Shown here: positions 1 through 64,000 of the stretch, in pieces
Position numbering within the stretch: the stretch's first letter is position 1
How the letters are laid out: every line of letters starts with the position of its first letter
From: Candidatus Nitrosocosmicus oleophilus
GTDB lineage: Archaea; Thermoproteota; Nitrososphaeria; Nitrososphaerales; Nitrososphaeraceae
NCBI RefSeq assembly: GCF_000802205.1
Contig: NZ_CP012850.1
Location: forward strand, 3,126,587-3,190,586
Length of the DNA: 64,000 nucleotides
Reading direction: 5' to 3'
Program-made: the position numbers and the translations under genes
Notes under the pieces: model-generated
Told to the model about the DNA's origin: nothing
The model's input: the letters and a program-made list of their open reading frames with translations, nothing else
The model's database searches: none

Positions 1-632
1 GGATGATAATGGTTAGAAGATATGATTAATCCCTGTTAATTACGCAAGAGATCTATTATATTAAACGGTAACTTGGCAATATGACCGCAATTCTGTAATA
101 TCAAGTCGGAATTCAAATAAATCGGTAATGGAAAACAAATCAAGTTTATTGAATATTTCGCTACCTGTTCATACCTTCTCCATAAAGTTATCTCTAAAGT
201 AAAATACGGTGAATACCCCCTTAATATATGAATGAATATTTGAATATTGACAATCTTCGAGAAAATAGTACCAGAGTTGTATTTTTTATCGTTTGAGTAA
301 GGATCTCTAATTCTTTCTAATGGAGTAAAAACGAAACCTTGTGGACTTTCTAATTTTTGCGCTTTTTATGTATTCTAGACATAAATGCCCAAACAAGATG
401 AATCTCATCTGTTCCAGAATTTTGAATTGGCTTGGGTTGTACTACCTTTACAATCAAAAACTAGAGAATAACATGGAGATATATACCCGGGTTAGAACCT
501 AAATGAAAGCATGTATAGAAATCAAAAAGTGATTATGTGACTATTTAGAACGCAATGTAAGAAATGAGATTTTGATATTTTGTTAATTCCAAAGAATCTA
601 CGTTCTATTTATATATAACATAGAGAATAAAA
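1..632. other. No gene seen at left edge
   Basis: AT-rich stretch with stops in all frames. I see no convincing coding region, RNA gene or repeat. The last 40 bases hold a TATA-like run that could serve the membrane protein that follows. Confidence 0.6.
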
Positions 633-1109
633 TTGTTAAATTTGACTACAAATAAAGAAAGACCTGACGGCATTACCGTCATAGCGATTTTGATAATAAT
701 AGGTGGAATTTTCCTTATCACCGGCGGAATATCTCTAATGGGACTAGGTGCGGTCTTGTCTATGACATCAGAAAATATTATTCAAAGTAATGACACTTCA
801 GGTGACCTGACACAACTTGCATCCCTGGGGACAATTCCATTAGCTATAGGTGCGGTACTGTTGATTCTTGGAATTGCATATTTAGTAGTCTCATACGGTC
901 TGCTGAAGGCTAAAGCCTGGGCTTGGGTTATTACAATAATAGTAACCATAATTGGGCTTATTATTCAGATTATTTCAGCTATTATAGCTGGATCCATTAC
1001 TTCATCAGTTTTATATGGACTAGTCAGCCACATAGTGGGCATATTCATAAGCGGAGTCATAATTTATTATATGTTTAGACCCAATGTGAAAGCTTATTAT
1101 AGAAAATAA
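633..1109 (+). CDS. Small four-span membrane protein
   Basis: A 158-residue integral membrane protein of unknown function. Four hydrophobic segments are visible, near residues 15-40, 66-90, 94-118 and 125-148, separated by short loops; the loop near residues 47-62 is polar. The segment RPDGITVIAILIIIGG after a short polar N-terminus looks like the start of a bacterial/archaeal small membrane family, but I cannot name it. The start is TTG; the next in-frame methionine lies inside the first span, so TTG is preferred. It stands alone, with no neighbour close enough for an operon. Confidence 0.75.
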   Translation: MLNLTTNKERPDGITVIAILIIIGGIFLITGGISLMGLGAVLSMTSENIIQSNDTSGDLTQLASLGTIPLAIGAVLLILGIAYLVVSYGLLKAKAWAWVITIIVTIIGLIIQIISAIIAGSITSSVLYGLVSHIVGIFISGVIIYYMFRPNVKAYYRK

Positions 1110-1623
1110 TCTCCAATTTTTTTGGATACAGATTAGTCCCCATATTTTTTACTTCCCTCAAAAAACAAACAAATCAAATACTTATTATTAAACAGAATTT
1201 CATTTTAGATATGAGAAAATTCTTAGAACCATATAACGACAGAAATAGGGAAGGTAATCCAGAGAATGGCGCCACCAGAATTCAAAAGACTTCAGATAGT
1301 TCGATGCATTTACAAATTTTTTATAATGGAAGCTGGAGACATGATAACAATTGCAGAATAAAAACAAATAAAGAATGCAATATTACTGTATAGAATTTTA
1401 AATTTGTAATTTTTTCAATTTTTTCTGTTAGATCCTTCAATTGAGTTAATAGTAGTTACCTCATCTTTAAGGAATTTAACATTTTGCAACAAGAGAAAGC
1501 CAAACAAAATTTTCCTAAATTCAATTTTACGATCATCTAATTCTACCTTTCTACCTTTCTCAAACAAGGAGAAAATGGTTTACTTATTTAAATACTCTAA
1601 ATCATAAATCCTTACCAATATTT

Positions 1624-1754
1624 TTCAAATATTTAAATTAACTTTAAATATTTGAATAGTTATATAATATATAACTAATATTTGAATTGATTCAAATATA
1701 GTTAGTAGGTATTTCATGCCCGGCGAGAAGGTTTCAAACCTGTCTTCTCGCGGG
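1624..1754. repeat. Four consecutive perfect or near-perfect palindromes
   Basis: Four inverted repeats sit one after another. IR1 has 14-bp arms 1624-1637 and 1643-1656. IR2 has 10-bp arms 1657-1666 and 1668-1677. IR3 has 10-bp arms 1678-1687 and 1690-1699. IR4 is a GC-rich hairpin: GCGAGAAG at 1723-1730 pairs with CTTCTCGC at 1744-1751, extended by CCC/GGG with one bulged G, and GGTTT/AAACC forms an inner alternative stem. IR1 and IR3 share the core ATATTTGAA. It could be a multi-site operator, a structured RNA or the end of a transposable element. Confidence 0.8.
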
Positions 1755-1902
1755 TGAATTATGTTGAAAATATAAAGAAGCTAATCCAGGACCATCTTAA
1801 TTCCTGGCCGGAATGGAAATAAGGAAAAGGCTTTGTCCATTATGAAACAAATCAATAAAATTATTGATCAGATAAAGATAACCAAGGAATTCACTGCATA
1901 AC
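1754..1902 (+). pseudogene. Possible frameshifted helical peptide gene
   Basis: From a GTG inside the right arm of the GC-rich hairpin the frame reads about 22 codons (ending NSWPEWK) and stops at 1820-1822. Skipping one T at 1820 opens the next frame, which continues smoothly with KEKALSIMKQINKIIDQIK and stops at 1902. The joined product would be a charged, amphipathic helical peptide of about 49 residues. This looks like a single-base insertion in a small gene, but no family is recognised and chance is possible. Confidence 0.3.
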
Positions 1903-1920
1903 ATTACCTAATTTTCGGTA

Positions 1921-2169
1921 CTATTCAACAGAATGCCCGATAACAGAATTATCTTTCATATCTATGCAACAAGGGCATTTTTGTTTAACACAGACATTTG
2001 TAACTTCATGTTTACAAATAGGACACAAACATTTTTGAAGTTCAATTTCGCCCAATTTCTTTTTCCTATCAGTTTTTAATATCAAGTAAACCCAAATTAT
2101 AAATAGGAACAGTGATACGGCAAAGAAAACAAACGAGACTCTCACATTTGCCCTCAGTGCCACTAGCAA
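1921..2169 (-). CDS. Small membrane protein with C-terminal zinc ribbon
   Basis: The product has hydrophobic segments followed by a basic stretch (KTDRKKK) and a cytoplasmic zinc ribbon, CPICKHE and then CPCC about 17 residues later. Family and function are unknown; small membrane proteins with a zinc-ribbon tail are common in thaumarchaea. The start is doubtful. The TTG used here falls inside a longer hydrophobic run: the same frame is open back to about 2249 and encodes WPFWSGIGFALFGILL, which would give two full membrane spans, but it has no ATG, GTG or TTG. Either an unusual start or a small upstream frameshift may be involved. Confidence 0.55.
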   Translation of the reverse strand: MLVALRANVRVSFVFFAVSLFLFIIWVYLILKTDRKKKLGEIELQKCLCPICKHEVTNVCVKQKCPCCIDMKDNSVIGHSVE

Positions 2170-2385
2170 TATCCCAAATAGTGCAAAGCCTATTCCACTC
2201 CAAAAAGGCCAGATTGGATAATTTTTGTTCAGATTGTAATATTTGGAATCTCACTCTTATTTAATCCCTTTTAGTTAAGTGAATAGAGATAGCGCACAGG
2301 TGTATAAATGACATAATTCTGGTTTTAATTGGTAAATCAATAAAGGATTTGGCAATTTAAATATTAGAAGGTCAATTTTAATTTA

Positions 2386-2925
2386 TTGAACAAAACTAAC
2401 TGGAAGATCATTCCCTCAGCCCTGCTCTTTTTATTAATAATTTTCATGATTACGAATCAGAATAACGCAGTTTTTGGTCAGGACGACCAATCAAATAATA
2501 ATGACACTTTTAGAACAATCCCTACCAATATCTCTGGAATCACATGTGATAAGGTTGAACATTTAGTTTATCACAACCATACGAAATTAGTTATAAAAAT
2601 TCAAAATGAAACTCAGAATATTCCTGCTGGAATAGGCATCATCCCAAACGATTGCATATTCTGGTTGCATACTCACGATGATTCAGGCATAATTCATGTC
2701 GAATCACCAATTAAAACCGCATTCTCCCTTGATCAGTTTTTGAAAGTATGGGATATCTTTGATAACTCTTCTTTCATTGAAAATTTTTCAAAAAATAATA
2801 TGACAGCAAATGTTTCAATGATTACAGAAAACGGCTCCCAGAGTAAATTAGATAATTACAAGAATATAATTTTGGAAAATAATGCCATCATTACCGTAGA
2901 CCTTGTTAATAAATCAAAAGATTGA
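2386..2925 (+). CDS. Secreted protein with His-rich HTHD motif
   Basis: A 179-residue exported protein. An N-terminal signal peptide (residues about 8-31, ending VFGQ) precedes a conserved domain with VYHNH near residue 62, AGIGIIPNDCIFWLHTHD near 81-98 and IIHVESP. I recall the combination of an HxH site, AGIG, a Cys and LHTHDxSG-IIHxE from a widespread uncharacterised family of bacterial and archaeal exported proteins; the histidines suggest metal binding. Several N-x-S/T sites are present. The start is TTG with a GA-rich stretch (GAAGG) about 15 nt upstream. The C-terminal part (residues 130-179) is less conserved in appearance. Function unknown. Confidence 0.75.
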   Translation: MNKTNWKIIPSALLFLLIIFMITNQNNAVFGQDDQSNNNDTFRTIPTNISGITCDKVEHLVYHNHTKLVIKIQNETQNIPAGIGIIPNDCIFWLHTHDDSGIIHVESPIKTAFSLDQFLKVWDIFDNSSFIENFSKNNMTANVSMITENGSQSKLDNYKNIILENNAIITVDLVNKSKD

Positions 2926-2977
2926 TTCTCAATAACGGGAATTTATCTTTCCTTAATCTTAGCATGAGGATAAATTT

Positions 2978-3499
2978 TTAATAGTCTTTGATATATTTTA
3001 TACTGTCATCCTCATCTTCATCTGTTCTCCTAAGCTTCATCACAATAGTCCCACCTACTTTACTGAAAATTCTTTGTCTCCTCTTACTAGAAAAAATAAG
3101 TCCCAATATGATATCAACTGGCAATAGGAAAGATTTTCCGAAGACCTCGATGGCTATATTTATGATACTTGGTCTGCCGCCGTACAAATTTGTAGTCTTA
3201 ATGTGAACAACCCTTTTTCCAATAGTCTCTCCAGTTAAAAATTCTAGAATTACCCAATAAAGAAAAAAAATGGAGCTAGCTATAATGTACTCATATGGTT
3301 GTCTGATACCCACTCCATCGTCACCGTCGATAGAAATTCCCCAAAATGGAAAAGAGTAGTCAGCTGAAAAGATGAAAAACAGGATTCCTATTATTATTGA
3401 TATTATGACAAAGTCAATGAGCCAAGCTACAAATCTATCCTCCCATTTTGCTAAAACGATTTCGCGTGAATATTTCTTGTCAGATTTGTTATCACCCAT
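2978..3499 (-). CDS. RDD-family membrane protein
   Basis: A 173-residue protein with the RDD domain: WEDRFVAWLIDFVIIS carries the Arg and Asp of the first span (residues about 20-45), a second span lies near 78-95, and the typical loop TIGKRVVHIKTT follows before a third span near 122-140. The tail is acidic. RDD proteins are small integral membrane proteins, some linked to ion or metabolite transport; the substrate here is unknown. It ends convergently, about 50 nt from the secreted HTHD protein. The start is ATG. Confidence 0.85.
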   Translation of the reverse strand: MGDNKSDKKYSREIVLAKWEDRFVAWLIDFVIISIIIGILFFIFSADYSFPFWGISIDGDDGVGIRQPYEYIIASSIFFLYWVILEFLTGETIGKRVVHIKTTNLYGGRPSIINIAIEVFGKSFLLPVDIILGLIFSSKRRQRIFSKVGGTIVMKLRRTDEDEDDSIKYIKDY

Positions 3500-3833
3500 A
3501 TTTTTAAAGAATCAATAGTAAATTATAAAAAGTTATATATTTGATTTGATCTCGTGAGGCTTTTAGACTTTTGCAAACCACTGAGCCGATATTAATCGAA
3601 TATGCCATGGGGCGTTGTATTCAACTGTTTATATGATGGTGTAATGATATCCCTTCCGAGTTCATGTGACTAGATCTTAAATAATGAAGGTCGAATCCGT
3701 GTAAAAAAGCAAATAATCAAAATCATGTAAAAATTCAATTTGTCGACATCGACTAACTCAAGAATTCAAATGCATTGAACCTTTATTTATTAGGATAAAA
3801 TCAAAAATAATTCGGTAGCATTAGGATTTTGAA
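3500..3833. other. No gene seen
   Basis: Intergenic region between two minus-strand genes. I see no open frame, repeat or RNA gene that I can support. Confidence 0.6.
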
Positions 3834-4151
3834 CTACAAGGTCTGTGAATCAGGTACATCATAAACAAAGACTCTACCATGTATATCTGCATGTGCCTTT
3901 AGTGCTTCTACAATTGCGCTAGCTTTTGAATCATCTATTACGATAGTTTCGACTCGTGTACGACGGACAAATTCAGGTGTATATTTTTCTCCAGTTTTAT
4001 AGCCCTGTACAATCCTTTCTTTAGCTTCCCTTTCAAGGTGGCCCTGTCCCATAACATCAAAGTATGTAATAGCATCTACTTGGTTGTCGAATAGGACTTG
4101 TTTAACTGCATTAAAATTATTCTCCTTAACATAAATAATCAATCCTTTCAT
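3834..4151 (-). CDS. P-II-like nitrogen regulator, divergent
   Basis: A 105-residue protein with the beta-alpha-beta layout of P-II (GlnB/GlnK): MKGLIIYVKENNFNAVKQVL, then ITYFDVMGQG leading into a T-loop-like segment (residues about 33-65, with Tyr residues near 51 and 57), then VETIVIDDSKASAIVEAL and a final GRVFVYDV strand. P-II proteins sense ATP/ADP and 2-oxoglutarate and bind ammonium transporters or enzymes of nitrogen assimilation. Here the usual B-loop (GDGKIF) is reduced to HGRVFV, and the T-loop does not match the classical sequence, so ligand binding may differ. No amt or glutamine synthetase gene is adjacent. Confidence 0.75.
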   Translation of the reverse strand: MKGLIIYVKENNFNAVKQVLFDNQVDAITYFDVMGQGHLEREAKERIVQGYKTGEKYTPEFVRRTRVETIVIDDSKASAIVEALKAHADIHGRVFVYDVPDSQTL

Positions 4152-4855
4152 GAGTTTGTTTTGAGTCTGATTTATATAAATATAAGCAGGTAAAAACCAT
4201 TTATTAATTATTTGCGCACGCTTTTGTCATAAGAAAATCGCAAATGCATTACTAGAGATCATATCCATTCCATCATTTACTCAAACTTATACTACTAATC
4301 TATGCTATACAGTAAATTGATAGTCATATTTCATGATTCGATAGTTCAACATAATGATAATATTATTTTATCATCGTGAATTTTTTGGATGTCGCTTTTT
4401 TCACTAGCTGACTGTAATTCATTAAAATAATTATTCCAGGTAATCTTCAAGATTATTGCCATGTATTAGACTCCTAGTCTTGGTACCCGAAGCATCGAAT
4501 CATATGACGTTATTGTATATTTTGACGATAATTTTATCATGTTTTAAGTCCTGGCGTGATTAATCTGCAACTATATAATCGGTTTCTCCATTGTTTGGCA
4601 ATTTAGATATCTTTAAATAGTCAATTGTATACCAACAGTTGTAATTGTATACCAATAGTTGTAATATGATTATAACCATTAAATCTTTTTATTCTAGATA
4701 TAATATTATCCTTCTATCAAAATTGAATTTAACTGTTGTATATATATTAGAACTATCAAGTAGTTATATAAAAATTAAAATTGCATTAAATTGTATTATA
4801 AGGTTCTTCAAAATACAGAGTCATCACGTTAGGCATATTTTTTAGGTCTTTTGAC
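4152..4855. other. Intergenic, with a short tandem repeat
   Basis: About 700 bases upstream of the polysaccharide locus. I see only the 20-bp tandem repeat at 4623-4662 and AT-rich DNA; the open frame at 4645-4845 starts in that repeat, has low-complexity composition and is not called. Confidence 0.6.
4623..4662 (+). repeat. 20-bp tandem direct repeat, two copies
   Basis: Two adjacent copies of AATTGTATACCAAYAGTTGT differ at one position (C or T). They lie about 200 nt upstream of the zinc-ribbon/glycosyltransferase pair and might be a paired regulator-binding site. This is inference. Confidence 0.7.
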
Positions 4856-5836
4856 ATGAACAGGATTACAAATCATAGAAAAACATTTTTAGATATTCTT
4901 ATTGAACTGAAAGAAAATCAAATAACCAGTATTGTCCCCACCTTTCGTCCATTAGTGGGTTATCTTTACAATGATATCAGCGTTGAGAATTTAGAATCGC
5001 AAATAAATATACTTGAAGAACTCTATAGACTTGGGATCTGTTATAGAGAAATTAAAGTGTCTACTCTTCAATGTGAGATCTGTCAATGTAATGAATTTAT
5101 CCCACATCTCTCTTGCTCATTATGTTCGTCAACTCAAATAATTAAACATACAGGCATAAAACATGACATATGCGGGACTACGAATTTTAAGGATAAATAT
5201 TTAAGATTTAATGGTGACTTAATATGCCCAAAATGTAATCTCAAACTAAATGCTGTGGGAGTTGATTATTCTGTAATAGAAACACTGTATAAATGCCTTC
5301 GATGCAAATCCTTTGTTTCAGAAGGAAGGTGGATTAATAGATGTCGTAGATGTATGAATACAACCAGTAAAAATAACATACAACTTCTAGAATTGTTTGG
5401 CTATGTTGTTGATCTTGATAAAGTGACTGAATTTATTCAATCCCATGATTTATTGCTTTATGTAGACTATGCCTTAAAAAAAGCCAATATAAAATCCACA
5501 CTGAAACACAGTATAAAAGGTATTTCTAAACTTGATCATACCTTCTCAATTGTCGTATCTAATAATAGTTCACACAATATTGTTATTGATATCATCAATT
5601 TCGAAAATAACTCTGACATGACTAAATTCAATGTTTTAAATTTTGTAACAAAATGCTCTGATATCAAAGCTATACAAAAAATCTTGATTTCTATACCCAG
5701 TTTAAATGAAGAACTTAGAACATTGTGCTTTAATCACGGGATAACCGTTCTAATGGCTAAAGATAAAGAAGAAGCTGTATTTGAACTAATTAAGATGATT
5801 AGTAACGTATTTATGGTAAACTTACATGAATCGTAG
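4856..5836 (+). CDS. Zinc-ribbon protein, TackOD1-like
   Basis: A 326-residue soluble protein. Residues about 70-165 hold clustered cysteines in several zinc-ribbon pairs (CEICQC, CSLC, CPKC, CLRC, CRRCM). The C-terminal part (about 225-320) looks like an alpha/beta domain (FSIVVSNNSSHNIVIDII, then IQKILISIPSLNEELRTL). This resembles the TackOD1 output domain of TACK archaea, which is often found near or fused to signalling and surface genes. The stop codon region overlaps the next gene by 11 nt, so the two are almost certainly co-transcribed and translationally coupled; it may regulate or scaffold the glycosyltransferase. ATG start. Confidence 0.65.
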   Translation: MNRITNHRKTFLDILIELKENQITSIVPTFRPLVGYLYNDISVENLESQINILEELYRLGICYREIKVSTLQCEICQCNEFIPHLSCSLCSSTQIIKHTGIKHDICGTTNFKDKYLRFNGDLICPKCNLKLNAVGVDYSVIETLYKCLRCKSFVSEGRWINRCRRCMNTTSKNNIQLLELFGYVVDLDKVTEFIQSHDLLLYVDYALKKANIKSTLKHSIKGISKLDHTFSIVVSNNSSHNIVIDIINFENNSDMTKFNVLNFVTKCSDIKAIQKILISIPSLNEELRTLCFNHGITVLMAKDKEEAVFELIKMISNVFMVNLHES

Positions 5837-7325
5837 TCACTATTCCATATTCGCCTTGATCACAGCTTATGCAGGTATATTGCTAATTATTTTTGGTCTC
5901 GCGTTTCTTTTAAAATTATACCTCCCATTACTCATTGGGTTAATGGTGGGAGGATGTTATATGATGTATGTTCATTTTATCCATAAGAATGAAAACAAAT
6001 TCTCTGTAATTATGGGGAAAAAAAATTCTGGTTATCTTGTATTGTTCTGTTTAATTTTTTTTCCAGTAATCGGAACAATCATTATTGCAGGTTGTTATTT
6101 GCATCAAACAATTAATCAAGAGATTCTTTGCATACTTTTTGCTGAAGGTATTCTATTTGGAGCAATACCCACCTTGTTCTCAATACCATTTATACTTAAA
6201 AATGAGTTGTTCTATAAATCCGACCAAAAGTCTTACTCCCTTCCACCATTGATAACTATAATTGTTCCTGCATATAATGAAGAATTAAATATAAAGTGGA
6301 CTATTGAATCGGTAAAACAAACGACTTATCCTAATAAACAGATAATAATTGTAGATGATGGATCTAACGATAATACCCACGTTGAAGCACAAAAAGCATT
6401 GCAAAACTATCCTTCAGAACGATGTTTAGTATTGAAAAAACCTAATGGAGGTAAGGCCTCAGCGTTAGATTTCGGATTAGAATATGCTAAAGGAGAGATC
6501 ATAGTTACCATTGATAGTGACTCAATAGTAAATAGGAACGCATTTGATGAGATGGTAAATCTTCTTCAAAATCCGGATGTCTCTGCAATTGCTGGCAACC
6601 CTCGAGTGTTGAATCGGGTAAATATCATTACAAACTGTCAACAACTTGAATACTCTGTAGGAAATTTATTTAAGCGACTACAAAGCATTCTTGGAACAGT
6701 AATGGTTATACCAGGTGTGCTAGGTGCATTTAAAAATGATAAATTGATAGAAAGGGGTAAATATACTTCTGATACTTTGGCAGAAGACTTTGATGCTACA
6801 ATTAAAATCCTTAAATCGCGCAAAACAATTCTCCTAAGTTCTGATTCTATTGTTTATACACAGACCCCTTCTGATCTAAAAAATCTATACAAACAAAGAA
6901 TAAGATGGGATCGGGGAACATTGCAGACATTTGTCAAACATAAAAATATACTAAGTTACTCAAGATATGGATTACTTTCTAGTTTTTCCTATCCCATTCT
7001 ATTGTTACTATTCGTGGCAGCACCCTTATTTGACATACTATTGATCGCTCTTGTAATAATCTTGAGCTTTACTTCGCTTTCGTGGAATATAATTCCGCTT
7101 CTTGTCAGCGGATTTTTTGCTATACCAGTATTAATAGCATTGATATCACTTGTTCTAGATAAAGTTGATTGGAAAATAGCAATATATGCCCCTCTAATGA
7201 TTTTTGGATATCGGCAGCTTCTAGCGGCCATACGTATCAAAAGCATCGTTGACGTATTAGTAATCAAGAAGAATTTTTGCTGGACTAGCGTTAAACGTAC
7301 GAAACATCTAGGAGGTACTACTTAA
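5826..7325 (+). CDS. Membrane glycosyltransferase, family 2 (PgaC/cellulose synthase-like)
   Basis: A processive-type polysaccharide synthase of 499 residues. Four N-terminal spans (within residues 8-125) lead to a cytosolic GT-A domain (about 142-370) and three or four C-terminal spans. The GT2 catalytic signature is complete: DDG at 177-179, DSD at 230-232, ED at 320-321 as the likely base, and QRIRW at 357-361, the motif of processive synthases. The closest well-known relatives are poly-N-acetylglucosamine synthases and cellulose/hyaluronan synthases; the sugar here is not certain. It overlaps the zinc-ribbon gene, and a secreted polysaccharide deacetylase follows, which favours an N-acetylated polymer. 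Confidence 0.88.
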   Translation: MNRSHYSIFALITAYAGILLIIFGLAFLLKLYLPLLIGLMVGGCYMMYVHFIHKNENKFSVIMGKKNSGYLVLFCLIFFPVIGTIIIAGCYLHQTINQEILCILFAEGILFGAIPTLFSIPFILKNELFYKSDQKSYSLPPLITIIVPAYNEELNIKWTIESVKQTTYPNKQIIIVDDGSNDNTHVEAQKALQNYPSERCLVLKKPNGGKASALDFGLEYAKGEIIVTIDSDSIVNRNAFDEMVNLLQNPDVSAIAGNPRVLNRVNIITNCQQLEYSVGNLFKRLQSILGTVMVIPGVLGAFKNDKLIERGKYTSDTLAEDFDATIKILKSRKTILLSSDSIVYTQTPSDLKNLYKQRIRWDRGTLQTFVKHKNILSYSRYGLLSSFSYPILLLLFVAAPLFDILLIALVIILSFTSLSWNIIPLLVSGFFAIPVLIALISLVLDKVDWKIAIYAPLMIFGYRQLLAAIRIKSIVDVLVIKKNFCWTSVKRTKHLGGTT

Positions 7326-7932
7326 GCCCTATGATAAACTGCACATTGTTTGAGGTAATAAAGGATATTGAATTGGAATTAATGTAATTCTAATTTGAAC
7401 TAAATGCAAAGTGAAAAGTACAGTAGCAGTGTCGAATAATCATAATAGGCGGCTTAGTGAAAAAAGCCATTGCTGTGGATTCCAAGCGACGTAAAACATA
7501 ATTAGTGACCAAAATAATGCAACTCTTTTCAATTACTGACGAGTAAAAGTGACTAAATACTAAACAAAGGAACATTTTATTGGAATGACAGCGAATCATA
7601 ATTGAAATCCTTGTTACGGATAGAAAAGATTTACTGAACATTAATTTTAGAATCACGACATTATTAATCGATAAAATACCAATAGACTAGATCCTAGAAA
7701 TAATTTAGAAAGAATCAGAGGTTGACAAAATCATTCTGATACATTCTTTTAATCTAAAGACATAATTAAGAATAGCCGTCATATTTAGAAGTCATTGGTA
7801 GTAGCAGTTATGACAATAAAAGGATTGAATTTAATCCTATTATTCTAGTTTGTATCATCACCGATGATAATAGCTTTGACTATCTCAGGAACAATATTCA
7901 TAAGACACCATCTTAGTATATAATGTATTAAA
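7326..7932. other. No gene seen
   Basis: About 600 bases between the glycosyltransferase and the deacetylase. A minus-strand open frame at 7390-7656 has an irregular composition and no family signal, so it is not called. The gap suggests that the deacetylase has its own promoter. Confidence 0.6.
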
Positions 7933-8913
7933 TTGAAAAAGATTATTTTAACTATCTGTGTAGTTTTCATCACTGCCTTTTATTTGTCTAACAACATTTT
8001 TAATGTCAGCACACATGCAAATTCTATAATCGATATTAAACAAGAATCTAATAGTACAGGTAACAATTCTATTCCTCTTTCTTGTAATTGCGTTATTTTT
8101 AGATTTGACGATATACAGGATTATTATCACCGCAGTGCCCAATTGGCAATTATGGATGAATTCATTCATAAAAATCAAAGTTTGTCTCTAGGACTAATTA
8201 TGCATGTATTTGGAAACGATTCTGAAGTAAAGGATAAAGTAAAAGAGGGATTTGCTAAAGGATTATTTGAATTAGATCTACACGGATGGGATCACATAAA
8301 TTATAGTCAACTTCCAGAAAAAACTCAGCAAGAAACCTTGTCTGCTGCGGATAACAAAATGAGAAGCATCTTTGGAAAGGATTCTGAAATTTTTATACCC
8401 CCATATAATACGTTTAATAATATTACACTTATGGTTTTATCTGATTTGAAAATAAAAGTATTAAGTTCTGATAAATTTGAAGACAGTATGTCCTATTTTA
8501 ATGCCACCAAGTCAGGTAATCAGTCTGATATATACGGTATTTATCACTTACCACAGACGATTGAATTCAATGATTGGTACAAGGATGAGATGCTAAAAGT
8601 TCCAGTTGGTGATATATTAGGCAATACATCAAAAAATATATTAAAATACGGGTATGCTGTTCTGACACTGCATCCTCAGTATTTTTCTAATGTAAATGAG
8701 ACAACGGGCCAAGAAACCATAGATAAAGAAAAGATGAATGATTTGACTTTCGTTATAGACCAACTCACTGCATCCCATATAAAAATAGTCCCCTTTTTAA
8801 AGGTGGTTAGTTTTGGATCTACAGAGGTTGGTAATGAAGATAAGGTTGAAACTAATACATCAAATCAAACAACTTCAACTACTAATAGTATTGGCCTAAA
8901 TAAGCATCCTTGA
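7933..8913 (+). CDS. Secreted polysaccharide deacetylase (NodB-like)
   Basis: A 326-residue exported enzyme of carbohydrate esterase family 4 type. A signal peptide (residues 1-30) is followed by the NodB domain: FRFDD with Asp59/Asp60, the metal-binding HxxxH as His117 and His121 (HGWDH), and PPYNTF at 156-161, which corresponds to motif 3; a later TLHPQ may supply the last catalytic His. CE4 enzymes remove N-acetyl groups from poly-N-acetylglucosamine, chitin or peptidoglycan. The C-terminal 30 residues are Thr/Asn/Ser-rich. With the upstream PgaC-like synthase this suggests a PgaB-like step on an extracellular polymer. The start is TTG. Confidence 0.82.
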   Translation: MKKIILTICVVFITAFYLSNNIFNVSTHANSIIDIKQESNSTGNNSIPLSCNCVIFRFDDIQDYYHRSAQLAIMDEFIHKNQSLSLGLIMHVFGNDSEVKDKVKEGFAKGLFELDLHGWDHINYSQLPEKTQQETLSAADNKMRSIFGKDSEIFIPPYNTFNNITLMVLSDLKIKVLSSDKFEDSMSYFNATKSGNQSDIYGIYHLPQTIEFNDWYKDEMLKVPVGDILGNTSKNILKYGYAVLTLHPQYFSNVNETTGQETIDKEKMNDLTFVIDQLTASHIKIVPFLKVVSFGSTEVGNEDKVETNTSNQTTSTTNSIGLNKHP

Positions 8914-9241
8914 TGTTCCCTATTTTAGGGCGAGTCATTAGATGCTACCGAAATAGACTTAGACTTTAAGGGTCAACGTGACCAATATAGAGTAAACACT
9001 AATAAGAATCATTGTTACAAGATACTATTTATTCATCAGATATGAACAATAATGACATGAAAATTCAATAGAAGGAATTGCTATTAAATATTCAAAAACA
9101 ACTGGATAAATTTGCTCTGCTGAGGAAAATCCATTTCATATTGCTAATCATCAAAATTTATGATAGACTTTATGCAGTCCAATAATAATTGGTTTTCATT
9201 ATGATGGAAACTTTACGTTATTTCCAACATAAAGAAATTGA
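8914..9241. other. No gene seen
   Basis: AT-rich spacer of about 330 bases. Only very short open frames are present. Confidence 0.6.
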
Positions 9242-10276
9242 ATGGATTATAAGTTGGTGAAGATGATACTTCAGAGTGATTGGAGAATGAAAAATTTGCT
9301 ATTCTTGAGCTTGCTATTTACATTTCTAATTGTTAGTAATGGAATGAATTACCAACTAATATTTTCCTTCGATATGGCTTATTCGTATGAAGGGTCAAAT
9401 GCTCTAACATATAACTATAATCAAATTATGTCTAGTAACAAGTTTTTACCTCTTGACAATTCTGCGTTCATCCCAGCTGGGGACTCGCCACCAAATAATA
9501 ATCTAACCCAGTTAGAAATGGGTGTATGGTTATATGTTCATTGTTATTATGATTTAGACTATGGTCTGGTAGACGAATTCCTATCAAGAAATATTAATAC
9601 CATTTATTTTTCTGTACAAAATGATGATGATTGTGAGGGTTGGGATGATCCTGCATTATTTCAAAAGTACGCTGATTTCATAGAATTTGCTCGTTCGGAG
9701 GGGATGAATGTCTATGCGGTTACGTTAGAAAAACCCTATTACATAAAACAAAATTATGACGAGCTTGAAGACAGTTTTGGTAATTTTATTAACAAAACTA
9801 AAGAAATTTTTGATACATATGTGATTGATGTCGAGCCTTATGATATAGAAGGAGGTGCAGAGCCTGATGCTGGACCCAATGTATATGTTCCTGAATATAT
9901 CGAAATGTCTAAAAATCTTCGAAGTATAGCTGATGATTATGGAGTAAAATATATTGATACAGTTCCAGATTGGTTTCACACTGATATAAAAAATACAGGG
10001 TTAAAAGAAGGGCTTGATGCCTTGTATGGAGATGGAGTCAATATTATGACTTACCATACTACAGCAGAAGAAGTCTTGAGTAAAATTAATGATATTAGAA
10101 CGGAAGTTATAAAACCATATGTAATTAGTATAAAAATAACCGAGGGTTTGGATGCTCCTACATTACAAGAGAATGAAATCTCTAAAACAATAAACTTGTT
10201 AAGGGCATTATCAATACCAATAGGATTGTTTGAAGCAGATGGGATACTTCAATTACCTATTTCCTTTTTTCAATAA
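9242..10276 (+). CDS. Secreted TIM-barrel glycoside hydrolase-like protein
   Basis: A 344-residue exported protein. The first 45 residues contain a signal sequence (MKNLLFLSLLFTFLIVSNG from the second in-frame ATG, at 9287, which may be the true start). Residues about 93-340 look like a beta/alpha barrel: repeated strands such as TIYFSVQ, MNVYAVTL, TYVIDVEP, VNIMTYHT and PYVISIKI alternate with helices. Acidic residues at strand ends (Asp196, Glu198) would fit a hydrolase active site. No exact family is recognised. Its place after the deacetylase suggests cleavage or remodelling of the same surface polymer, as in PgaB, where a deacetylase and a hydrolase domain occur together. Confidence 0.6.
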   Translation: MDYKLVKMILQSDWRMKNLLFLSLLFTFLIVSNGMNYQLIFSFDMAYSYEGSNALTYNYNQIMSSNKFLPLDNSAFIPAGDSPPNNNLTQLEMGVWLYVHCYYDLDYGLVDEFLSRNINTIYFSVQNDDDCEGWDDPALFQKYADFIEFARSEGMNVYAVTLEKPYYIKQNYDELEDSFGNFINKTKEIFDTYVIDVEPYDIEGGAEPDAGPNVYVPEYIEMSKNLRSIADDYGVKYIDTVPDWFHTDIKNTGLKEGLDALYGDGVNIMTYHTTAEEVLSKINDIRTEVIKPYVISIKITEGLDAPTLQENEISKTINLLRALSIPIGLFEADGILQLPISFFQ

Positions 10277-11007
10277 TTTAGAATAACATATTGAAAAGTA
10301 TCGCTTTCTAATGTTGTTATCTTGTTCCTTACATTACATGAGAAGTAAATTTATTATCATATTAGCAATTCAAGTTTTAGTAAATGTTCTAACTAGATCC
10401 TATTTGAAAATATGTTAGTTACTAATATAGAATATATCTAGCAATTCTTGTCCAGAATAATTGGTTCTATGTCACTTTTGTCATACTCCATTGCCTAGGC
10501 CATAACAAAGATCATCACATTTAGTAAAATGATGATTTGGCTAAGTGAAATTACAAATCGTCATGGTTTGAAAATTAACGATCAAAGTTATAAAGTTGCA
10601 CTTTGTAAAGATACCCTAAACCATCTGCCTGATTTCATCAAGATATAATAATTGATAGAATCCGCCCCTAAAAGACATGGATTCGAGTTCTCTCGCTGGC
10701 AACAAAAGACGGATCTCAGCCATAATCAATTCTATTTGAATAAATATAAATAATGCTGAGCAAAAGGTATCTTTTCATGTTCAAACAGATTAGACTAATT
10801 AAGACACTTTATATCGTCGAAGAAATTATCTATACTCGCAATTTAGGATTATTAATGTTTGTTATTGATGTAATTTGCAAAATTTTTTCATAATAGATCT
10901 TCTTTCCTGGCAGTCAGATTCATTATTATGGTATTTTGAGATTACAGTTTAAACAAGCCAAATGAAAGATGTAAAAAAAAGGAAAGTGTATAGGCTCGAA
11001 TTTTAGA
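10277..11007. other. No gene seen
   Basis: About 730 bases without a supported gene. A short GATTCGAGTT stretch near 10681 recalls a tRNA T-loop, but no acceptor or anticodon stem can be folded around it. Confidence 0.55.
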
Positions 11008-11718
11008 CTATTTTGAAAATAGATTGGAAAACTCATTAATCAAATTCCCAACATCCCCTCCTAATTGATTCAATAATTTACTTGAATTAGTATCGTTCTT
11101 AATTAGATTTTTAGCTTGGTTTACAAGTCCTAGGGAAGTATTTTTAGCTTGGTTCAAAGCACTTTTTAATTCATCAGGAGCTTGGTTTACAAGTCCTAGG
11201 GAAGTATTTTTAGCTTGGTTCAAAGCACTTTTTAATTCATCAGGAGCTTGGTTTACAAGTCCTAGGGAAGTATTTTTAGCTTGGTTCAAAGCACTTTTTA
11301 ATTCATCAGGAGCTTGGTTTACAAGTCCTAGGGAAGTATTTTTAGCTTGGTTTACAAGTCCTAGGGAAGTATTTTTAGCTTGGTTCAAAGCACTTTTTAA
11401 TTCATCAGGAGCTTGGTTTACAAGTCCTAGGGAAGTATTTTTAGCTTGGTTTACAAGTCCTAGGGAAGTATTTTTAGCTTGGTTTACAAGTCCTAGGGAA
11501 GTATTTTTAGCTTGGTTCAAAGCACTTTTTAATTCATCAGGAGCTTGGTTTACAAGTCCTAGGGAAGTATTTTTAGCTTGGTTAAAGGCCTCGTTGTTTA
11601 CATAATTGGTTCCTATATTTTGGGCATAGACTACAGGGGCCAAAGCCAACAAGGGCACTAAAATTCCCACCAAGAATAAGTTATTCAATGTTATTTTAAC
11701 AAAAAATCTCTGATTCAA
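11008..11718 (-). CDS. Secreted two-module tandem-repeat protein
   Basis: A 236-residue exported protein. After a signal peptide (residues 1-33, ending VVYAQ) residues 46-199 consist of 14 exact or near-exact 11-residue modules of two kinds, A = NQAKNTSLGLV and B = NQAPDELKSAL, in the order ABAAABAABABABA. A shorter C-terminal segment (about 200-236) ends the protein. Both modules begin NQA and have heptad-like hydrophobic spacing, so an elongated helical rod or solenoid is likely. N-x-S sites in each A module could be glycosylated. No family is recognised. The start is TTG. A surface or matrix role is inference. Confidence 0.75.
   Translation of the reverse strand: MNQRFFVKITLNNLFLVGILVPLLALAPVVYAQNIGTNYVNNEAFNQAKNTSLGLVNQAPDELKSALNQAKNTSLGLVNQAKNTSLGLVNQAKNTSLGLVNQAPDELKSALNQAKNTSLGLVNQAKNTSLGLVNQAPDELKSALNQAKNTSLGLVNQAPDELKSALNQAKNTSLGLVNQAPDELKSALNQAKNTSLGLVNQAKNLIKNDTNSSKLLNQLGGDVGNLINEFSNLFSK
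11122..11583 (-). repeat. 33-bp modular array, two unit types
   Basis: Fourteen contiguous 33-bp units encode the A and B modules of the secreted protein. Copies of the same type are essentially identical at the nucleotide level, including third codon positions, while A and B share only their first codons. This points to recent expansion or gene conversion by recombination or slippage. There are no spacers, so it is not a CRISPR array. Confidence 0.9.
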
Positions 11719-11844
11719 TTGTAATTATTATTCAACATACAAATCATTAAAGTTATTGATAACAAACAAATTCATAACATATTTTGAATAATCTTAACAT
11801 AGGAAAATTAAATGTTGATATATTAAGACCGACTATATAAGTTT

Positions 11845-12096
11845 GTGGAACTAGGGAATAACAATATTATTATTGATTCCGAAGAAGAATTCTTTAGAAA
11901 ATCCTATGCTTTGGAGCTTCAAAAGAAAAAGCAACAAATAAATGATTACCAAAGAGGATTTAATGAATTAGAAGAAGAAAGGCGACAAGTGAACCAACAA
12001 GCGATCAGAACCCCAGGTAGACGTGGGGAAGTAATTAAGAAAGAAGAAATTGAAAAAGAGTTCACCCGAAGATACAAAGAACAAAGTATTAATTGA
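11845..12096 (+). CDS. Small charged coiled-coil protein
   Basis: An 83-residue, highly charged protein without a signal peptide or membrane span. Residues about 12-50 (EEEFFRKSYALELQKKKQQ and on) and 66-80 are predicted by eye to form amphipathic helices or a coiled coil; a basic loop with PGRRGE lies between them. Function unknown. The start is GTG. It is divergent from the two-module repeat gene, about 125 nt away, so the two may share a promoter region. Confidence 0.55.
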   Translation: MELGNNNIIIDSEEEFFRKSYALELQKKKQQINDYQRGFNELEEERRQVNQQAIRTPGRRGEVIKKEEIEKEFTRRYKEQSIN

Positions 12097-12386
12097 ATAA
12101 ATCGTCATTTCTTTCTTTTATTAGTTTTTACAACAACAAAAGTGGAAAATTAATATAATAACAGCAAGAATTGCAAAATTAGTAATTTCATTAAAATCAT
12201 AGATTATAAAATATATATATACTAGTAACTTTTGCAAACCAATGGATTCTTTAAGTGAACCTCTAAAGTAGTTATGCAGCTATCTAGAGTAAAGGTACAA
12301 ACTGTATACTTAGAAATCGCGATTGGCATCTGCCATTTCCATTTTAATTACGCAAATATAAAATAATATAGGATCTATATGATAAC

Positions 12387-13607
12387 ATGATTTCACAAGA
12401 GGTCAGTAGACAATTATACAGTCATCTAAAAGACATTAGAAGTAGGGAATTAAGAGAGCTTATTGAGAAGCCAGTGTTAGTAAAGGAAGATGTCCCTGTA
12501 TCTAAAATCATCGGGATTATGACTAAAGAAAAATCCCACGAGGTATTTGTTCAATTATCAGATAAATCACTATTCTGTCTGAATACTAGAGACATTCTAG
12601 TTGCCAGGGAAATTAACACTATGAAATCTTCTACATTAGGGAAGAGAATTCCAAGTCTCACACAATCTGACTCTGTTGCAAATGCTGCAAGAATAATGAG
12701 TCTTCATAGATTGCGAGCGTTACCTATTCTTGATGAAAGCACTCATGAAATCGTAGGACAGGTGTCGTCAAAAAGAATACTACAATACATACTTGAAACC
12801 TTCGATAAGAAGAAAATAAACTTTGATAAACGAATTATCGCTTCTGACTTGATGACTCCCGAACTTATTACAATTGACCCAAAGGATAAAGTGGCTACCG
12901 CAAGGAACATAATGATAAAAGACATGATAGATCATCTTCCAATTGTAGAACAGATGCGCGAGGGAACAAATTTAGTGAAGGGTATTGTAACCTCCAGTGA
13001 TATCATGCACACACTGATCCCTTCAGAAAGGATTGCGAGGGATGCAATTGTGTCAGAACATGATAAACACAGGTTAGAACTTGAAGTAATTGGTATTGCA
13101 GACAGGAACATAGTAACGATTGGTCCGAATGAAGCTATTAATTCGGTAATTAATTTACTGCTAAGTTCCAATTCAACTTATGCATTAGTCAAATCCCTCG
13201 ATACAGTGCTAGGCATAATTACTTTCAGAGATATTATTTCATTATTAGGCGAACAGGTTGAGAACGAAATTCCATCATACATTATAGGCTTGCCTGAGGA
13301 CCCATACGAGTCAGAGTTAGTAAAATCAAAATTTATTAATATAATAAAATTAATGCACAAAATATCTCCTGAGATCATAGAATCTAGATGTAAGATTAAG
13401 ATTAAGGATATAACAGGGGAACGAAAGAGATATGAGATATCTGCAAACATTATATATCCTCATAGAAGATATACATATACTTCTACAAATGAATATGATA
13501 TTGCTAAGATTTTTGATGAAATGAGCGACAGCTTTAAGAACCAGATTTCTCGACAAAAATCAGGAGATAAGCATAAAGAATCAGTAAGATACTCGCCAAG
13601 GGAATAA
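12387..13607 (+). CDS. Four-CBS-domain protein with extra C-terminal domain
   Basis: A 406-residue soluble protein with two Bateman modules. Four CBS units run through about residues 24-300; typical signatures are SVANAARIMSLHRLRALPIL, DLMTPELITIDPKDKVATA, LVKGIVTSSDIM and VLGIITFRDIISLL. CBS pairs bind adenine nucleotides and act as energy sensors. The last 100 residues (YEISANIIYP, a Tyr/Thr-rich strand, DEMSDSFKNQ) suggest an alpha/beta fold that reminds me of ribosome hibernation factors; some archaeal CBS proteins have been linked to ribosome silencing, so that role is possible but unproven. It stands alone, with an ATG start. Confidence 0.8.
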   Translation: MISQEVSRQLYSHLKDIRSRELRELIEKPVLVKEDVPVSKIIGIMTKEKSHEVFVQLSDKSLFCLNTRDILVAREINTMKSSTLGKRIPSLTQSDSVANAARIMSLHRLRALPILDESTHEIVGQVSSKRILQYILETFDKKKINFDKRIIASDLMTPELITIDPKDKVATARNIMIKDMIDHLPIVEQMREGTNLVKGIVTSSDIMHTLIPSERIARDAIVSEHDKHRLELEVIGIADRNIVTIGPNEAINSVINLLLSSNSTYALVKSLDTVLGIITFRDIISLLGEQVENEIPSYIIGLPEDPYESELVKSKFINIIKLMHKISPEIIESRCKIKIKDITGERKRYEISANIIYPHRRYTYTSTNEYDIAKIFDEMSDSFKNQISRQKSGDKHKESVRYSPRE

Positions 13608-13969
13608 AGACAATATTATTTATAAAATGGGATACTTATCCTGTGAGAATAAAGGATAAAAGATTATATCTTAAATAAAAATATTCCCTTCTCTCCCTCA
13701 ATCGAATTTTGTAAATTCTACCACCTTGATCACGTAAAATGGGAACTGCTTTCACTTTTTAGATATATGAAGCTAATTGTTCCGTCTAAACCAATCTTAA
13801 TAGAAAATGATACAAGGCAATGCCTACGAACCATCACCCCTTATGAATCATTATGGACTAGAGATCAGAATAAGTCAAATGCCAATAAAAGACACTAAAA
13901 GTAGCAACTACAAATCAGCAAAAACTGTTGAGAATGATCATGAAAGAGTAACTACTCTGCAAATCGTAT
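13608..13969. other. No gene called
   Basis: The region downstream of the CBS gene. An open frame at 13807-13992 overlaps the end of the thioredoxin gene on the other strand and has no family features; it is not called. Confidence 0.55.
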
Positions 13970-14398
13970 CTAAAAATAACGAGATATTGTAGAAATCAGT
14001 TGCTGCTTTGGCACTGCGCCCATAAGTCCATCTATTGCTTCTCCGTTCTTGAATATGATCAAAGTAGGAATACTTTGAATCCCGAAAATGTTTGCTACTG
14101 TAGGATTTTCATCAACATTTAGTTTACCAAACACTGCTTTTCCTCTTAATTCGATGGCCAATTGGTCAATTAAAGGAGATACCAATTTACAAGGGCCACA
14201 CCAAGGAGCCCAGAAATCAACTACTAAGAGTGGATATTTTCTACTAGTTTCATCAAAATTATAATCAGTTAACGTAATTGGGCCACTGATATCATTATTA
14301 TGATTACTGGTTGTTGTAAGATTATTGTCAATTTGTTCTTTATACTTTTTCAATTTTTTTTCCATTATCTTGGCAAGATCCTCGTCCCAATTTTTCAT
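13970..14398 (-). CDS. trxA: Thioredoxin
   Basis: A 142-residue thioredoxin. The active site WCGPC is at residues 66-70, with the preceding VVDFWAP strand and the cis-proline loop SIPT (Pro111). It reduces protein disulfides in the cytosol. Compared with the usual 105-110 residues it has an N-terminal extension of about 40 residues (MKNWDEDLAKIMEKKLKKYK and an Asn/Thr-rich linker) that is helical and charged; similar extensions occur in thaumarchaeal thioredoxins. No signal peptide. A partner reductase is not nearby. Confidence 0.93.
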   Translation of the reverse strand: MKNWDEDLAKIMEKKLKKYKEQIDNNLTTTSNHNNDISGPITLTDYNFDETSRKYPLLVVDFWAPWCGPCKLVSPLIDQLAIELRGKAVFGKLNVDENPTVANIFGIQSIPTLIIFKNGEAIDGLMGAVPKQQLISTISRYF

Positions 14399-14639
14399 AA
14401 TTTAGTATATCTTGTGAGAGTCACAATAATAAAGGTTCATTAAATACTAGGATTTTGTATTCGTTCATCTACCTGTGTTGACTTGGTTATTCTCATTTCA
14501 GATTTTATCCCTTTGAATCAGCTAATTTTGGTCAAAAGAAATGCAAAAGGTAATTTCATTTTAACATCAACGAATTCATCTAAGCCGGTACAAAATATTA
14601 CCTTTTGAAATCCACTAATGCACATGATCTTATATAGTG

Positions 14640-15815
14640 CTAAAGGAGGTTAATTGTTGATTCTATTGGAAAGTGATCGCTATACCCAGTTAGAATTGTT
14701 CTTCCCGGAGACAACTCTTCAAGATCTCCGTTTGGCTTAATTCGCTGATATTCAAATCTCATAGGACTTTGCCCATATGAGGGGTGAATTTTGTTTCGAT
14801 CTCGGGTATCGAAAAATTCATAAGAGAGATTTCGATCTAACTGAATTTTTTTGTTTATATGAATTTTATTTAAATCTATTTTCAGATCTTGTTCACCATT
14901 CAGTAATCCACGAGAGACAATGAATTGATCAAATAAATCGTATCCACCATCATAGAAAATAGTCCCATCTGGTATGAGTGACCACATGCAATTAAAAAGA
15001 TATCCTTGATAAAATAGATAATTGTGTTTATCAGTTTGTTTATTCGAGGGCCATCTTTTTTGGATCGGGTGTTCGAATATTTCATCCCAATTCATTAACT
15101 TCCGTTTATCAGGTGTAGCACGTAAATAGCTCAAAATACTTCTATCATACGGATTGTCATTAAAATCACCCATAAGTAAAATATTCTTATTCCATCTATC
15201 ATTCAACAGTGAGAGTGATTTTTCATCATATTTCAAATCCCAAGGAAGATCCTGCAATTCATTCTGGTTTATTTTCAAGATGTCCTCAACAGCACGTGCA
15301 CAATTTTCGGCAACTGCAATTCTAAGAGGTTCAGTTTCGAATCGTCCCCCAGACCGTGAAGGCCAATGATTAACAATTAAATTTAGTTCTGCATTATTTG
15401 ATAATACAGTTAAATTAACAACCAAAACATCTCTTGTTGGATATCTTAGTTGTGTGCTGTAACCCTTAACGGTATTAAGTCTAAATAGTTTTTTTGAGTA
15501 TAACAAGCATGTGTCAATTCCTCGAATATCTGGGCTATTAAGATATTGTGCAATTGAATATTCTTTTTCAGCTCGTAGTTTATCTATTAAATTAAGGGCT
15601 AATTTTTCACTCTCAATTTCACAAAGACCGATTATATCTGGTCCCTGATTATCATGCAGAGAATTTATTACATGAGCCAGATTTTCAATTTTCTTGCTCT
15701 TTACTACATTATTCCATCCCCTGTCGGGAGTAAATTCAATAGTAGATCCTATTGATGTGGGAAGAGTATCAAATAAGTTGTTAACATTCCAAAAACTCAC
15801 GTAAAATTCATTCAT
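14640..15815 (-). CDS. Endonuclease/exonuclease/phosphatase family protein
   Basis: A 391-residue enzyme of the EEP superfamily (DNase I / AP endonuclease / phosphodiesterase fold). The order of motifs is canonical: FWNVNNLFDT near residue 8, DIIGLCEIES near 60 (metal-binding Glu), NLIVNHWPSR near 143 (His), GDFNDNP near 215 (Asp/Asn) and YSDHFPI close to the C-terminus (Asp/His pair). Substrates in the family range from DNA to phosphoesters and lipids, so the exact role is open. No signal peptide is seen, so it is probably cytosolic. ATG start; single gene. Confidence 0.85.
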   Translation of the reverse strand: MNEFYVSFWNVNNLFDTLPTSIGSTIEFTPDRGWNNVVKSKKIENLAHVINSLHDNQGPDIIGLCEIESEKLALNLIDKLRAEKEYSIAQYLNSPDIRGIDTCLLYSKKLFRLNTVKGYSTQLRYPTRDVLVVNLTVLSNNAELNLIVNHWPSRSGGRFETEPLRIAVAENCARAVEDILKINQNELQDLPWDLKYDEKSLSLLNDRWNKNILLMGDFNDNPYDRSILSYLRATPDKRKLMNWDEIFEHPIQKRWPSNKQTDKHNYLFYQGYLFNCMWSLIPDGTIFYDGGYDLFDQFIVSRGLLNGEQDLKIDLNKIHINKKIQLDRNLSYEFFDTRDRNKIHPSYGQSPMRFEYQRIKPNGDLEELSPGRTILTGYSDHFPIESTINLL

Positions 15816-16226
15816 ATTAGGCAGATTAAATCATAGGGGTTAATAGTTTTTTCATTTTTATGGATTAACCAACCTTAGTATAGTGATCTCTTTTTTAGAA
15901 AAGCAATAATCAAATTACGCTGACTCCTTAAAATAATGGAAGGTAAAAACACATTACTGTTTTTCCACTTGAAGTAAATTTACATACCAACTTTATCGTA
16001 GTAAAACAAAATGTTAGTAACAAGGATGATTAACTGTGCTTGAATCTAAAGAGAGTAATCGCTTTTTGAAAGATATCTTAAAATTTAATTTAACAAGAAC
16101 AATAAAGTCTTTCGACCTGTATTTCTAATTTAAAGGTCTAAATTATCCAAAAAGTAGAAAAACCAGGGACTAAAATAGAGGATCGCTGAATAGCAAATTC
16201 TCAATTAAATCGTGAAAGATTTATCC
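15816..16226. other. No gene seen
   Basis: About 410 bases of AT-rich intergenic DNA upstream of the EEP gene. Nothing supportable is seen. Confidence 0.6.
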
Positions 16227-17846
16227 CTAGGCAGGCTCTGCATGGACAATTACTCGCGCAGCATTCGTATTCTCCAGTAGAAGATTTTGAACCTGAGTAG
16301 AAATATCATGGGCTTTTTCCACCGATAGACTATCGTCAGGATTAGAAGAAGAGGAAGGGATTGAATCAGATGATCTGTCTTGAGATTTAATTGACAGAGG
16401 ATTTATTTTAATGGTCAAAGTAATATGAAGTTCATTTTTTACATAAACAAGGGAAATTTCATCACAATCAGAAACCCCTTCTATAGAGAGCGCCATTTTC
16501 TTTATTCGTTCCAAGAAAGTCTGATCAGCCATCTCTTCACGTCCAACAGATGATTCTATATCCAAATCTGTTTCAATATGAGTAGTGATCCGCTTAATAT
16601 TTTGAACCTCTTCCTTTATTTTCTTTTCAAAATCATCAACAACTCCATGGGCTATCTTGAAACTTAATTTATCATCCATCTGAACATCAAGATAAAGATG
16701 CAAAAGCTGCAAAGAATTTTCGCCAGTTTCATTGTTCTTGGATCTATCACTCGTTTCATTTACTACAATATTTGAAAGGTAAATTGAATGAACATTTTTT
16801 ATCGAGGGAAAATCTTCGGAAATAAGTCTTATTTTATCTTTTATAGTTTCTGTTAGGTAATCTTCTACCGCATCTACATGTACAACAACATCAGAATTTG
16901 GTAGTATTTCATTCTTAATCTTGTACTCTACACTAGTAGCTATTCTATGTGCCTTATCGTGGGTGAATATTCTTGGAACTTCAATGTGTAAATCTACAAA
17001 AGTATCTTTTCCCACTTTTCTTACCCTGATGCTATGAGCCTTTTTTATTCCTTCAAAACCCGTTATAGATTCATGTATTTGTCCCTGAATACCTTTTGGT
17101 GCCTTATCCAATAACACGTCTAGAGTTCGCCTGCCAAGTCCTAAAGAGGTATATACGATAAGACCGGCAACCGTGATTGCAGAATAGGCATCAGCATTAG
17201 GAATACCAAGAAAATATACAATTGCTAGTCCAACAAGTACTACAAAAGAAGTAAGCATATCAACTCGGAAGTGTAATGCATCTGCCTCGATAGCCTGACT
17301 ACCATATTTACCAGCAACCTTGTATAGAGCCCTAGATCGGCCATAATCAACCACTATTGATACGATCAAGATTCCAAAAGAAAAAACAGTAATTTCAGGT
17401 ACTACTTGTTTGAAGAAGATCCGTTCCAACCCTTCGTAAAAGATCCAGCCCGCTACGATGAAAAGAAGCAAAACAGCTCCTAAACTTGTAAGACTTTCAA
17501 ATTTTGCATATCCATAATTATGTTCAGGATCAGGTGGTTTCCTTGATATTCTAATTGCATATAATGTCATCAAGGCAGCTAAAACATCCAAACCAGAATG
17601 CATTCCTTCAGAAAGCAGTCCAAGACTATTGGTATAAATTGCAATGATGAACTTCGAAACGGTAAGTGAGGCCGAAGCGATAATAGATGTTATAGCAATT
17701 TGAATTTTTTCGTTATATGCTAATTGGTTGAGTAACGCTTGATCTATGGTTTCAGATGATTTTTTTTCAGGTACATTATTAATCTTAAACCTTTTGAATT
17801 TATCAAAGAATGAATCCTCACTATCTCTCTCCTTGCTATCTACCAC
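16227..17846 (-). CDS. CDF-family metal cation transporter with extended C-terminus
   Basis: A 539-residue cation diffusion facilitator that exports divalent metals (Zn, Fe, Mn or Co) using the proton gradient. The transmembrane domain (about residues 45-235) carries both metal-site motifs, HSGLD at 83-87 in span 2 and HFRVD at 192-196 in span 5. The family normally has one cytosolic ferredoxin-like C-terminal domain; here the 300-residue tail seems to contain three such modules in tandem, each with a 'helix, HSI/EISL strand, AH' pattern (around 265-325, 340-430 and 450-539). Substrate specificity cannot be read from the sequence. ATG start. Confidence 0.88.
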   Translation of the reverse strand: MVDSKERDSEDSFFDKFKRFKINNVPEKKSSETIDQALLNQLAYNEKIQIAITSIIASASLTVSKFIIAIYTNSLGLLSEGMHSGLDVLAALMTLYAIRISRKPPDPEHNYGYAKFESLTSLGAVLLLFIVAGWIFYEGLERIFFKQVVPEITVFSFGILIVSIVVDYGRSRALYKVAGKYGSQAIEADALHFRVDMLTSFVVLVGLAIVYFLGIPNADAYSAITVAGLIVYTSLGLGRRTLDVLLDKAPKGIQGQIHESITGFEGIKKAHSIRVRKVGKDTFVDLHIEVPRIFTHDKAHRIATSVEYKIKNEILPNSDVVVHVDAVEDYLTETIKDKIRLISEDFPSIKNVHSIYLSNIVVNETSDRSKNNETGENSLQLLHLYLDVQMDDKLSFKIAHGVVDDFEKKIKEEVQNIKRITTHIETDLDIESSVGREEMADQTFLERIKKMALSIEGVSDCDEISLVYVKNELHITLTIKINPLSIKSQDRSSDSIPSSSSNPDDSLSVEKAHDISTQVQNLLLENTNAARVIVHAEPA

Positions 17847-18114
17847 AAATACAAATGAATAAAATATTGAGGTATATAATGGATATGAAAAATTTGTTTT
17901 ACCTAAAAATTACGAATGCGTTTTAATAAAATTTAGACCTAAAGAAAATAGATATATGATGATCGATGAAAATATTGACAAAAAAGTGTACAGCAATTCT
18001 TGGTTCAGTTCTTTATATAATTGGAGTCAGGTCATCCACAACATTACCATGACACAAAGAAGGAAGTAATTTGAAATAAGCTATCTTTTTTTTGAATCCA
18101 AGTATGGCTTTTTG

Positions 18115-19104
18115 TTAGAGACTATCATTTACTTTGTTAACCAATGTCAGTGGAAGTTGTCCTCGCAATACTCTTTCAATATTGATAAATATGATATCTG
18201 TTATAGAATCAATTGCCTCATGGGTCCATCCAGCTATATGCGGTGTCAAGAGAAAATTATCTAGCTTTAGCAATTCATCCTTTGAGTCTACTGGTTCCTT
18301 CCAAAATACATCAAATGCGGCTCCGGCAATATTCCCTTCCTTTAAAGATTTTAGCAACGCATCTTTGTTTACCACTTGAGCTCTGGCCGCATTAATTAGA
18401 TAAGCAGATTGTTTCATCAATTTCAATTCGTCACTTCCTATCATGTTTTCAGTTTCCCTATTTAATGGAACATGGATAGATGTTATGTCTGCTCGCTGAA
18501 TGACTTCAGTGAGCTTGTCTACACCGTACAAATTATCTACAAAATATTTCTTATCTCCACCCTCAGTCTTTGTGAAAGGATGTTTCGTTACAGCAATAAC
18601 TTTCATCCCGAAAGCTTTGGCCCGTTTAGCTACTTCTATTCCTGTAACCCCCAGTCCAATTATTAATAATGTCTTTCCTAGTAATTCTGATCCCATTCTA
18701 TCTTGTTGTCTTCTAACAAACGAACTAGTATTTGCTTGAGAGTTGAACAAGTTTATTTTTATATTCTTAACCAAATAAAGCATTAACAAGAAGGTATGTT
18801 CTGCAACAGAAATTGCATTAGCCATAGGAACATTTGCTACGTAAATACCCTTCCTAGAGCAATAGTCAATGTCGATACCGTCCACTCCGATACCAGATTG
18901 TTGAACTAATTTAAGTTGGGGACAGGAATCAATGAATGACTTGTCTATTTTATCAAAACTGTTAATCAGTATATCAGAATCTTGAATTTGCGGTATAATT
19001 GATTCATCATAATCAATAAATTCTATACGTATGTTGGACTTTTCTGCCTTTCTTGCTATTTGCTGTTTAAACTCCAGATTTTGGATCATTGCTTTAATTT
19101 TCAA
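18115..19104 (-). CDS. D-2-hydroxyacid dehydrogenase, NAD-binding
   Basis: A 329-residue oxidoreductase of the SerA/glyoxylate reductase family. The Rossmann motif GLGVTG is at 150-155, and the catalytic triad is in place as Arg241 (NAARAQ), Glu270 (FWKEP) and His289 (TPHIAGW). The length matches short-form enzymes without an ACT domain. Substrate could be phosphoglycerate, hydroxypyruvate, glyoxylate or another 2-oxoacid; nothing nearby decides. It is a single gene with an ATG start, about 110 nt from the secreted protein gene upstream. Confidence 0.88.
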   Translation of the reverse strand: MKIKAMIQNLEFKQQIARKAEKSNIRIEFIDYDESIIPQIQDSDILINSFDKIDKSFIDSCPQLKLVQQSGIGVDGIDIDYCSRKGIYVANVPMANAISVAEHTFLLMLYLVKNIKINLFNSQANTSSFVRRQQDRMGSELLGKTLLIIGLGVTGIEVAKRAKAFGMKVIAVTKHPFTKTEGGDKKYFVDNLYGVDKLTEVIQRADITSIHVPLNRETENMIGSDELKLMKQSAYLINAARAQVVNKDALLKSLKEGNIAGAAFDVFWKEPVDSKDELLKLDNFLLTPHIAGWTHEAIDSITDIIFINIERVLRGQLPLTLVNKVNDSL

Positions 19105-19212
19105 GGTATATCATTATCTATTTTCCATGTTTTTATTTATCTTTAATATGTTTCTGGGATAAGTGTAAATTGGGTCAAAATTCGGGAAAAGAAATGTAAA
19201 AGACTGTGATAG

Positions 19213-19791
19213 TTATCTACAAGTTATCAGAACTTTGAAGTGATTAGTATTACCAGTAGATAATTCGGTATATATGACGGTCTTAAGGGTGCCACAAGTC
19301 ATAGAGCCCAAATCAAATGAAGTACCACTCAACTGTAATCCTGGAAAATGACACAAGGTATTCTTTGTGTCCAAATTGCCCTTAAATGTATACGAAATAC
19401 CATTTGCTTTCCCGCTTATAATATGACCACTTTTTTCTCCAGTAGATCCTTTGATAGAAATTGTTCCGGACCATTTACCATTCTTCTTGTCAGCAGTAAC
19501 TTTGAAATAGCCGGGGGAGATTATGACTCCCTTTTGTCCGGTTGCACAATTATAAATGGATTGTTGAGTATTTTTTGCCTGTACGTGAGTTATTGATCCT
19601 TTGTTACTTGATGAAGACTTCATCGTAGAAGATGAAGTGTCAGACACCGTATTCGGATTAGCATTATCACTAAAATCAGTTATCGTTTCAGTAGCTTGTA
19701 CAGATCCAAAAAACATCAAACTCGGTGCCATAAATACACCTGTAATAAGTGTTAAAACTATAAACAAACCTTTTGAAATTGGTTTAGACAT
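19213..19791 (-). CDS. Secreted protein of unknown function
   Basis: A 192-residue exported protein. It has an N-terminal signal peptide (residues 8-34, ending SVQA), a Ser/Thr/Asn-rich linker (35-75) and a beta-rich domain from about 78 (YNCATGQKGVIISPGYFKV, then WSGTISI, ISYTFKGNL). Four cysteines (NCAT, LCHF, MTCG, ITCR) probably form two disulfides. No family is recognised. It resembles many small exported beta proteins of this genome and may sit at the cell surface. ATG start. Confidence 0.65.
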   Translation of the reverse strand: MSKPISKGLFIVLTLITGVFMAPSLMFFGSVQATETITDFSDNANPNTVSDTSSSTMKSSSSNKGSITHVQAKNTQQSIYNCATGQKGVIISPGYFKVTADKKNGKWSGTISIKGSTGEKSGHIISGKANGISYTFKGNLDTKNTLCHFPGLQLSGTSFDLGSMTCGTLKTVIYTELSTGNTNHFKVLITCR

Positions 19792-19935
19792 TCATAGTAT
19801 TCAATTTATTGTTATACTTAAGTGATATGCTAATTCTCCCCTATGTAAGAAAACAATTCAGGATCCTGTTAAGAATTTAAAAGATTGTCTAGTAATTAAC
19901 ATCAAATTATTTAAAGTCTGTGTTTCTAATATCTG

Positions 19936-20196
19936 TTAGCCGGTGTACTTTAGTACTCTGGGTTTTGTATAATTGCCTATATCATACCCCATTTCTCTAA
20001 AATATTTTAGGGTTAATTTATAAACTATTTCATCATGATCTACAATTTCTAGTATGTGTTTCCATGAAATTTCTTCATTATCATGAATTTCGCCAGACAG
20101 TTTTGTAACAAGATCCCGAGCTTCTGCTTTGCAGTCCTCAAACGTCTTTCCATTCTTATAAGCTCTATTTCTTGGATCACAATTCGCATTATTCAA
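19936..20196 (-). CDS. Hypothetical soluble protein
   Basis: An 86-residue protein of mixed helical character without a signal peptide. Visible features are two cysteines (NCDP and DCKA), a helix with EARDLVTKLSGEI, and an aromatic C-terminal half (YKLTLKYFREMGYDIG). Codon pattern and amino-acid balance look like a real gene. The start is TTG. No family recognised. Confidence 0.55.
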   Translation of the reverse strand: MNNANCDPRNRAYKNGKTFEDCKAEARDLVTKLSGEIHDNEEISWKHILEIVDHDEIVYKLTLKYFREMGYDIGNYTKPRVLKYTG

Positions 20197-20448
20197 ATGA
20201 TAACTTATTAATCAATTTGCAAATATATAACATTATTTCAGCTTTCAAGATAAGAGGATTTCTTTGAAAAATATAAAGTTAAGAAGGGACAAATTAACAA
20301 AGAATCAGTTTCTTGTAAATTAATACATTAATCATTTAGAAAAACAACACGTTACATTGGATTTTACAAAATTCATTGAAAAGTAGATAAATCAAGAGAG
20401 TACGTAATGATATTCTTATTTATTGTTGATGTTTTCTAATTCTTATAA

Positions 20449-21255
20449 TTGTACATAAATGTTGAAGGAATTAACGTAAAGTATGACGAATTTGGAAAAA
20501 GCAATGAGAAAATTGTTCTATTCCTGCACGGTTTAGGATCTTCATCCTTAACATGGCGGGATATTCCCGAAGCACTCTCAAAGCATTTTCATACCATAGC
20601 ATTGGACCTAGTCGGGTTTGGATTGACCGATAAACCTCATGAAAATTATACTATAGATTATTTCTGTAAATTTCTAGATAAATTTTTGAGTAAAATGGGA
20701 GTAGAAAGTACCGAGAAGTTGAATGTTATAGGACATTCATTGGGTGGATACATAGCTTTAGAATACTCGATCAGAAACAAAACTAGAATCAATAAATTGA
20801 TATTATTTAATTCTTCGGGTCTCTTGGGCAAGCCCACGCCTTTACTTTGTGACTATTTGAATGCTGTGCTGACCATAGATCCTGTTTTGAGGTACAATAA
20901 TCTTAAAAATGTGTTTGAAAAGCTGTTAGCAGATCGAATCAGACTCCTTCCGATTGTCGTAGACATTTTTGTTTCAATAATCGATATGCCTGGTGCAAAG
21001 CATGCGTTTGAATCCGCATTTGAAAATAGTACCTCAACGACATTGGATTTGAACACGATTGATACGATTAAAGAAATTCCTTGTCTTATTATTTGGGGAG
21101 AAAAAGACAGACTAATTCCAGTAACATTTGCAGAAAAATTTAGGGAAATATTAGAAAACGCAACAATATTGATAATGAAAGACGCTGGACATTCACCGTT
21201 TATCGAAAAGCCTGCGATTGTTTATCAAACATTATTGGATTTTCTTGTTACCTAA
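20449..21255 (+). CDS. Alpha/beta hydrolase
   Basis: A 268-residue hydrolase. The oxyanion segment is [11 protein letters not shown], the nucleophile elbow GHSLGG carries Ser97, and the triad is completed by Asp220 (WGEKDRL) and His248 (DAGHSPF). The lid region (about 125-205) is helical. The family includes esterases, lipases and C-C hydrolases; the substrate is not evident. No signal peptide, so cytosolic. The start is TTG at the very beginning of the first strand; no longer start is available. Confidence 0.87.
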
Positions 21256-21429
21256 TAATAGTATTAGATATTGCAAATTTAGAGAATTGTTTGGAATATT
21301 GGAGATGAAGAAATGATATAAAAATATACTGTAAATTTATTATGCTAAAATGTAGTAGAAGATAAAACTGTTACTAGAATTTAATTAAAAGATATGTTAA
21401 ATACCCCAAATACAAAGTTATAGTATAAT

Positions 21430-22080
21430 ATGAACAGTTCTACCAGATTATTGCTCCTATCTTTTATGATTATAGTTCTGTTTACTACCATTAGTATTAA
21501 TCATTTATCGTTTGTGAGGGGGGATGATGATGATGATGATAACGATTTCTCTGATAAAGATGTAATTCAAATTTGTTGCACATGGGGTTACGAATTAGCC
21601 GATGGCCTTTTAACATATTCGATAGAAACTGACGATGACGACGATGATCTCAAGGAAGCGGTAAGAAATGCAGTTGACTCTTGGAATGAGGCTCTGACTG
21701 GAATTACTTTGATTGAAACAGATGACAATGAAGATATCAAGATTTCTTTCAAAAATGATGGAAAAAGAATAGCTGGAAAAACTGTAAACTATTTTGACCA
21801 GTTTGGATTCATAAGACAATCTCATATAACAGTATCAGAAGAATCATACGATCGTGATTTTAGTTCCTCACAAATCGAGCAAATCACATTGCATGAGTTG
21901 GGTCATGTACTTGGTCTTGATCACGCCAACTTCAGAGGAAATCTAATGACTGAAAGAGTAGATATTGGCAGCCCGACAATCTCATCTTGTGAAATAGAAG
22001 CTGTGCATATAGCCAACGCCTGGAGGATAAATGGCGGAGACACGATGTATTTACCAAGAGAAAACTATATGGAATGTTAG
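21430..22080 (+). CDS. Secreted matrixin-like zinc metalloprotease
   Basis: A 216-residue exported protease. A signal peptide (residues 6-30) is followed by an acidic run of Asp and a peptidase M10/M12-type domain. The zinc site HELGHVLGLDH is at 155-165, and NLM at 171-173 can serve as the Met-turn. The strand KISFKND and FIRQSHITV before the zinc helix fit the matrixin layout. No pro-domain with a cysteine switch is visible. It could cleave surface or matrix proteins; note the large secreted repeat protein about 0.7 kb downstream. ATG start with a TATA-like element upstream. Confidence 0.85.
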   Translation: MNSSTRLLLLSFMIIVLFTTISINHLSFVRGDDDDDDNDFSDKDVIQICCTWGYELADGLLTYSIETDDDDDDLKEAVRNAVDSWNEALTGITLIETDDNEDIKISFKNDGKRIAGKTVNYFDQFGFIRQSHITVSEESYDRDFSSSQIEQITLHELGHVLGLDHANFRGNLMTERVDIGSPTISSCEIEAVHIANAWRINGGDTMYLPRENYMEC

Positions 22081-22337
22081 AAACAAGAAAAAATCTATTA
22101 GCTTAAAATAGTCATCATAATTTTTTGGTCCAAATTAATTTTCCAATGCAGCTGAAAAACAAAAAAAGCGGATGTAGTTTCATTTAAATGCTATCTCAGA
22201 TAGTTGCGCAGAACCAAATACAGTTATTTTAATTATGAATCAATTATCTTAAAAGAACTTTAAATAAATTTGCAAATTTATCAAAAAGAAACAACTTTGT
22301 TCTCTAGAATCAATGTATTTAATAATATCTTAAACTC

Positions 22338-22541
22338 ATGTTATATGTGAATATTCTTCAAAAAAAATACAAGTGTGAAAAAGATGGAGAGAAGTTTGAT
22401 ACTTATGAGAAATATATTGAACATGGTAGAAAAGTACACCATAAAGTAGTTTTAAAATGTAATAAATGTGGTAAACAGTTCGTTAGTGAAAAAGACAGAT
22501 TACATCACGTTCAAGCACGTTGTAAAGATAAAAAAGACTAA
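22338..22541 (+). CDS. Small C2H2 zinc-finger protein
   Basis: A 67-residue basic protein with two zinc-finger units. The second is complete: CNKCGKQF followed by HHVQARC, a C2H2/C2HC pattern; the first has YKCEKDGEKF with a later HGRKVHH and lacks a second Cys. Such small zinc fingers are common in thaumarchaea and may bind nucleic acid or protein. ATG start. Confidence 0.7.
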   Translation: MLYVNILQKKYKCEKDGEKFDTYEKYIEHGRKVHHKVVLKCNKCGKQFVSEKDRLHHVQARCKDKKD

Positions 22542-22788
22542 TCCAATTTTCATATTTGTTTACTTTTTTTATTAAATATTCCTAGCAACATAGAATATGA
22601 AATTTTTTAGTCTAACGTAACTTTATCAAAACCAATAGTTTGATAGGAAAACATAAGAAATTAAAAAATTAAATATTCTATATTTTGGGAAGTCTTTGTC
22701 TTTTGAAATGTTTTAAGAATTTAGAAATTAAATTTATGAATATTTTTTAAAAATTTTAGTAAAAATATTTAAGAAAATTGGGGATGGA

Positions 22789-24765
22789 TTAGTTGTTATC
22801 TTCGCCATCTTCACCGTTGTCGCCATCTTCACCGTTGTCGCCATCTTCACCGTTGTCGCCATCTTCACCGTTGTCGCCATCTTCACCGTTGTCGCCATCA
22901 GATTGTCCAGATGATGCTGATTGTTTTTCGTTGTCGCCATTACTGCTGCCATCGTTGTCTCCGCTCTTGTCATTGTTACTGTCAGATTCTGTTGATGTTG
23001 ATTTGGAATCGCTGCTGTCAGAATCGCTGTCGCTGCTGCCTTCATTAGATGGTGCGGATCTTGCAGATTGTGTTTGGGCGCCATCATTATTGTTGTCGCC
23101 GCTATCATCATCTTCTTCCTCACTACCTGATCCTTGAGATTGACCGATTCCTTGGTTTGCAGAGTTGCCACCGCCACCGTTGCCGCCACTTTGACCTGCT
23201 ACGTTATCGCCAAAGTTTTGTTGGTTTTGTAAGTTGACATTGTTTCCTGAGCCTATTGAATCTCCACCAGAAACTACAAGGCTTCTTTGGTTTGAGGATT
23301 GTTCTTGGCCAATTGCTTGGTTTGCAGAGTTGCCGCTACCTTTACCGTTGCCGCCACTTTGACCTGCTACGTTATCGCCAAAGTTTTGTTGGTTTTGTAA
23401 GTTGAGGTTATTTCCAGATAGAATGGAATCTCCACCAGAAACTACAAGGCTTCTTTGGTTTGAGGATTGTTCTTGGCCAATTGCTTGGTTTGCAGAGTTG
23501 CCGCTGTATTTACCGTTGCCGCCACTTTGACCTATTGTGTTGTCGCCAAAGTTTTGTTGGTTTTGTAAGTTTGCATTATTACAAGATACAGTAGCATCTT
23601 CTCCTGAAACACATAATGCATTTTGGTTAGAGGATTGTGATTGACCGATTCCTTGGTTTGCAGAGTTGCCGCTACCTTTACCGTTGCCGCCACTTTGACC
23701 TGCTGTGTTGTCGCCAAAGTTTTGTTGGTTTTGGGCACTCAAGTTATTGCAGGATGCAGCTATACTCCCTCCAGCAACACATAATGCATTTTGGTTAGAG
23801 GATTGTGATTGACCGATTCCTTGGTTTGCAGAGTTGCCGCTACCTTTACCGTTGCCGCCACTTTGACCTGCTGTGTTGTCGCCAAAGTTTTGTTGGTTTT
23901 GGGCACTCAAGTTATTGCAGGACACATCTATATCTCCGCCAGCAACACATAATGCATTTTGGTTAGAGGATTGTGATTGACCGATTCCTTGGTTTGCAGA
24001 GTTGCCGCTACCTTTACCGTCGCCTCCTATTTGACCTGCTACGTTATCGCCAAAGTTTTGTTGGTTTTGTAAGTTTGCATTATTACAAGATAGAGCTACA
24101 TCCTCACCAGCAACACATAATGCATTTTGGTTAGAGGATTGTGATTGACCGATTCCTTGGTTTGCAGAGTTGCCGCTACCTTTACCGTCGCCTCCTATTT
24201 GACCTGCTACATTGTTTCCTTCATTTTCTTGGTTTTGTAAGTTGAGGTTATTTCCAGATAGAATGGAATCTTCACCAGAAACTACCAAGGTTCCTTGATT
24301 AGAGGATTGTTCTTGGCCAATTGCTTGGTCGATAGAGTTGCCGCTGTATTTACCGTCGCCTCCTATTTGACCTGCTACATTGTTTCCTTCATTTTCTTGG
24401 TTTTGTAAGTTGAGGTTATTACAGGCTATAAAAGTGCCATCGCCGCTTACACAAACTGCAACTTGACCTGAGGATTGTTCTTGGCCAATTGCTTGGTCGA
24501 TAGAGTTGCCGCTGTATTTACCGTCGCCTCCTATTTGACCTGCTACATTGTTTCCTTCATTTTCTTGGTTTTGTAAGTTCAAGTTGTTACAAGATATAAA
24601 AGTGTCAATTCCTGACAAACAAATTCCGAGCTGAGTAGCACCCTGTATTTGTTCTATGGATTGTGATGCCTCATTTTGCGCATATATATTACTTGGAGCA
24701 GCCATTAAAGCCGGTGCCAAAGTTAACATAATGAATATTGGTAGTATAGTTAGTAGGTATTTCAT
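22789..24765 (-). CDS. Large secreted Q/N/G-rich repeat protein
   Basis: A 658-residue exported protein. A signal peptide (residues 1-30, ending NIYAQ) leads directly into nine 56-residue repeats (31-533), a tenth partial repeat and an acidic Ser/Asp-rich tail (about 545-658) ending in five GDNGED units. Each repeat has a Q/S part (AIGQEQSSNQ), a hairpin-like part with two Cys ten residues apart (CVAG then SCNN), an N/Q part (NLQNQQNFGDN) and AGQ with a Gly-rich turn. In repeats 3, 8 and 9 both Cys are replaced together by Val and Gly. The spacing of Gln and Asn recalls curli-type amyloid repeats. Function is unknown; a fibrous surface or biofilm protein is my inference. Confidence 0.85.
   Translation of the reverse strand: MKYLLTILPIFIMLTLAPALMAAPSNIYAQNEASQSIEQIQGATQLGICLSGIDTFISCNNLNLQNQENEGNNVAGQIGGDGKYSGNSIDQAIGQEQSSGQVAVCVSGDGTFIACNNLNLQNQENEGNNVAGQIGGDGKYSGNSIDQAIGQEQSSNQGTLVVSGEDSILSGNNLNLQNQENEGNNVAGQIGGDGKGSGNSANQGIGQSQSSNQNALCVAGEDVALSCNNANLQNQQNFGDNVAGQIGGDGKGSGNSANQGIGQSQSSNQNALCVAGGDIDVSCNNLSAQNQQNFGDNTAGQSGGNGKGSGNSANQGIGQSQSSNQNALCVAGGSIAASCNNLSAQNQQNFGDNTAGQSGGNGKGSGNSANQGIGQSQSSNQNALCVSGEDATVSCNNANLQNQQNFGDNTIGQSGGNGKYSGNSANQAIGQEQSSNQRSLVVSGGDSILSGNNLNLQNQQNFGDNVAGQSGGNGKGSGNSANQAIGQEQSSNQRSLVVSGGDSIGSGNNVNLQNQQNFGDNVAGQSGGNGGGGNSANQGIGQSQGSGSEEEDDDSGDNNNDGAQTQSARSAPSNEGSSDSDSDSSDSKSTSTESDSNNDKSGDNDGSSNGDNEKQSASSGQSDGDNGEDGDNGEDGDNGEDGDNGEDGDNGEDGEDNN
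22800..22900 (-). repeat. 18-bp repeats coding the acidic GDNGED tail
   Basis: Five near-identical 18-bp units encode GDNGED at the C-terminus of the large secreted repeat protein. The acidic tail could bind calcium or hold the protein at the cell surface. Confidence 0.8.
23167..24675 (-). repeat. 168-bp tandem repeats, nine copies
   Basis: The coding repeats of the large secreted protein. Eight units are 168 bp and the ninth is 165 bp. Neighbouring copies are very similar, and sub-blocks appear exchanged between copies, as expected from repeated recombination within the array. Confidence 0.88.
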
Positions 24766-25300
24766 TATAGTGTTCTTCTATGTTAATTTTCAATATTTAA
24801 ACTTTATTCAAATTAACCGCAATAATGTTCAATAACAATCATTGATAAAATTTTTCTAATATTATGTTAGATAACATATGTACCTTTTGTATATCGTATA
24901 TCATTGATTTATCAATTGTTATGGTTATATGCCACATTTCCTGCACGGGACTATCACTGCTGTCAATATAGAAGTATTATTACTTTGCAATTTGTTGACA
25001 TATCCTCATAGCATACTGTAAAATGCTATTGTTAACGGTCAATATCTAAACAGCTAAACTACCAATAGCATCCCCTCGAGAAGGAACTATTGCCCTAAAA
25101 GAATTTAAAGAATTATTAGAAGATCATATTTCACCGCCGTACTATGGATGCGAGACCAAAAGATACTTCATTACAAGAAATTATCTGGAAATCTAGATTC
25201 TTAAGAATTCTTCAAAGTTGTAAAATTTCCCTCTCTTTCTTAATATACACATGTGCATACGTTAGTAATTAGTTATTAAGGATAACCCTATCAATAAATT
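24766..25300. other. Intergenic, promoter side of the large repeat gene
   Basis: A TATA-like TTTAAATA (24794-24801, minus strand) lies about 30 nt upstream of the repeat-protein start. A short open frame near 25030-25198 encodes ALKEFKELLEDHISPPYYG but lacks a start codon and may be a gene relic. Nothing else is seen. Confidence 0.5.
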
Positions 25301-25714
25301 ATGAGAAAATATAAAAGATCTCATGAACAAGATATTCAGAATCATATGAAACGCATCATGAATTCAAAATCGACAATTGTATTTTTATTAGCGGTAGCAC
25401 TTGGAGCATCATCTTTTCTGGGTAATAATTATAACGTAGCGATAGCTCAAACATTTTCGGTGCCCAACCCTCAATCATATTCGACCGGTAATATTGGAAA
25501 TGTAACTAGTGAGGAAAGTGATACCTTTTTCCAGTTAGATGATGCAGTGCAAACTACGCAGACATTGATCAATGAAACGCAGTCCGCGATTATCAATAAC
25601 AATATTACAGAAGCGATGAATTTACTAAACCAAGCATACAGTGAAACGGTTCAAATACAAAATAACGCTAATAATTTGATATGGGACTCACCTTCATCAA
25701 ATGAAGGTGCCTAG
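25301..25714 (+). CDS. Secreted helical protein
   Basis: A 137-residue exported protein with a signal peptide that begins properly at the third or fourth in-frame ATG (residues 16 or 20: MNSKSTIVFLLAVALGAS, ending VAIAQ). The mature part is polar and mostly helical (LDDAVQTTQTLINETQ and so on), without cysteines. The upstream 15-19 residues are charged and atypical for a signal peptide, so the start given may be too long. No family recognised. Confidence 0.6.
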   Translation: MRKYKRSHEQDIQNHMKRIMNSKSTIVFLLAVALGASSFLGNNYNVAIAQTFSVPNPQSYSTGNIGNVTSEESDTFFQLDDAVQTTQTLINETQSAIINNNITEAMNLLNQAYSETVQIQNNANNLIWDSPSSNEGA

Positions 25715-26275
25715 ATAATTCTCGGATCAAAAATAATCATTTTTTTGCTCAAGTTAATGCTAGATTTTTCTATTATTAATTTATAAGCACAGCGGTTTTG
25801 CTTTTTTGAATTAGAATTATCTTTTTCTAGTTGTATACTATAGTAGAAAAAATATACCTAAATACATTCATAATAACATAATACTACCATTAAATAGTAA
25901 TCTCTTATGAATAGCCCCATGAATATTTAGAAAGGATCCTTAATTAATTACCCATCTAAAGAAACATAGGTCGTCTAGATGAATACGGGTGATTAATCAA
26001 TATATTTCAGTAGTAGTAATAAAAATGATAACTTTATAATGAATTCTCACTTTGCATTGTATGTTGTCAAAGATTCCAAATCTTAGCCACTATCTTGTAT
26101 AACATAAGGAAACAATGCAATATCATAAATAGGAATTTGAGTATGGGATCAAACCTTCTTTTTAAATATGGAAAACTAAATTGGTTACATTGTTCGACGG
26201 TCGAAGGTCTAAACGATCCTCCAAGACCAAAATACCAAGATTTAGGAATTCAAATAATGGGCGATAATGAATTAA
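25715..26275. other. No gene called
   Basis: About 560 bases. An open frame at 26095-26325 overlaps the NTF2-like gene on the other strand and has no family features; it is not called. Confidence 0.55.
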
Positions 26276-26776
26276 CTAATTATTGCATAAATCCAGTATT
26301 CGCCTTGCTTGTTGAATCCCTGTAACAGGCATATTTTTTTCCTGAATTAGTCCTATTTGAACTAGGACAGAAGCTTGATCCCAGTATATGTGCTCATGAG
26401 CAATTTTAGATCCTGCAAATTTCATAATAACTACATGAGGTATCTCCACATATTTTCCGGTAGGTTCCACCCCAGGTAACATATATTCAATTTCTCTATC
26501 ATGAGTAAAGCTAATTATGATTTCATCTACTACCTGATCTTTACCTACCGTCCTTGATATAGGTATTATTTTTATATCTTTAGGCATTTTTCCAACAAAG
26601 CTATTTTTATAAAAGCTATATACTTCGTCATATCCATAACCACCAGCCAAAGTCGGCACATGATGAACATAGGGTTCATCGGTCATAGTAGTCATAGTTG
26701 CTTCGACATCCTCTTTGTCGAATTCATATTCTATATGTTTATCAAATATTTTACCTAGTTTTTCAGGACCGGTCAT
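26276..26776 (-). CDS. NTF2-like/SnoaL-like protein
   Basis: A 166-residue soluble protein with the cone-shaped NTF2-like fold: an N-terminal helix (LGKIFDKHIEYEF), YVHHVPTLAGG, an EVYSFYKNSF helix, strand pairs (VVDEIIISFTHDREIEYML) and HVVIMKFAGSKIAHEHIYWDQASVL. This layout fits the SnoaL/polyketide-cyclase-like branch often annotated as 'nuclear transport factor 2 family'. Activity is unknown; the family includes isomerases, hydrolases and binding proteins. ATG start. Confidence 0.8.
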   Translation of the reverse strand: MTGPEKLGKIFDKHIEYEFDKEDVEATMTTMTDEPYVHHVPTLAGGYGYDEVYSFYKNSFVGKMPKDIKIIPISRTVGKDQVVDEIIISFTHDREIEYMLPGVEPTGKYVEIPHVVIMKFAGSKIAHEHIYWDQASVLVQIGLIQEKNMPVTGIQQARRILDLCNN

Positions 26777-26982
26777 ACTAGTTAGGGCATTCCATTGCTT
26801 AAAGATTTGTCTGTTTGAAATCTAAATCACGTGCAGGCTATTTGGATATTTGAAATAAATTGGGTCCAGGTGGATAAATTTTGGAAGGATGTACGTTTAG
26901 AGAATTCCCTTAATACTAATCAAGCTCTAGTCATTCATCACCATTGGGTATCCTGACCTGACTTAATGTTTACATATGATAG

Positions 26983-27165
26983 ATGATAACCAATACCATG
27001 ACAATGTTTGCGTGTCCAAAATGTGGAGAATCGTACATTGCTACACCCCCAGACTCGGACCACAAAAAGTCAACAAAATACCCTGATAGAGATACAATTC
27101 CAACAAGTGTTGAATGCAAAATGTGCGGAAATTTAAATACGATTTACTGGAAATCAATTCAATAA
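26983..27165 (+). CDS. Small zinc-ribbon protein
   Basis: A 60-residue protein with two Cys pairs, CPKCGES near residue 11 and CKMCGN near 46, the signature of a single zinc ribbon. It may bind nucleic acid or protein. The true start could be either of two later ATG codons (MTMFACPKCG). Short, but the cysteine pattern supports it. Confidence 0.65.
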   Translation: MITNTMTMFACPKCGESYIATPPDSDHKKSTKYPDRDTIPTSVECKMCGNLNTIYWKSIQ

Positions 27166-27306
27166 TTTTTTTGTCTATTTACAGGCCATTAATTCCTTTT
27201 ACGAGTAACGCCATAGATACGCTAAAGAATGTGTTTGAATAACCATCGCATTTTATCTCTATCCCCCCATAATTAAATAATAAACTATTCAATAATGATC
27301 ATATAA

Positions 27307-29031
27307 CTATTTTACAATTGGACTAATTTGAGTTACTACTGGTAAAGTAAATGCGAATGTTGCCCCCTTATCCTCATTATTGTTTTTAGTCCATATTTTC
27401 CCCCCGTGAGCTTCTATAATATTTTTACAAATATATTCCAAGACCAGTTCCTGATGGAGAACCTGTTATGAATTTATTAAATAACTTTGGCAATATCTCC
27501 TTATCGATTCCTGGACCAGAGTCACTAATCTTGACAAACACCATGTTGTAAGTCCTTTTGACAACTATAGTAATACTCCCTTTTTTAGTAAACTTTAATG
27601 CGTTGATCAAGATATTTGATAATACTTGAATTATTCGATTCTTATCGGCATAGACAAATAGATTTACAATTTTTTGTTTCTCAAACTGAATATCCAAATC
27701 GATATCTTTACCATCATTCTCCAATTTCATGCTAATATTATTTCTGTTTGCTTGACTAGAATAATCACTTATCAGGGTAGTCATCAATCCTAACAAATCA
27801 AATATTTCCAAATCCAAATCCAATGAACGGCTTTCAATTCTCGCAACATCTAGAATTTCTTCAGAAAGTTTCTGAAGTCTTTTTGAATTCTTTATGATTA
27901 TTTCTATATGGTCCTTGTATTCTTCTATTTCTCCCTCCCTCTTAGCCAGGAAGATTGAAAGTGCAAGTATGGGTTGAATTGGTGTACGTAATTCATGAGC
28001 TGCGACGTTAATGAACTCATCCTTTATTTTTATTTTTTCTGATTCTTTGATCTTTTCATACTGATCTTGTATCAACTCATTCCTCTCCCTGAGATTAATT
28101 GTATATCTTATTCCAGATATAGTAAGAGCAATAATATTAACGAAGTACCCCACATCCTTAAGTACGTGAGCTAAATTATGTGCTGTGTCAAAGGATTGAG
28201 TGGAGTAAGACATAATAATTTGTGAAAAAATATCTACTAATAAGTAAATAAGTATTCCCTAATAAATAACATCTTTTTTCAAGTAAAGTCGTTTCTTATA
28301 AAAGAAAATTAATGCCATGGTAAACAAAATTAAAGGAGGGATTTCGTATGGCCTATGCAAGTAATAATCGTCTAAAACACTTGCTGGAAAAACTATGAAG
28401 AAAGAGACTGTTGCGATAATTCCTGCAAAGATTCCCAAGAAAATAAGATACATTATGAGGTTTTTTGAAACTTTTCGACTAATTTTTTTTGATCGACATT
28501 TAGTGTAGGTGAATTTCGGACAGTTTTGTTCCCTTGAGTATCAGACGGATCTATTTTAGAGGATACCAAATCTTCTGGAAACACTGAAGAATATTTTGCT
28601 ATTGCAACTAAAAGCATACTACTAAGAAATATCCTGCCAGCAAACCATGTTTGGGGAATAAAGTAATTCAGAAAATCTGAATTCTCCATTAAACTATATG
28701 ATACCGCCACATGAAGTAAATCGATTAAGGCACTTACGGAAAAACCAATTCCAATAAACAAACTAAATTTATCATTCAAGTTCCTAGCGTGTAAGATGTA
28801 GTAAAATGCTGTGACTCCAGAAAATATTACAGCAAACAACTCTATGTAAAAGTGATGAATTTCCGAACCGATCCATAAATAAGGATTTACTGCCATAACC
28901 GTAAATAAGAAGAGCGGTATGGCAGGGATAAGAGTATATGTTATGAATCTCTTGTTTGAAAATAAGTCTAAGATCCTCAATGATTTTTGAAAACAACTAT
29001 ATAAGTATTGATCAAACAAAAGATATCCCAT
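27307..29031 (-). pseudogene. Sensor histidine kinase, three lesions
   Basis: Three fragments make one kinase. The N-terminal part (28453-29031) has five or more membrane spans; the frame shifts at its TAATG end and continues in 28259-28453 (spans, HRPYEIPPLIL). An in-frame TAG at 28259-28261 interrupts the next segment, which runs on in the same frame into 27425-28213: a last span, a coiled linker, the H-box HELRTPIQPI, N-box NILINALKFT, DSGPGID and SGTGLGIY. There a frameshift produces TAA, while the other frame carries CKNIIEAHGGKIW to a stop at 27307. All kinase motifs survive, so inactivation is recent, or the assembly has errors. It lies next to a receiver-domain gene. Confidence 0.82.
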
Positions 29032-29218
29032 CTGCCATTGTACACTTGTCGATTGGTAAAATTTGATACAGTACTAACGTAAATTGCAGAGATCGACCTA
29101 AACCATATAAAGAAATTTGTTCGAAAATGACCGCTCTCGATGAGAAGAATGGATACAAAGACAAACCAGATGGATTAATTCTAATCCTCGATATCAGAAT
29201 TTTTAAAGCTCCACACAT
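29012..29218 (-). CDS. Hypothetical 68-residue frame between cyclase and kinase
   Basis: The ATG overlaps the stop of the cyclase-receiver gene (TAATG), and the end overlaps the start of the kinase relic, so it could be the middle gene of an operon. The sequence (ALKILISRIRINPSGLSLYP and on) matches no family I know and has no clear domain. It may be a genuine small protein, a degraded piece of one neighbour, or chance. Confidence 0.3.
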   Translation of the reverse strand: MCGALKILISRIRINPSGLSLYPFFSSRAVIFEQISLYGLGRSLQFTLVLYQILPIDKCTMADGISFV

Positions 29219-30375
29219 TAGTCACGATACAGTATGGATCTTATAATACAAAGCAGAGCATCTGGTTCGATAGGCTTGCGAATAATTTCACTATGCTTGA
29301 TTTCTGGAAAAATGCATAGCACCTCATCAAGTGCATTTAATGCAGAGAGGAATAGTACTTTTATATCAGGATTCAAAACTTTAAGCTGAGAATATAATTT
29401 GATGCCATTTAACTCAGGCATGCGTATATCCATTATTACAAGATGATAAAAATAGGGATTTTTCTCTGAAAAATGCACTAATGCATTTGATGAACTTGAG
29501 AAAGAGGTAACGTTGTATCCTTCACTTGAAATTATTGAATTAAATACAAAAAGGATATCTTCGTCATCATCAATTAATAATATATTAAATGACGAATTGT
29601 TCATATTTCTATGATCTTTTTGACTTTCAATGAAAATTCTATTCCTCTTATCTTCAATCTCTTTTCTCCTATTGGAATCACCTATCGGATTAACGGAGTA
29701 TGCTACATAATTAGAGACTATGTCTTCATTAGTATTCTTCTCTAAAGCTTTGAAGGAATATTCTTGGTAAAATGAGGTAGTTTCTAGGACTTTAAACAAA
29801 TCATTACTAATTATCATTTCATTTGCTGATGCTAAATGATTTATTTTAGAACATATATTGACAGGGGGTCCAAAAAGGTCGACATTAAGAGAATTCGCTG
29901 ATACGGCTAATTCGACCTTCCCATAATTGGCGCTTATCCTATAGCATATGGATGACAGTCCTTTTTGGGAGAAGTTCAAGGTAATGGACTTTTTTGCCTC
30001 GATCATAGCCAAACCGCAATCAAGTACATCCTGAAAAGCCAACTCATTCTTAGAGTCCACAGTTTTAGGTAAGTAATACAACAAACCATCTCCGGAGTTC
30101 TTAATCACTTTCCCATGGTGCCTCTTAATTATAGACGACATGGTATTGAGAAAAATGGAATAATACTCTTTTATCTTATCGGATCCATTAATATCACAAG
30201 TATTTTTTGTAGAATCAACAATATTAACAAAACATACACAGTAATTGTGAGCACAATTAACAAAAATAACTTGTTCAATATTGAAGTTGGAATTAGAACG
30301 ATTCTCTACCATGTTTTTATCTAGTTGATTCATACTCTGGTAGTATATTGGAGAGTCAAAACCAGTATAGTTCAA
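29218..30375 (-). CDS. Class III nucleotide cyclase domain fused to a response-regulator receiver
   Basis: A 385-residue signalling protein. Residues about 45-235 form an adenylate/guanylate cyclase-type domain: CFVNIVDST with Asp54, KNSGDGLLYYL with Asp96, YRISANYGKVE and DLFGPPVNICSKI. Residues about 266-385 form a receiver domain: ILLIDDDEDI, the phospho-acceptor in IMDIRMPELNG, FLSAL and the Lys in IRKPIEP. Such fusions occur in thaumarchaea; it is unclear whether they make cyclic nucleotides. The decayed kinase downstream is the obvious partner. The long start is TTG directly after the previous stop; ATG at 30333 (MNQLDK) is equally likely. Confidence 0.85.
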   Translation of the reverse strand: MNYTGFDSPIYYQSMNQLDKNMVENRSNSNFNIEQVIFVNCAHNYCVCFVNIVDSTKNTCDINGSDKIKEYYSIFLNTMSSIIKRHHGKVIKNSGDGLLYYLPKTVDSKNELAFQDVLDCGLAMIEAKKSITLNFSQKGLSSICYRISANYGKVELAVSANSLNVDLFGPPVNICSKINHLASANEMIISNDLFKVLETTSFYQEYSFKALEKNTNEDIVSNYVAYSVNPIGDSNRRKEIEDKRNRIFIESQKDHRNMNNSSFNILLIDDDEDILFVFNSIISSEGYNVTSFSSSSNALVHFSEKNPYFYHLVIMDIRMPELNGIKLYSQLKVLNPDIKVLFLSALNALDEVLCIFPEIKHSEIIRKPIEPDALLCIIRSILYRD

Positions 30376-30627
30376 TTACTGCCCACCCCCCAAAAAGGAG
30401 CGTAATTTTGAGAACTTCGTTGAGAAAGTCTGAACCATAAAACGCAATCCTCGTATTATGTCAATTGAGGGATTATCTCCTATAATGATATGTTTTGCAT
30501 CATCCAAAATAGTGATATTGTTTGACATTCCCAATACTATACAATTAACGTATATAACTCTTTTGAATAATTTTTTAAATATTGGATATATTTTCCAATA
30601 ATGGAATTTCATTCCATTTATCCACAT
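30376..30627 (-). CDS. Hypothetical small protein upstream of the cyclase
   Basis: An 83-residue basic frame that ends one base before the cyclase-receiver gene. An internal ATG at residue 34 (MSNNITILDDAKHIII) would give a 50-residue soluble peptide and looks more natural than the Trp/Lys-rich N-terminus. Contiguity suggests co-transcription. No family recognised. Confidence 0.35.
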   Translation of the reverse strand: MWINGMKFHYWKIYPIFKKLFKRVIYVNCIVLGMSNNITILDDAKHIIIGDNPSIDIIRGLRFMVQTFSTKFSKLRSFLGGGQ

Positions 30628-30964
30628 AATTTGAAATGCAAAAAATAATTTATCATATGACCTATCGTGGTAGAAGACATTGAAATCTCTATGTAAAAAG
30701 TCCCCCTAGATTTTCATAGGTCATGATAGTACACTTTGATCCAAAACATCAAAAATTCAATAAATGAACTACAATCCTATCTATAGAATGTTTTATAGAT
30801 ACAAATCAAGATGGAAGAGTTTTCATTGTAGTCTTTGAAGAATCTATTGATTGTTACAAAATGTATCTACATTTGGAACAAAAATATATTAATTCTTTTT
30901 TGCTATCAAACAGTATTTATAGGCATGAACTTTTCCTGTTATGCGATTGAAGAATAGAACGTAC
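30628..30964. other. No gene seen
   Basis: About 340 bases of AT-rich DNA with nothing I can support. Confidence 0.6.
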
Positions 30965-31318
30965 TCATTGTAATGACAAATTATTCAAGTGTACCTCTGT
31001 TATATTCATTAGCGCATCTTCGACATCTTCATCGACCGGAAATCCCATTTCATCTTCTAAGTTATTTATTGCCTTATTCCAATTTTCTCCGCCATTTTGA
31101 TCACCATCTTCTTTGTCCTCTTGTAATGCCTGAGAAAGGTTAGCCAATGCAGAATCATTGATACCATCAGAAAAATTAGTAGATTCTTGTTGCGGAGATG
31201 ATGTTGAGGGTAGTGATGATGTGGTTGCATTTACAATTGAAATAGCAGGATGCCCAATTAGTATGCCCAAAACCCCAATGGTACAAAGGATAATCATAAA
31301 AAATTTTAATTCTTGCAT
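30965..31318 (-). CDS. Small secreted acidic protein
   Basis: A 117-residue exported protein: a signal peptide (residues 5-31, ending IVNAT), a Ser/Pro/Gln linker and an acidic helical mature domain (LSQALQEDKEDGDQN, WNKAINNLEDEMGF, DEDVEDALMNITEV). No cysteines. No family recognised. ATG start. Confidence 0.6.
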   Translation of the reverse strand: MQELKFFMIILCTIGVLGILIGHPAISIVNATTSSLPSTSSPQQESTNFSDGINDSALANLSQALQEDKEDGDQNGGENWNKAINNLEDEMGFPVDEDVEDALMNITEVHLNNLSLQ

Positions 31319-31878
31319 CTCAGTTCAAATTATTGTTTCGATATATAAATATAGACAGTCACAAAATTGTTACAATTGGTAAAACAAGTTAGATACTTTA
31401 CCCACAGTAGGACAAACAACAGAATTCGATGAAACTTTGTTAAAGTAGCAGCTTACCCTTTTATCACTTCTATTCTTGATTTTAGAGTGCGACCAAATAC
31501 CCTTCATAACATATGTTTTGTGACAATAATTATGCTTGCTCATCGTTCAATCATCTGAATGGATACCAAGCGGAGATTAGGATGAACTTTACGATGCATC
31601 ATCTCCATAATTTTCATCTGCAAGGCAAATTTTATCAAAAAGAAAAATTAGAAATTTTTCGGTTCTGATTATGGATAATTATTCACCCTCAACTTTGAAA
31701 GGATATACAATCAATTATGAAAGATTATGGAATCTAGCCAGAACCCTGGTCAAGTCATACGAATTCAATAATACTTTTCTCCAATCCATTTAAAAAAGGA
31801 ATACTTCAATGTGTCGGATTGGGGAATTGTAATCATATTTTTAAATATTAATTAATCCCCTATGTACATACTAGGTAA
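31319..31878. other. No gene seen
   Basis: About 560 bases between divergent secreted-protein genes; promoters for both should lie here (TTTTTAAATATTAATT near 31840 is TATA-like). No coding signal. Confidence 0.6.
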
Positions 31879-32460
31879 TTGATTAAACTATTAGGTATAT
31901 CAGCTGCAATCATTTTCATTTTGAATGCGGTTTCACTAGGAGGGTATCATCAGGGTGGTTTGGAGATATATGCTCAAAGTAACTCAACGGTTGAGACCAA
32001 GAAACAACCAGCAATAGCTAACACTACTCAAGGTCAACAGGCTACTGTCACGGTAACTAAAATTGTTCACTGTGATTCCTCACTAGGTATTCCAAATGAT
32101 GATTCGGTTTGTCAATTTGTGCTGGAGAATGTTGATGCAAATCAATTCAATTTAGTAGTAACAGGCAATAATCCAAATTTGACTAGTTTTCAAGGATCTG
32201 CTAATGGGACAACTATTTCCTTAAACCCAGGAAATTATACCATTTCAGAAACATCTTTTGATACTATGGATATCGAAAATCAGTTAGGTGAAACAGCAAT
32301 TGTGACTATTTCAACAGATTCAAATGGTGATTGTTCATCTCAATTTAACGAAGTAGATACGTTCCAAGAAGCAAAAGGATCTATATCTAACAGCGAATTA
32401 CAAAGTTGTGAAATTATTAATACAGTCGAAGTAAGTCAAGGTGCCTCGCCAGAAGCATAG
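31879..32460 (+). CDS. Secreted protein with SpaA/prealbumin-like beta domain
   Basis: A 193-residue exported protein. A signal peptide (residues 1-33, ending EIYAQ) is followed by a Gln/Thr-rich linker and a beta domain (about 53-183): VTVTKIVHCDSS, CQFVLENVDANQFNLVV, GTTISLNPGNYTISET and CEIINTVEV. The 'LNPGNYTISE' element and paired cysteines are typical of Ig-like prealbumin (SpaA/Cna-B type) domains found many times in thaumarchaeal surface proteins. Likely a surface or adhesion component. The start is TTG with AGG nearby; several N-glycosylation sites are present. Confidence 0.7.
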   Translation: MIKLLGISAAIIFILNAVSLGGYHQGGLEIYAQSNSTVETKKQPAIANTTQGQQATVTVTKIVHCDSSLGIPNDDSVCQFVLENVDANQFNLVVTGNNPNLTSFQGSANGTTISLNPGNYTISETSFDTMDIENQLGETAIVTISTDSNGDCSSQFNEVDTFQEAKGSISNSELQSCEIINTVEVSQGASPEA

Positions 32461-32864
32461 TAAGTTCATAATGATAGCGGTATTATATAATATCTGGATA
32501 GGATGACCCTCCACTGTGAATCCAAAAAATAGATTCATTACGTTGTCTTCTTTATTTTATTAAAGTTACAAAAAGGTGCGGGAACTACACAAATCATCGT
32601 TTTTTCATTGACTGAAATTTTAAACTGATTCAGAGAAATTCTTTGTTAATTCATTGGGTGTTTAAATCCTTACTCCATATTTTTAAGCTTAAACAGATTA
32701 ATCTGAAACCAAAATGTACATGAGCTAAAGACCTACTGCAAATATTTGGAGATTCAATATTCATAAAAATCTTGTCCCTTTGATTCAGATAGAGAAAAAT
32801 TCAACAATCGTTATTAATCATACTGATATTTTTTGGTATATACCATTGTAAGTGTTGGTCCGAT
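32461..32864. other. No gene seen
   Basis: About 400 bases; nothing supportable. Confidence 0.6.
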
Positions 32865-33500
32865 GTGATTATGGTCCTTTTGATCCTTTCTCTATCAACC
32901 GTTTTGAGTATGCTGGTTGCATTAGATGGGGCATTTGTCCATGACCTTTCCGTTTACTCATATGATACCCATTGCCTGGGAAATGATCCAACTGGCAGAT
33001 TAGACCGACATTCGAATCTCTTAGGAACAGAATTGGTAGATTATTTAATGTGGCCATCCACCAGAACCGTAGATGAAGAAGGTTGTTCAACCCAAATCAT
33101 AGATTCAAACGTTGATTTGGATTTGTTTGCTAATGTTTTTTCTGGCCATGTTGAATTAAATGATTTTAAATTGGTACCTTTTTCAAAGGTTTTCGACTTG
33201 CTACTTCGGCCTTCATCGATTGTCCTATTATTATCAATCGTGGTTACTGGATTAGTTTTGAATTCTCTTAAAAAATTGAGAAAGAGTACGAATAGGGTTA
33301 GAAAAGGGTTTTCTCAAGGCACAAGAGAAAGAATTCTTAGAAAGCAAAATTATAGATGTGCTTACTGTAGAAAGGCCCTAAAGGTCATAGATTATCATCA
33401 CAAGAATGGCAATAGGTCCGACAATAGAGAAAATAACTGTCAGGCACTTTGTCCCAATTGTCACGCCATAAAAACTAGAAACAAATTAGTCAAGAATTAG
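32865..33500 (+). CDS. Membrane-anchored HNH endonuclease-like protein
   Basis: A 211-residue protein in three parts: an N-terminal hydrophobic segment (residues 2-26) that is a signal anchor, a 90-residue domain with two cysteines (THCLGND, EGCSTQ) likely outside the cell, a second span (about 117-137), and a basic cytosolic C-terminus with an HNH nuclease motif (CAYCRKALKVIDYHH near 166-180, then CPNCHAIK). The two CxxC pairs bind structural zinc, and the His pair would be catalytic. The topology (in-out-in) leaves the nuclease in the cytosol. HNH proteins are usually soluble, so this layout is unusual. The start is GTG, with ATG two codons later. Confidence 0.75.
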   Translation: MIMVLLILSLSTVLSMLVALDGAFVHDLSVYSYDTHCLGNDPTGRLDRHSNLLGTELVDYLMWPSTRTVDEEGCSTQIIDSNVDLDLFANVFSGHVELNDFKLVPFSKVFDLLLRPSSIVLLLSIVVTGLVLNSLKKLRKSTNRVRKGFSQGTRERILRKQNYRCAYCRKALKVIDYHHKNGNRSDNRENNCQALCPNCHAIKTRNKLVKN

Positions 33501-33700
33501 AGTCGTTTGTTTACCCAATTGACGTTAGGTCTGAAAAAGTTTAATCTGGGAAACCGAATTTTGGAATTCTAATAGCACAAAAGGCACAATCATCAAGCCC
33601 GTACCGATACCATGATGACAACTTGGATCAAATCCTTATGGACGACTGTAATTCATCATAACGACAATATAAGGTTGGCGTAAATAGCATTAAAGGAAAA

Positions 33701-34177
33701 TTAACTAGCTTCTGACGATTCAGGTCTTTGGATTATTTTGTCCAATATTTCTTTTACCAAAATTGATTTTTCCTTTATTGATCCTTCTCCAACAGGGTAT
33801 AAATTGTATTGCTGGTTTAGTAAATCATTACAGCGATCCAGATCCTTATGGTAAACAAATAGCACACTTCTAAGGATACCTATATTTGAATGTCTATTAG
33901 GGTTCTCCGAAGATCCAATAATGTTCCCAATGTTTTGTAAATAATAATCTTTAGTTTTGTTTAACGTCTTTTCTAGTCTTTCAAAGAAATCAATGAGAGC
34001 AAAATTATTATTGTTATCATGCTCATTTTTGATTTCTCGCTTTATTCTTTCTCTATAGTATTCGAATGAGCAATGAATTATATCGGTATACCTCAATTTA
34101 TTGTAATTGGGGGTATCAAAAACCATAATTCTTCCATATGTAAATAAATCATATAATGCTTTTCTTGGCATAAACAT
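33701..34177 (-). CDS. Hypothetical helical protein
   Basis: A 158-residue soluble protein, mostly helical and charged (YRERIKREIKNEHDNNNN, FFERLEKTLNKTKDYYLQ, ILVKEILDKII). No cysteines in pairs, no signal peptide and no membrane span. Composition and codon pattern look genuine; no family recognised. The start may be the ATG at residue 1 or 3. Confidence 0.55.
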   Translation of the reverse strand: MFMPRKALYDLFTYGRIMVFDTPNYNKLRYTDIIHCSFEYYRERIKREIKNEHDNNNNFALIDFFERLEKTLNKTKDYYLQNIGNIIGSSENPNRHSNIGILRSVLFVYHKDLDRCNDLLNQQYNLYPVGEGSIKEKSILVKEILDKIIQRPESSEAS

Positions 34178-34733
34178 CTAACAAATACCAAAAATTTTGA
34201 TACAAGTATATGTATGTATATGAAAGATAAAAATAATCATTCATATCCCCACACACCAAAAGGAAGAAAAGTGCACTATTGGAACAGTGAGATAATTAGA
34301 CAAAATGAGCGGTAAGGAGAGTTAGCGTGATATTTGTTATCCAGATGAAAATATTTGAGTTGGACTATCAATGAGATCTTAAATTGTTTTGTTTGTATGA
34401 TTTGCATATATCGGTTGTTTCCGTCAGGGTTAAATCCGCATGAGTATTTTACCAGTTTCAATACCAGTCTATTCAATTATATTAGAAACAGAAGTGTGTT
34501 TGCGCTTTTTATAATCAAACAATCGTGCAAAAACAAAATTTCAACATCACGTCATTTTTATTACATTACCAGAAAGCCTAATGTTTCCAACTAAGTAAAC
34601 AACATGGATCGAGGCCCGTTATTTTGTGATAAGAGGCTCCAGAATAGTTAGACATAAGAAGACCTATTGAGGACATAAAAGAAACATAGGTGTCTTAAGA
34701 AAGTACGAAAATAAGAGAAATCGGGATGTATTT
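34178..34733. other. No gene called
   Basis: About 550 bases. Opposite-strand open frames at 34276-34476 and 34355-34594 shadow one another, and neither has a family signal. Confidence 0.55.
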
Positions 34734-35720
34734 TTATTGCATCCAGTCTGATTTTAAATGTCCAGCCATCAAAAAGAGTTTTTCTTTATTTGCAGTTACC
34801 TTCTTTTTAATAGATTTTGCCGGCACCCCTGCAACAATGTCTTCATCTAGAATGTCATAGATAACAGAACTGCCTGAACCCACAATAACATGATCACCTA
34901 TTTTTATCTTGTTTTTTATAGTACTATTTAGTCCTAACCAACAATTATTGCCAATGGTTGTACTCCCACCTACTATAGTTCCAGCTGTTAGTTCAGTATT
35001 TTTTCCAATAGTAACATTATGGGCGATATGACACAAAGCATCAATTTTGGTTCCTTGTCCTATAATCGTGTCAGAGAGTGATCCTCGTGCTATAGAACAA
35101 TTTGCGAATATTTCTACATCGTTTTCTATCACCACTTTACCATAGTGTGGAAATTTTTCTAGTTCTAAAGCATCATCTGTTCTTTCAAATGCAAATCCAT
35201 CAGATCCAATAGTTGTGTTTGGTTGAATAGAACAGTTATCGCCTACTTTACAATTTTGCAAATTTGCTTTTGATTCTATTATAGTATTATTGCCAATGAT
35301 ACAATTATCACCTATAACTACGTAATCGTCAATATAACAATCTCTTCCTATCTTCGCTGAATCGGCTATAACAGCACTCTTGGATATACCGATTTTAGGT
35401 AGAGCATGGGTAATCCGCTTTGCAAGTCTTGTAAATTCAAGTCTAGGATTATCAACAAATATCAATAGTTGTCCCTCCTTGTGATTTGGATATACCAGAC
35501 CCTCCATACTTTTTTTACAAAGTATAACGCCAGCATTTGATTGTGAAATAGAGAGCATGCCTTTGTATTCCTCTGAAGAACAAAATGAAACATCATCTCG
35601 TGTTCCAGTATGCAATGATGACACATTTCTTATTGATTTTGAGTTAGATTTTTGTCCTTGAATCGTATAATCTGAATCGGTTATGTGCTGTAATAGTGAT
35701 TCAACTGTCCATTGAACCAT
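34734..35720 (-). CDS. LpxD-like hexapeptide-repeat N-acyltransferase
   Basis: A 328-residue acyltransferase with the LpxD layout: an N-terminal alpha/beta domain (residues 1-100), then a left-handed beta-helix of hexapeptide repeats (about 108-290) and a helical tail. The LpxD block GSDGFAFER to HYGKVVI and IDALCHIAHNVTIG is conserved, with His234 in the place of the catalytic His. LpxD adds a hydroxyacyl chain to UDP-3-O-acyl-glucosamine in lipid A synthesis. Archaea have no lipid A, so here the enzyme probably N-acylates or N-acetylates a nucleotide sugar for glycans or surface polymers. No other lpx gene is near. ATG start. Confidence 0.85.
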   Translation of the reverse strand: MVQWTVESLLQHITDSDYTIQGQKSNSKSIRNVSSLHTGTRDDVSFCSSEEYKGMLSISQSNAGVILCKKSMEGLVYPNHKEGQLLIFVDNPRLEFTRLAKRITHALPKIGISKSAVIADSAKIGRDCYIDDYVVIGDNCIIGNNTIIESKANLQNCKVGDNCSIQPNTTIGSDGFAFERTDDALELEKFPHYGKVVIENDVEIFANCSIARGSLSDTIIGQGTKIDALCHIAHNVTIGKNTELTAGTIVGGSTTIGNNCWLGLNSTIKNKIKIGDHVIVGSGSSVIYDILDEDIVAGVPAKSIKKKVTANKEKLFLMAGHLKSDWMQ

Positions 35721-36064
35721 ACCGAATTTATTTTTCTTTTTAATATAATTGTTTTCTATAATATTGTATTAGAGAAATGATAGTATGAATTCGGATATGA
35801 TAATTTTAGTTATGGCTAAATTGAAAAAATATGGCCGGTGTGGAAACTAATCCATTTATTGATCGATAGGGATTAATCAAAGTTAGGTAATCAATTCAAC
35901 GGCGGCTGCTCATTGCTATTATGAATGTAAAGAAAACACACAGAGCCTTAATAAGATACTAAGCTATTCTAAAATAACTAAAAATGTCAACAAAAAATTT
36001 GAATGGTTGATTATATTTCTAGCACAATGTGTACTTGTAAGAATATCCAAATAATCGTTGATAT
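35721..36064. other. No gene seen
   Basis: About 340 bases, AT-rich, with no supportable feature. Confidence 0.6.
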
Positions 36065-36271
36065 TTAATCTAATAATTTAATCGTAACAGGTCCTCCGCT
36101 GAGAGATTTTTGCTCCAAACGGATAATTGACCGCTTTCCACGATACATAACATAAGTTTCAAACTCCCTTTCTCCATATTCAAATTTGACCTTCTTGTTC
36201 AACCACTCTTTAGGTACTACGGCAGTGAGTCCCAACCCCGGTACTTGTCTAAAATGGGTCTTGCAGGTCAT
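36065..36271 (-). CDS. Hypothetical small protein, leaderless start
   Basis: A 68-residue basic soluble protein (VPGLGLTAVVPKEWLNKKVK, RGKRSIIRLEQKSL). It looks like a short beta-rich domain; no family recognised. The open frame extends to 36304, but a TATA box TTATATAA at 36288-36295 lies inside that extension and about 20-25 nt before the ATG at 36271, so the ATG is the better start and the transcript is probably leaderless. Confidence 0.6.
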   Translation of the reverse strand: MTCKTHFRQVPGLGLTAVVPKEWLNKKVKFEYGEREFETYVMYRGKRSIIRLEQKSLSGGPVTIKLLD

Positions 36272-36718
36272 ATTATCTTGAAACACATTATATAATATGG
36301 TCAAAAGATAAAAAACTTATTCAACGAATGTTATTATATTATATGTTTTAAATTTTGTGTGTAAAATACCAATCTAAACTTTGATTGGAAACATTTTCCA
36401 TTTTTCTTCAAAAATAGAAAACCGTTAAATGCTTTTGAATTACATTATAAATCTATAACTCAGTGATACTTGCGAACTAGAATATGAAATGAACAGAGTG
36501 AAAGTACGTTTATACTAGACCAACTCCAAAATCATATCCTTACTCGAATTTAATTTGATAATTTTTAGAATCCCATGAGTAAGAGATTTTTTGTGATAAT
36601 GGGTTCTAAAGGTTGCTTGATCCAAATAATGGTTCATTAATCTTTCGTATGTGAAACTAATGGTAATAAAGACCATTTAATACCAATCTTTATATAAGGC
36701 GATTGACAATTATGAGTA
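36272..36718. other. Intergenic, two promoters
   Basis: A divergent spacer. It holds the TATA box of the small minus-strand gene (36288-36295) and a TATA-like TTTATATAA near 36690 about 30 nt before the phasin-like gene. Confidence 0.55.
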
Positions 36719-37309
36719 ATGTCAAAACAAGATAAAAGAGAAACATCTACCTCCACATCCAGTTCAACTACAAAAGATAATATTGATCAAGCAGTTCAAA
36801 TCAATAGTGAAATTTTCAATCGAGCTGTAGAAGAGAATACACAAAATCTGAACCAGGTATTTGATGAGTCCAAAAAAAGCATTGAAAGAAACATCGCAGA
36901 AGCAAAAAACCAAATCCCATTATACACAAAGTCAATAAATGAAGTTCAAGAGCAAGCTGTTCAAGCTACAAGAGATATCGCAGAAAACTACCTCGACTAT
37001 CAAAAACAAACCATTGATTCTTTTCAATCTATAGTAAAACCATATTTTGAAAATGCAAATAACCAGTTATGGAATAACCAAGATATATTTAGAAGATACC
37101 CAGAAGTATATTCAAAAATAGCCAATAACTATGCAGAAAATACAGTAGCTATTACCCGAGTATGGAACAATATCGCATTTTCAAATGTTGAAATAGTAAA
37201 AACAGTAATCAACAACACAAAAGAACAATCAAAGCAATTTGCAGAAATTGGAAAAAGAAACGTAAAAGTTTACGAGTCTTTCGAAAGAGAAAACAGAAAC
37301 AGTCTTTAA
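36719..37309 (+). CDS. Phasin-like coiled-coil protein
   Basis: A 196-residue, fully helical soluble protein. After a Ser/Thr-rich N-terminus (residues 1-20) it is one long amphipathic coiled coil with repeated NQ/DESKKSIERN/EVQEQAVQATRDIAENYLDYQ patterns and no cysteines. This is the general look of phasins (polyhydroxyalkanoate granule proteins) and of apolipoprotein-like helical proteins; some thaumarchaea carry PHA synthase genes, but none is in this window. Identification is by architecture only. ATG start with TATA about 30 nt upstream; a strong hairpin terminator follows. Confidence 0.6.
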   Translation: MSKQDKRETSTSTSSSTTKDNIDQAVQINSEIFNRAVEENTQNLNQVFDESKKSIERNIAEAKNQIPLYTKSINEVQEQAVQATRDIAENYLDYQKQTIDSFQSIVKPYFENANNQLWNNQDIFRRYPEVYSKIANNYAENTVAITRVWNNIAFSNVEIVKTVINNTKEQSKQFAEIGKRNVKVYESFERENRNSL

Positions 37310-37316
37310 ATAAAAT

Positions 37317-37375
37317 ACTCTTGACTCAACTTGTAGTCAAGAGTTGTATTTTATTTACTTTTTTTTGATTAACAA
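37317..37375 (+). terminator. Hairpin followed by T-rich tract
   Basis: A perfect 10-bp stem ACTCTTGACT (37317-37326) / AGTCAAGAGT (37335-37344) with an 8-nt loop, followed by T-rich DNA ending in a run of eight T. It starts 8 nt after the phasin-like stop codon. Confidence 0.75.
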
Positions 37376-37593
37376 AGCATGTAGCATAAAAATAACATTT
37401 AGCATCATGTGCCTAAAAGAATAGTCAATTTTCAAATATCCAGTATTTATTTGGGACTCGATAAGTATCAAATCATCGGGTTAAAATTAGGAATTATAAT
37501 ATAAACTTTTTAATTTTAAAGTACTCAAAAAATTTACAGTTTTTAGCTTGAAAAGTCAAATATCTAAAGATCTTCCCAATAATAATGGTTTAA

Positions 37594-37863
37594 ATGTCTA
37601 CGATAACTAAAACTCCAATTATTATTGCAGTGCTTGCTATCGCATCATTATTTGTTGCAGGCCCAGTCTCAATGAGCATGGATGAACTAAATGTTTACGC
37701 AAGCAAGAAATCAGACGCCGCATCACAAGGTCTATTACAGGGTCAATTGACTGACCAATCCAGTGAAGTCTTTTCAGAGAATGGATCCAGTACTGCTTCA
37801 GGTAATAACGTTGATTTATCGCTCAACCTAAATGATGGCCAAAACGCCTTAGGTCAACAATAA
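37594..37863 (+). CDS. Small secreted protein, Q/N/G repeat family, one repeat
   Basis: An 89-residue exported protein. A signal peptide (residues 8-36, ending VYAS) is followed by a single repeat unit related to those of the 658-residue repeat protein: SQGLLQGQLTDQSSEVFSEN, then TASGNNVDLSLNLNDGQ and the end NALGQQ. This member has no cysteine pair. The last codons and the T-rich tract just after the stop are shared with the paralogues ending at 38899 and 41128. ATG start. Surface role inferred. Confidence 0.7.
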   Translation: MSTITKTPIIIAVLAIASLFVAGPVSMSMDELNVYASKKSDAASQGLLQGQLTDQSSEVFSENGSSTASGNNVDLSLNLNDGQNALGQQ

Positions 37864-38371
37864 TCTTTATTTTTTCTAAATCTTCGACAAATTATTTTTC
37901 TACAACACAATTTCCAAACATAATTTTAAGTCCCATACACGGCTTCCAATGATGACAGTCTTAATTCAGCATACTCTATGATTATGATATTTTGAGGTGT
38001 CACTTCCTATATGCAAGATAATATAATAGTAACAAATCTGATGAGTGTTAAATCCACCTTCCAATCATGTTATCAATAGATATTAGATGAGACGATCGGT
38101 TTGAAACCTAGACTAGAGATAAAAAATATGATTCTGGACTTACCGGTGGTATTCGGAGGTGGTGTGTTCCTGGACTTCATCGTAGAACCTATAGAAACGT
38201 TTGATGGTCAAACTAAGAATCAGGTTTAAAAATGATAAATCTAAATTCTCAGATCAGTTATAAATAAATATTCTGTAAAATTATTCTAAAATTATCGGAT
38301 AGAACTAAATATGCTAAAGATCTTAAAAAATTATTATATCATATAATTTAGGTATAGAAATTAATACTAAA
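37864..38371. other. No gene seen
   Basis: About 500 bases between two paralogous secreted-protein genes; a TATA-like run near 38331-38350 probably belongs to the second. No coding signal. Confidence 0.6.
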
Positions 38372-38899
38372 ATGTTTAGGTCAAATAATACAAAATCTAG
38401 CACAGTATTAATTGTAGTAGCACTAGCAACAGTAATGATAATGGGTCCCCAAATATCAAACTTGGGAGATGCACTTGCAAAACAAAAATACAACGATTGG
38501 GATGATTGTAGAGACGATCACAGTAAGAACTGGTGTAAGAAATATTTCAAGAATCATGACAAAGATGATGATGATGATGGAAATAGAGCATCACAAGGTA
38601 TTGGTCAAAGCCAATCATCAAAGCAGAACAGCCAAGTAGTTTCTGGTGGCGATACTGAAGATTCTGGAAACAACTTTAGCTTCCAAAACCAAGAAAATTC
38701 TGGAAACAACGCACTAGCACAAGACTCAGATGATGATGATGATGATGATGGAAATAGAGCATCACAAGGTATTGGTCAAAGCCAATCCTCAAGCCAAAAT
38801 AGTCAAGTAGTTTCTGGTGGAGATTCAATAGGCTCAGGAAACAACTTTAGCTTCCAAAACCAAGAAAATTCTGGAAACAACGCACTAGGACAACAATAA
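38372..38899 (+). CDS. Secreted protein, Q/N/G repeat family, two repeats
   Basis: A 175-residue exported protein. A signal peptide (residues 9-37, ending DALA) is followed by a charged segment with two Cys (WDDCRDDH, NWCKKY) and two copies of a unit: an Asp-rich run, NRASQGIGQSQSS, QNSQVVSGGD, SGNNFSFQNQENSGNNAL. The units are very close to repeats 8 and 9 of the 658-residue protein, including loss of both repeat cysteines. The end is NALGQQ, as in the paralogues at 37594 and 40847. The Asp runs could bind calcium. ATG start; TATA-like sequence 25-35 nt upstream. Confidence 0.75.
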   Translation: MFRSNNTKSSTVLIVVALATVMIMGPQISNLGDALAKQKYNDWDDCRDDHSKNWCKKYFKNHDKDDDDDGNRASQGIGQSQSSKQNSQVVSGGDTEDSGNNFSFQNQENSGNNALAQDSDDDDDDDGNRASQGIGQSQSSSQNSQVVSGGDSIGSGNNFSFQNQENSGNNALGQQ

Positions 38900-39020
38900 C
38901 TCTTTTTTTTGTGGGCTTTCCCACATTAAAGAAGGTCAAACACTATGATCTAAAATAAAATATTTACGACCTTATACCTATCAAACATCTTAAAATATAG
39001 TAATTATCACTAGAATATAG

Positions 39021-39341
39021 TTGCAGATATCAGAATTATGTAAAATGATTGAAGAATCATTTCGTTCGGGAAAATATCCTTTAACACAAGAAAGTGAAAA
39101 ACAAAAATCACAACTTGTTAAAGTAATAAATAGGTCAGATTCAGAAGACATGAAAGGAGATAATATAGTCATTGAGACCAGGATCACTGATTTTTTTGTG
39201 ATGAACAATTATGTGTCAGAGATCACTCATTTACCGGGAATGATCGAAATGGATGCATTGGATTCTTTTAAAATGCTTAGTAGACGTATAGATAGGGTTA
39301 AGAACGATTTAAGTAACATCACCATAAAAAAGGGAAAGTGA
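39021..39341 (+). CDS. Hypothetical soluble protein
   Basis: A 106-residue protein without signal peptide or membrane span; helical ends (MIEESFRSGKYPLTQESEK, DALDSFKMLSRRIDRVKND) surround a beta-like centre (NIVIETRITDFFVMNNYV). Codon use and composition look real. TTG start. No family recognised; it lies about 120 nt after a secreted repeat-family gene but is probably independent. Confidence 0.5.
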   Translation: MQISELCKMIEESFRSGKYPLTQESEKQKSQLVKVINRSDSEDMKGDNIVIETRITDFFVMNNYVSEITHLPGMIEMDALDSFKMLSRRIDRVKNDLSNITIKKGK

Positions 39342-39543
39342 TAATTTCACAGCAAACCAGCAATAATTTTTATTCCTATTTTGAGAATCTTTATAAGCTT
39401 TTAATTTAGTTAAAACCTGATTTTCAGAGGTTATCAGATATTAAAAAATGTTTGAGGACTAGTCATAATACAAATAATAAAAGAAATAATATATTAGACC
39501 ACAATAGCGAGACAGATTCAAGAAAAAGTGGTATAAAAAATTC

Positions 39544-39816
39544 CTAATTAATTATGGTTTTATAATTTCTAGTTGGGGTCGCAAGTAATTCTTCGATTTC
39601 ACTATTCATCTTTAAGAAAATTAGTCCTTTTTGGGTGGTTTTATATTCCGATCCCTCTATATATTCAATTAAATCATTTTCTATAAGAACAGAGAGGTAT
39701 TCTTTAAGTTGTGCGTAGCTTAGAAAAGCTTTGTACATGATTTTAGTTTTGGTAGCGCCACCATTGGCTGCTTCAAGAATCATAGCTACGATTTCGGTGC
39801 GGCTTCTATATTTCAT
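39544..39816 (-). CDS. Winged-helix DNA-binding protein
   Basis: A 90-residue winged helix-turn-helix protein of the kind abundant in thaumarchaea: RTEIVAMILEAANGG, ATKTKIMYKAFLSYAQLKEYL (recognition helix), LIENDLIEYIEGSEYKTTQKGLIFL (wing). It should act as a transcription regulator; its target is unknown. The open frame reaches 39867, but a TATA box TTATATAC (39839-39846) is centred 26 nt before the internal ATG at 39816, so a leaderless transcript from that ATG is the better reading. Confidence 0.8.
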   Translation of the reverse strand: MKYRSRTEIVAMILEAANGGATKTKIMYKAFLSYAQLKEYLSVLIENDLIEYIEGSEYKTTQKGLIFLKMNSEIEELLATPTRNYKTIIN

Positions 39817-39867
39817 AATAATATATATAACATCACTAGTATATAACCGTCTACAAATTAGAGCCAA

Positions 39868-40209
39868 TATCGCTTACAGCCTTATGAGCACGTATGCCTA
39901 GAAAAAATAGGTGAGTAACACTTGATGTGGGTGACAAGATTCGATCCAGTTCGTCCTAATATCCACATGCTTTTGAAATTTACAAGATAATTAAAGAATC
40001 TAAATGCATAATTAATCCAATGAATGTAATGAACATTAATTAGCAATAGGTCTATAAATATCGCGGTTCATATTTTACCATAATTACATAAAATGATACT
40101 GTCAACGTGCCCTCAGTCTAAACATCAGTCATTTTTAGCAGTTTACTATCCAAATACTTTAAGATATACTAAATATAGTATAAGATTGAATGATGGAGTG
40201 AAAGTATAG
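39868..40209. other. No gene seen
   Basis: About 340 bases between the winged-helix gene and the divergent HxlR gene; promoter DNA for both. No coding signal. Confidence 0.6.
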
Positions 40210-40710
40210 TTGAGATACCCGAACGAATCCGAAAAAAGAGGGAATGACGGGGAAGAATGTATAATAAGACCTCAAGTCAAGATTGTTAACTGTCCCATCA
40301 AAACAAGTCTAGGAGTATTAGGCAAGAAGTGGACCATGCTAATAATAAGAGACATTGGTTTTCTAAAAATAAAGAGATTTAATAGAATTTTAGAATCAAT
40401 ACCAGGACTAACACCAAGAGTATTATCAATGAGGCTAAAGGAGTTAGAAAGAGAGGGTATCATAAAATGCAGGGAAGACAGAAATGATCAAGTTATAGTA
40501 TTATGGAGTTTGACTGAAAAGGGGGAAGACATCTTACCTATTTTACTTATGTTAACGGCTTTTGGGTCGAAATGGTATCCTGAATTTGTTTTTGAGGACA
40601 AAAAGCCAAGGAGATTAGACGAAGTATTTTCTCAACCCGAAACAAGACAAAGGATACTTGAATATAACAAAAGGTACAGGTTTAACCATAATGAAAGAAA
40701 CCAACAATAA
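40210..40710 (+). CDS. HxlR-family transcription regulator
   Basis: A 166-residue regulator with the HxlR winged helix: NCPIKTSLGVLGKKWTMLII with the conserved Cys and KW, FNRILESIPGLTPRVLSMRL, and the wing ELEREGIIKCREDR. HxlR proteins often sense aldehydes, quinones or redox state through the N-terminal Cys (about residue 28). The C-terminal 50 residues are longer than in most members. TTG start; GGAGTG about 12 nt upstream could be a ribosome-binding site. The target is unknown; a small secreted-protein gene follows 136 nt later. Confidence 0.87.
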   Translation: MRYPNESEKRGNDGEECIIRPQVKIVNCPIKTSLGVLGKKWTMLIIRDIGFLKIKRFNRILESIPGLTPRVLSMRLKELEREGIIKCREDRNDQVIVLWSLTEKGEDILPILLMLTAFGSKWYPEFVFEDKKPRRLDEVFSQPETRQRILEYNKRYRFNHNERNQQ

Positions 40711-40846
40711 ACCAAAAACATGATAATCGAGCAATAAAGGAGCTGATATAAACTTTTATAGTAACATAATACCGTCATCAAAATCTAATAAAAACAACTA
40801 GTAACAAGTATCCAAACTATGATATAATTAATTTCAGTTATACTTT

Positions 40847-41128
40847 ATGATTATAATGAGTAACATAACAAAAAACTATAAAGCAGGAATCTTTACAATG
40901 TTTATTGCAGCAGCCCTAATAGGTTCAGTAGTAGCCTTTGGCGATAACATGGCATATGCAGGCGGAAAAAACAAGAAATCTAATGATGCAGAACAAGCAA
41001 TTGAACAAGGACAGGCAAGCGAACAAAATGCACAATGTGTATCTGGTGACTTCTCATTAATATGTGGAAATAACGTAGACTTGCAATTACAAGCCCAATT
41101 AGGCAATTTGGCATTAGGCCAACAATAA
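40847..41128 (+). CDS. Small secreted protein, Q/N/G repeat family, with Cys pair
   Basis: A 93-residue exported protein. A signal peptide (residues 10-38, ending MAYA) is followed by one repeat unit: EQAIEQGQASEQNAQCVSGD, a second Cys (LICGNN), VDLQLQAQLGN and the end ALGQQ. Unlike the members at 37594 and 38372 it keeps the paired Cys, nine residues apart. The stop is followed at once by a run of T, as in those paralogues. The ATG at the fourth codon (MSNITKNYK) is an alternative start. Confidence 0.72.
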   Translation: MIIMSNITKNYKAGIFTMFIAAALIGSVVAFGDNMAYAGGKNKKSNDAEQAIEQGQASEQNAQCVSGDFSLICGNNVDLQLQAQLGNLALGQQ

Positions 41129-41991
41129 TCTTTTTTTTAAAACACTTTCGATTTCTGATTTTAAAAAAACCAATAACTATTAATTCTTTGAAGAACACTT
41201 GAATTGAATAACTATCATTCTTTTAACATTTACTCTAATAATAAAAGCGATTAAAAGATAATTCACAAAAATTACTCGATTTTATGATCCCCCGATCATT
41301 ATAATTTATATCTAGAAACGGTTAAATTTAGAATCATTTCAACGATTCCATTATTTTTTGAAAAATTAATTAGTTCTCGATTTTGAACCTAACCAATTGA
41401 ATCGTTGTCAGGAATAATTTTAAAACAGAGTATTCAAATAAAGAACAAAGAGAATTGACCAGGATAGTTCAATTAACATCAAAACTAAAACACGGGTGTG
41501 CTATTAGATAGAAATAGGTTAGATATACTATATAAATTGCAGCTCAATCGGCTCATTGGCGAACGTAACTTAAGACTTGATTAGTTACAGGAAGCTTAGT
41601 TCTACATATTCATTTTAAAAGATAATTGGGATAATTAGAACCTTGAATACCCTAGGATTAGATAAAGTTACAATACGATTATATTTTTTTCGTGTTTTCT
41701 GAAAAAGAATCGATTAATCCTTGACACTAAACAGAGTATGAAGTAAAATATCAAATCAAAAAATCGGTTCAAAAGCAATATCATATACTACATGGAGTTA
41801 CTGATTTTTGAATCTTGTTACCTATTATTGCTTTTTTATGTATTTGTAACCATCTAACATCAAATTTAATCTTCGGCTTCAATGTTTTGAATTATCATAC
41901 TAAATGAAAGTTAGTGTATAAGAACTATTATTTTTTGATCCATTTGTATATTTGGCGGAAACTCTGTCCTGAGGATCCTATGGTGAATCTT
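41129..41991. other. No gene seen
   Basis: About 860 bases, AT-rich. A T-run directly after 41128 probably ends transcription. No coding frame, RNA or repeat is supported. Confidence 0.6.
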
Positions 41992-42783
41992 TCAAGCAAC
42001 CTCGTATTCCATGTTCTGTCCTAGGAGTTTTCCTGAATAAGCAAAATCGTTCTTCATGATCGAATCAACATAATTGGAAAATATAGAACCGTCTATACAT
42101 GAACCATGCATAGGATAAATCATCTTGGGCTTTAATTTCTCTAATCTTTTGCTGGTTATTCTTACTGGCTTTTCGCTCGCAAAGATTCCGACCGCCTGAT
42201 AAAGAGCAATCATAGAATCGGACAGATCCTCTGAGATAACAGGTTTGTTGAACCCTGGTTGTATAAATAAATCCGAGGTAAAAAGTGACTTTGAATTCTC
42301 TTCAAATATCATCATACTGTCCCAATGATGTACATGAGGAGTCATAATAAACCTCAGTGTTGCTTTTCCTATATTCAATTTTTCATTGTCCCAGAACGAA
42401 ATGTGATCTAAAGGAACGTTATTCCAACCAGTTAAGTTTAATTTGGAACTGAGATCGCTGCATACTAATCTTGCACCTGGACTGTTTAGAAACTCCATAC
42501 CACCCCATTCATCACTCTCAAAGTGCAGAAAAGCTACATAGATTAATTTTTCCAATCCGATTACTTCCTTAACTTTCGCCTCAATCTTTTCATACATCCC
42601 TACCGGACCTGTGTGAATCAAGATAGGTTTTTCGTCATCAATCAAAAGTTGATTAAAGGTAATTCCGTAGGTGTCATCAAATCCACAGATTCTGTAAATT
42701 CCATCATTTATTTCAGAAAGGGAGACATCAATTTTGCTTGGATTAATATTTTTGCTTACTTCAGGCATATTTGCTAGTATCAA
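41992..42783 (-). CDS. Metallo-beta-lactamase-fold di-iron-type protein
   Basis: A 263-residue MBL-fold protein of the flavodiiron/ODP branch: the metal ligands HFESD (His87, Glu89, Asp91), HVHHWDSM near 150-157, SDLF with Asp171 and MHGSC near the C-terminus are all present. In this branch the HxExD motif binds a di-iron centre that reacts with oxygen or nitric oxide. The protein lacks the flavodoxin domain of FprA, so it must use a separate electron donor or act as a sensor. Cytosolic; ATG start; single gene. Confidence 0.82.
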   Translation of the reverse strand: MILANMPEVSKNINPSKIDVSLSEINDGIYRICGFDDTYGITFNQLLIDDEKPILIHTGPVGMYEKIEAKVKEVIGLEKLIYVAFLHFESDEWGGMEFLNSPGARLVCSDLSSKLNLTGWNNVPLDHISFWDNEKLNIGKATLRFIMTPHVHHWDSMMIFEENSKSLFTSDLFIQPGFNKPVISEDLSDSMIALYQAVGIFASEKPVRITSKRLEKLKPKMIYPMHGSCIDGSIFSNYVDSIMKNDFAYSGKLLGQNMEYEVA

Positions 42784-43118
42784 ATCAAAGAAATAAATAT
42801 TTTCGAATCCTTATCTTGCCAATAACCTATATCAATATATCAAATGAAAAAATAGAGAATTTTGGTCAAGGAGCGAAGTAATTAAAACGCAAAATATCTA
42901 ATTTTTTAGTATTCTTAGTGTTACCTTAAGATTGGGAATCTAATTCATTTGATCGGAAGACGACATCATGAAAACGCTCCAAAAAAAGTAGGATGAGAAA
43001 AAATCTTTGTCTGTAATTATTAATTGGAGAAACATTAAACTCAATTTAGAAAGATCATGATCAAGTTCTTTCGCACCATAACAGGGTATTTAGAAATTAT
43101 TTGATGCTGATGCTGACA
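42784..43118. other. No gene seen
   Basis: About 335 bases, nothing supportable. Confidence 0.6.
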
Positions 43119-43591
43119 TCATTTTAAGGCTTGCAACATATCCTTTTTTCCTGTAAAAAGTTCACGATTCATGATATTCCATTCAACTGAAAATCTACCA
43201 GGTTCTGTCAATGTCAAGGAAATAGAAATAGCCATGAATCGAATAGGTATGGACAACAAACCCAATTCATTAGCCTCAGGAAGAACCACTACATTAGAGG
43301 TATTAACTATTATGAATGCAGAGATCATTTCTATTGCAAACAAGAGTGCAACAATTCTGGTCATTAGTCCAAGAATTAGAAATAGGCCACCTATTACCTC
43401 AAGAAGACCCCTATTAGCAGAGCCAACTCTGTAGGAAGTCCAATCATGTTGAAATAACCCTGTACATGAGATAGATGGATAAGTTTTGGCCATCCGTTCG
43501 TAATAAATAAAGTTCCGAGCACAACTCTTAGTATTGGCGGTCCGATAGTCATTAAAATGCGGCTATCACCAATATCTACAATGCCTACCAA
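43119..43591 (-). pseudogene. DoxX-family membrane protein, frameshifted
   Basis: Two overlapping frames make one DoxX protein. The N-terminal frame (43394-43591) gives ILRVVLGTLFITNGWPKLIH and ends LALLIGVFLR; the other frame (43119 on) continues LLEVIGGLFLILGLMTRIVA and two more spans. Removing one base from the four-G run (C at 43408-43411 on the plus strand) joins them as LALLIGLLEVIGGLF, the expected sequence. DoxX proteins are four-span membrane proteins linked to quinone or sulfur redox. A homopolymer error in the assembly or slippage variation is possible. Confidence 0.85.
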
Positions 43592-43771
43592 TAGACAAAT
43601 GTCACTTTAGCAAGAAATTAGAAAAATTAACATTGTTATGAGAGTAAGATGATGAATATTCAAACCTATGGATGCTTCGGCTATAACCTGATCAATAATT
43701 TCATCTACTATCATGTGAAAGAATAGTCACAATGTGTACAAAAATAGATAAGGGAACAAAAGTAGATTGGT

Positions 43772-44149
43772 CTATTTTTTTATGGCCTCGTATAATCCAA
43801 ACATGTTATTTTCTGTATCTAGAAATACTATTATGAATCCCATGTCAGGAATTTCGGTTTTTGGCATTATTACTTTTCCCCCTGCTTCTTCAATTCTGGA
43901 TGCGTAGTCATCAACAGATGGCACAGTAATGTAATTTGTAGCAGAATGTTCTGGAGCTTGACGTTTCATTAATCCGCCTCCAATACCTTTATTCCCATTT
44001 TCGTCTTTAGTTTCAAAAAACCAATAATCTTTAGAAGAGTCTTCAGGATTGCTTAATTTTTGCGTTGACCAATCAAACACTCCCTTGTAAAATTTTATTG
44101 CCCTTTCTACATCATCTGCGGGGATTTCAAAATGTTGAACGGTAGGCAT
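43772..44149 (-). CDS. VOC-family (glyoxalase/bleomycin resistance-like) protein
   Basis: A 125-residue single-module VOC protein: VQHFEIPADDVERAIKFYKG at the start, GGGLMKR in the middle and PDMGFIIVFLDTENNMFGLYE at the end, including the metal-site His and Glu positions usual in the family. It may be a small-molecule isomerase, dioxygenase-like or binding protein; the substrate is unknown. The frame starts at 44164, but GGAG lies 8 nt before the ATG at 44149, which fixes the start at MPTVQHF. Confidence 0.87.
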   Translation of the reverse strand: MPTVQHFEIPADDVERAIKFYKGVFDWSTQKLSNPEDSSKDYWFFETKDENGNKGIGGGLMKRQAPEHSATNYITVPSVDDYASRIEEAGGKVIMPKTEIPDMGFIIVFLDTENNMFGLYEAIKK

Positions 44150-44365
44150 TTCAAACAACTCCAAATATTGAAACTATTATTTTACTCATTGTCTTTAATA
44201 CAGAATACTATTTAAAAGGAAAATGGTAAAAAAAACTTTGGTACAATGGGTATTCTTTTAAACAATAATGACGGCAATCAGAGTTCTAAGATTACGAAAA
44301 GCTCAAAAATATGGTTGTAACAATTACTGATAATGTTGGAGATAACAGGAAAAAAATAGAGTTAT

Positions 44366-44638
44366 TTATTGTCCGTATATATTATGGCCAAGATTTTCAC
44401 TGGCTGTTGCGTCTCCAGAGTTACAAGAATCAATGATACTTGCATTGGGTGAATAGCACTGTGCACCTTGTATGGATCTTTGTGTGTTTCCTAAGGATTG
44501 ATCAGTAGTACTACTACCACCTAAATCAAAACCCAAAAAGGCAAATGATAAATTATTGGTAGAAAGTGATACTGAAACCACCAGCAAGAGAGCAATAGAA
44601 GCTAGGACTATTGTATTCTTAAAAGGCTTTTTATGCAT
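44366..44638 (-). CDS. Small secreted protein, Q/N/G repeat family, Cys pair
   Basis: A 90-residue exported protein. A signal peptide (residues 8-33) is followed by LGGSSTTDQSLGNTQRSIQG, AQCYSP, a second Cys (DSCNSG) and an end with ENLGHNIYGQ. The order Q-segment, paired Cys, N/G segment and final GQ matches the repeat family at 22789, 37594, 38372 and 40847, but it is the most divergent intact member. A T-rich run follows the stop. ATG start. Confidence 0.65.
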   Translation of the reverse strand: MHKKPFKNTIVLASIALLLVVSVSLSTNNLSFAFLGFDLGGSSTTDQSLGNTQRSIQGAQCYSPNASIIDSCNSGDATASENLGHNIYGQ

Positions 44639-45167
44639 TAATATTACAATAACGTTAAGCTATATCGAGATTGTTTTACTTAAAACTGAATTCATATTAC
44701 TATTATTTTGTCTTGTAATTTAATAGAGATTTTTGGTCGATAAGAAATTTTCACAGCCTGGCTGAGCATCATATTTTTAGACAGGTATGTAACTGTACAT
44801 CTATTTTGCAGCCATTCTGTAAATCGAAAGTCCTAGTTATCAAATACGTGTGATTCTAAACTTGAATAGAATTATCAATTAATTCGATCTTTGAGTTAAA
44901 TGGTTATGAATGAATTGGCTTCATAATCAACCTGTTTGAAATGTTATTAATTCATTCTTTTTTAGTAAACCACAAGCCACAATAGCATAATTCCGTTTTT
45001 CTTGCCTTATCGACACAAATAGATCCATCAATCCTAGCGGTTTCTGAATAATGATCATTACAAATTATTTTTTGACTTTATACAAATATTTCACCTTTTC
45101 GGCTAAAATGTACACTGTCCCTATTACTGCTTTGTCCACATTGCAATTTTATTCGTATTCTTTTGCA
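44639..45167. other. No gene called
   Basis: About 530 bases; an open frame at 45051-45257 overlaps the next gene on the other strand and is not supported. Confidence 0.55.
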
Positions 45168-45476
45168 TCAAATAGGTTTACTCTTTATGTGTCTTCTAAT
45201 CCTCATCCAAGCTTGCTTAGTTTTATAATCCATAGGACGTATATTTGGTTCCTTTAACTTTCCATATCGCTCAAATTCTCCAGCAAATGCTGTTTGTAAC
45301 CTGTTTAGAACCTCGTTCCTATCAGTCCCCACAATTACGGATTCAGTTGTATTTATACCAAAATCATATAGGATTTCTTTGGCAGCAATCTTGATTATCC
45401 CTAAAGGAATATCAATTGGAATAAGATTAAATTCATAGCCATCAACGGGGTCAGGTTGGAATAAGAATTTTGACAC
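45168..45476 (-). CDS. Hypothetical soluble protein
   Basis: A 102-residue protein: a Pro-rich start (FQPDPVDGYEFNLIPID), a hydrophobic helix (GIIKIAAKEILYDFGI), TESVIVGTDRNEVLNRLQ and a basic tail (QAWMRIRRHIKSKPI). No signal peptide, no metal motif. The balanced composition suggests a real gene; family unknown. The start is GTG. Confidence 0.5.
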   Translation of the reverse strand: MSKFLFQPDPVDGYEFNLIPIDIPLGIIKIAAKEILYDFGINTTESVIVGTDRNEVLNRLQTAFAGEFERYGKLKEPNIRPMDYKTKQAWMRIRRHIKSKPI

Positions 45477-45559
45477 AGTTGTAAATCTTCGAACCTAATG
45501 GATATTAAGATATTTAGTAATAGTTCGTGGATTGAAATTATTAGACAAACAAAAAGGAG

Positions 45560-46261
45560 TTAAGGGTTGTCGAAGCAAAATGCAAAAGCCTGAAACCTCA
45601 TCGTGTCACCAGTATTGCCTTGTGCATCCACCCTGAATGTATCTCCGCTCGGAGGTATTTGTTCACGGATCTGTTTAATGGAGCCAGGATTATTTGCATT
45701 AGCTACAGAATGAAATCCAGAAATTAGACTATCACCTGTGTTGCATTAAGCATCAGATGGTGCAGTATTTGGTGAAATCACTACAACAAGATTCCCATTA
45801 ACCGTATAGATTTTACCTCCAACAGATTGGAGTCCGGCTGCTCCTGTTGCTCCAGTTTCACCTTTTGGCCCTTGTGATCCTACCGCACCTGTTGCTCCAG
45901 TTTCACCTTTTGGCCCTTGTGATCCTACCGCACCTGTTGCTCCAGTTTCACCTTTTGGCCCTTGTGATCCTATTGGTCCAATGAAACCTTGTGGGCCCTG
46001 AGCCCCATCTGGTTCCATAGGTCCAGTCGCACCATCTTTACCAGGTTCACCTTGAGGTCCTGTAGTACCGGTAGCACCATCTTTACCTGGTATTCCTTGC
46101 GGACCACGTTCACCTTGTGGTCCAAGAGGTCCTTGTTCTCCCGGAACAGAGGTACCTATACTTACTGAAGATAGATTGTTATAACTTAAAGAGGTCCTTT
46201 CCCCAGACACACACATACTATTTTGATTAGTTACTTGGGAACTTGATTTGTTCTTTATTAC
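45560..46261 (-). pseudogene. Collagen-like protein with repeat-family N-terminus, truncated
   Basis: The intact frame 45746-46216 encodes 156 residues: CVSGERTSLSYNN, a collagen-like Gly-x-y region (about residues 25-125, with GAVGSQGPKGETGAT repeated as 45-bp units) and VGGKIYTVNGNLVVV. After its TAA (45746-45748) the same frame continues for 61 more codons (CNTGDSLISGFHSV to FCFDNP), the likely original C-terminal domain. Upstream the frame is open to 46261 and reads SSSQVTNQNSM, which matches the Q/N/G repeat family, but there is no start codon or signal peptide; a TAG precedes it. So it is a secreted chimera that lost its N-terminus and gained a stop. Confidence 0.75.
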
Positions 46262-46495
46262 CTAATCTTGAACTTACTAAATTCAGTAAGATTCAAAATA
46301 AAGATAGGAGGTTAGATGATCTTACCAAAAACAGTAAGAATTCTAAATATGTTCATAATCAAGGTGAAAGCAAGAAGGACACTGAGGTTTCAAAAGGCTT
46401 TAGGAACCAAGATAGACCTTCACCTTCCAGCGAGGAAGAAAATAATGAACAATTATATATAAAGAGCAGAAAGAAATTGAATAATTGTAATACAA

Positions 46496-46570
46496 GGGCC
46501 GGTGGTCTAGCCTGGTTAAGATACCGCCTTGACATGGCGGGGGTCGTTGGTTCGAATCCGACCCGGCCCA
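46496..46570 (+). tRNA. tRNA-Val (GAC)
   Basis: A full cloverleaf: acceptor GGGCCGG (46496-46502) pairs with CCGGCCC (46563-46569) with discriminator A; the anticodon stem CCGCC/GGCGG encloses loop TTGACAT, anticodon GAC (valine); the T-arm loop is TTCGAAT. No intron and no encoded CCA. A TATA-like ATATATAAA lies about 40 nt upstream. It lies between the broken collagen-like gene and a zinc-ribbon gene, and could be an integration site. Confidence 0.93.
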
Positions 46571-46800
46571 TTCGGAAATTTAGCCATTCTGAATAGATTT
46601 ATTGAGATTTTCATGACTAATTGGCGTACTAGTTGAAGGATTTGGAGAACACCTTATAATATTTACAGAATTGCTGGAATTACTATTTTTCGTAGCGCCA
46701 GTGTCTTGGACATTACTAAATTCCGTAGCGGGGGTCGAATCTTCCTTAACTGAGGATGAACTTTTGAATTGAAGAGAATTAGAATCAATGTTTGAAAATT
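46571..46800 (-). other. Ser/Asn-rich open frame without a start
   Basis: On the minus strand one frame is open for about 85 codons (SSSVKEDSTPATEFSNVQDT and on) from just inside the end of the zinc-ribbon gene to a stop at 46595. It has no start codon. It might be a frame-shifted tail of the zinc-ribbon gene or a decayed surface-protein piece. Confidence 0.25.
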
Positions 46801-47022
46801 TTAATACCGCGTTATGGTAGCTTCCCTATATTTCTCCCTCATCAAGCCCTTGCGATATGGCTTTGTTCTTAACTTATACTTACAGCATGGACAATATGAA
46901 TTTTCATCCCATTGTATGAAAAGCTCACATACGGTGCATCTTTTCTGTCCTCCCGGATATCTAGATGGGATATTGGGATTTCTTTTGACTCTGTATCTTT
47001 CGCATATTCCATTACAATTCAA
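46801..47022 (-). CDS. Conserved thaumarchaeal zinc-ribbon protein
   Basis: A 73-residue basic protein: CNGICERYRVKR, GGQKRCTVCELFIQW and CPCCKYKLRTKP. The combination of CxxxCxRY, RYPGGQKRCxxCExF and CPCC...LRTKP is, as I recall, typical of a small protein family seen across thaumarchaea, with two zinc-binding knuckles and a probable role in transcription or translation. The start is TTG. The function is not established. Confidence 0.8.
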   Translation of the reverse strand: MNCNGICERYRVKRNPNIPSRYPGGQKRCTVCELFIQWDENSYCPCCKYKLRTKPYRKGLMREKYREATITRY

Positions 47023-47730
47023 TTAACGTATTTTACGAAGAAATTTATACTTATAATCATTCTGGTACTTTTTTTTGTACAAAATATCTATTATATATTT
47101 ACATTTGGTTGTACAATGGTTCGAATTTTGGATTTGAATAGTCGCCCAATTGGTGCACCTGGCTCTAATTTGGAGTTTGTGTTCATATATTTTGGTAAAA
47201 ATGAGGTTGGTCTAACTAACTGAAATATCACCTGACCTTTTTTTTATATTACCATTGCTAGAAAAGGTAAAACACAGGGAACGGAACATATCGATCTCGA
47301 TATTAGGGATCCAAAGCAGTTCGAGCCTATTATTACTATCCCAATTCCAAATTCGAGCTATTCTGCGATTCTCTTTGTCGATACCTATAGTAGTGTTAAT
47401 TCATTCTTTTTATCATTAAATAATATTTTGAGATAATATCCTACCAACCGATCTACTATCGACAAGGCTCATCTAAGTTTCTAGAATGAGTAAAGAGGAA
47501 CAACTTTTAGTTTATCCTTTTCTACCCAATTCTAGTTATTCCTTATGTAAACCGTTCTTAGCTTTTCGTTTAGACTAAAATCTTAATGCCTATCGAAAGA
47601 GATTTGAGATCTTGTTGGTATGATTATAATGTTTTGTTGATATTGTATATTGAGATAACCAGAATGGCCAGAGAATTTTGTTGACACATTTAGAGAAGAT
47701 TATGAAAGTGAATGTATAAAACATGATTTA
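47023..47730. other. Mostly non-coding; one tiny frame
   Basis: About 700 bases with a small frame at 47116-47223, listed separately, and the unannotated N-terminal part of the truncated gene at 47731. Nothing else is supported. Confidence 0.5.
47116..47223 (+). CDS. Possible 35-residue leaderless peptide
   Basis: ATG at 47116 opens a 35-residue frame (MVRILDLNSRPIGAPGSNLE and on). A TATA-like TTATATATTT (47091-47100) is about 20 nt upstream, a spacing that fits leaderless transcription in archaea. It could also be the intact start of a gene that is now truncated. No family recognised. Confidence 0.3.
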   Translation: MVRILDLNSRPIGAPGSNLEFVFIYFGKNEVGLTN

Positions 47731-47979
47731 GTGATTTTTAGGTATTCTGGAGATCAAAGAGGAGTTTACTACCTAATGTATGGACGTAATATTGCAAGTG
47801 CTCCTCTAGTGTATTGTCCAAGTTGTGGTAAAAGGCTAGTTGAATCTCTAGAATCCTACAGGCAAGTAACCAATGTGGCTGAGCTTTCAGCTTATGAAAA
47901 ATTCACCATAGTTCAACAACGTATGGAAATTGGTGCAAATTATGATATTCTAAGAAATTTCTGTTCCTATTTCCAATAA
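47659..47979 (+). pseudogene. Zinc-ribbon protein with damaged 5' end
   Basis: The callable frame (GTG at 47731) gives 82 residues with CPSCGKRL, one half of a zinc ribbon, and a helical C-terminus. The same frame is open upstream to 47659 and reads like continuous protein (PEWPENFVDTFREDYESECI) but has no start codon; an ATG in the neighbouring frame (47664) reads MAREF before a stop, so a one-base change may have cut the gene from its start. Family unknown. Confidence 0.4.
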
Positions 47980-48035
47980 ATATCTAATTAATTCTATTAA
48001 AAAAAGAGAAGATACAACCTATCTATTAAAGGATG

Positions 48036-49346
48036 TTAAACAATCCTTGCTGTGGTTCCAAAGTTCCGCACTAAGTCAACTCCTATATTTCCCTTGTTAA
48101 GGTTGACAAAAGAGTTGAGATATTTTGTGTCTATCGCTATGCCGTTTGTATTACCTTGTTCCTGTACACATCCTACTGGAAACTTTGTACCAGATTTGTA
48201 GAAGGTGTTGTTTACAAAACTGTTCCATTCGTTCTTGGGAATAAGGATAGTATTGGAATTATAGGCAATTATTCCACCCGTCCCCTGAAAAGTGTAGTAC
48301 CCCAGTAATCTGTCTGAATGGTTCCCATAATTAGTATCCGTAAAAATGTTATTATCCAATACTGTTCGCAAGAAGGATCCTTGGATTCCGTTTCTTTCGG
48401 TTCTGTAGAATTTGTTTCCTGAAATCTCATCATCTATTGATATTGCTGCTTCTATTCCACCAACACCATAACTAAAGTGATTGTTAACACATTTGTTGTT
48501 TCTAGATATGTGTATGGAATTCTGTTCCCACCCTCCAGACAACTTTATTCCATAGGTATTCCAAAGTATGTTGTCAGAGATGAGGTTGTTTTCACAGAGG
48601 CTTTCATAACCTACACCATTACCTACGTTTAGGAACCTATTGCTTTGGATTATGCTGTTAGTTGATGCCCCCACACCTATAGCTTGGGCTGTGAGATTTC
48701 GAAACTCGTTGTGCGAAAAGTCACAGTCTACTAGGTTCCCACAGCCTAACATATCTTGACCCATTAAAGGCCCTTCAAATCTGCAATTCTGTATAATTAA
48801 TGATTGATTGTTGTTTGTATTTTGAGCTGTGTCTAGGAAAAATCCAATGGTGGGGGTCGCTGGCTCGGAGAAAGACTTTAGCCATATATTAGATATGCGG
48901 CAGTTTTTAGTACCAGAAGATATCCATGCAGATTCAGACCGTCCAGTGCCATTGCCATTACAATTGTTTAACTCGATTTTTAGATTAGAAAGTGTAAAAT
49001 CTTCTAAAGGAGTTGATGAAGGGCCTTGCCAATATCTGAATACGGTATCAGTAGTAAGATGGGACCGGAGTATGGTTTTTTCTGGATCTTCGCCTACCAA
49101 ACCAGTAAAATGTTTTAAGATTATGGGTTTGTCTGCAATAGGATATAACCCGTTACGGATACAAGCTATACCACCCCCCAATGCATACATGGCCGTTATC
49201 ACAGAATTAAATACAACAGATGCGCTTAAGTTTTTGAATTCAATTGCACCTGTGATGGTGTTTTTAGCCTGGAAACTACCTCCATCTAAGAATATTATAA
49301 AAGAAAAGGGACTCATTTTCTCAATTCTTTCTAATATAACTCGCAA
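48036..49346 (-). CDS. Right-handed beta-helix (pectate lyase-like) protein
   Basis: A 436-residue protein dominated by parallel beta-helix rungs: repeated segments of the type 'NCRFEGPL, DFSHNEFRNL, IIQSNRFLNV, LISDNILWNT, EISGNKFYRT, VLDNNIFTDT, SFVNNTFYKS' with Asn ladders. The N-terminal part (about 40-100: KNLSASVVFNSVITAMYALG, IRNGLYPI) resembles the pectate-lyase/tail-spike start 'A..aLQ.AI...GG.v.ip.G.Y'. No signal peptide is seen, so secretion is uncertain. It may be a polysaccharide lyase or depolymerase, or a phage/virus-derived spike. Base composition looks somewhat richer in GC than the surroundings. Confidence 0.7.
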   Translation of the reverse strand: MRVILERIEKMSPFSFIIFLDGGSFQAKNTITGAIEFKNLSASVVFNSVITAMYALGGGIACIRNGLYPIADKPIILKHFTGLVGEDPEKTILRSHLTTDTVFRYWQGPSSTPLEDFTLSNLKIELNNCNGNGTGRSESAWISSGTKNCRISNIWLKSFSEPATPTIGFFLDTAQNTNNNQSLIIQNCRFEGPLMGQDMLGCGNLVDCDFSHNEFRNLTAQAIGVGASTNSIIQSNRFLNVGNGVGYESLCENNLISDNILWNTYGIKLSGGWEQNSIHISRNNKCVNNHFSYGVGGIEAAISIDDEISGNKFYRTERNGIQGSFLRTVLDNNIFTDTNYGNHSDRLLGYYTFQGTGGIIAYNSNTILIPKNEWNSFVNNTFYKSGTKFPVGCVQEQGNTNGIAIDTKYLNSFVNLNKGNIGVDLVRNFGTTARIV

Positions 49347-49990
49347 TCTACTATTTCAGTCCTTTCTCCTCTTGTCTTGCAGAATTAAAACCTGATAGGC
49401 AGAATTAAGAATTTGATTAAGGATATGGAGAATATCAAAGCGAATGGTATATTGATTGAATAGATAGATTGATTTTTCACTGGTATTTTTAATCAGCTTG
49501 AACATGCTTACAACCCTTTTCTAAAATAGGTTTTTGATAACATTGCAATAACATATTCATCTTAAAAAAGCAGACCTGTAGGCGATTTTGGCAAGAATGT
49601 TAACTTATACGGTGAAACAATCAGGTTATATCCTATTTAGGATCCCTCACAGGATATAACGCTGAACACATAACACTTAGACATGAGATTGCATCGACGG
49701 CCGATTCAACTATATCTAATTAGGATTTTAAAGATTTAAGTTTTTCTCATTTATTCAAATCGTATTCGATAGATCCAAATTTTATTATTGAGTAGGGCTG
49801 ATAGAATACAGTGAATTGTGATCGTTTAGTCTTATTTTTGAGATTGGTCGCTGGCTATTTAACAAAGCTCGCTTACTAGCACCATATACAAAATGAATCA
49901 AAATTGAACAGATAGAATTGAGACATGTTAACAGAGATCAACTGTCAATATTCTGGCTAATCATTAAATCGACGTATAGAAATTAATAGT
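49347..49990. other. No gene seen
   Basis: About 640 bases of AT-rich DNA upstream of the beta-helix gene; no coding or RNA feature is supported. Confidence 0.6.
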
Positions 49991-50119
49991 ATGAATCAGC
50001 CCACAACTTGGACAGATTTTTTGGATTGGTCTTTGGTCATCAAGTTAAACCGAATTGATGAAAGTGTAAGGAGAAAAGATGAAGATATCAAAAAAGAATT
50101 TGAGAGGTTGTATCGCTAA
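49991..50119 (+). CDS. Possible 42-residue peptide
   Basis: ATG at 49991 opens MNQPTTWTDFLDWSLVIKLN and ends with a charged amphipathic helix (RRKDEDIKKEFERLYR). The Trp-rich start followed by a charged helix looks more like protein than chance, but it is short and no family is known. Confidence 0.4.
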   Translation: MNQPTTWTDFLDWSLVIKLNRIDESVRRKDEDIKKEFERLYR

Positions 50120-50223
50120 TTGGCTTGACTTCCTGTAATAAACCCCGTTAGAATAACAGAGTAGGTCATTTATCTGATTTGACCAAATTTGAAAGTGGGT
50201 GGCCCGTCATATTGGCAAAAATT

Positions 50224-50559
50224 TCATTGTTTTTTTTCTTTTAGATTAATAATTTGATTTTCTAGTCTTTTCATTTGCGAATTTAGTTGGTTTATCTGAT
50301 CCTTAAGCTCTTGTTTTAATCTAAACATCTTTAATTCAATAGAGATATCGGCTTTTTTATATTGTAATGACAATTTATCAGCTTCAACTAATGGCATGGA
50401 AATTGCCTTTTCATACAGGGATAATCTCTGGTTAAGTATCTTGTAGACTTCATTGACCTGTAAATCCTTCCCCGCAATTTTGGATGCCAATTCAATATCG
50501 AGTTTTATGATTTTATTAACAAAATCATGGCTTGCCTCTCGATTTGATTCATCCATCAA
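50224..50559 (-). CDS. Coiled-coil protein, paralogue of the gene at 52259
   Basis: A 111-residue, highly helical soluble protein. The central part EVYKILNQRLSLYEKAISMP and the following LVEAD match, nearly position by position, the protein encoded at 52259-52588 (RIFRERLSLYEQASNMP, LIEDD). The C-terminus is a coiled coil (LNSQMKRLENQIINLKEKK). Function unknown; a pair of related helical proteins might form a complex. ATG start. Confidence 0.6.
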   Translation of the reverse strand: MMDESNREASHDFVNKIIKLDIELASKIAGKDLQVNEVYKILNQRLSLYEKAISMPLVEADKLSLQYKKADISIELKMFRLKQELKDQINQLNSQMKRLENQIINLKEKKQ

Positions 50560-50827
50560 CTTATATGAAAAAATTTTACTAATTTAATGTTTTTCATGAT
50601 ATTCGATTTTTGATACAACATTGTATCAGAATTACAAAAGTTTAAAATATCATTGGATATTCTAACACAATTCAATAGTATTCATGAGATACATAATTCA
50701 TAAACGATTTCAAATCTATGGCTATGCACTTAGGATCCTAGTAGATAGGTTTCCTAGAGGTATTCTGACTCTATTGTATAGAACTAAAAAGCGGAAATGT
50801 TAAAAAAGTTAAAATCAGTATATATTT

Positions 50828-51067
50828 TTGGATGACTTCATATCCCAAGACAACTGGTTGGGTGTCTGGATGAATATAGGTAGTGGATTATATGGTCCTG
50901 CCACAAATGTAACTCCTAATGGCGAGAAGCACTGGCCTCCCCTCAATGAGAGAGCAAGAACAGAATATATGGATAAATTGTGGCTTGATGAATGTAGTGC
51001 GGAACGCATGTTTCTTTCTTGGTTGACTAAATGTAAACATTATACTGCAGAATATTATGAAGATTGA
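50828..51067 (+). CDS. Hypothetical Trp-rich small protein
   Basis: A 79-residue soluble protein with many Trp and Tyr (NWLGVWMNIGSGLYGPA, KHWPPLN, KLWLDECSAERMFLSW) and no signal peptide. The aromatic-rich, balanced composition suggests a real domain. The start is TTG with a TATA-like TATATATTTT immediately upstream, so a slightly later start is possible. It lies between the two paralogous coiled-coil genes. Confidence 0.42.
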   Translation: MDDFISQDNWLGVWMNIGSGLYGPATNVTPNGEKHWPPLNERARTEYMDKLWLDECSAERMFLSWLTKCKHYTAEYYED

Positions 51068-52258
51068 TTATCCATCTTGATGAATATTGAGTTTAATTCG
51101 GTGTTCGATGCCGCTAGAGGCCTTAAATCTTAAATTGTTGGAGAAAAAGGGCAAGAGTCAGCCTAAACCATAGTAGACAGATTCAAAACGATCATTTTTG
51201 ATTTGTACATTTCAATGACCCATCTGGTTGTGTAAGTCGTAGAAGTGGGGACCTGTCTCTTCTCAAATTATTAATATCATTTTTCATCTGTATTTGTATC
51301 TAGAACCTCAACATAGTATGTGGAGAAAATGTATCTTTGTAAAAACTTTCTTCAATAGGATGACAGATTTTTATCTCTTTTTAGTTCCAAAAATTACTAA
51401 AGATGATAAATATTTAAGATAGAAGTTTAACGAAGTAGAAGACTAAAGGGATAAACTTCTTACATCTATATAGAGTGGTAAAAAAATGCTCTAAGAAAAA
51501 CACCCTTTAGCATCTCATTACCAAGGCCTATCAAAAAATGAATGGCCTTGAAAATTTGGCCTATCCTATACTGATAATCGCTGTTTGGCATTATTGGAAT
51601 ATTTCGAGTCGGATTAAAAATGTCATTTTAAACCCCTTTTGAATATTAGCGTAACTATCGTATTTACCATTTAGAGCTTAAAGTGACCATTTGGGATGAA
51701 ACGAATAAAAATCGCGACGTCGTATACTTGAGTATGAACTCTTACAAGGTTACCACTAATCTCAAGCTATTGGTCTACACGATAAAGACAAGACTATTTG
51801 GAAAATCAAAGCGGGTCGAAGTCTAACTAGTTAGTTGATTTTAACATATATTTGTCCTCATCTCTTGTAAAAAATTTGACCCATGGCAAAACTTGTAGAA
51901 ATTGAATATGATAATCCAATACCTATTCTTCTAACAAAAAATTTCTAAATCTGAGGTATATACTAAAAAGCTCAACATTAGATTAATGCAATCAGAAGAT
52001 GATACAGAATGTTTAGTCTAATGGTAACAAGATTATAGCTGGTGGGAGTTGTTGTGGTCGTGGCCTTCTCAAGTTGTCGTCCAAGAAACAGTAGAATGAT
52101 CAGAAACATTTGAATATGGATACAGATTATTCAGCATTTGAAAAACTCCAAATTTCAAACTTAAAATATGGCTTGTGTATAAGTCAGCCTTAATAATTCC
52201 ATATAGTAAACTTTTGTAACTAGCTGGATGTAGGCCTATTCAAACGATATACTCTTTC
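51068..52258. other. Long stretch without a gene
   Basis: Nearly 1.2 kb. I find only very short frames, for example 21 codons from ATG at 51882-51947 (MAKLVEIEYDNPIPI). A GC-richer patch near 52040-52090 might be an RNA, but I cannot fold it convincingly. Confidence 0.5.
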
Positions 52259-52588
52259 TCAAGCAACAAGTTGATCTTTTATCTTATCTATTTGAGCCTT
52301 CGATTCGATTAAATTTTTTCTATCCTGTATAATTTTGAATATTCTTAATTCAAAGCAAATCTCATTTATTCTGTAGTCCAAAAATTTTCTATCATCCTCA
52401 ATTAGTGGCATATTTGAGGCCTGTTCATACAATGATAGTCTTTCCCTAAATATCCTGTAAATATTCTTATCGTCTGATATGTTCTCGGACATCCTAGATA
52501 TTAACTCAGCATCTCTCTTTAGGAGTTCATTGACATATATTCCACTTGCTTCACTAGATGGTGAATAATACATCACTGTTAAAAGCAT
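52259..52588 (-). CDS. Coiled-coil protein, paralogue of the gene at 50224
   Basis: A 109-residue helical protein. Residues about 40-75 (NIYRIFRERLSLYEQASNMP, LIEDDRKFLDYR) align without gaps to the protein at 50224-50559. The N-terminal 15 residues differ and may be cut: a second ATG at residue 6 (MYYSPSSEAS) is a better start than the hydrophobic MLLTV. Function unknown. Confidence 0.58.
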   Translation of the reverse strand: MLLTVMYYSPSSEASGIYVNELLKRDAELISRMSENISDDKNIYRIFRERLSLYEQASNMPLIEDDRKFLDYRINEICFELRIFKIIQDRKNLIESKAQIDKIKDQLVA

Positions 52589-53251
52589 TTTGAATATATA
52601 TAAACTTTTTCATAGTATTCAAACTTTATTGCAATTATCGACTAATCTTTATAATCTAAAGATGTTATGAAATGTTGAATACAATTAGAATTATCTCAGG
52701 ATGTATCAAAAATCAGCATGTATGTAAAATTAATATTCGTTAGCATGCACATACCCAAGTATTGCTATCAATTGGTACTATGCTTAGATTCACCAATCCT
52801 ATGCTTTAGATCGTCGGAGAGGCGCATTGAAATATTCCACAACTCTATGAAATAGCGAATATTGAATATTACTATAAGGGTTCTCAAATAGGTAGCAGCT
52901 AATACTGAATTTTTGTATTCTTACTGAAAATACAGAATGTGCTTGGCATCTTTGCTACTTAGAGAACCACTAAAATAAAGTCCATGTAATCGAATATTGA
53001 TATAAACACTGACACTTTTCTTATGTATTGCATTTTCTTGAACATGTGTCGGAAATCAAGGAAAGAGTAAAGGTCATCTCATGATGACAAGTTTGATAAA
53101 AAATCCAATTTAATCTATCGATAGTGTTTAAAAATCAATACCATGGCATAGGCAACTAATTAGTAGAAAGTCTAAAATTGGATGATACTTTTCTTAATTG
53201 TGGTGTATTAGGATAATAAGGAATTGGTATGGTGCCCATGTCGAAAATTTG
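52589..53251. other. No gene seen
   Basis: About 650 bases of AT-rich intergenic DNA; nothing supportable. Confidence 0.6.
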
Positions 53252-53950
53252 ATGCTCATACCCATATTAACCATAGCAACCATTTTCATTATTCTCTCCA
53301 CAATACAATCCATACATGCTTTTCCCATTAACAATATTGATTCTACAAAACTCCAATTACCTAATCCACAGAAATCAATATCGCTAAATGAGATGAATAT
53401 AGGTAAAATTATTCTGTATAGCATAGTAATCATAATTTTGGTTGTTACCAGGCTCAAATGGGCCAAGCATGGAAGAAAAGTAACGAGAAAGAAAATCATA
53501 ATCGAGTCGATTTTCTTTTTGGCAATAGGCTCTATTGTTATCTTTGATTCATTTTATAATGTTGGTATCCCGATTTTATATCTTATTCCTTATCTGGTTG
53601 TGTTTTTTGGTTTACAGCATTATTCATTTCTTCATTCAAATAGCTTCATATCGTTCTGGGCAGATTCAAAGACTAAATCTATTTATGTAAAGGGCGGAAC
53701 ACACATACATTTAGCATATGTAATAGGAACAGCATCCCGTATCATTATATCTGTCTTGTTTATTGGCAGTTTGTTTACGCCTAGCCGACATGGGGTAATT
53801 TACATTGATAATTCGACGCAAGTACTTGCAACTGTTGTATTTGATTTGCTATTGATGATTTCTCTTGGTTTGTTAGTAGGAATAAATAGGAGAATACTCA
53901 TTCGATATAATTTAATTAACACAGGAAAAGAAAAAATTTCTGAAAAGTAA
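53252..53950 (+). CDS. Multi-span membrane protein
   Basis: A 232-residue integral membrane protein with about six hydrophobic segments: MLIPILTIATIFIILS at the N-terminus (perhaps a signal, ending IHAF), IILYSIVIIILVV, IESIFFLAIGSIVIF, ILYLIPYLVVFFGL, AYVIGTASRIIISVLFIG and VVFDLLLMISLGLLV. A conserved-looking loop, SIYVKGGTHIHL, precedes the fifth span. I cannot name the family. The open frame begins at 53198 with TTG, but ATG at 53252 directly starts the first hydrophobic segment and is preferred. Confidence 0.65.
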   Translation: MLIPILTIATIFIILSTIQSIHAFPINNIDSTKLQLPNPQKSISLNEMNIGKIILYSIVIIILVVTRLKWAKHGRKVTRKKIIIESIFFLAIGSIVIFDSFYNVGIPILYLIPYLVVFFGLQHYSFLHSNSFISFWADSKTKSIYVKGGTHIHLAYVIGTASRIIISVLFIGSLFTPSRHGVIYIDNSTQVLATVVFDLLLMISLGLLVGINRRILIRYNLINTGKEKISEK

Positions 53951-54976
53951 AGATATGATTGTATAAATTCCTTATCAGATTGGGATTTTCAACCCATGGA
54001 TTAAAAATTTAAACGTCGATAACTCCCTCCTTACTTCATTCCTAGGTATCGGAGGTAATACCATATGCTTCCACAATGTAAATATTGTCATGGTACTAAT
54101 TATAGGATATTTCTAACCTAGATATTTTGACTAGAAAATCATGACTTGTGCTCAGTATATAACATTGTGACCTCAATCCTCAACCGAAAATTACTTACAC
54201 ACTTCTACATCATGTTTCTTTACATTTTTTATCATTTCTTCATCTGTTCCAGATTAGATTGTGTCGGAATACACATGGTCCAACATCTTAGATCAAGACG
54301 GAGCTCCACATACTTGAAGTATTTTGCTTCAAATTAAAGTTAACTTTCAAATTCCTTCTTTTAATAGAAGGTAAAGGAAAACCATTCTTTAATTTTAACG
54401 ATTTGTTACCTACATTTTTAACAGGATCGTAACATCACAATGGACTAATTCCCTCTCGCGAAAACCGGTAAGGATGTGCATAATCTTTCGATCAATTCAT
54501 TCTTGCATTATCGTAAATGACAAGATAAATCCCACATTATTAAAAGTACTTGATCAATTTTTGATTTTCTGTAATCGACTTTTAAAGAACTGTCCCAATA
54601 CATTTGGGATCATTAGATTTAGTGATTCAACAAAGATGGTTGCTTTCCAATTTGAATGTGTAATGTCACGGAACTAAATTGGGTGGATCCGAATCCGTAG
54701 TAGACGATTGTAAGAAAACAAAGGTAGATAACTAATGGGGTGTAGACTACTATCGTATTTCTTACACGGGTCAATCCAACTGACTACGATAAAGTATAAG
54801 ACTAGTCGTATATTTGACTAAATAAATAAAAAAGATCAGCTCAAACCTTTTGATGAGCAATATCACTCGAGAAAATTAAGGTAAATTTTTCAACCCTATT
54901 ATACCAATATTTGAGAACACTCAACCTGTCTATATAGGAATTAAGTCGTTTTGAATAGAATTATCGAAATATTTTT
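53951..54976. other. No gene called
   Basis: About 1 kb. Plus-strand frames at 54146-54337 and 54474-54677 have no family features and an irregular composition; they are not called. Confidence 0.55.
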
Positions 54977-55219
54977 TTATAGAGATTTGCCTAGATTTTC
55001 AAGAGTTCTGACTATCAGGTAGTCCTTGTCACCATACATGAACCCGACTCTTTGCACCCCATTAATACCGTGAAACGCTATGTAATCCAATACAAATTGT
55101 TCACAACCCTGTCTAATTTCCTGATATGAGGACCCGCTCCCAACAAACTCCAAATAAACATCACTTCTCCTTGCTACTGCTACCTTAACCTTTACAGTTA
55201 GAGTTATATCAAATGCCAT
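54977..55219 (-). CDS. Hypothetical small soluble protein
   Basis: An 80-residue protein with a beta-alpha-beta feel: AFDITLTVKVKVAVARRSDV, YLEFVGSGSSYQEIRQGCEQ, FVLDYIAFHGINGVQRVGFM and YGDKDYLIVRTL. No signal peptide or zinc motif. ATG start. No family recognised, but the regular strand pattern supports a real gene. Confidence 0.5.
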   Translation of the reverse strand: MAFDITLTVKVKVAVARRSDVYLEFVGSGSSYQEIRQGCEQFVLDYIAFHGINGVQRVGFMYGDKDYLIVRTLENLGKSL

Positions 55220-55875
55220 ATTTTTGCCCTGAGAAAAGAGACTATAGGACTAAGTATTTGTTTGTTTGTTTATGTGAGAAAATACTAGGTATGGTTGGTA
55301 AATTACCTTGTCTTGATGAATTCTTTCCATTCCACAATTTGTTTGGAAGTACTTCACCCATCAAGATCTGTGAATGATATTGGTCTATAAGATGCAATAG
55401 AGTCATAATTTCTGATATCTTTTTACCAGGGAATCGGATGAAATGCTCCCAGACTTTTTTATAAGGTCTATTTAGTCACAAAGGTCTTGATTGGCATCTC
55501 TATAACTATGTTTGATTTTCTTGTTATCCATTCGGGGCTTTGCAAACATCCCCAATTACTGCCCCAACTGCTGATTATCCACCTAAGTTTGCGTTTGTTG
55601 TTTGACCTAGTACATGGTTTGCTTTTTCTGTTGTTGCAATAGCATTGTCTGTGAAGTGGGTTGGGGTTAAAGGTGGGAAGCACATCACTCACATCAACAA
55701 CTTCACTTTGAATTACTCGAAATTATCAATAATTGATTTTGACAACAAAGGAATTTCCATTCGTAGATCTTTTAACCTCTTTCTAGTCAGGCATTCCAAC
55801 TTTCTTTCATATGATTGAGAAACTTTACTTACAAGTAGGTAGAGGGACAATCGAGGAACTAAAAGTGTTGTATTA
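55220..55875. other. No gene called
   Basis: About 650 bases. The minus-strand frame at 55468-55692 is Cys/Arg/Asn-rich and irregular; a neighbouring frame reads TDNAIATTEKANHVLGQTTN before a stop and could be a decayed gene. Neither is called. Confidence 0.45.
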
Positions 55876-56247
55876 TCATCTTTTGGTAAAAATGATTATT
55901 GCAGTAATTATAACGTATGATATCTGAAATATTTCTATTGCAACTGCCAGTTCAAGTACCCCAGGTGGTGTCAACTGCGGATTCCTAACCGATTCAATGA
56001 CTACGTAGCCAGTTAGACCCACTAATACAGCGGTACCCGCAAATCCAATAACATTCCAAATCCTACCCCATTTTTTTACCATCGGCAAAACCCAAAAGAG
56101 CTGTGCCAAACCAGAAATCACAAAAAACGTTGTGTATTGGATACCAGCAGTAATTGAGCTTGGAACTAGCATGAGGTGTAAAATTCCAGCTATACCGGTA
56201 CATGCTGCAGCACCCAGATAAAGGAGTGTTCTATTAATATTTGCCAT
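55876..56247 (-). CDS. Four-span membrane protein
   Basis: A 123-residue integral membrane protein: TLLYLGAAACTGIAGILHLM, TTFFVISGLAQLFWVLPMV, IWNVIGFAGTAVLVGLTGYV and EIFQISYVIITAIIIF. The pattern 'GIAGILHL...P' and 'SGLAQLFWVLPMVKKWG' is one I associate with a small thaumarchaeal membrane family of unknown function. ATG start. Single gene. Confidence 0.75.
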   Translation of the reverse strand: MANINRTLLYLGAAACTGIAGILHLMLVPSSITAGIQYTTFFVISGLAQLFWVLPMVKKWGRIWNVIGFAGTAVLVGLTGYVVIESVRNPQLTPPGVLELAVAIEIFQISYVIITAIIIFTKR

Positions 56248-57106
56248 TTCTGATCCAAACTACCTATCTATGATTAATGCTGTGAATTGTCAGCACTCCG
56301 CTATATAATCCATTTGTTGTGGGCTAATTTATCTAATGAGTCGACACAGTATAAAATACAAAGTAGCATGATGCATAGAATAAATAAAATATGAACATTC
56401 TATCCTGGACTAAATTATTGGTAATTAATTCCAAAAGTCCATCACAACAAAGAAACTGATATTCAAAATTATTTTCCCACGATAGCATCAAGATCTTTTA
56501 CACCGTCTCATTGTTTTATCTTTAATATGATTATTTCCTTAAAATAAAGTACATGTCCATATACCGTTTTATGCTTGGTCAGTAATTCGACGATATTAAC
56601 ATGTTAGACGAATACAAAAGGAAAAGAAATTTCAATTCTACTTCAGAGCCTAGCGGGATGCAATACTGCCAATAAAAGTTCCTATCTAAAATTAGTAAGC
56701 AGATGAGCGGAAACTTTCGATTACTGACATACTTGACCTGAAGTTCGGGATCAATTAAAATTTTACGATGGCATTAGAATATGAGGTTGGATTGAGAGCA
56801 CTGTTCTTGATTATCAAAATTGATTCAGTTGTCATCAGTTGGGCGTTACTGTTATAAAGTCTACTGAGCCAGCTTATGAAAAACACTTCTCTTGAAAATT
56901 TGTTACCATCTATGTATGAAAAACTCCTTACCGCAAGGAACTTAATCCCCCGCGTATCCGGGCCCACTACTCTATTATAATATCTATTTGAGTAAGATAA
57001 TAGTAGGATTTTCAAAGATTCAATATTCTTTCTAGACGATGAAATATCAGATTTTTAAATAACTATCAATCAAAATCTTTATTTTTAGTCTCGTATCTAC
57101 TTCAAG
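56248..57106. other. No gene called
   Basis: About 860 bases. A minus-strand frame at 56755-57015 has no family signal and is not called. TATA-like TTTTTAAATAACT near 57052 probably belongs to the next gene. Confidence 0.55.
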
Positions 57107-57382
57107 GTGTTTGAAGATAGAGATATTGCTGGAATTGATGCAACAGTAATTGCAGGTATCTTGATTTTAGCAGGTGTTACCACTGTTAATCCGAACATAC
57201 CTGAACAACTAAGAATTTCTGAAGCATTTGCTATAACCTGGGAAATGATTTTACCATTTGCAATTTCAGCAGTATTCGCATTGGCTGGGCGTGTAAAGAT
57301 TGCTAAAATTCTTACTGCTGCTGGTTTTATACTTCTCATCATAATGTTATTTGCAACATGGCAAGAAACTTACCTAAGGTAG
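57107..57382 (+). CDS. Small membrane protein
   Basis: A 91-residue protein with three hydrophobic segments: IDATVIAGILILAGVTTV, MILPFAISAVFALAGRV and ILTAAGFILLIIMLFATW, and a short acidic N-terminus. Function unknown. The start is GTG about 50 nt after a TATA-like element. It overlaps the end of a minus-strand hypothetical gene by 9 nt. Confidence 0.6.
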   Translation: MFEDRDIAGIDATVIAGILILAGVTTVNPNIPEQLRISEAFAITWEMILPFAISAVFALAGRVKIAKILTAAGFILLIIMLFATWQETYLR

Positions 57383-57658
57383 AACTCCATTGAGTTTTAT
57401 TGGAGAATATGATGGAGGGATCGACTGAACGTTAACTAAATTTGAATAATTGTAGATTGTATTCAAACTGTTCGCTTGCATTAGAACCCTATTGTCACGA
57501 GGAACATATTCCACCCCGCATGAGAACTGAGATGGAATATAAAGATATTGTTTCAGAATGATGTGATTGGGTGTTCGATTTGTAGTTTTTGTTTTATCAT
57601 CTATTTCAATTAGATCAATCTTGTAATCTACATTCTTAAGAATATGTAAAGTATTCAT
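57374..57658 (-). CDS. Hypothetical protein
   Basis: A 94-residue soluble protein (YKIDLIEIDDKTKTTNRTP, YIPSQFSCGVEYVPRDNRVL). ATG start with a TATA-like TTATATTTAGG about 35 nt upstream. No family recognised; it converges on the small membrane gene with a 9-nt overlap. Moderate doubt remains. Confidence 0.38.
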   Translation of the reverse strand: MNTLHILKNVDYKIDLIEIDDKTKTTNRTPNHIILKQYLYIPSQFSCGVEYVPRDNRVLMQANSLNTIYNYSNLVNVQSIPPSYSPIKLNGVLP

Positions 57659-57847
57659 TCAATTTTACATGTGTTACGATTACTGATACCTAAATATAAG
57701 ACCTTATTTTACATAACATTTATGAGAAAAAAGATAAATATTTATGATGAAATCTTTTTCTTGGAAAAATGAAGACCATTCCAAAAAATCTTTGGTGATC
57801 CAAAGCCCTACTAAGAATATTAAATATATAGATGATGAGGTAAAGAC

Positions 57848-58145
57848 ATGGAAAGTACTAATGATTCCATTGAAATATTAGCTAATTTGGAAGGAAACAG
57901 CCTATCAATAGTAGGTGATACTTATCGAATTATAATAGGCAGCGAACAGACCAGTGGTGCTTATTCCATCGTGGATATGCTAATTCCTCCAAATGTGGAC
58001 CCACTACCTCATTCTCATAGCAAGTTCCAAGAGGCATTCTACATAATAGATGGAGATTGAAGTAATAACAAAGGGTAGAAAATACACTGCAGGAAAAAGT
58101 TCACATGTAAACATTCCCTTTGGTGGACCAGGACAGAAACTATAA
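57848..58145 (+). pseudogene. Cupin protein, frameshifted and cut short
   Basis: The first frame (57848-58060) has an intact cupin start: LEGNSLSIVGDTYRIIIGSE, PLPHSHSKFQEAFYIIDGD with the metal-binding HxH and Glu. It then meets TGA. The next frame continues the cupin motif as IEVITKGRKYTAGKSSHVNI, PFGGPGQKL and stops at 58145. Two missing bases after GGAGAT explain the shift. The last strands of the cupin barrel are also missing, so the gene is dead or strongly shortened. Confidence 0.82.
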
Positions 58146-58377
58146 ATTTCGAATTATTTGGACTAAATCTACATGAATTAATTTTTGTCGAACTTTTTTT
58201 CTAAAACCGATATATTTTACTCGATCTGTTTTCATGTCATATTTGCAACTTCATCGTAATTGCAGACTAATAAGTCAAATTGAGGAAACCAATTAGGAGA
58301 TCTTTGAACCGTACTACTATCACTACTGCTGCGACATGGAACTAAAAGTTAATGGATAATATTTTCTTAGTTGTACC

Positions 58378-58554
58378 TTACAGACGGACACCAGATGCAT
58401 ACCAATTTCCATGAGGTGCTTCAGTAAATACTATTACAACTTCTTCTTTACCAACTCTCAATATTTTAACTACATCCTCTGTAATTGCTTCTGCCAATCT
58501 GTCTTTTTCTTTTTGAGTTCTTCCAGTAAATAGTTGTACATTAACTATAGGCAT
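58378..58554 (-). CDS. 4-oxalocrotonate tautomerase family protein
   Basis: A 58-residue tautomerase: MPIVNVQLFTGRTQKEKDRL with Pro1 (after Met removal) as the catalytic base, an AEAITEDVVKIL helix, EEVVIVFTEAPHGNWYASG with the usual Asn-Trp, and the end VRL. These proteins are homo-hexamers of 60-residue subunits that tautomerise enol and oxo acids. The full normal length and complete motif set make this secure in spite of its size. It is a single gene with an ATG start. Confidence 0.9.
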   Translation of the reverse strand: MPIVNVQLFTGRTQKEKDRLAEAITEDVVKILRVGKEEVVIVFTEAPHGNWYASGVRL

Positions 58555-59439
58555 GGTAAATATGCGTTATGGACACTAATAAGATTTCATTTGATTTCAA
58601 TATCTATGTGGTCATAAACATATGAACGCGATTCCATAAATGCTACTTTAGAACAATAATTTTGTGTTCTCTTTGAATACTATAGAAGATATGCCTGAGC
58701 AATCGAAGACAGATAAAATGATAAAATAAAAAAGGAATTAGAAGAAAAAATTGTCAAAAAATGAACAATTATCTTCATCAAGTAATCATTGAGTTAGATT
58801 ATCAGTTCAATGTAATGTGATGGACGGAATATAAGAGTTATGAGATTTTTTGCTATTTGGTCCAAGGATGTTAACTAGATCTCTTGCTTAGTTAGTCCAA
58901 GCAGCACTTTTGAAAAGATGGTCATGAATATCGTAATTTCTCTAAATTATTTTAAAGGATACTAGAAAAATTAAACGATGTTTGTCTTATAAAGGGAGGA
59001 GGTTAGATTTTCTAACGGTTTAATTTATTTATAAATGAGATTGCCTATAGATATATTAGGGGAAATTAATTAAATGAATGTGTCTCAAGTGACACAGGTT
59101 AACTTTTCTTAAAAAACAAAACTAAATTCCTATTGATAATAAAATCCACAATCCAATCACCAGATTTTGACTATATAGTACATAGTATGTTAATAAATAT
59201 AAAAGATAAAAGTGAATCTACATTTTTCAGGTCTTGGAGTGGTTTTATAACATATCAAGAAATAAGTCAATGTTTTATAAAATTCATTTGACCGATATTT
59301 AACACGATGTCTGATAATTCTTTTACTGGTTTTCACTAAAATGCTCCTAATTATCTTTAAATTGAGTTAATCAGATCTTGCGTATAGCCAAACAGCTTTA
59401 TTTCCATCCTTCTCTGTTATGTAAAGATGTCATTTCCCT
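58555..59439. other. No gene seen
   Basis: About 880 bases, very AT-rich, upstream of the transposase relic. I looked for terminal inverted repeats matching the region after 60349 and found none. Confidence 0.55.
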
Positions 59440-60349
59440 TTGTTATCCTACTCCAAATTATCCAGAAAACCAATTATTTTCATATCATTCACAGTTCTTT
59501 CGGTCAAACAGTTTGACGACATCTATAAGGAAATAGAATCAAAGTATGCAAAACACGAGATAAAGCTTCTGTCTTCCAAAAGAAAAAGAGGACGAGATAT
59601 AGGTGTGGGGATGCGTTTCAAGCTTATTTTGAAGGATAGAGTATTCATGGTTTTGGTGTACTGTAGTCTGTACGTCACCTATACATTGATGTAATTTCTA
59701 TTTGGTTTAGACCAGAATAACGTATGCAGGGATATAGAAAAGATAGAATCCTTGATTAAAAATTGTTTACCAATCCATCAAAAACTGTACAATGTAACTA
59801 AAAGGTTGAAAACGATGGAAGAATTTGAAGAGTATTTCCCTGGCTTTATGGCTTTTGTAGACTGTACAGAACAGCCTATACCAAGACCATCAAAGAACAA
59901 AAAGAAAAGAAGACTATTCTATTCTGGTAAGAAAAGGATGCACACGGTCAAGATCTGTACGCATTAGGGGACTGATAATCCATAAAACAAAACACAACCA
60001 AGGAGGCAAAAAGCATGATTACAACGTTTACAAAATTAATCGTCCTGTTGATATCTCAAAGAATGTCCTAAACATGTTTGACCTTGGGTTCTTTGGTGTA
60101 GAAGAAGACTATCCGGAACAAAAATCATCGCCACATATCAAGAGGGGATAGACCGCGAGTTATTTGTAGAAGAAAAGGAGCACAACCGTAATCATTCCAG
60201 AAGTAGGATAGTAGCGGAACATGTCATCTGTTGGAAAAAAAATACAGGATAATGAATGAGGTATTCAGAAACAGACTCCGAAGATACGATAATATATCAA
60301 GCATACAGTATCAGGACTGGTAAACTATAGAATAATGAATTTCATATAG
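59440..60349 (+). mobile_element. Decayed IS5-type (DDE_4) transposase
   Basis: Pieces of one transposase lie in order in three frames. An N-terminal helix region (59440-59694) is followed, after a stop, by the first catalytic block FVDCTEQPIPRP with RRLFYSGKKRMHTVK (59752-59967). Another frame then gives GLIIHKTKHNQGGKKHDYNV, NMFDLGFFGVEEDYPEQ and, after more stops and shifts, HNRNHSRSRIVAEHVICW, KYRIMNEVFRNRLRRY and SGLVNYRIMN (end 60349). The motifs match the IS5/ISL2 group. At least four lesions show it is long dead. Terminal repeats were not found. Confidence 0.85.
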
Positions 60350-60496
60350 TTAAAACACTAATAATAATAGCCAGAAGAACACATTAACCTGTACTAATTA
60401 TGCACTAGATCGCTTAACCAAGACTGAAGCCGGTCCTTTCTTGTATAAAATGATGTTAGTTTTCATTTCTACTTTTTTCAAGGAAATGTTTGGTTG

Positions 60497-60640
60497 ATGA
60501 ACAAACTAATTGAAGAAGGAAAAGTAAGGACACAAAGTATCATAGGGCTAATCTCAAGGATTTTCGAAATAAACCCAGTAAAGTTTGAATTTATTCTTAC
60601 GCGCAAATATGACTCTATAGAGAAGCTATTTGAGAGGTGA
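60497..60640 (+). CDS. Possible 47-residue peptide
   Basis: ATG at 60497 opens MNKLIEEGKVRTQSIIGLIS and ends YDSIEKLFER; it is helical and charged. It overlaps the last 15 bases of the MFS gene on the other strand. No family recognised; real or chance cannot be decided. Confidence 0.28.
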   Translation: MNKLIEEGKVRTQSIIGLISRIFEINPVKFEFILTRKYDSIEKLFER

Positions 60641-62269
60641 TTTTCCTATATAGTGCGATATTGTAGGTGTGGGGCAATTCTTGATAAGTGCACGGATTCT
60701 ATCTTCCATAACTTGAACGTTTTTGGTAACATATTCATGCTGACGCATATGATCAGTCCAAGTATCGGCTATTCTGATTTCTATGTAGTGACCGGTATCT
60801 GTGGGATCTTGGAATAATTCCCAATATGCCATTCCTTCACTCTTAAGAAGACGTCCTAATTCATGTACATTATGCTCAAACTCATCAGAGAGACTTGGAT
60901 CAATCTTGTTATATTCAATTGTTATTAGTGCTTGATTTTCATACTGTGAAGGGTCAATTGAAGATTGAGGGGGAAGAGACCAATGATCGCTTACGGGTGT
61001 AAAATCCAGATCGTTCAACAAAGTGCTGCTATAACGTTTCTTGGCAATAATGGTTGCAGCCAAGGCTAATGAGGCAACTGAAAGTGTGATTTGGATACCA
61101 AATACATTAGCAACTGTACCCCAAATTACACTCCCTATCGCCAAGCCACCATTGAGTACAAGAAGATAGATTGCTAACACTCTAGCTCCAATCCACTTTG
61201 GTGCAGATTTTATTCCAATCGTATAAAATGTTGACAATATTGTAATGTAACCTGCTCCACCAAAAGCCATTACGATGCAAAGAATTAAGAGATCTTGTAT
61301 ATATCCTATTGCAAATGTTACAATAGAAAGTAATACTACAGAACCTGTAATCAGAGATTCTACCGACGCCTTAGGGCGTAACCTTGGCAAAATTGCAATT
61401 CCACCAGCTATAGCGCCCATACCAAATGACCCTAACAGGAGTCCAAATCCAGTGGAATCAAGCCCTAATTCATGTCTAGCTAAGAATGGTAAGAGAGATA
61501 ATACAGCACTGCTACATAATGTAAACAGACCAGCACGCACAATTAATACACGTGCAGCTTGAGAATGACGTATATACCGTATCTGAACCCGGATAGCTCT
61601 TACTATATTCTCTGGCGGTAGTGAGTTTTGATTTTGCGAAATATCAGACTTTCTTGGCAATCTATTTACGATAATGATCATTCCAATAAAGGCAGCTGAA
61701 TTAATGAAAAATACGGCCCAGGGCGCAATTGCGGCCACAATGAGACCACCAACTGTTGGGCCAATTACACGGGCTATGTTACCACCCAGAGCACTAAGAG
61801 TAAGAGCCGCAGGCAGTTCGGATCTTGGAACGAGTCCGCTCAATGTGGGGATGATAGGAGTTTTAATCATAGTCAGACCCGCGCCTAATGCAAAAGTAAA
61901 TATCAAAAGTACTGTTGGAGTGGTAAGACCAATGAGAGTAAGAATTCCTAGTAAAGTAGATATTATAAACATGTATGCACAAGTAACAAGGAGTATGCTG
62001 CGCCGATCAAAAATGTCAGATAATATTCCTGATGGTAACGCAAATAGAAAAATTGGTAAAGCAGTAGCGGTTGTGATGAGAGAAACAAATAATGGATTAG
62101 ATGAAAGAGAAGTCATTAACCAAGATGCCCCCACGTCGTACATTGCGGCACCAACATAAGAGAAGAGAGCTGCTATCCAGAGTGTTCTATACATAGCAGA
62201 TTTGAAAGGACTCAGTCCTGATTTCGAAAAATTTTCTTGTTTGTCATCGATCCTTTCATTTTCATTCAT
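60626..62269 (-). CDS. MFS exporter with C-terminal antibiotic-monooxygenase-like domain
   Basis: A 547-residue transporter of the EntS-like MFS_3 family. Twelve spans occupy about residues 25-410; loop 2-3 has the MFS motif as GILSDIFDRRSIL. After a linker, residues about 440-547 form a dimeric alpha/beta-barrel domain (ALITIEYNKIDPSLSDEFEH, MAYWELFQDPTDTGHYIEIR, DHMRQHEY) like antibiotic biosynthesis monooxygenases. Fusions of this kind are known in bacterial MFS_3 exporters; the substrate is probably a small organic compound or siderophore-like molecule. The gene seems richer in GC than its surroundings, which may indicate transfer from bacteria. ATG start. Confidence 0.88.
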   Translation of the reverse strand: MNENERIDDKQENFSKSGLSPFKSAMYRTLWIAALFSYVGAAMYDVGASWLMTSLSSNPLFVSLITTATALPIFLFALPSGILSDIFDRRSILLVTCAYMFIISTLLGILTLIGLTTPTVLLIFTFALGAGLTMIKTPIIPTLSGLVPRSELPAALTLSALGGNIARVIGPTVGGLIVAAIAPWAVFFINSAAFIGMIIIVNRLPRKSDISQNQNSLPPENIVRAIRVQIRYIRHSQAARVLIVRAGLFTLCSSAVLSLLPFLARHELGLDSTGFGLLLGSFGMGAIAGGIAILPRLRPKASVESLITGSVVLLSIVTFAIGYIQDLLILCIVMAFGGAGYITILSTFYTIGIKSAPKWIGARVLAIYLLVLNGGLAIGSVIWGTVANVFGIQITLSVASLALAATIIAKKRYSSTLLNDLDFTPVSDHWSLPPQSSIDPSQYENQALITIEYNKIDPSLSDEFEHNVHELGRLLKSEGMAYWELFQDPTDTGHYIEIRIADTWTDHMRQHEYVTKNVQVMEDRIRALIKNCPTPTISHYIGKSPLK

Positions 62270-62895
62270 TGAAAATAGGTAAGTGAGAGTTAGTCATACG
62301 TTTTTCTATGTGTCATGTTATCCATATGCAACATAAATCTCAAATGAGGTTCAAGCTAGGCAGTTTTGAGATTTATTTGATCTAGCAAGGATAATTTTAG
62401 TCCCCTTAACTTTCATCTCATTCTGCTTTGATGTATTTTGAGCAAAGAAATTGGTAGTAGGGTAAATAAGAAACTGTGATCGTACTTTTGAACAAAATGT
62501 CCTTAATGGAATATTTTAACTCCCCGAGTATTAAGCCATCTGTTCCTCTAGTATCAAATGCTTTGTATAGTTATTGTAGTTCTCTAGTTAGATCAAATGA
62601 ACTTCTAATGATCTTATTAGAATTAGGATTCACTATAAGAATGCTAACAAGAGGATCAAATTACAAAAAGTTAAAATTAATACTACTATTATGACCGACC
62701 AAAGTACAGCATTAATATTTCTTTGTTCAATTCTTATATTTCCAAATTACAAATAAACGTGCTCCTGGACAACACTCATAACCAGCACATATCAAATCAG
62801 ACACTGACAGGAAATGACAGTCCGTGGAAAACAAAGTCACAGAAGCTATGAGTCAGGATGAATAGCTGCTAGTTCTGCCGTGTAATTATCTAATA
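62270..62895. other. Intergenic with an inverted repeat
   Basis: About 620 bases between the MFS gene and the kdp operon end, containing the inverted repeat at 62333-62376. A plus-strand frame at 62476-62694 has no family features and is not called. Confidence 0.55.
62333..62376. repeat. 12-bp inverted repeat upstream of the MFS gene
   Basis: ATAAATCTCAAA (62333-62344) pairs perfectly with TTTGAGATTTAT (62365-62376) across a 20-nt loop. It lies 64 nt before the MFS start, where an operator for a dimeric regulator would be expected; it could also be a terminator-like hairpin. Confidence 0.6.
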
Positions 62896-62988
62896 CTATT
62901 TCTCTGCTTTAACCAATGAGTATCCTAAAGAAACTGCAGATATCACCAAAAAAGAGATAAATGCACTAACAACAATCAATCCTTCCAA
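62896..62988 (-). CDS. KdpF-like 30-residue membrane peptide
   Basis: A single-span peptide: a short acidic start (LEGL), the hydrophobic stretch IVVSAFISFLVISAVSLGYS and the end LVKAEK. Size, topology and the terminal 'GYxLxxAE' resemble KdpF of the bacterial Kdp potassium pump (about 29 residues, ending YALINAE). The start is TTG with a strong GAGGTGA 8 nt upstream (62997-63003), identical to the one before kdpC. It lies 32 nt after kdpC, so the order is kdpB-kdpC-kdpF-like, unlike the usual kdpF-A-B-C. Confidence 0.7.
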   Translation of the reverse strand: MEGLIVVSAFISFLVISAVSLGYSLVKAEK

Positions 62989-62996
62989 TTATTTAA

Positions 62997-63003
62997 TCAC
63001 CTC
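62997..63003 (-). promoter_or_regulatory. Ribosome-binding site of the KdpF-like peptide
   Basis: GAGGTGA, 8 nt before the TTG start. It is the same heptamer as before kdpC and is the main evidence that this very short gene is translated. Confidence 0.75.
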
Positions 63004-63020
63004 TCTTCCTTTCATCTTTT

Positions 63021-63551
63021 TCAATTGAGATTAGATACCTCCGAGCGATTGTAGACTTCTGGGTACTGATTTACTAATTCTAAGTTTACTTGTAATACAT
63101 TCACGTAATCTGGAGCAAAGAAAAGTGCATTTGTTACCTTGTTCTGTTCAATGTTTAGGTTCAGCAAGGTTCTCAGCGTATTTTGATGTATCCCCGTAGC
63201 TTCACTTACGTTTTTGATTTGAGCATATGCCGATTCTGGAGTTAAATGGGGATCTACTGTTGAAGCAGAATCGCTTGGCGGCCTTGAGTGAAAGAACATG
63301 TCTGAATCAAATTCCTGAGCTATCAATTTTGAACCAGTTTTCTCGCCTTTAAATTCTATAATGCTACCACTAGATTGGAAAGGCAAAGTCAGCTGTCCTA
63401 CTTCGGCCAGAATAAGTGGATAGGCAATTCCAAGAACTACTACCATGACAACCAAAACTCTAATTGCAGTTTTCAGGTTACCAAGTATCAAACTAGCTGT
63501 AAGCTTTTCGTTATTAGATTCGTTTTCTTTTTCATAGTTTTTATTTTCCAT
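63021..63551 (-). CDS. kdpC: Potassium-transporting ATPase subunit C, short archaeal form
   Basis: A 176-residue KdpC, the single-span subunit that stabilises the KdpFABC high-affinity potassium pump. The span is near residues 29-50 (TAIRVLVVMVVVLGIAYPLIL); GSKLIAQEFDSDMFFHSRPP follows the family pattern 'GS.LIgq.F....fhpRPs', and DPHLTPESA matches 'DPHISPaaA'. The usual segment between these (the S-G-S-N-L-G-P region) is almost absent, so this is a short form. The frame starts at 63560 with GTG, but that GTG belongs to the GAGGTGA ribosome-binding site, so ATG at 63551 is the start. Confidence 0.9.
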   Translation of the reverse strand: MENKNYEKENESNNEKLTASLILGNLKTAIRVLVVMVVVLGIAYPLILAEVGQLTLPFQSSGSIIEFKGEKTGSKLIAQEFDSDMFFHSRPPSDSASTVDPHLTPESAYAQIKNVSEATGIHQNTLRTLLNLNIEQNKVTNALFFAPDYVNVLQVNLELVNQYPEVYNRSEVSNLN

Positions 63552-63556
63552 TTTTT

Positions 63557-63563
63557 TCACCTC
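63557..63563 (-). promoter_or_regulatory. Ribosome-binding site of kdpC
   Basis: GAGGTGA, five bases before the ATG at 63551 and directly after the kdpB stop (63565-63567). It fixes the kdpC start and shows that translation is coupled to kdpB. Confidence 0.85.
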
Positions 63564-63564
63564 T

Positions 63565-64000
63565 TTAACTCATGAATGTTGAAAGTAACATGTCTATTGC
63601 CTTTATTGCTACGAATGGTAATGCTGCGCCCCCTACTCCATAAATAAGAATATTTCGCACAAATAACTGCTGTGTTTGCTCAGCTTTGAATTTTATTCCT
63701 CTTAATGAAAGAGGAATAAGTGCAGGAATTATCAGAGCATTAAAAATTAATGTTGAAAGAATTGCAGTTTCTGGACTTGAAAGTTGCATTATGTTTAGGG
63801 ATGCTAGTTTAGGATTATCATCTGCAAACATCGAGGGAAGAATTGCGAAATATTTTGCAGCGTCATTAGCGATACTAAAGGTAGTAATTGCACCTCTAGT
63901 CATCAACAATTGTTTTCCTAGTTTTACTACTTTGAGGATTTTAGATGGGTCAGAGTCAAGATCTACCATGTTTGCGGCTTCTTTTGCAGCAGCTGTTCCA
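63565..64000 (-). CDS. kdpB: Potassium-transporting ATPase subunit B, C-terminal part
   Basis: The last 144 residues of KdpB, the P-type ATPase subunit, run off the window edge. [20 protein letters not shown] and [20 protein letters not shown] with AKYFAI are the strongly conserved KdpB sequence around the last hinge and span; three or four C-terminal spans follow ([40 protein letters not shown]). The stop lies just before the kdpC ribosome-binding site. The catalytic DKTGT and the A and N domains are outside the window. kdpA is expected further upstream. Confidence 0.95.

Follow-up and report, generated by a model that had tools for sequence, protein, structure and literature searches.

Positions 22789-24765 on the minus strand of the window (the whole 64,000-nucleotide stretch of a soil archaeon analysed here) encode a secreted, Gln/Asn/Gly-rich protein of 658 residues, which belongs to a multigene family restricted to Candidatus Nitrosocosmicus and in which each repeat unit carries either both of two cysteines or neither. 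The family is best read, with a probability of roughly one half, as secreted structural proteins of β-solenoid or cross-β type, with optional disulfides within the layers, that belong to the cell wall or the biofilm matrix in this genus.

The nine-repeat protein and its family

The coordinates of the gene in the list of open reading frames are exactly those of an earlier sequence-only reading, and most of what was described there holds, with some adjustments (Table 1). Nine contiguous repeats do follow the signal peptide, starting at residue 37, but splitting at the repeat motif gives eight repeats of 56 residues and a ninth of 55, not 56. At the DNA level the gene has a 168-bp period (TRF score 1393). 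The 12 cysteines form six C-x9-C pairs, two residues in each of repeats 1, 2 and 4–7 as had been claimed; in repeats 3, 8 and 9 the two places are taken by V and G. Repeat 1 reads CLSG and not CV.G. The acidic GDNGED tail was also recovered, and the DNA at 22802-22899 is an array of 5.4 copies of an 18-bp unit (TRF).

Two further closed genomes have orthologs of the gene in the corresponding location, and the flanking genes for a matrixin-like protease, a small zinc-finger-like protein, a hydrolase and a secreted helical protein are conserved there. The first 50 residues, including the signal peptide, are 84–90% identical to those of orthologs (tblastn); the tails of orthologs L054 and L055 are acidic too, but differ in sequence from that of the nine-repeat protein. 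The adjoining gene at 21430-22080 (+), kept there in the two other genomes, encodes a secreted matrixin-type (M10) metalloprotease that could process surface proteins.

Table 1. Features of the nine-repeat gene and family members in the window
Feature	Position	Strand	Basis
Sec-type signal peptide, about residues 1–29, MKYLLTILPIFIMLTLAPALMAAPSNIYA	24679..24765	(-)	read by eye
Repeat 1, C-type (CLSG...SCNN)	24490..24657	(-)	motif split
Repeat 2, C-type	24322..24489	(-)	motif split
Repeat 3, V-type (VVSG...SGNN), at the DNA level a mosaic of segments like those of repeats 2, 8 and 4	24154..24321	(-)	motif split and codon comparison
Repeat 4, C-type	23986..24153	(-)	motif split
Repeat 5, C-type	23818..23985	(-)	motif split
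Repeat 6, C-type	23650..23817	(-)	motif split
Repeat 7, C-type	23482..23649	(-)	motif split
Repeat 8, V-type	23314..23481	(-)	motif split
Repeat 9, V-type, 55 aa	23149..23313	(-)	motif split
Low-complexity acidic tail of 119 residues with five GDNGED units and a net charge of -34	22792..23148	(-)	TRF and composition
Paralog, single V-type unit	37594..37863	(+)	unit profile
Paralog, two V-type units, poly-Asp linkers	38372..38899	(+)	unit profile
Paralog, single unit, Cys pair with x8 spacing (CVSGDFSLIC)	40847..41128	(+)	unit profile
Divergent paralog, single C-type unit	44366..44638	(-)	unit profile
Broken copy without a signal peptide: one-Cys half unit (CVSG...SYNN) joined to collagen-like Gly-x-y	45746..46261	(-)	

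The unit of the nine-repeat protein matches 79 stretches in its own genome (one contig of 3,430,706 bases), and the unit profile assigns 103 units to about 45 open reading frames with at least one unit each, a few of which are fragments. Four further family members and one broken copy lie within the window. The number of repeats per protein ranges from one to ten. Most members have a signal peptide and stop no more than two residues from the final Gln of their last unit; acidic or Ser-Asp tails are found in a few. Some fuse the unit to collagen-like Gly-x-y sequence (L046) or to other domains; in L028, L045 and L048 the partners are a Ser/Asp-rich stalk, a Cys-containing domain and β-helix-like repeats, and these fusions suggest that the unit may serve as a docking module. 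In the broken copy in the window the second cysteine is replaced by Tyr, and an intact relative is located at about G000:C1:2791.4-2792.2 kb (L046). One hit in the same locus, L046:855-1850, was judged a false positive.

A search of genomes of the class was made with a 22-row unit profile and found the family in all 14 Ca. Nitrosocosmicus genomes and in 0 of 286 genomes from 68 other genera. A scan of 84,980 species genomes with a four-repeat protein as query returned 31 loci, 30 of them titled Ca. Nitrosocosmicus and one a MAG titled Nitrosopumilus. Sequence searches of Pfam, NCBIfam, PHROGs and the PDB gave no real match to the family; PDB matches to TCR-beta chains were dismissed as short chance alignments.

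Paired cysteines and two unit types

The notion that the cysteines of a repeat go together extends from the nine-repeat protein to the family as a whole. Both are present in 140 of 222 distinct complete units, including one (the paralog at 40847) with the second cysteine one place earlier, and both are absent from the other 82; no complete unit has a single cysteine, a pattern that chance would hardly produce. Independent loss of one cysteine, which would speak against pairing, was looked for family-wide, and units with one cysteine occur only in broken fragments. Apparent cases proved on checking to be units cut by contig ends, MAG fragments with frameshifts, the Cys-shifted unit at 40847 and the broken copy at 45746-46261.

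Because 14 single-unit paralogs have exactly two mature cysteines each, the partner of a cysteine need not sit in another repeat, and the seven two-unit paralogs of the ‘Cv’ type have no mature cysteine beyond the pair. Judged from these sequences, the simplest reading would be a bond within the unit, or one between molecules. The two cysteines are placed on the same, conserved strand face on either side of a turn, and from their positions may be close enough to bond. The intra-repeat disulfide put forward by the sequence-only reading is in keeping with the pairing, the single-unit paralogs and the shared face at the turn, but the three cysteine-free repeats of this protein are not three joint losses. 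Two DsbA-like extracytoplasmic thioredoxins with signal or anchor sequences are encoded in the genome and could oxidise the pairs; VKOR was not found there. Since V-type units exist, a disulfide latch would be dispensable.

As for the origin of the two types, the V-type repeats of the nine-repeat protein share the codons GTA and GGA. Repeat 3 is codon-identical to repeat 2 at positions 1–6 and 24–47, to repeat 8 at positions 13–16 and 18–31, and to repeat 4 at positions 38–56, a mosaic which indicates that repeat 3 received its V-type segment whole, by copying. Positions 11–27 differ as a block between C- and V-type units throughout the family. Cysteines ‘gained or lost together’ is therefore correct as a pattern, but in this protein it reflects the copying of one V-type cassette, not three losses. 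A unit tree built without the Cys columns, which is weak because the units are short, has about 10 type changes in its best version, all of them joint, with 3 on well-supported branches. The order of types is also conserved: among the 33 members with at least three units, the first unit is C-type in 31, the second is C-type in 31 and the third is V-type in 24, and the order C, C, V is kept in syntenic orthologs.

Predicted fold and comparison with known systems

Odd positions of the unit are near-invariant and even positions variable in a strict alternation (permutation P<1e-4), the pattern to be expected where odd-numbered side chains point into the core of a β layer. The cysteines occupy odd positions too (13 and 23), one on either side of the turn. 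The structures predicted by AlphaFold2 are all-β both for repeats 1–4 (pLDDT 68, pTM 0.57) and for all nine repeats, where a 56-residue period is seen and confidence is no better than with four (pLDDT 54, pTM 0.46). These all-β models, of low to moderate confidence, agree with the sequence-only reading. In Foldseek searches, the top match of the four-repeat model is FapC (PDB code 9u4u; E 2.3e-3, prob 0.10, not significant), followed by other β-helices, and the nine-repeat model has only weak β-helix matches; no PDB match of either model reaches E 0.001, with TM-scores of about 0.1.

Based on these features, we propose that each 56-residue repeat would form one coil or layer consisting of two long β-strands (approximately positions 1–14 and 23–41) with a short turn between them, and that a Gly/Asp-rich loop would lead from one layer into the next. 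I1, Q3, Q5, Q9, N25, Q29, Q31, N33, G35, N37 and Q41 would point inward and stack as Gln/Asn ladders, like those of β-solenoids and functional amyloids. In a C-type layer, the two cysteines would meet across the turn and a disulfide would latch the layer, and a V-type layer would be unlatched. The layers may stack in parallel, and the proteins may have amyloid character and self-assemble. The acidic tail and poly-Asp loops would remain outside. Poly-Asp loops between units occur in several paralogs (loci L028–L050; in the window, 38372-38899) and Gly/Lys loops in others, and ionic or calcium contacts between layers are possible at these sites.

The curli subunits CsgA and CsgB resemble the family in being secreted, in their Gln/Asn/Gly repeats with alternating conserved positions, and in the β-solenoid character predicted for the family, but their repeats have 22–23 residues and the pattern S-x5-Q-x-G-x2-N-x-A-x3-Q, compared with 56 residues and a different spacing in the family unit. 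Membership was rejected: the Curlin_rpt profile (PF07012) matches in 0 of 21 genomes at E<=0.1, the organism's own included, with a positive E. coli control, and hmmscan finds no Curlin_rpt in the nine-repeat protein at E<=1, where CsgA and CsgB score 1e-24 or better. Alignment of the family unit with CsgA/CsgB repeats in hhalign gives a probability of 1.6%. The link to curli that had been drawn from the sequence is consequently at most an analogy. RTX proteins, another suggested relative, were likewise rejected, as the nonapeptide consensus GGxGxDxUx is absent from the nine-repeat protein.

The functional amyloid FapC of Pseudomonas has imperfect Gln/Asn-rich repeats, each of which is reported to make up one cross-β layer with stacked Asn/Gln hydrogen bonds (PDB code 9u4u; PMC12392863). 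Its FapBC repeats are of 37–39 residues, almost always three in number, and it is encoded in the fap operon, in contrast to the one to ten 56-residue repeats of the family. The unit profile has no sequence match to FapC chains in the PDB, and the FapC paper makes no mention of cysteines or disulfides (PMC12392863), whereas each C-type unit has a cysteine pair. The family may work like FapC or curli, though it is a member of neither.

Among archaea, the sheath protein SH of Methanospirillum hungatei is an extracellular, amyloid-like β-arch protein with proposed disulfides that builds a cell cover (PMC10593813). The family itself is not described in the literature searched, but the earlier remark that no archaeal system of this form had been described needs qualification in view of this amyloid-like sheath. 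SH is described as having a cap domain and an amyloid-like domain, with a proposed connection between adjacent rings through two cysteines (PMC10593813). The family differs from that description in its multiple repeats with a cysteine pair per repeat, and has no sequence match to a PDB chain.

A possible place in the wall or biofilm matrix

Nitrosocosmicus is reported to lack S-layer genes and to have a thick wall, of about 18 nm, with hair-like structures of about 30 nm, whose composition was left undetermined (PMC11559005). Of the ammonia-oxidizing archaea compared in a biofilm study, the genus is reported to establish biofilms soonest; it attaches in the form of aggregates and does not have the adhesins found in strains with an S-layer. 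The text on the biofilm transcriptome, that of N. franklandianus, does not name the family (PMC12448741). A role in the wall or matrix would fit the secretion, copy number, genus restriction and predicted fold of the family, and we infer it on these grounds. The approximately 45 proteins are good candidates for wall or biofilm material of the genus, and a concrete set to seek in wall and biofilm proteomics. In other ammonia-oxidizing archaea, S-layer proteins are the main outer-cover protein, a role the family might share; the S-layer is published as absent from Nitrosocosmicus (PMC11559005), and the family is absent from other genera. More speculatively, and in our estimate rather unlikely, the cover of this S-layer-free genus would itself be built from a genus-specific multigene cross-β family of Gln/Asn ladders, with latched and unlatched layers in an inherited order. 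If true, this would be a cell-wall type not previously described in archaea.

Other explanations were weighed against the structural reading. The members could be secreted adhesins or matrix proteins that are soluble or disordered in the absence of bound polysaccharide, their Q/N/G richness reflecting low complexity and not a cross-β core. The low pLDDT of the nine-repeat model, the Gly/Asp-rich loops and the weak Foldseek scores agree with this, but a strict odd/even alternation and invariant Q/N over dozens of paralogs are unexpected in disordered sequence and both models are all-β, so that we regard it as unlikely. A variable surface coat for evading viruses or grazers, in which the diversity of repeats and types is the point, would account for some 45 paralogs, varying repeat number and conversion. 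Type order and locus are however conserved across species, and neither IMG/VR nor PHROGs yielded a viral homologue (no relative in the former, no real match in the latter), which leaves this explanation with little likelihood.

The cysteines invite two further alternatives. Joint presence and absence would be structurally meaningless if two ancient unit types had simply spread by duplication and conversion, as the V-type cassette in the mosaic repeat 3, the block difference at positions 11–27 and only three well-supported independent changes might imply. On the other hand, all 10 changes in the best tree are joint and none of the 222 intact units has a single cysteine; Cys to Val takes at least two base changes and Cys to Gly one, which means that units with a single cysteine ought to be seen if they were tolerated, and we consider this explanation quite improbable. 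The pair might instead bind a metal such as copper, given that the two cysteines are near each other in sequence and that ammonia-oxidizing archaea rely heavily on secreted copper proteins. This is the least probable of the explanations considered, as the unit alignment shows no conservation of His or Met around the cysteines and V and G replace the pair in many functional-looking units. The C- and V-type units also offer a natural experiment on what a disulfide adds to a stacked β layer.

Two other genes in the window may be mentioned. A phasin-like helical protein (weak Pfam match) is encoded at 36719-37309 (+), near several family members. A secreted protein of 236 residues at 11008-11718 (-) is built of alternating 11-residue repeats, NQAKNTSLGLV and NQAPDELKSAL, the first kind of which contains N-x-S/T sites.
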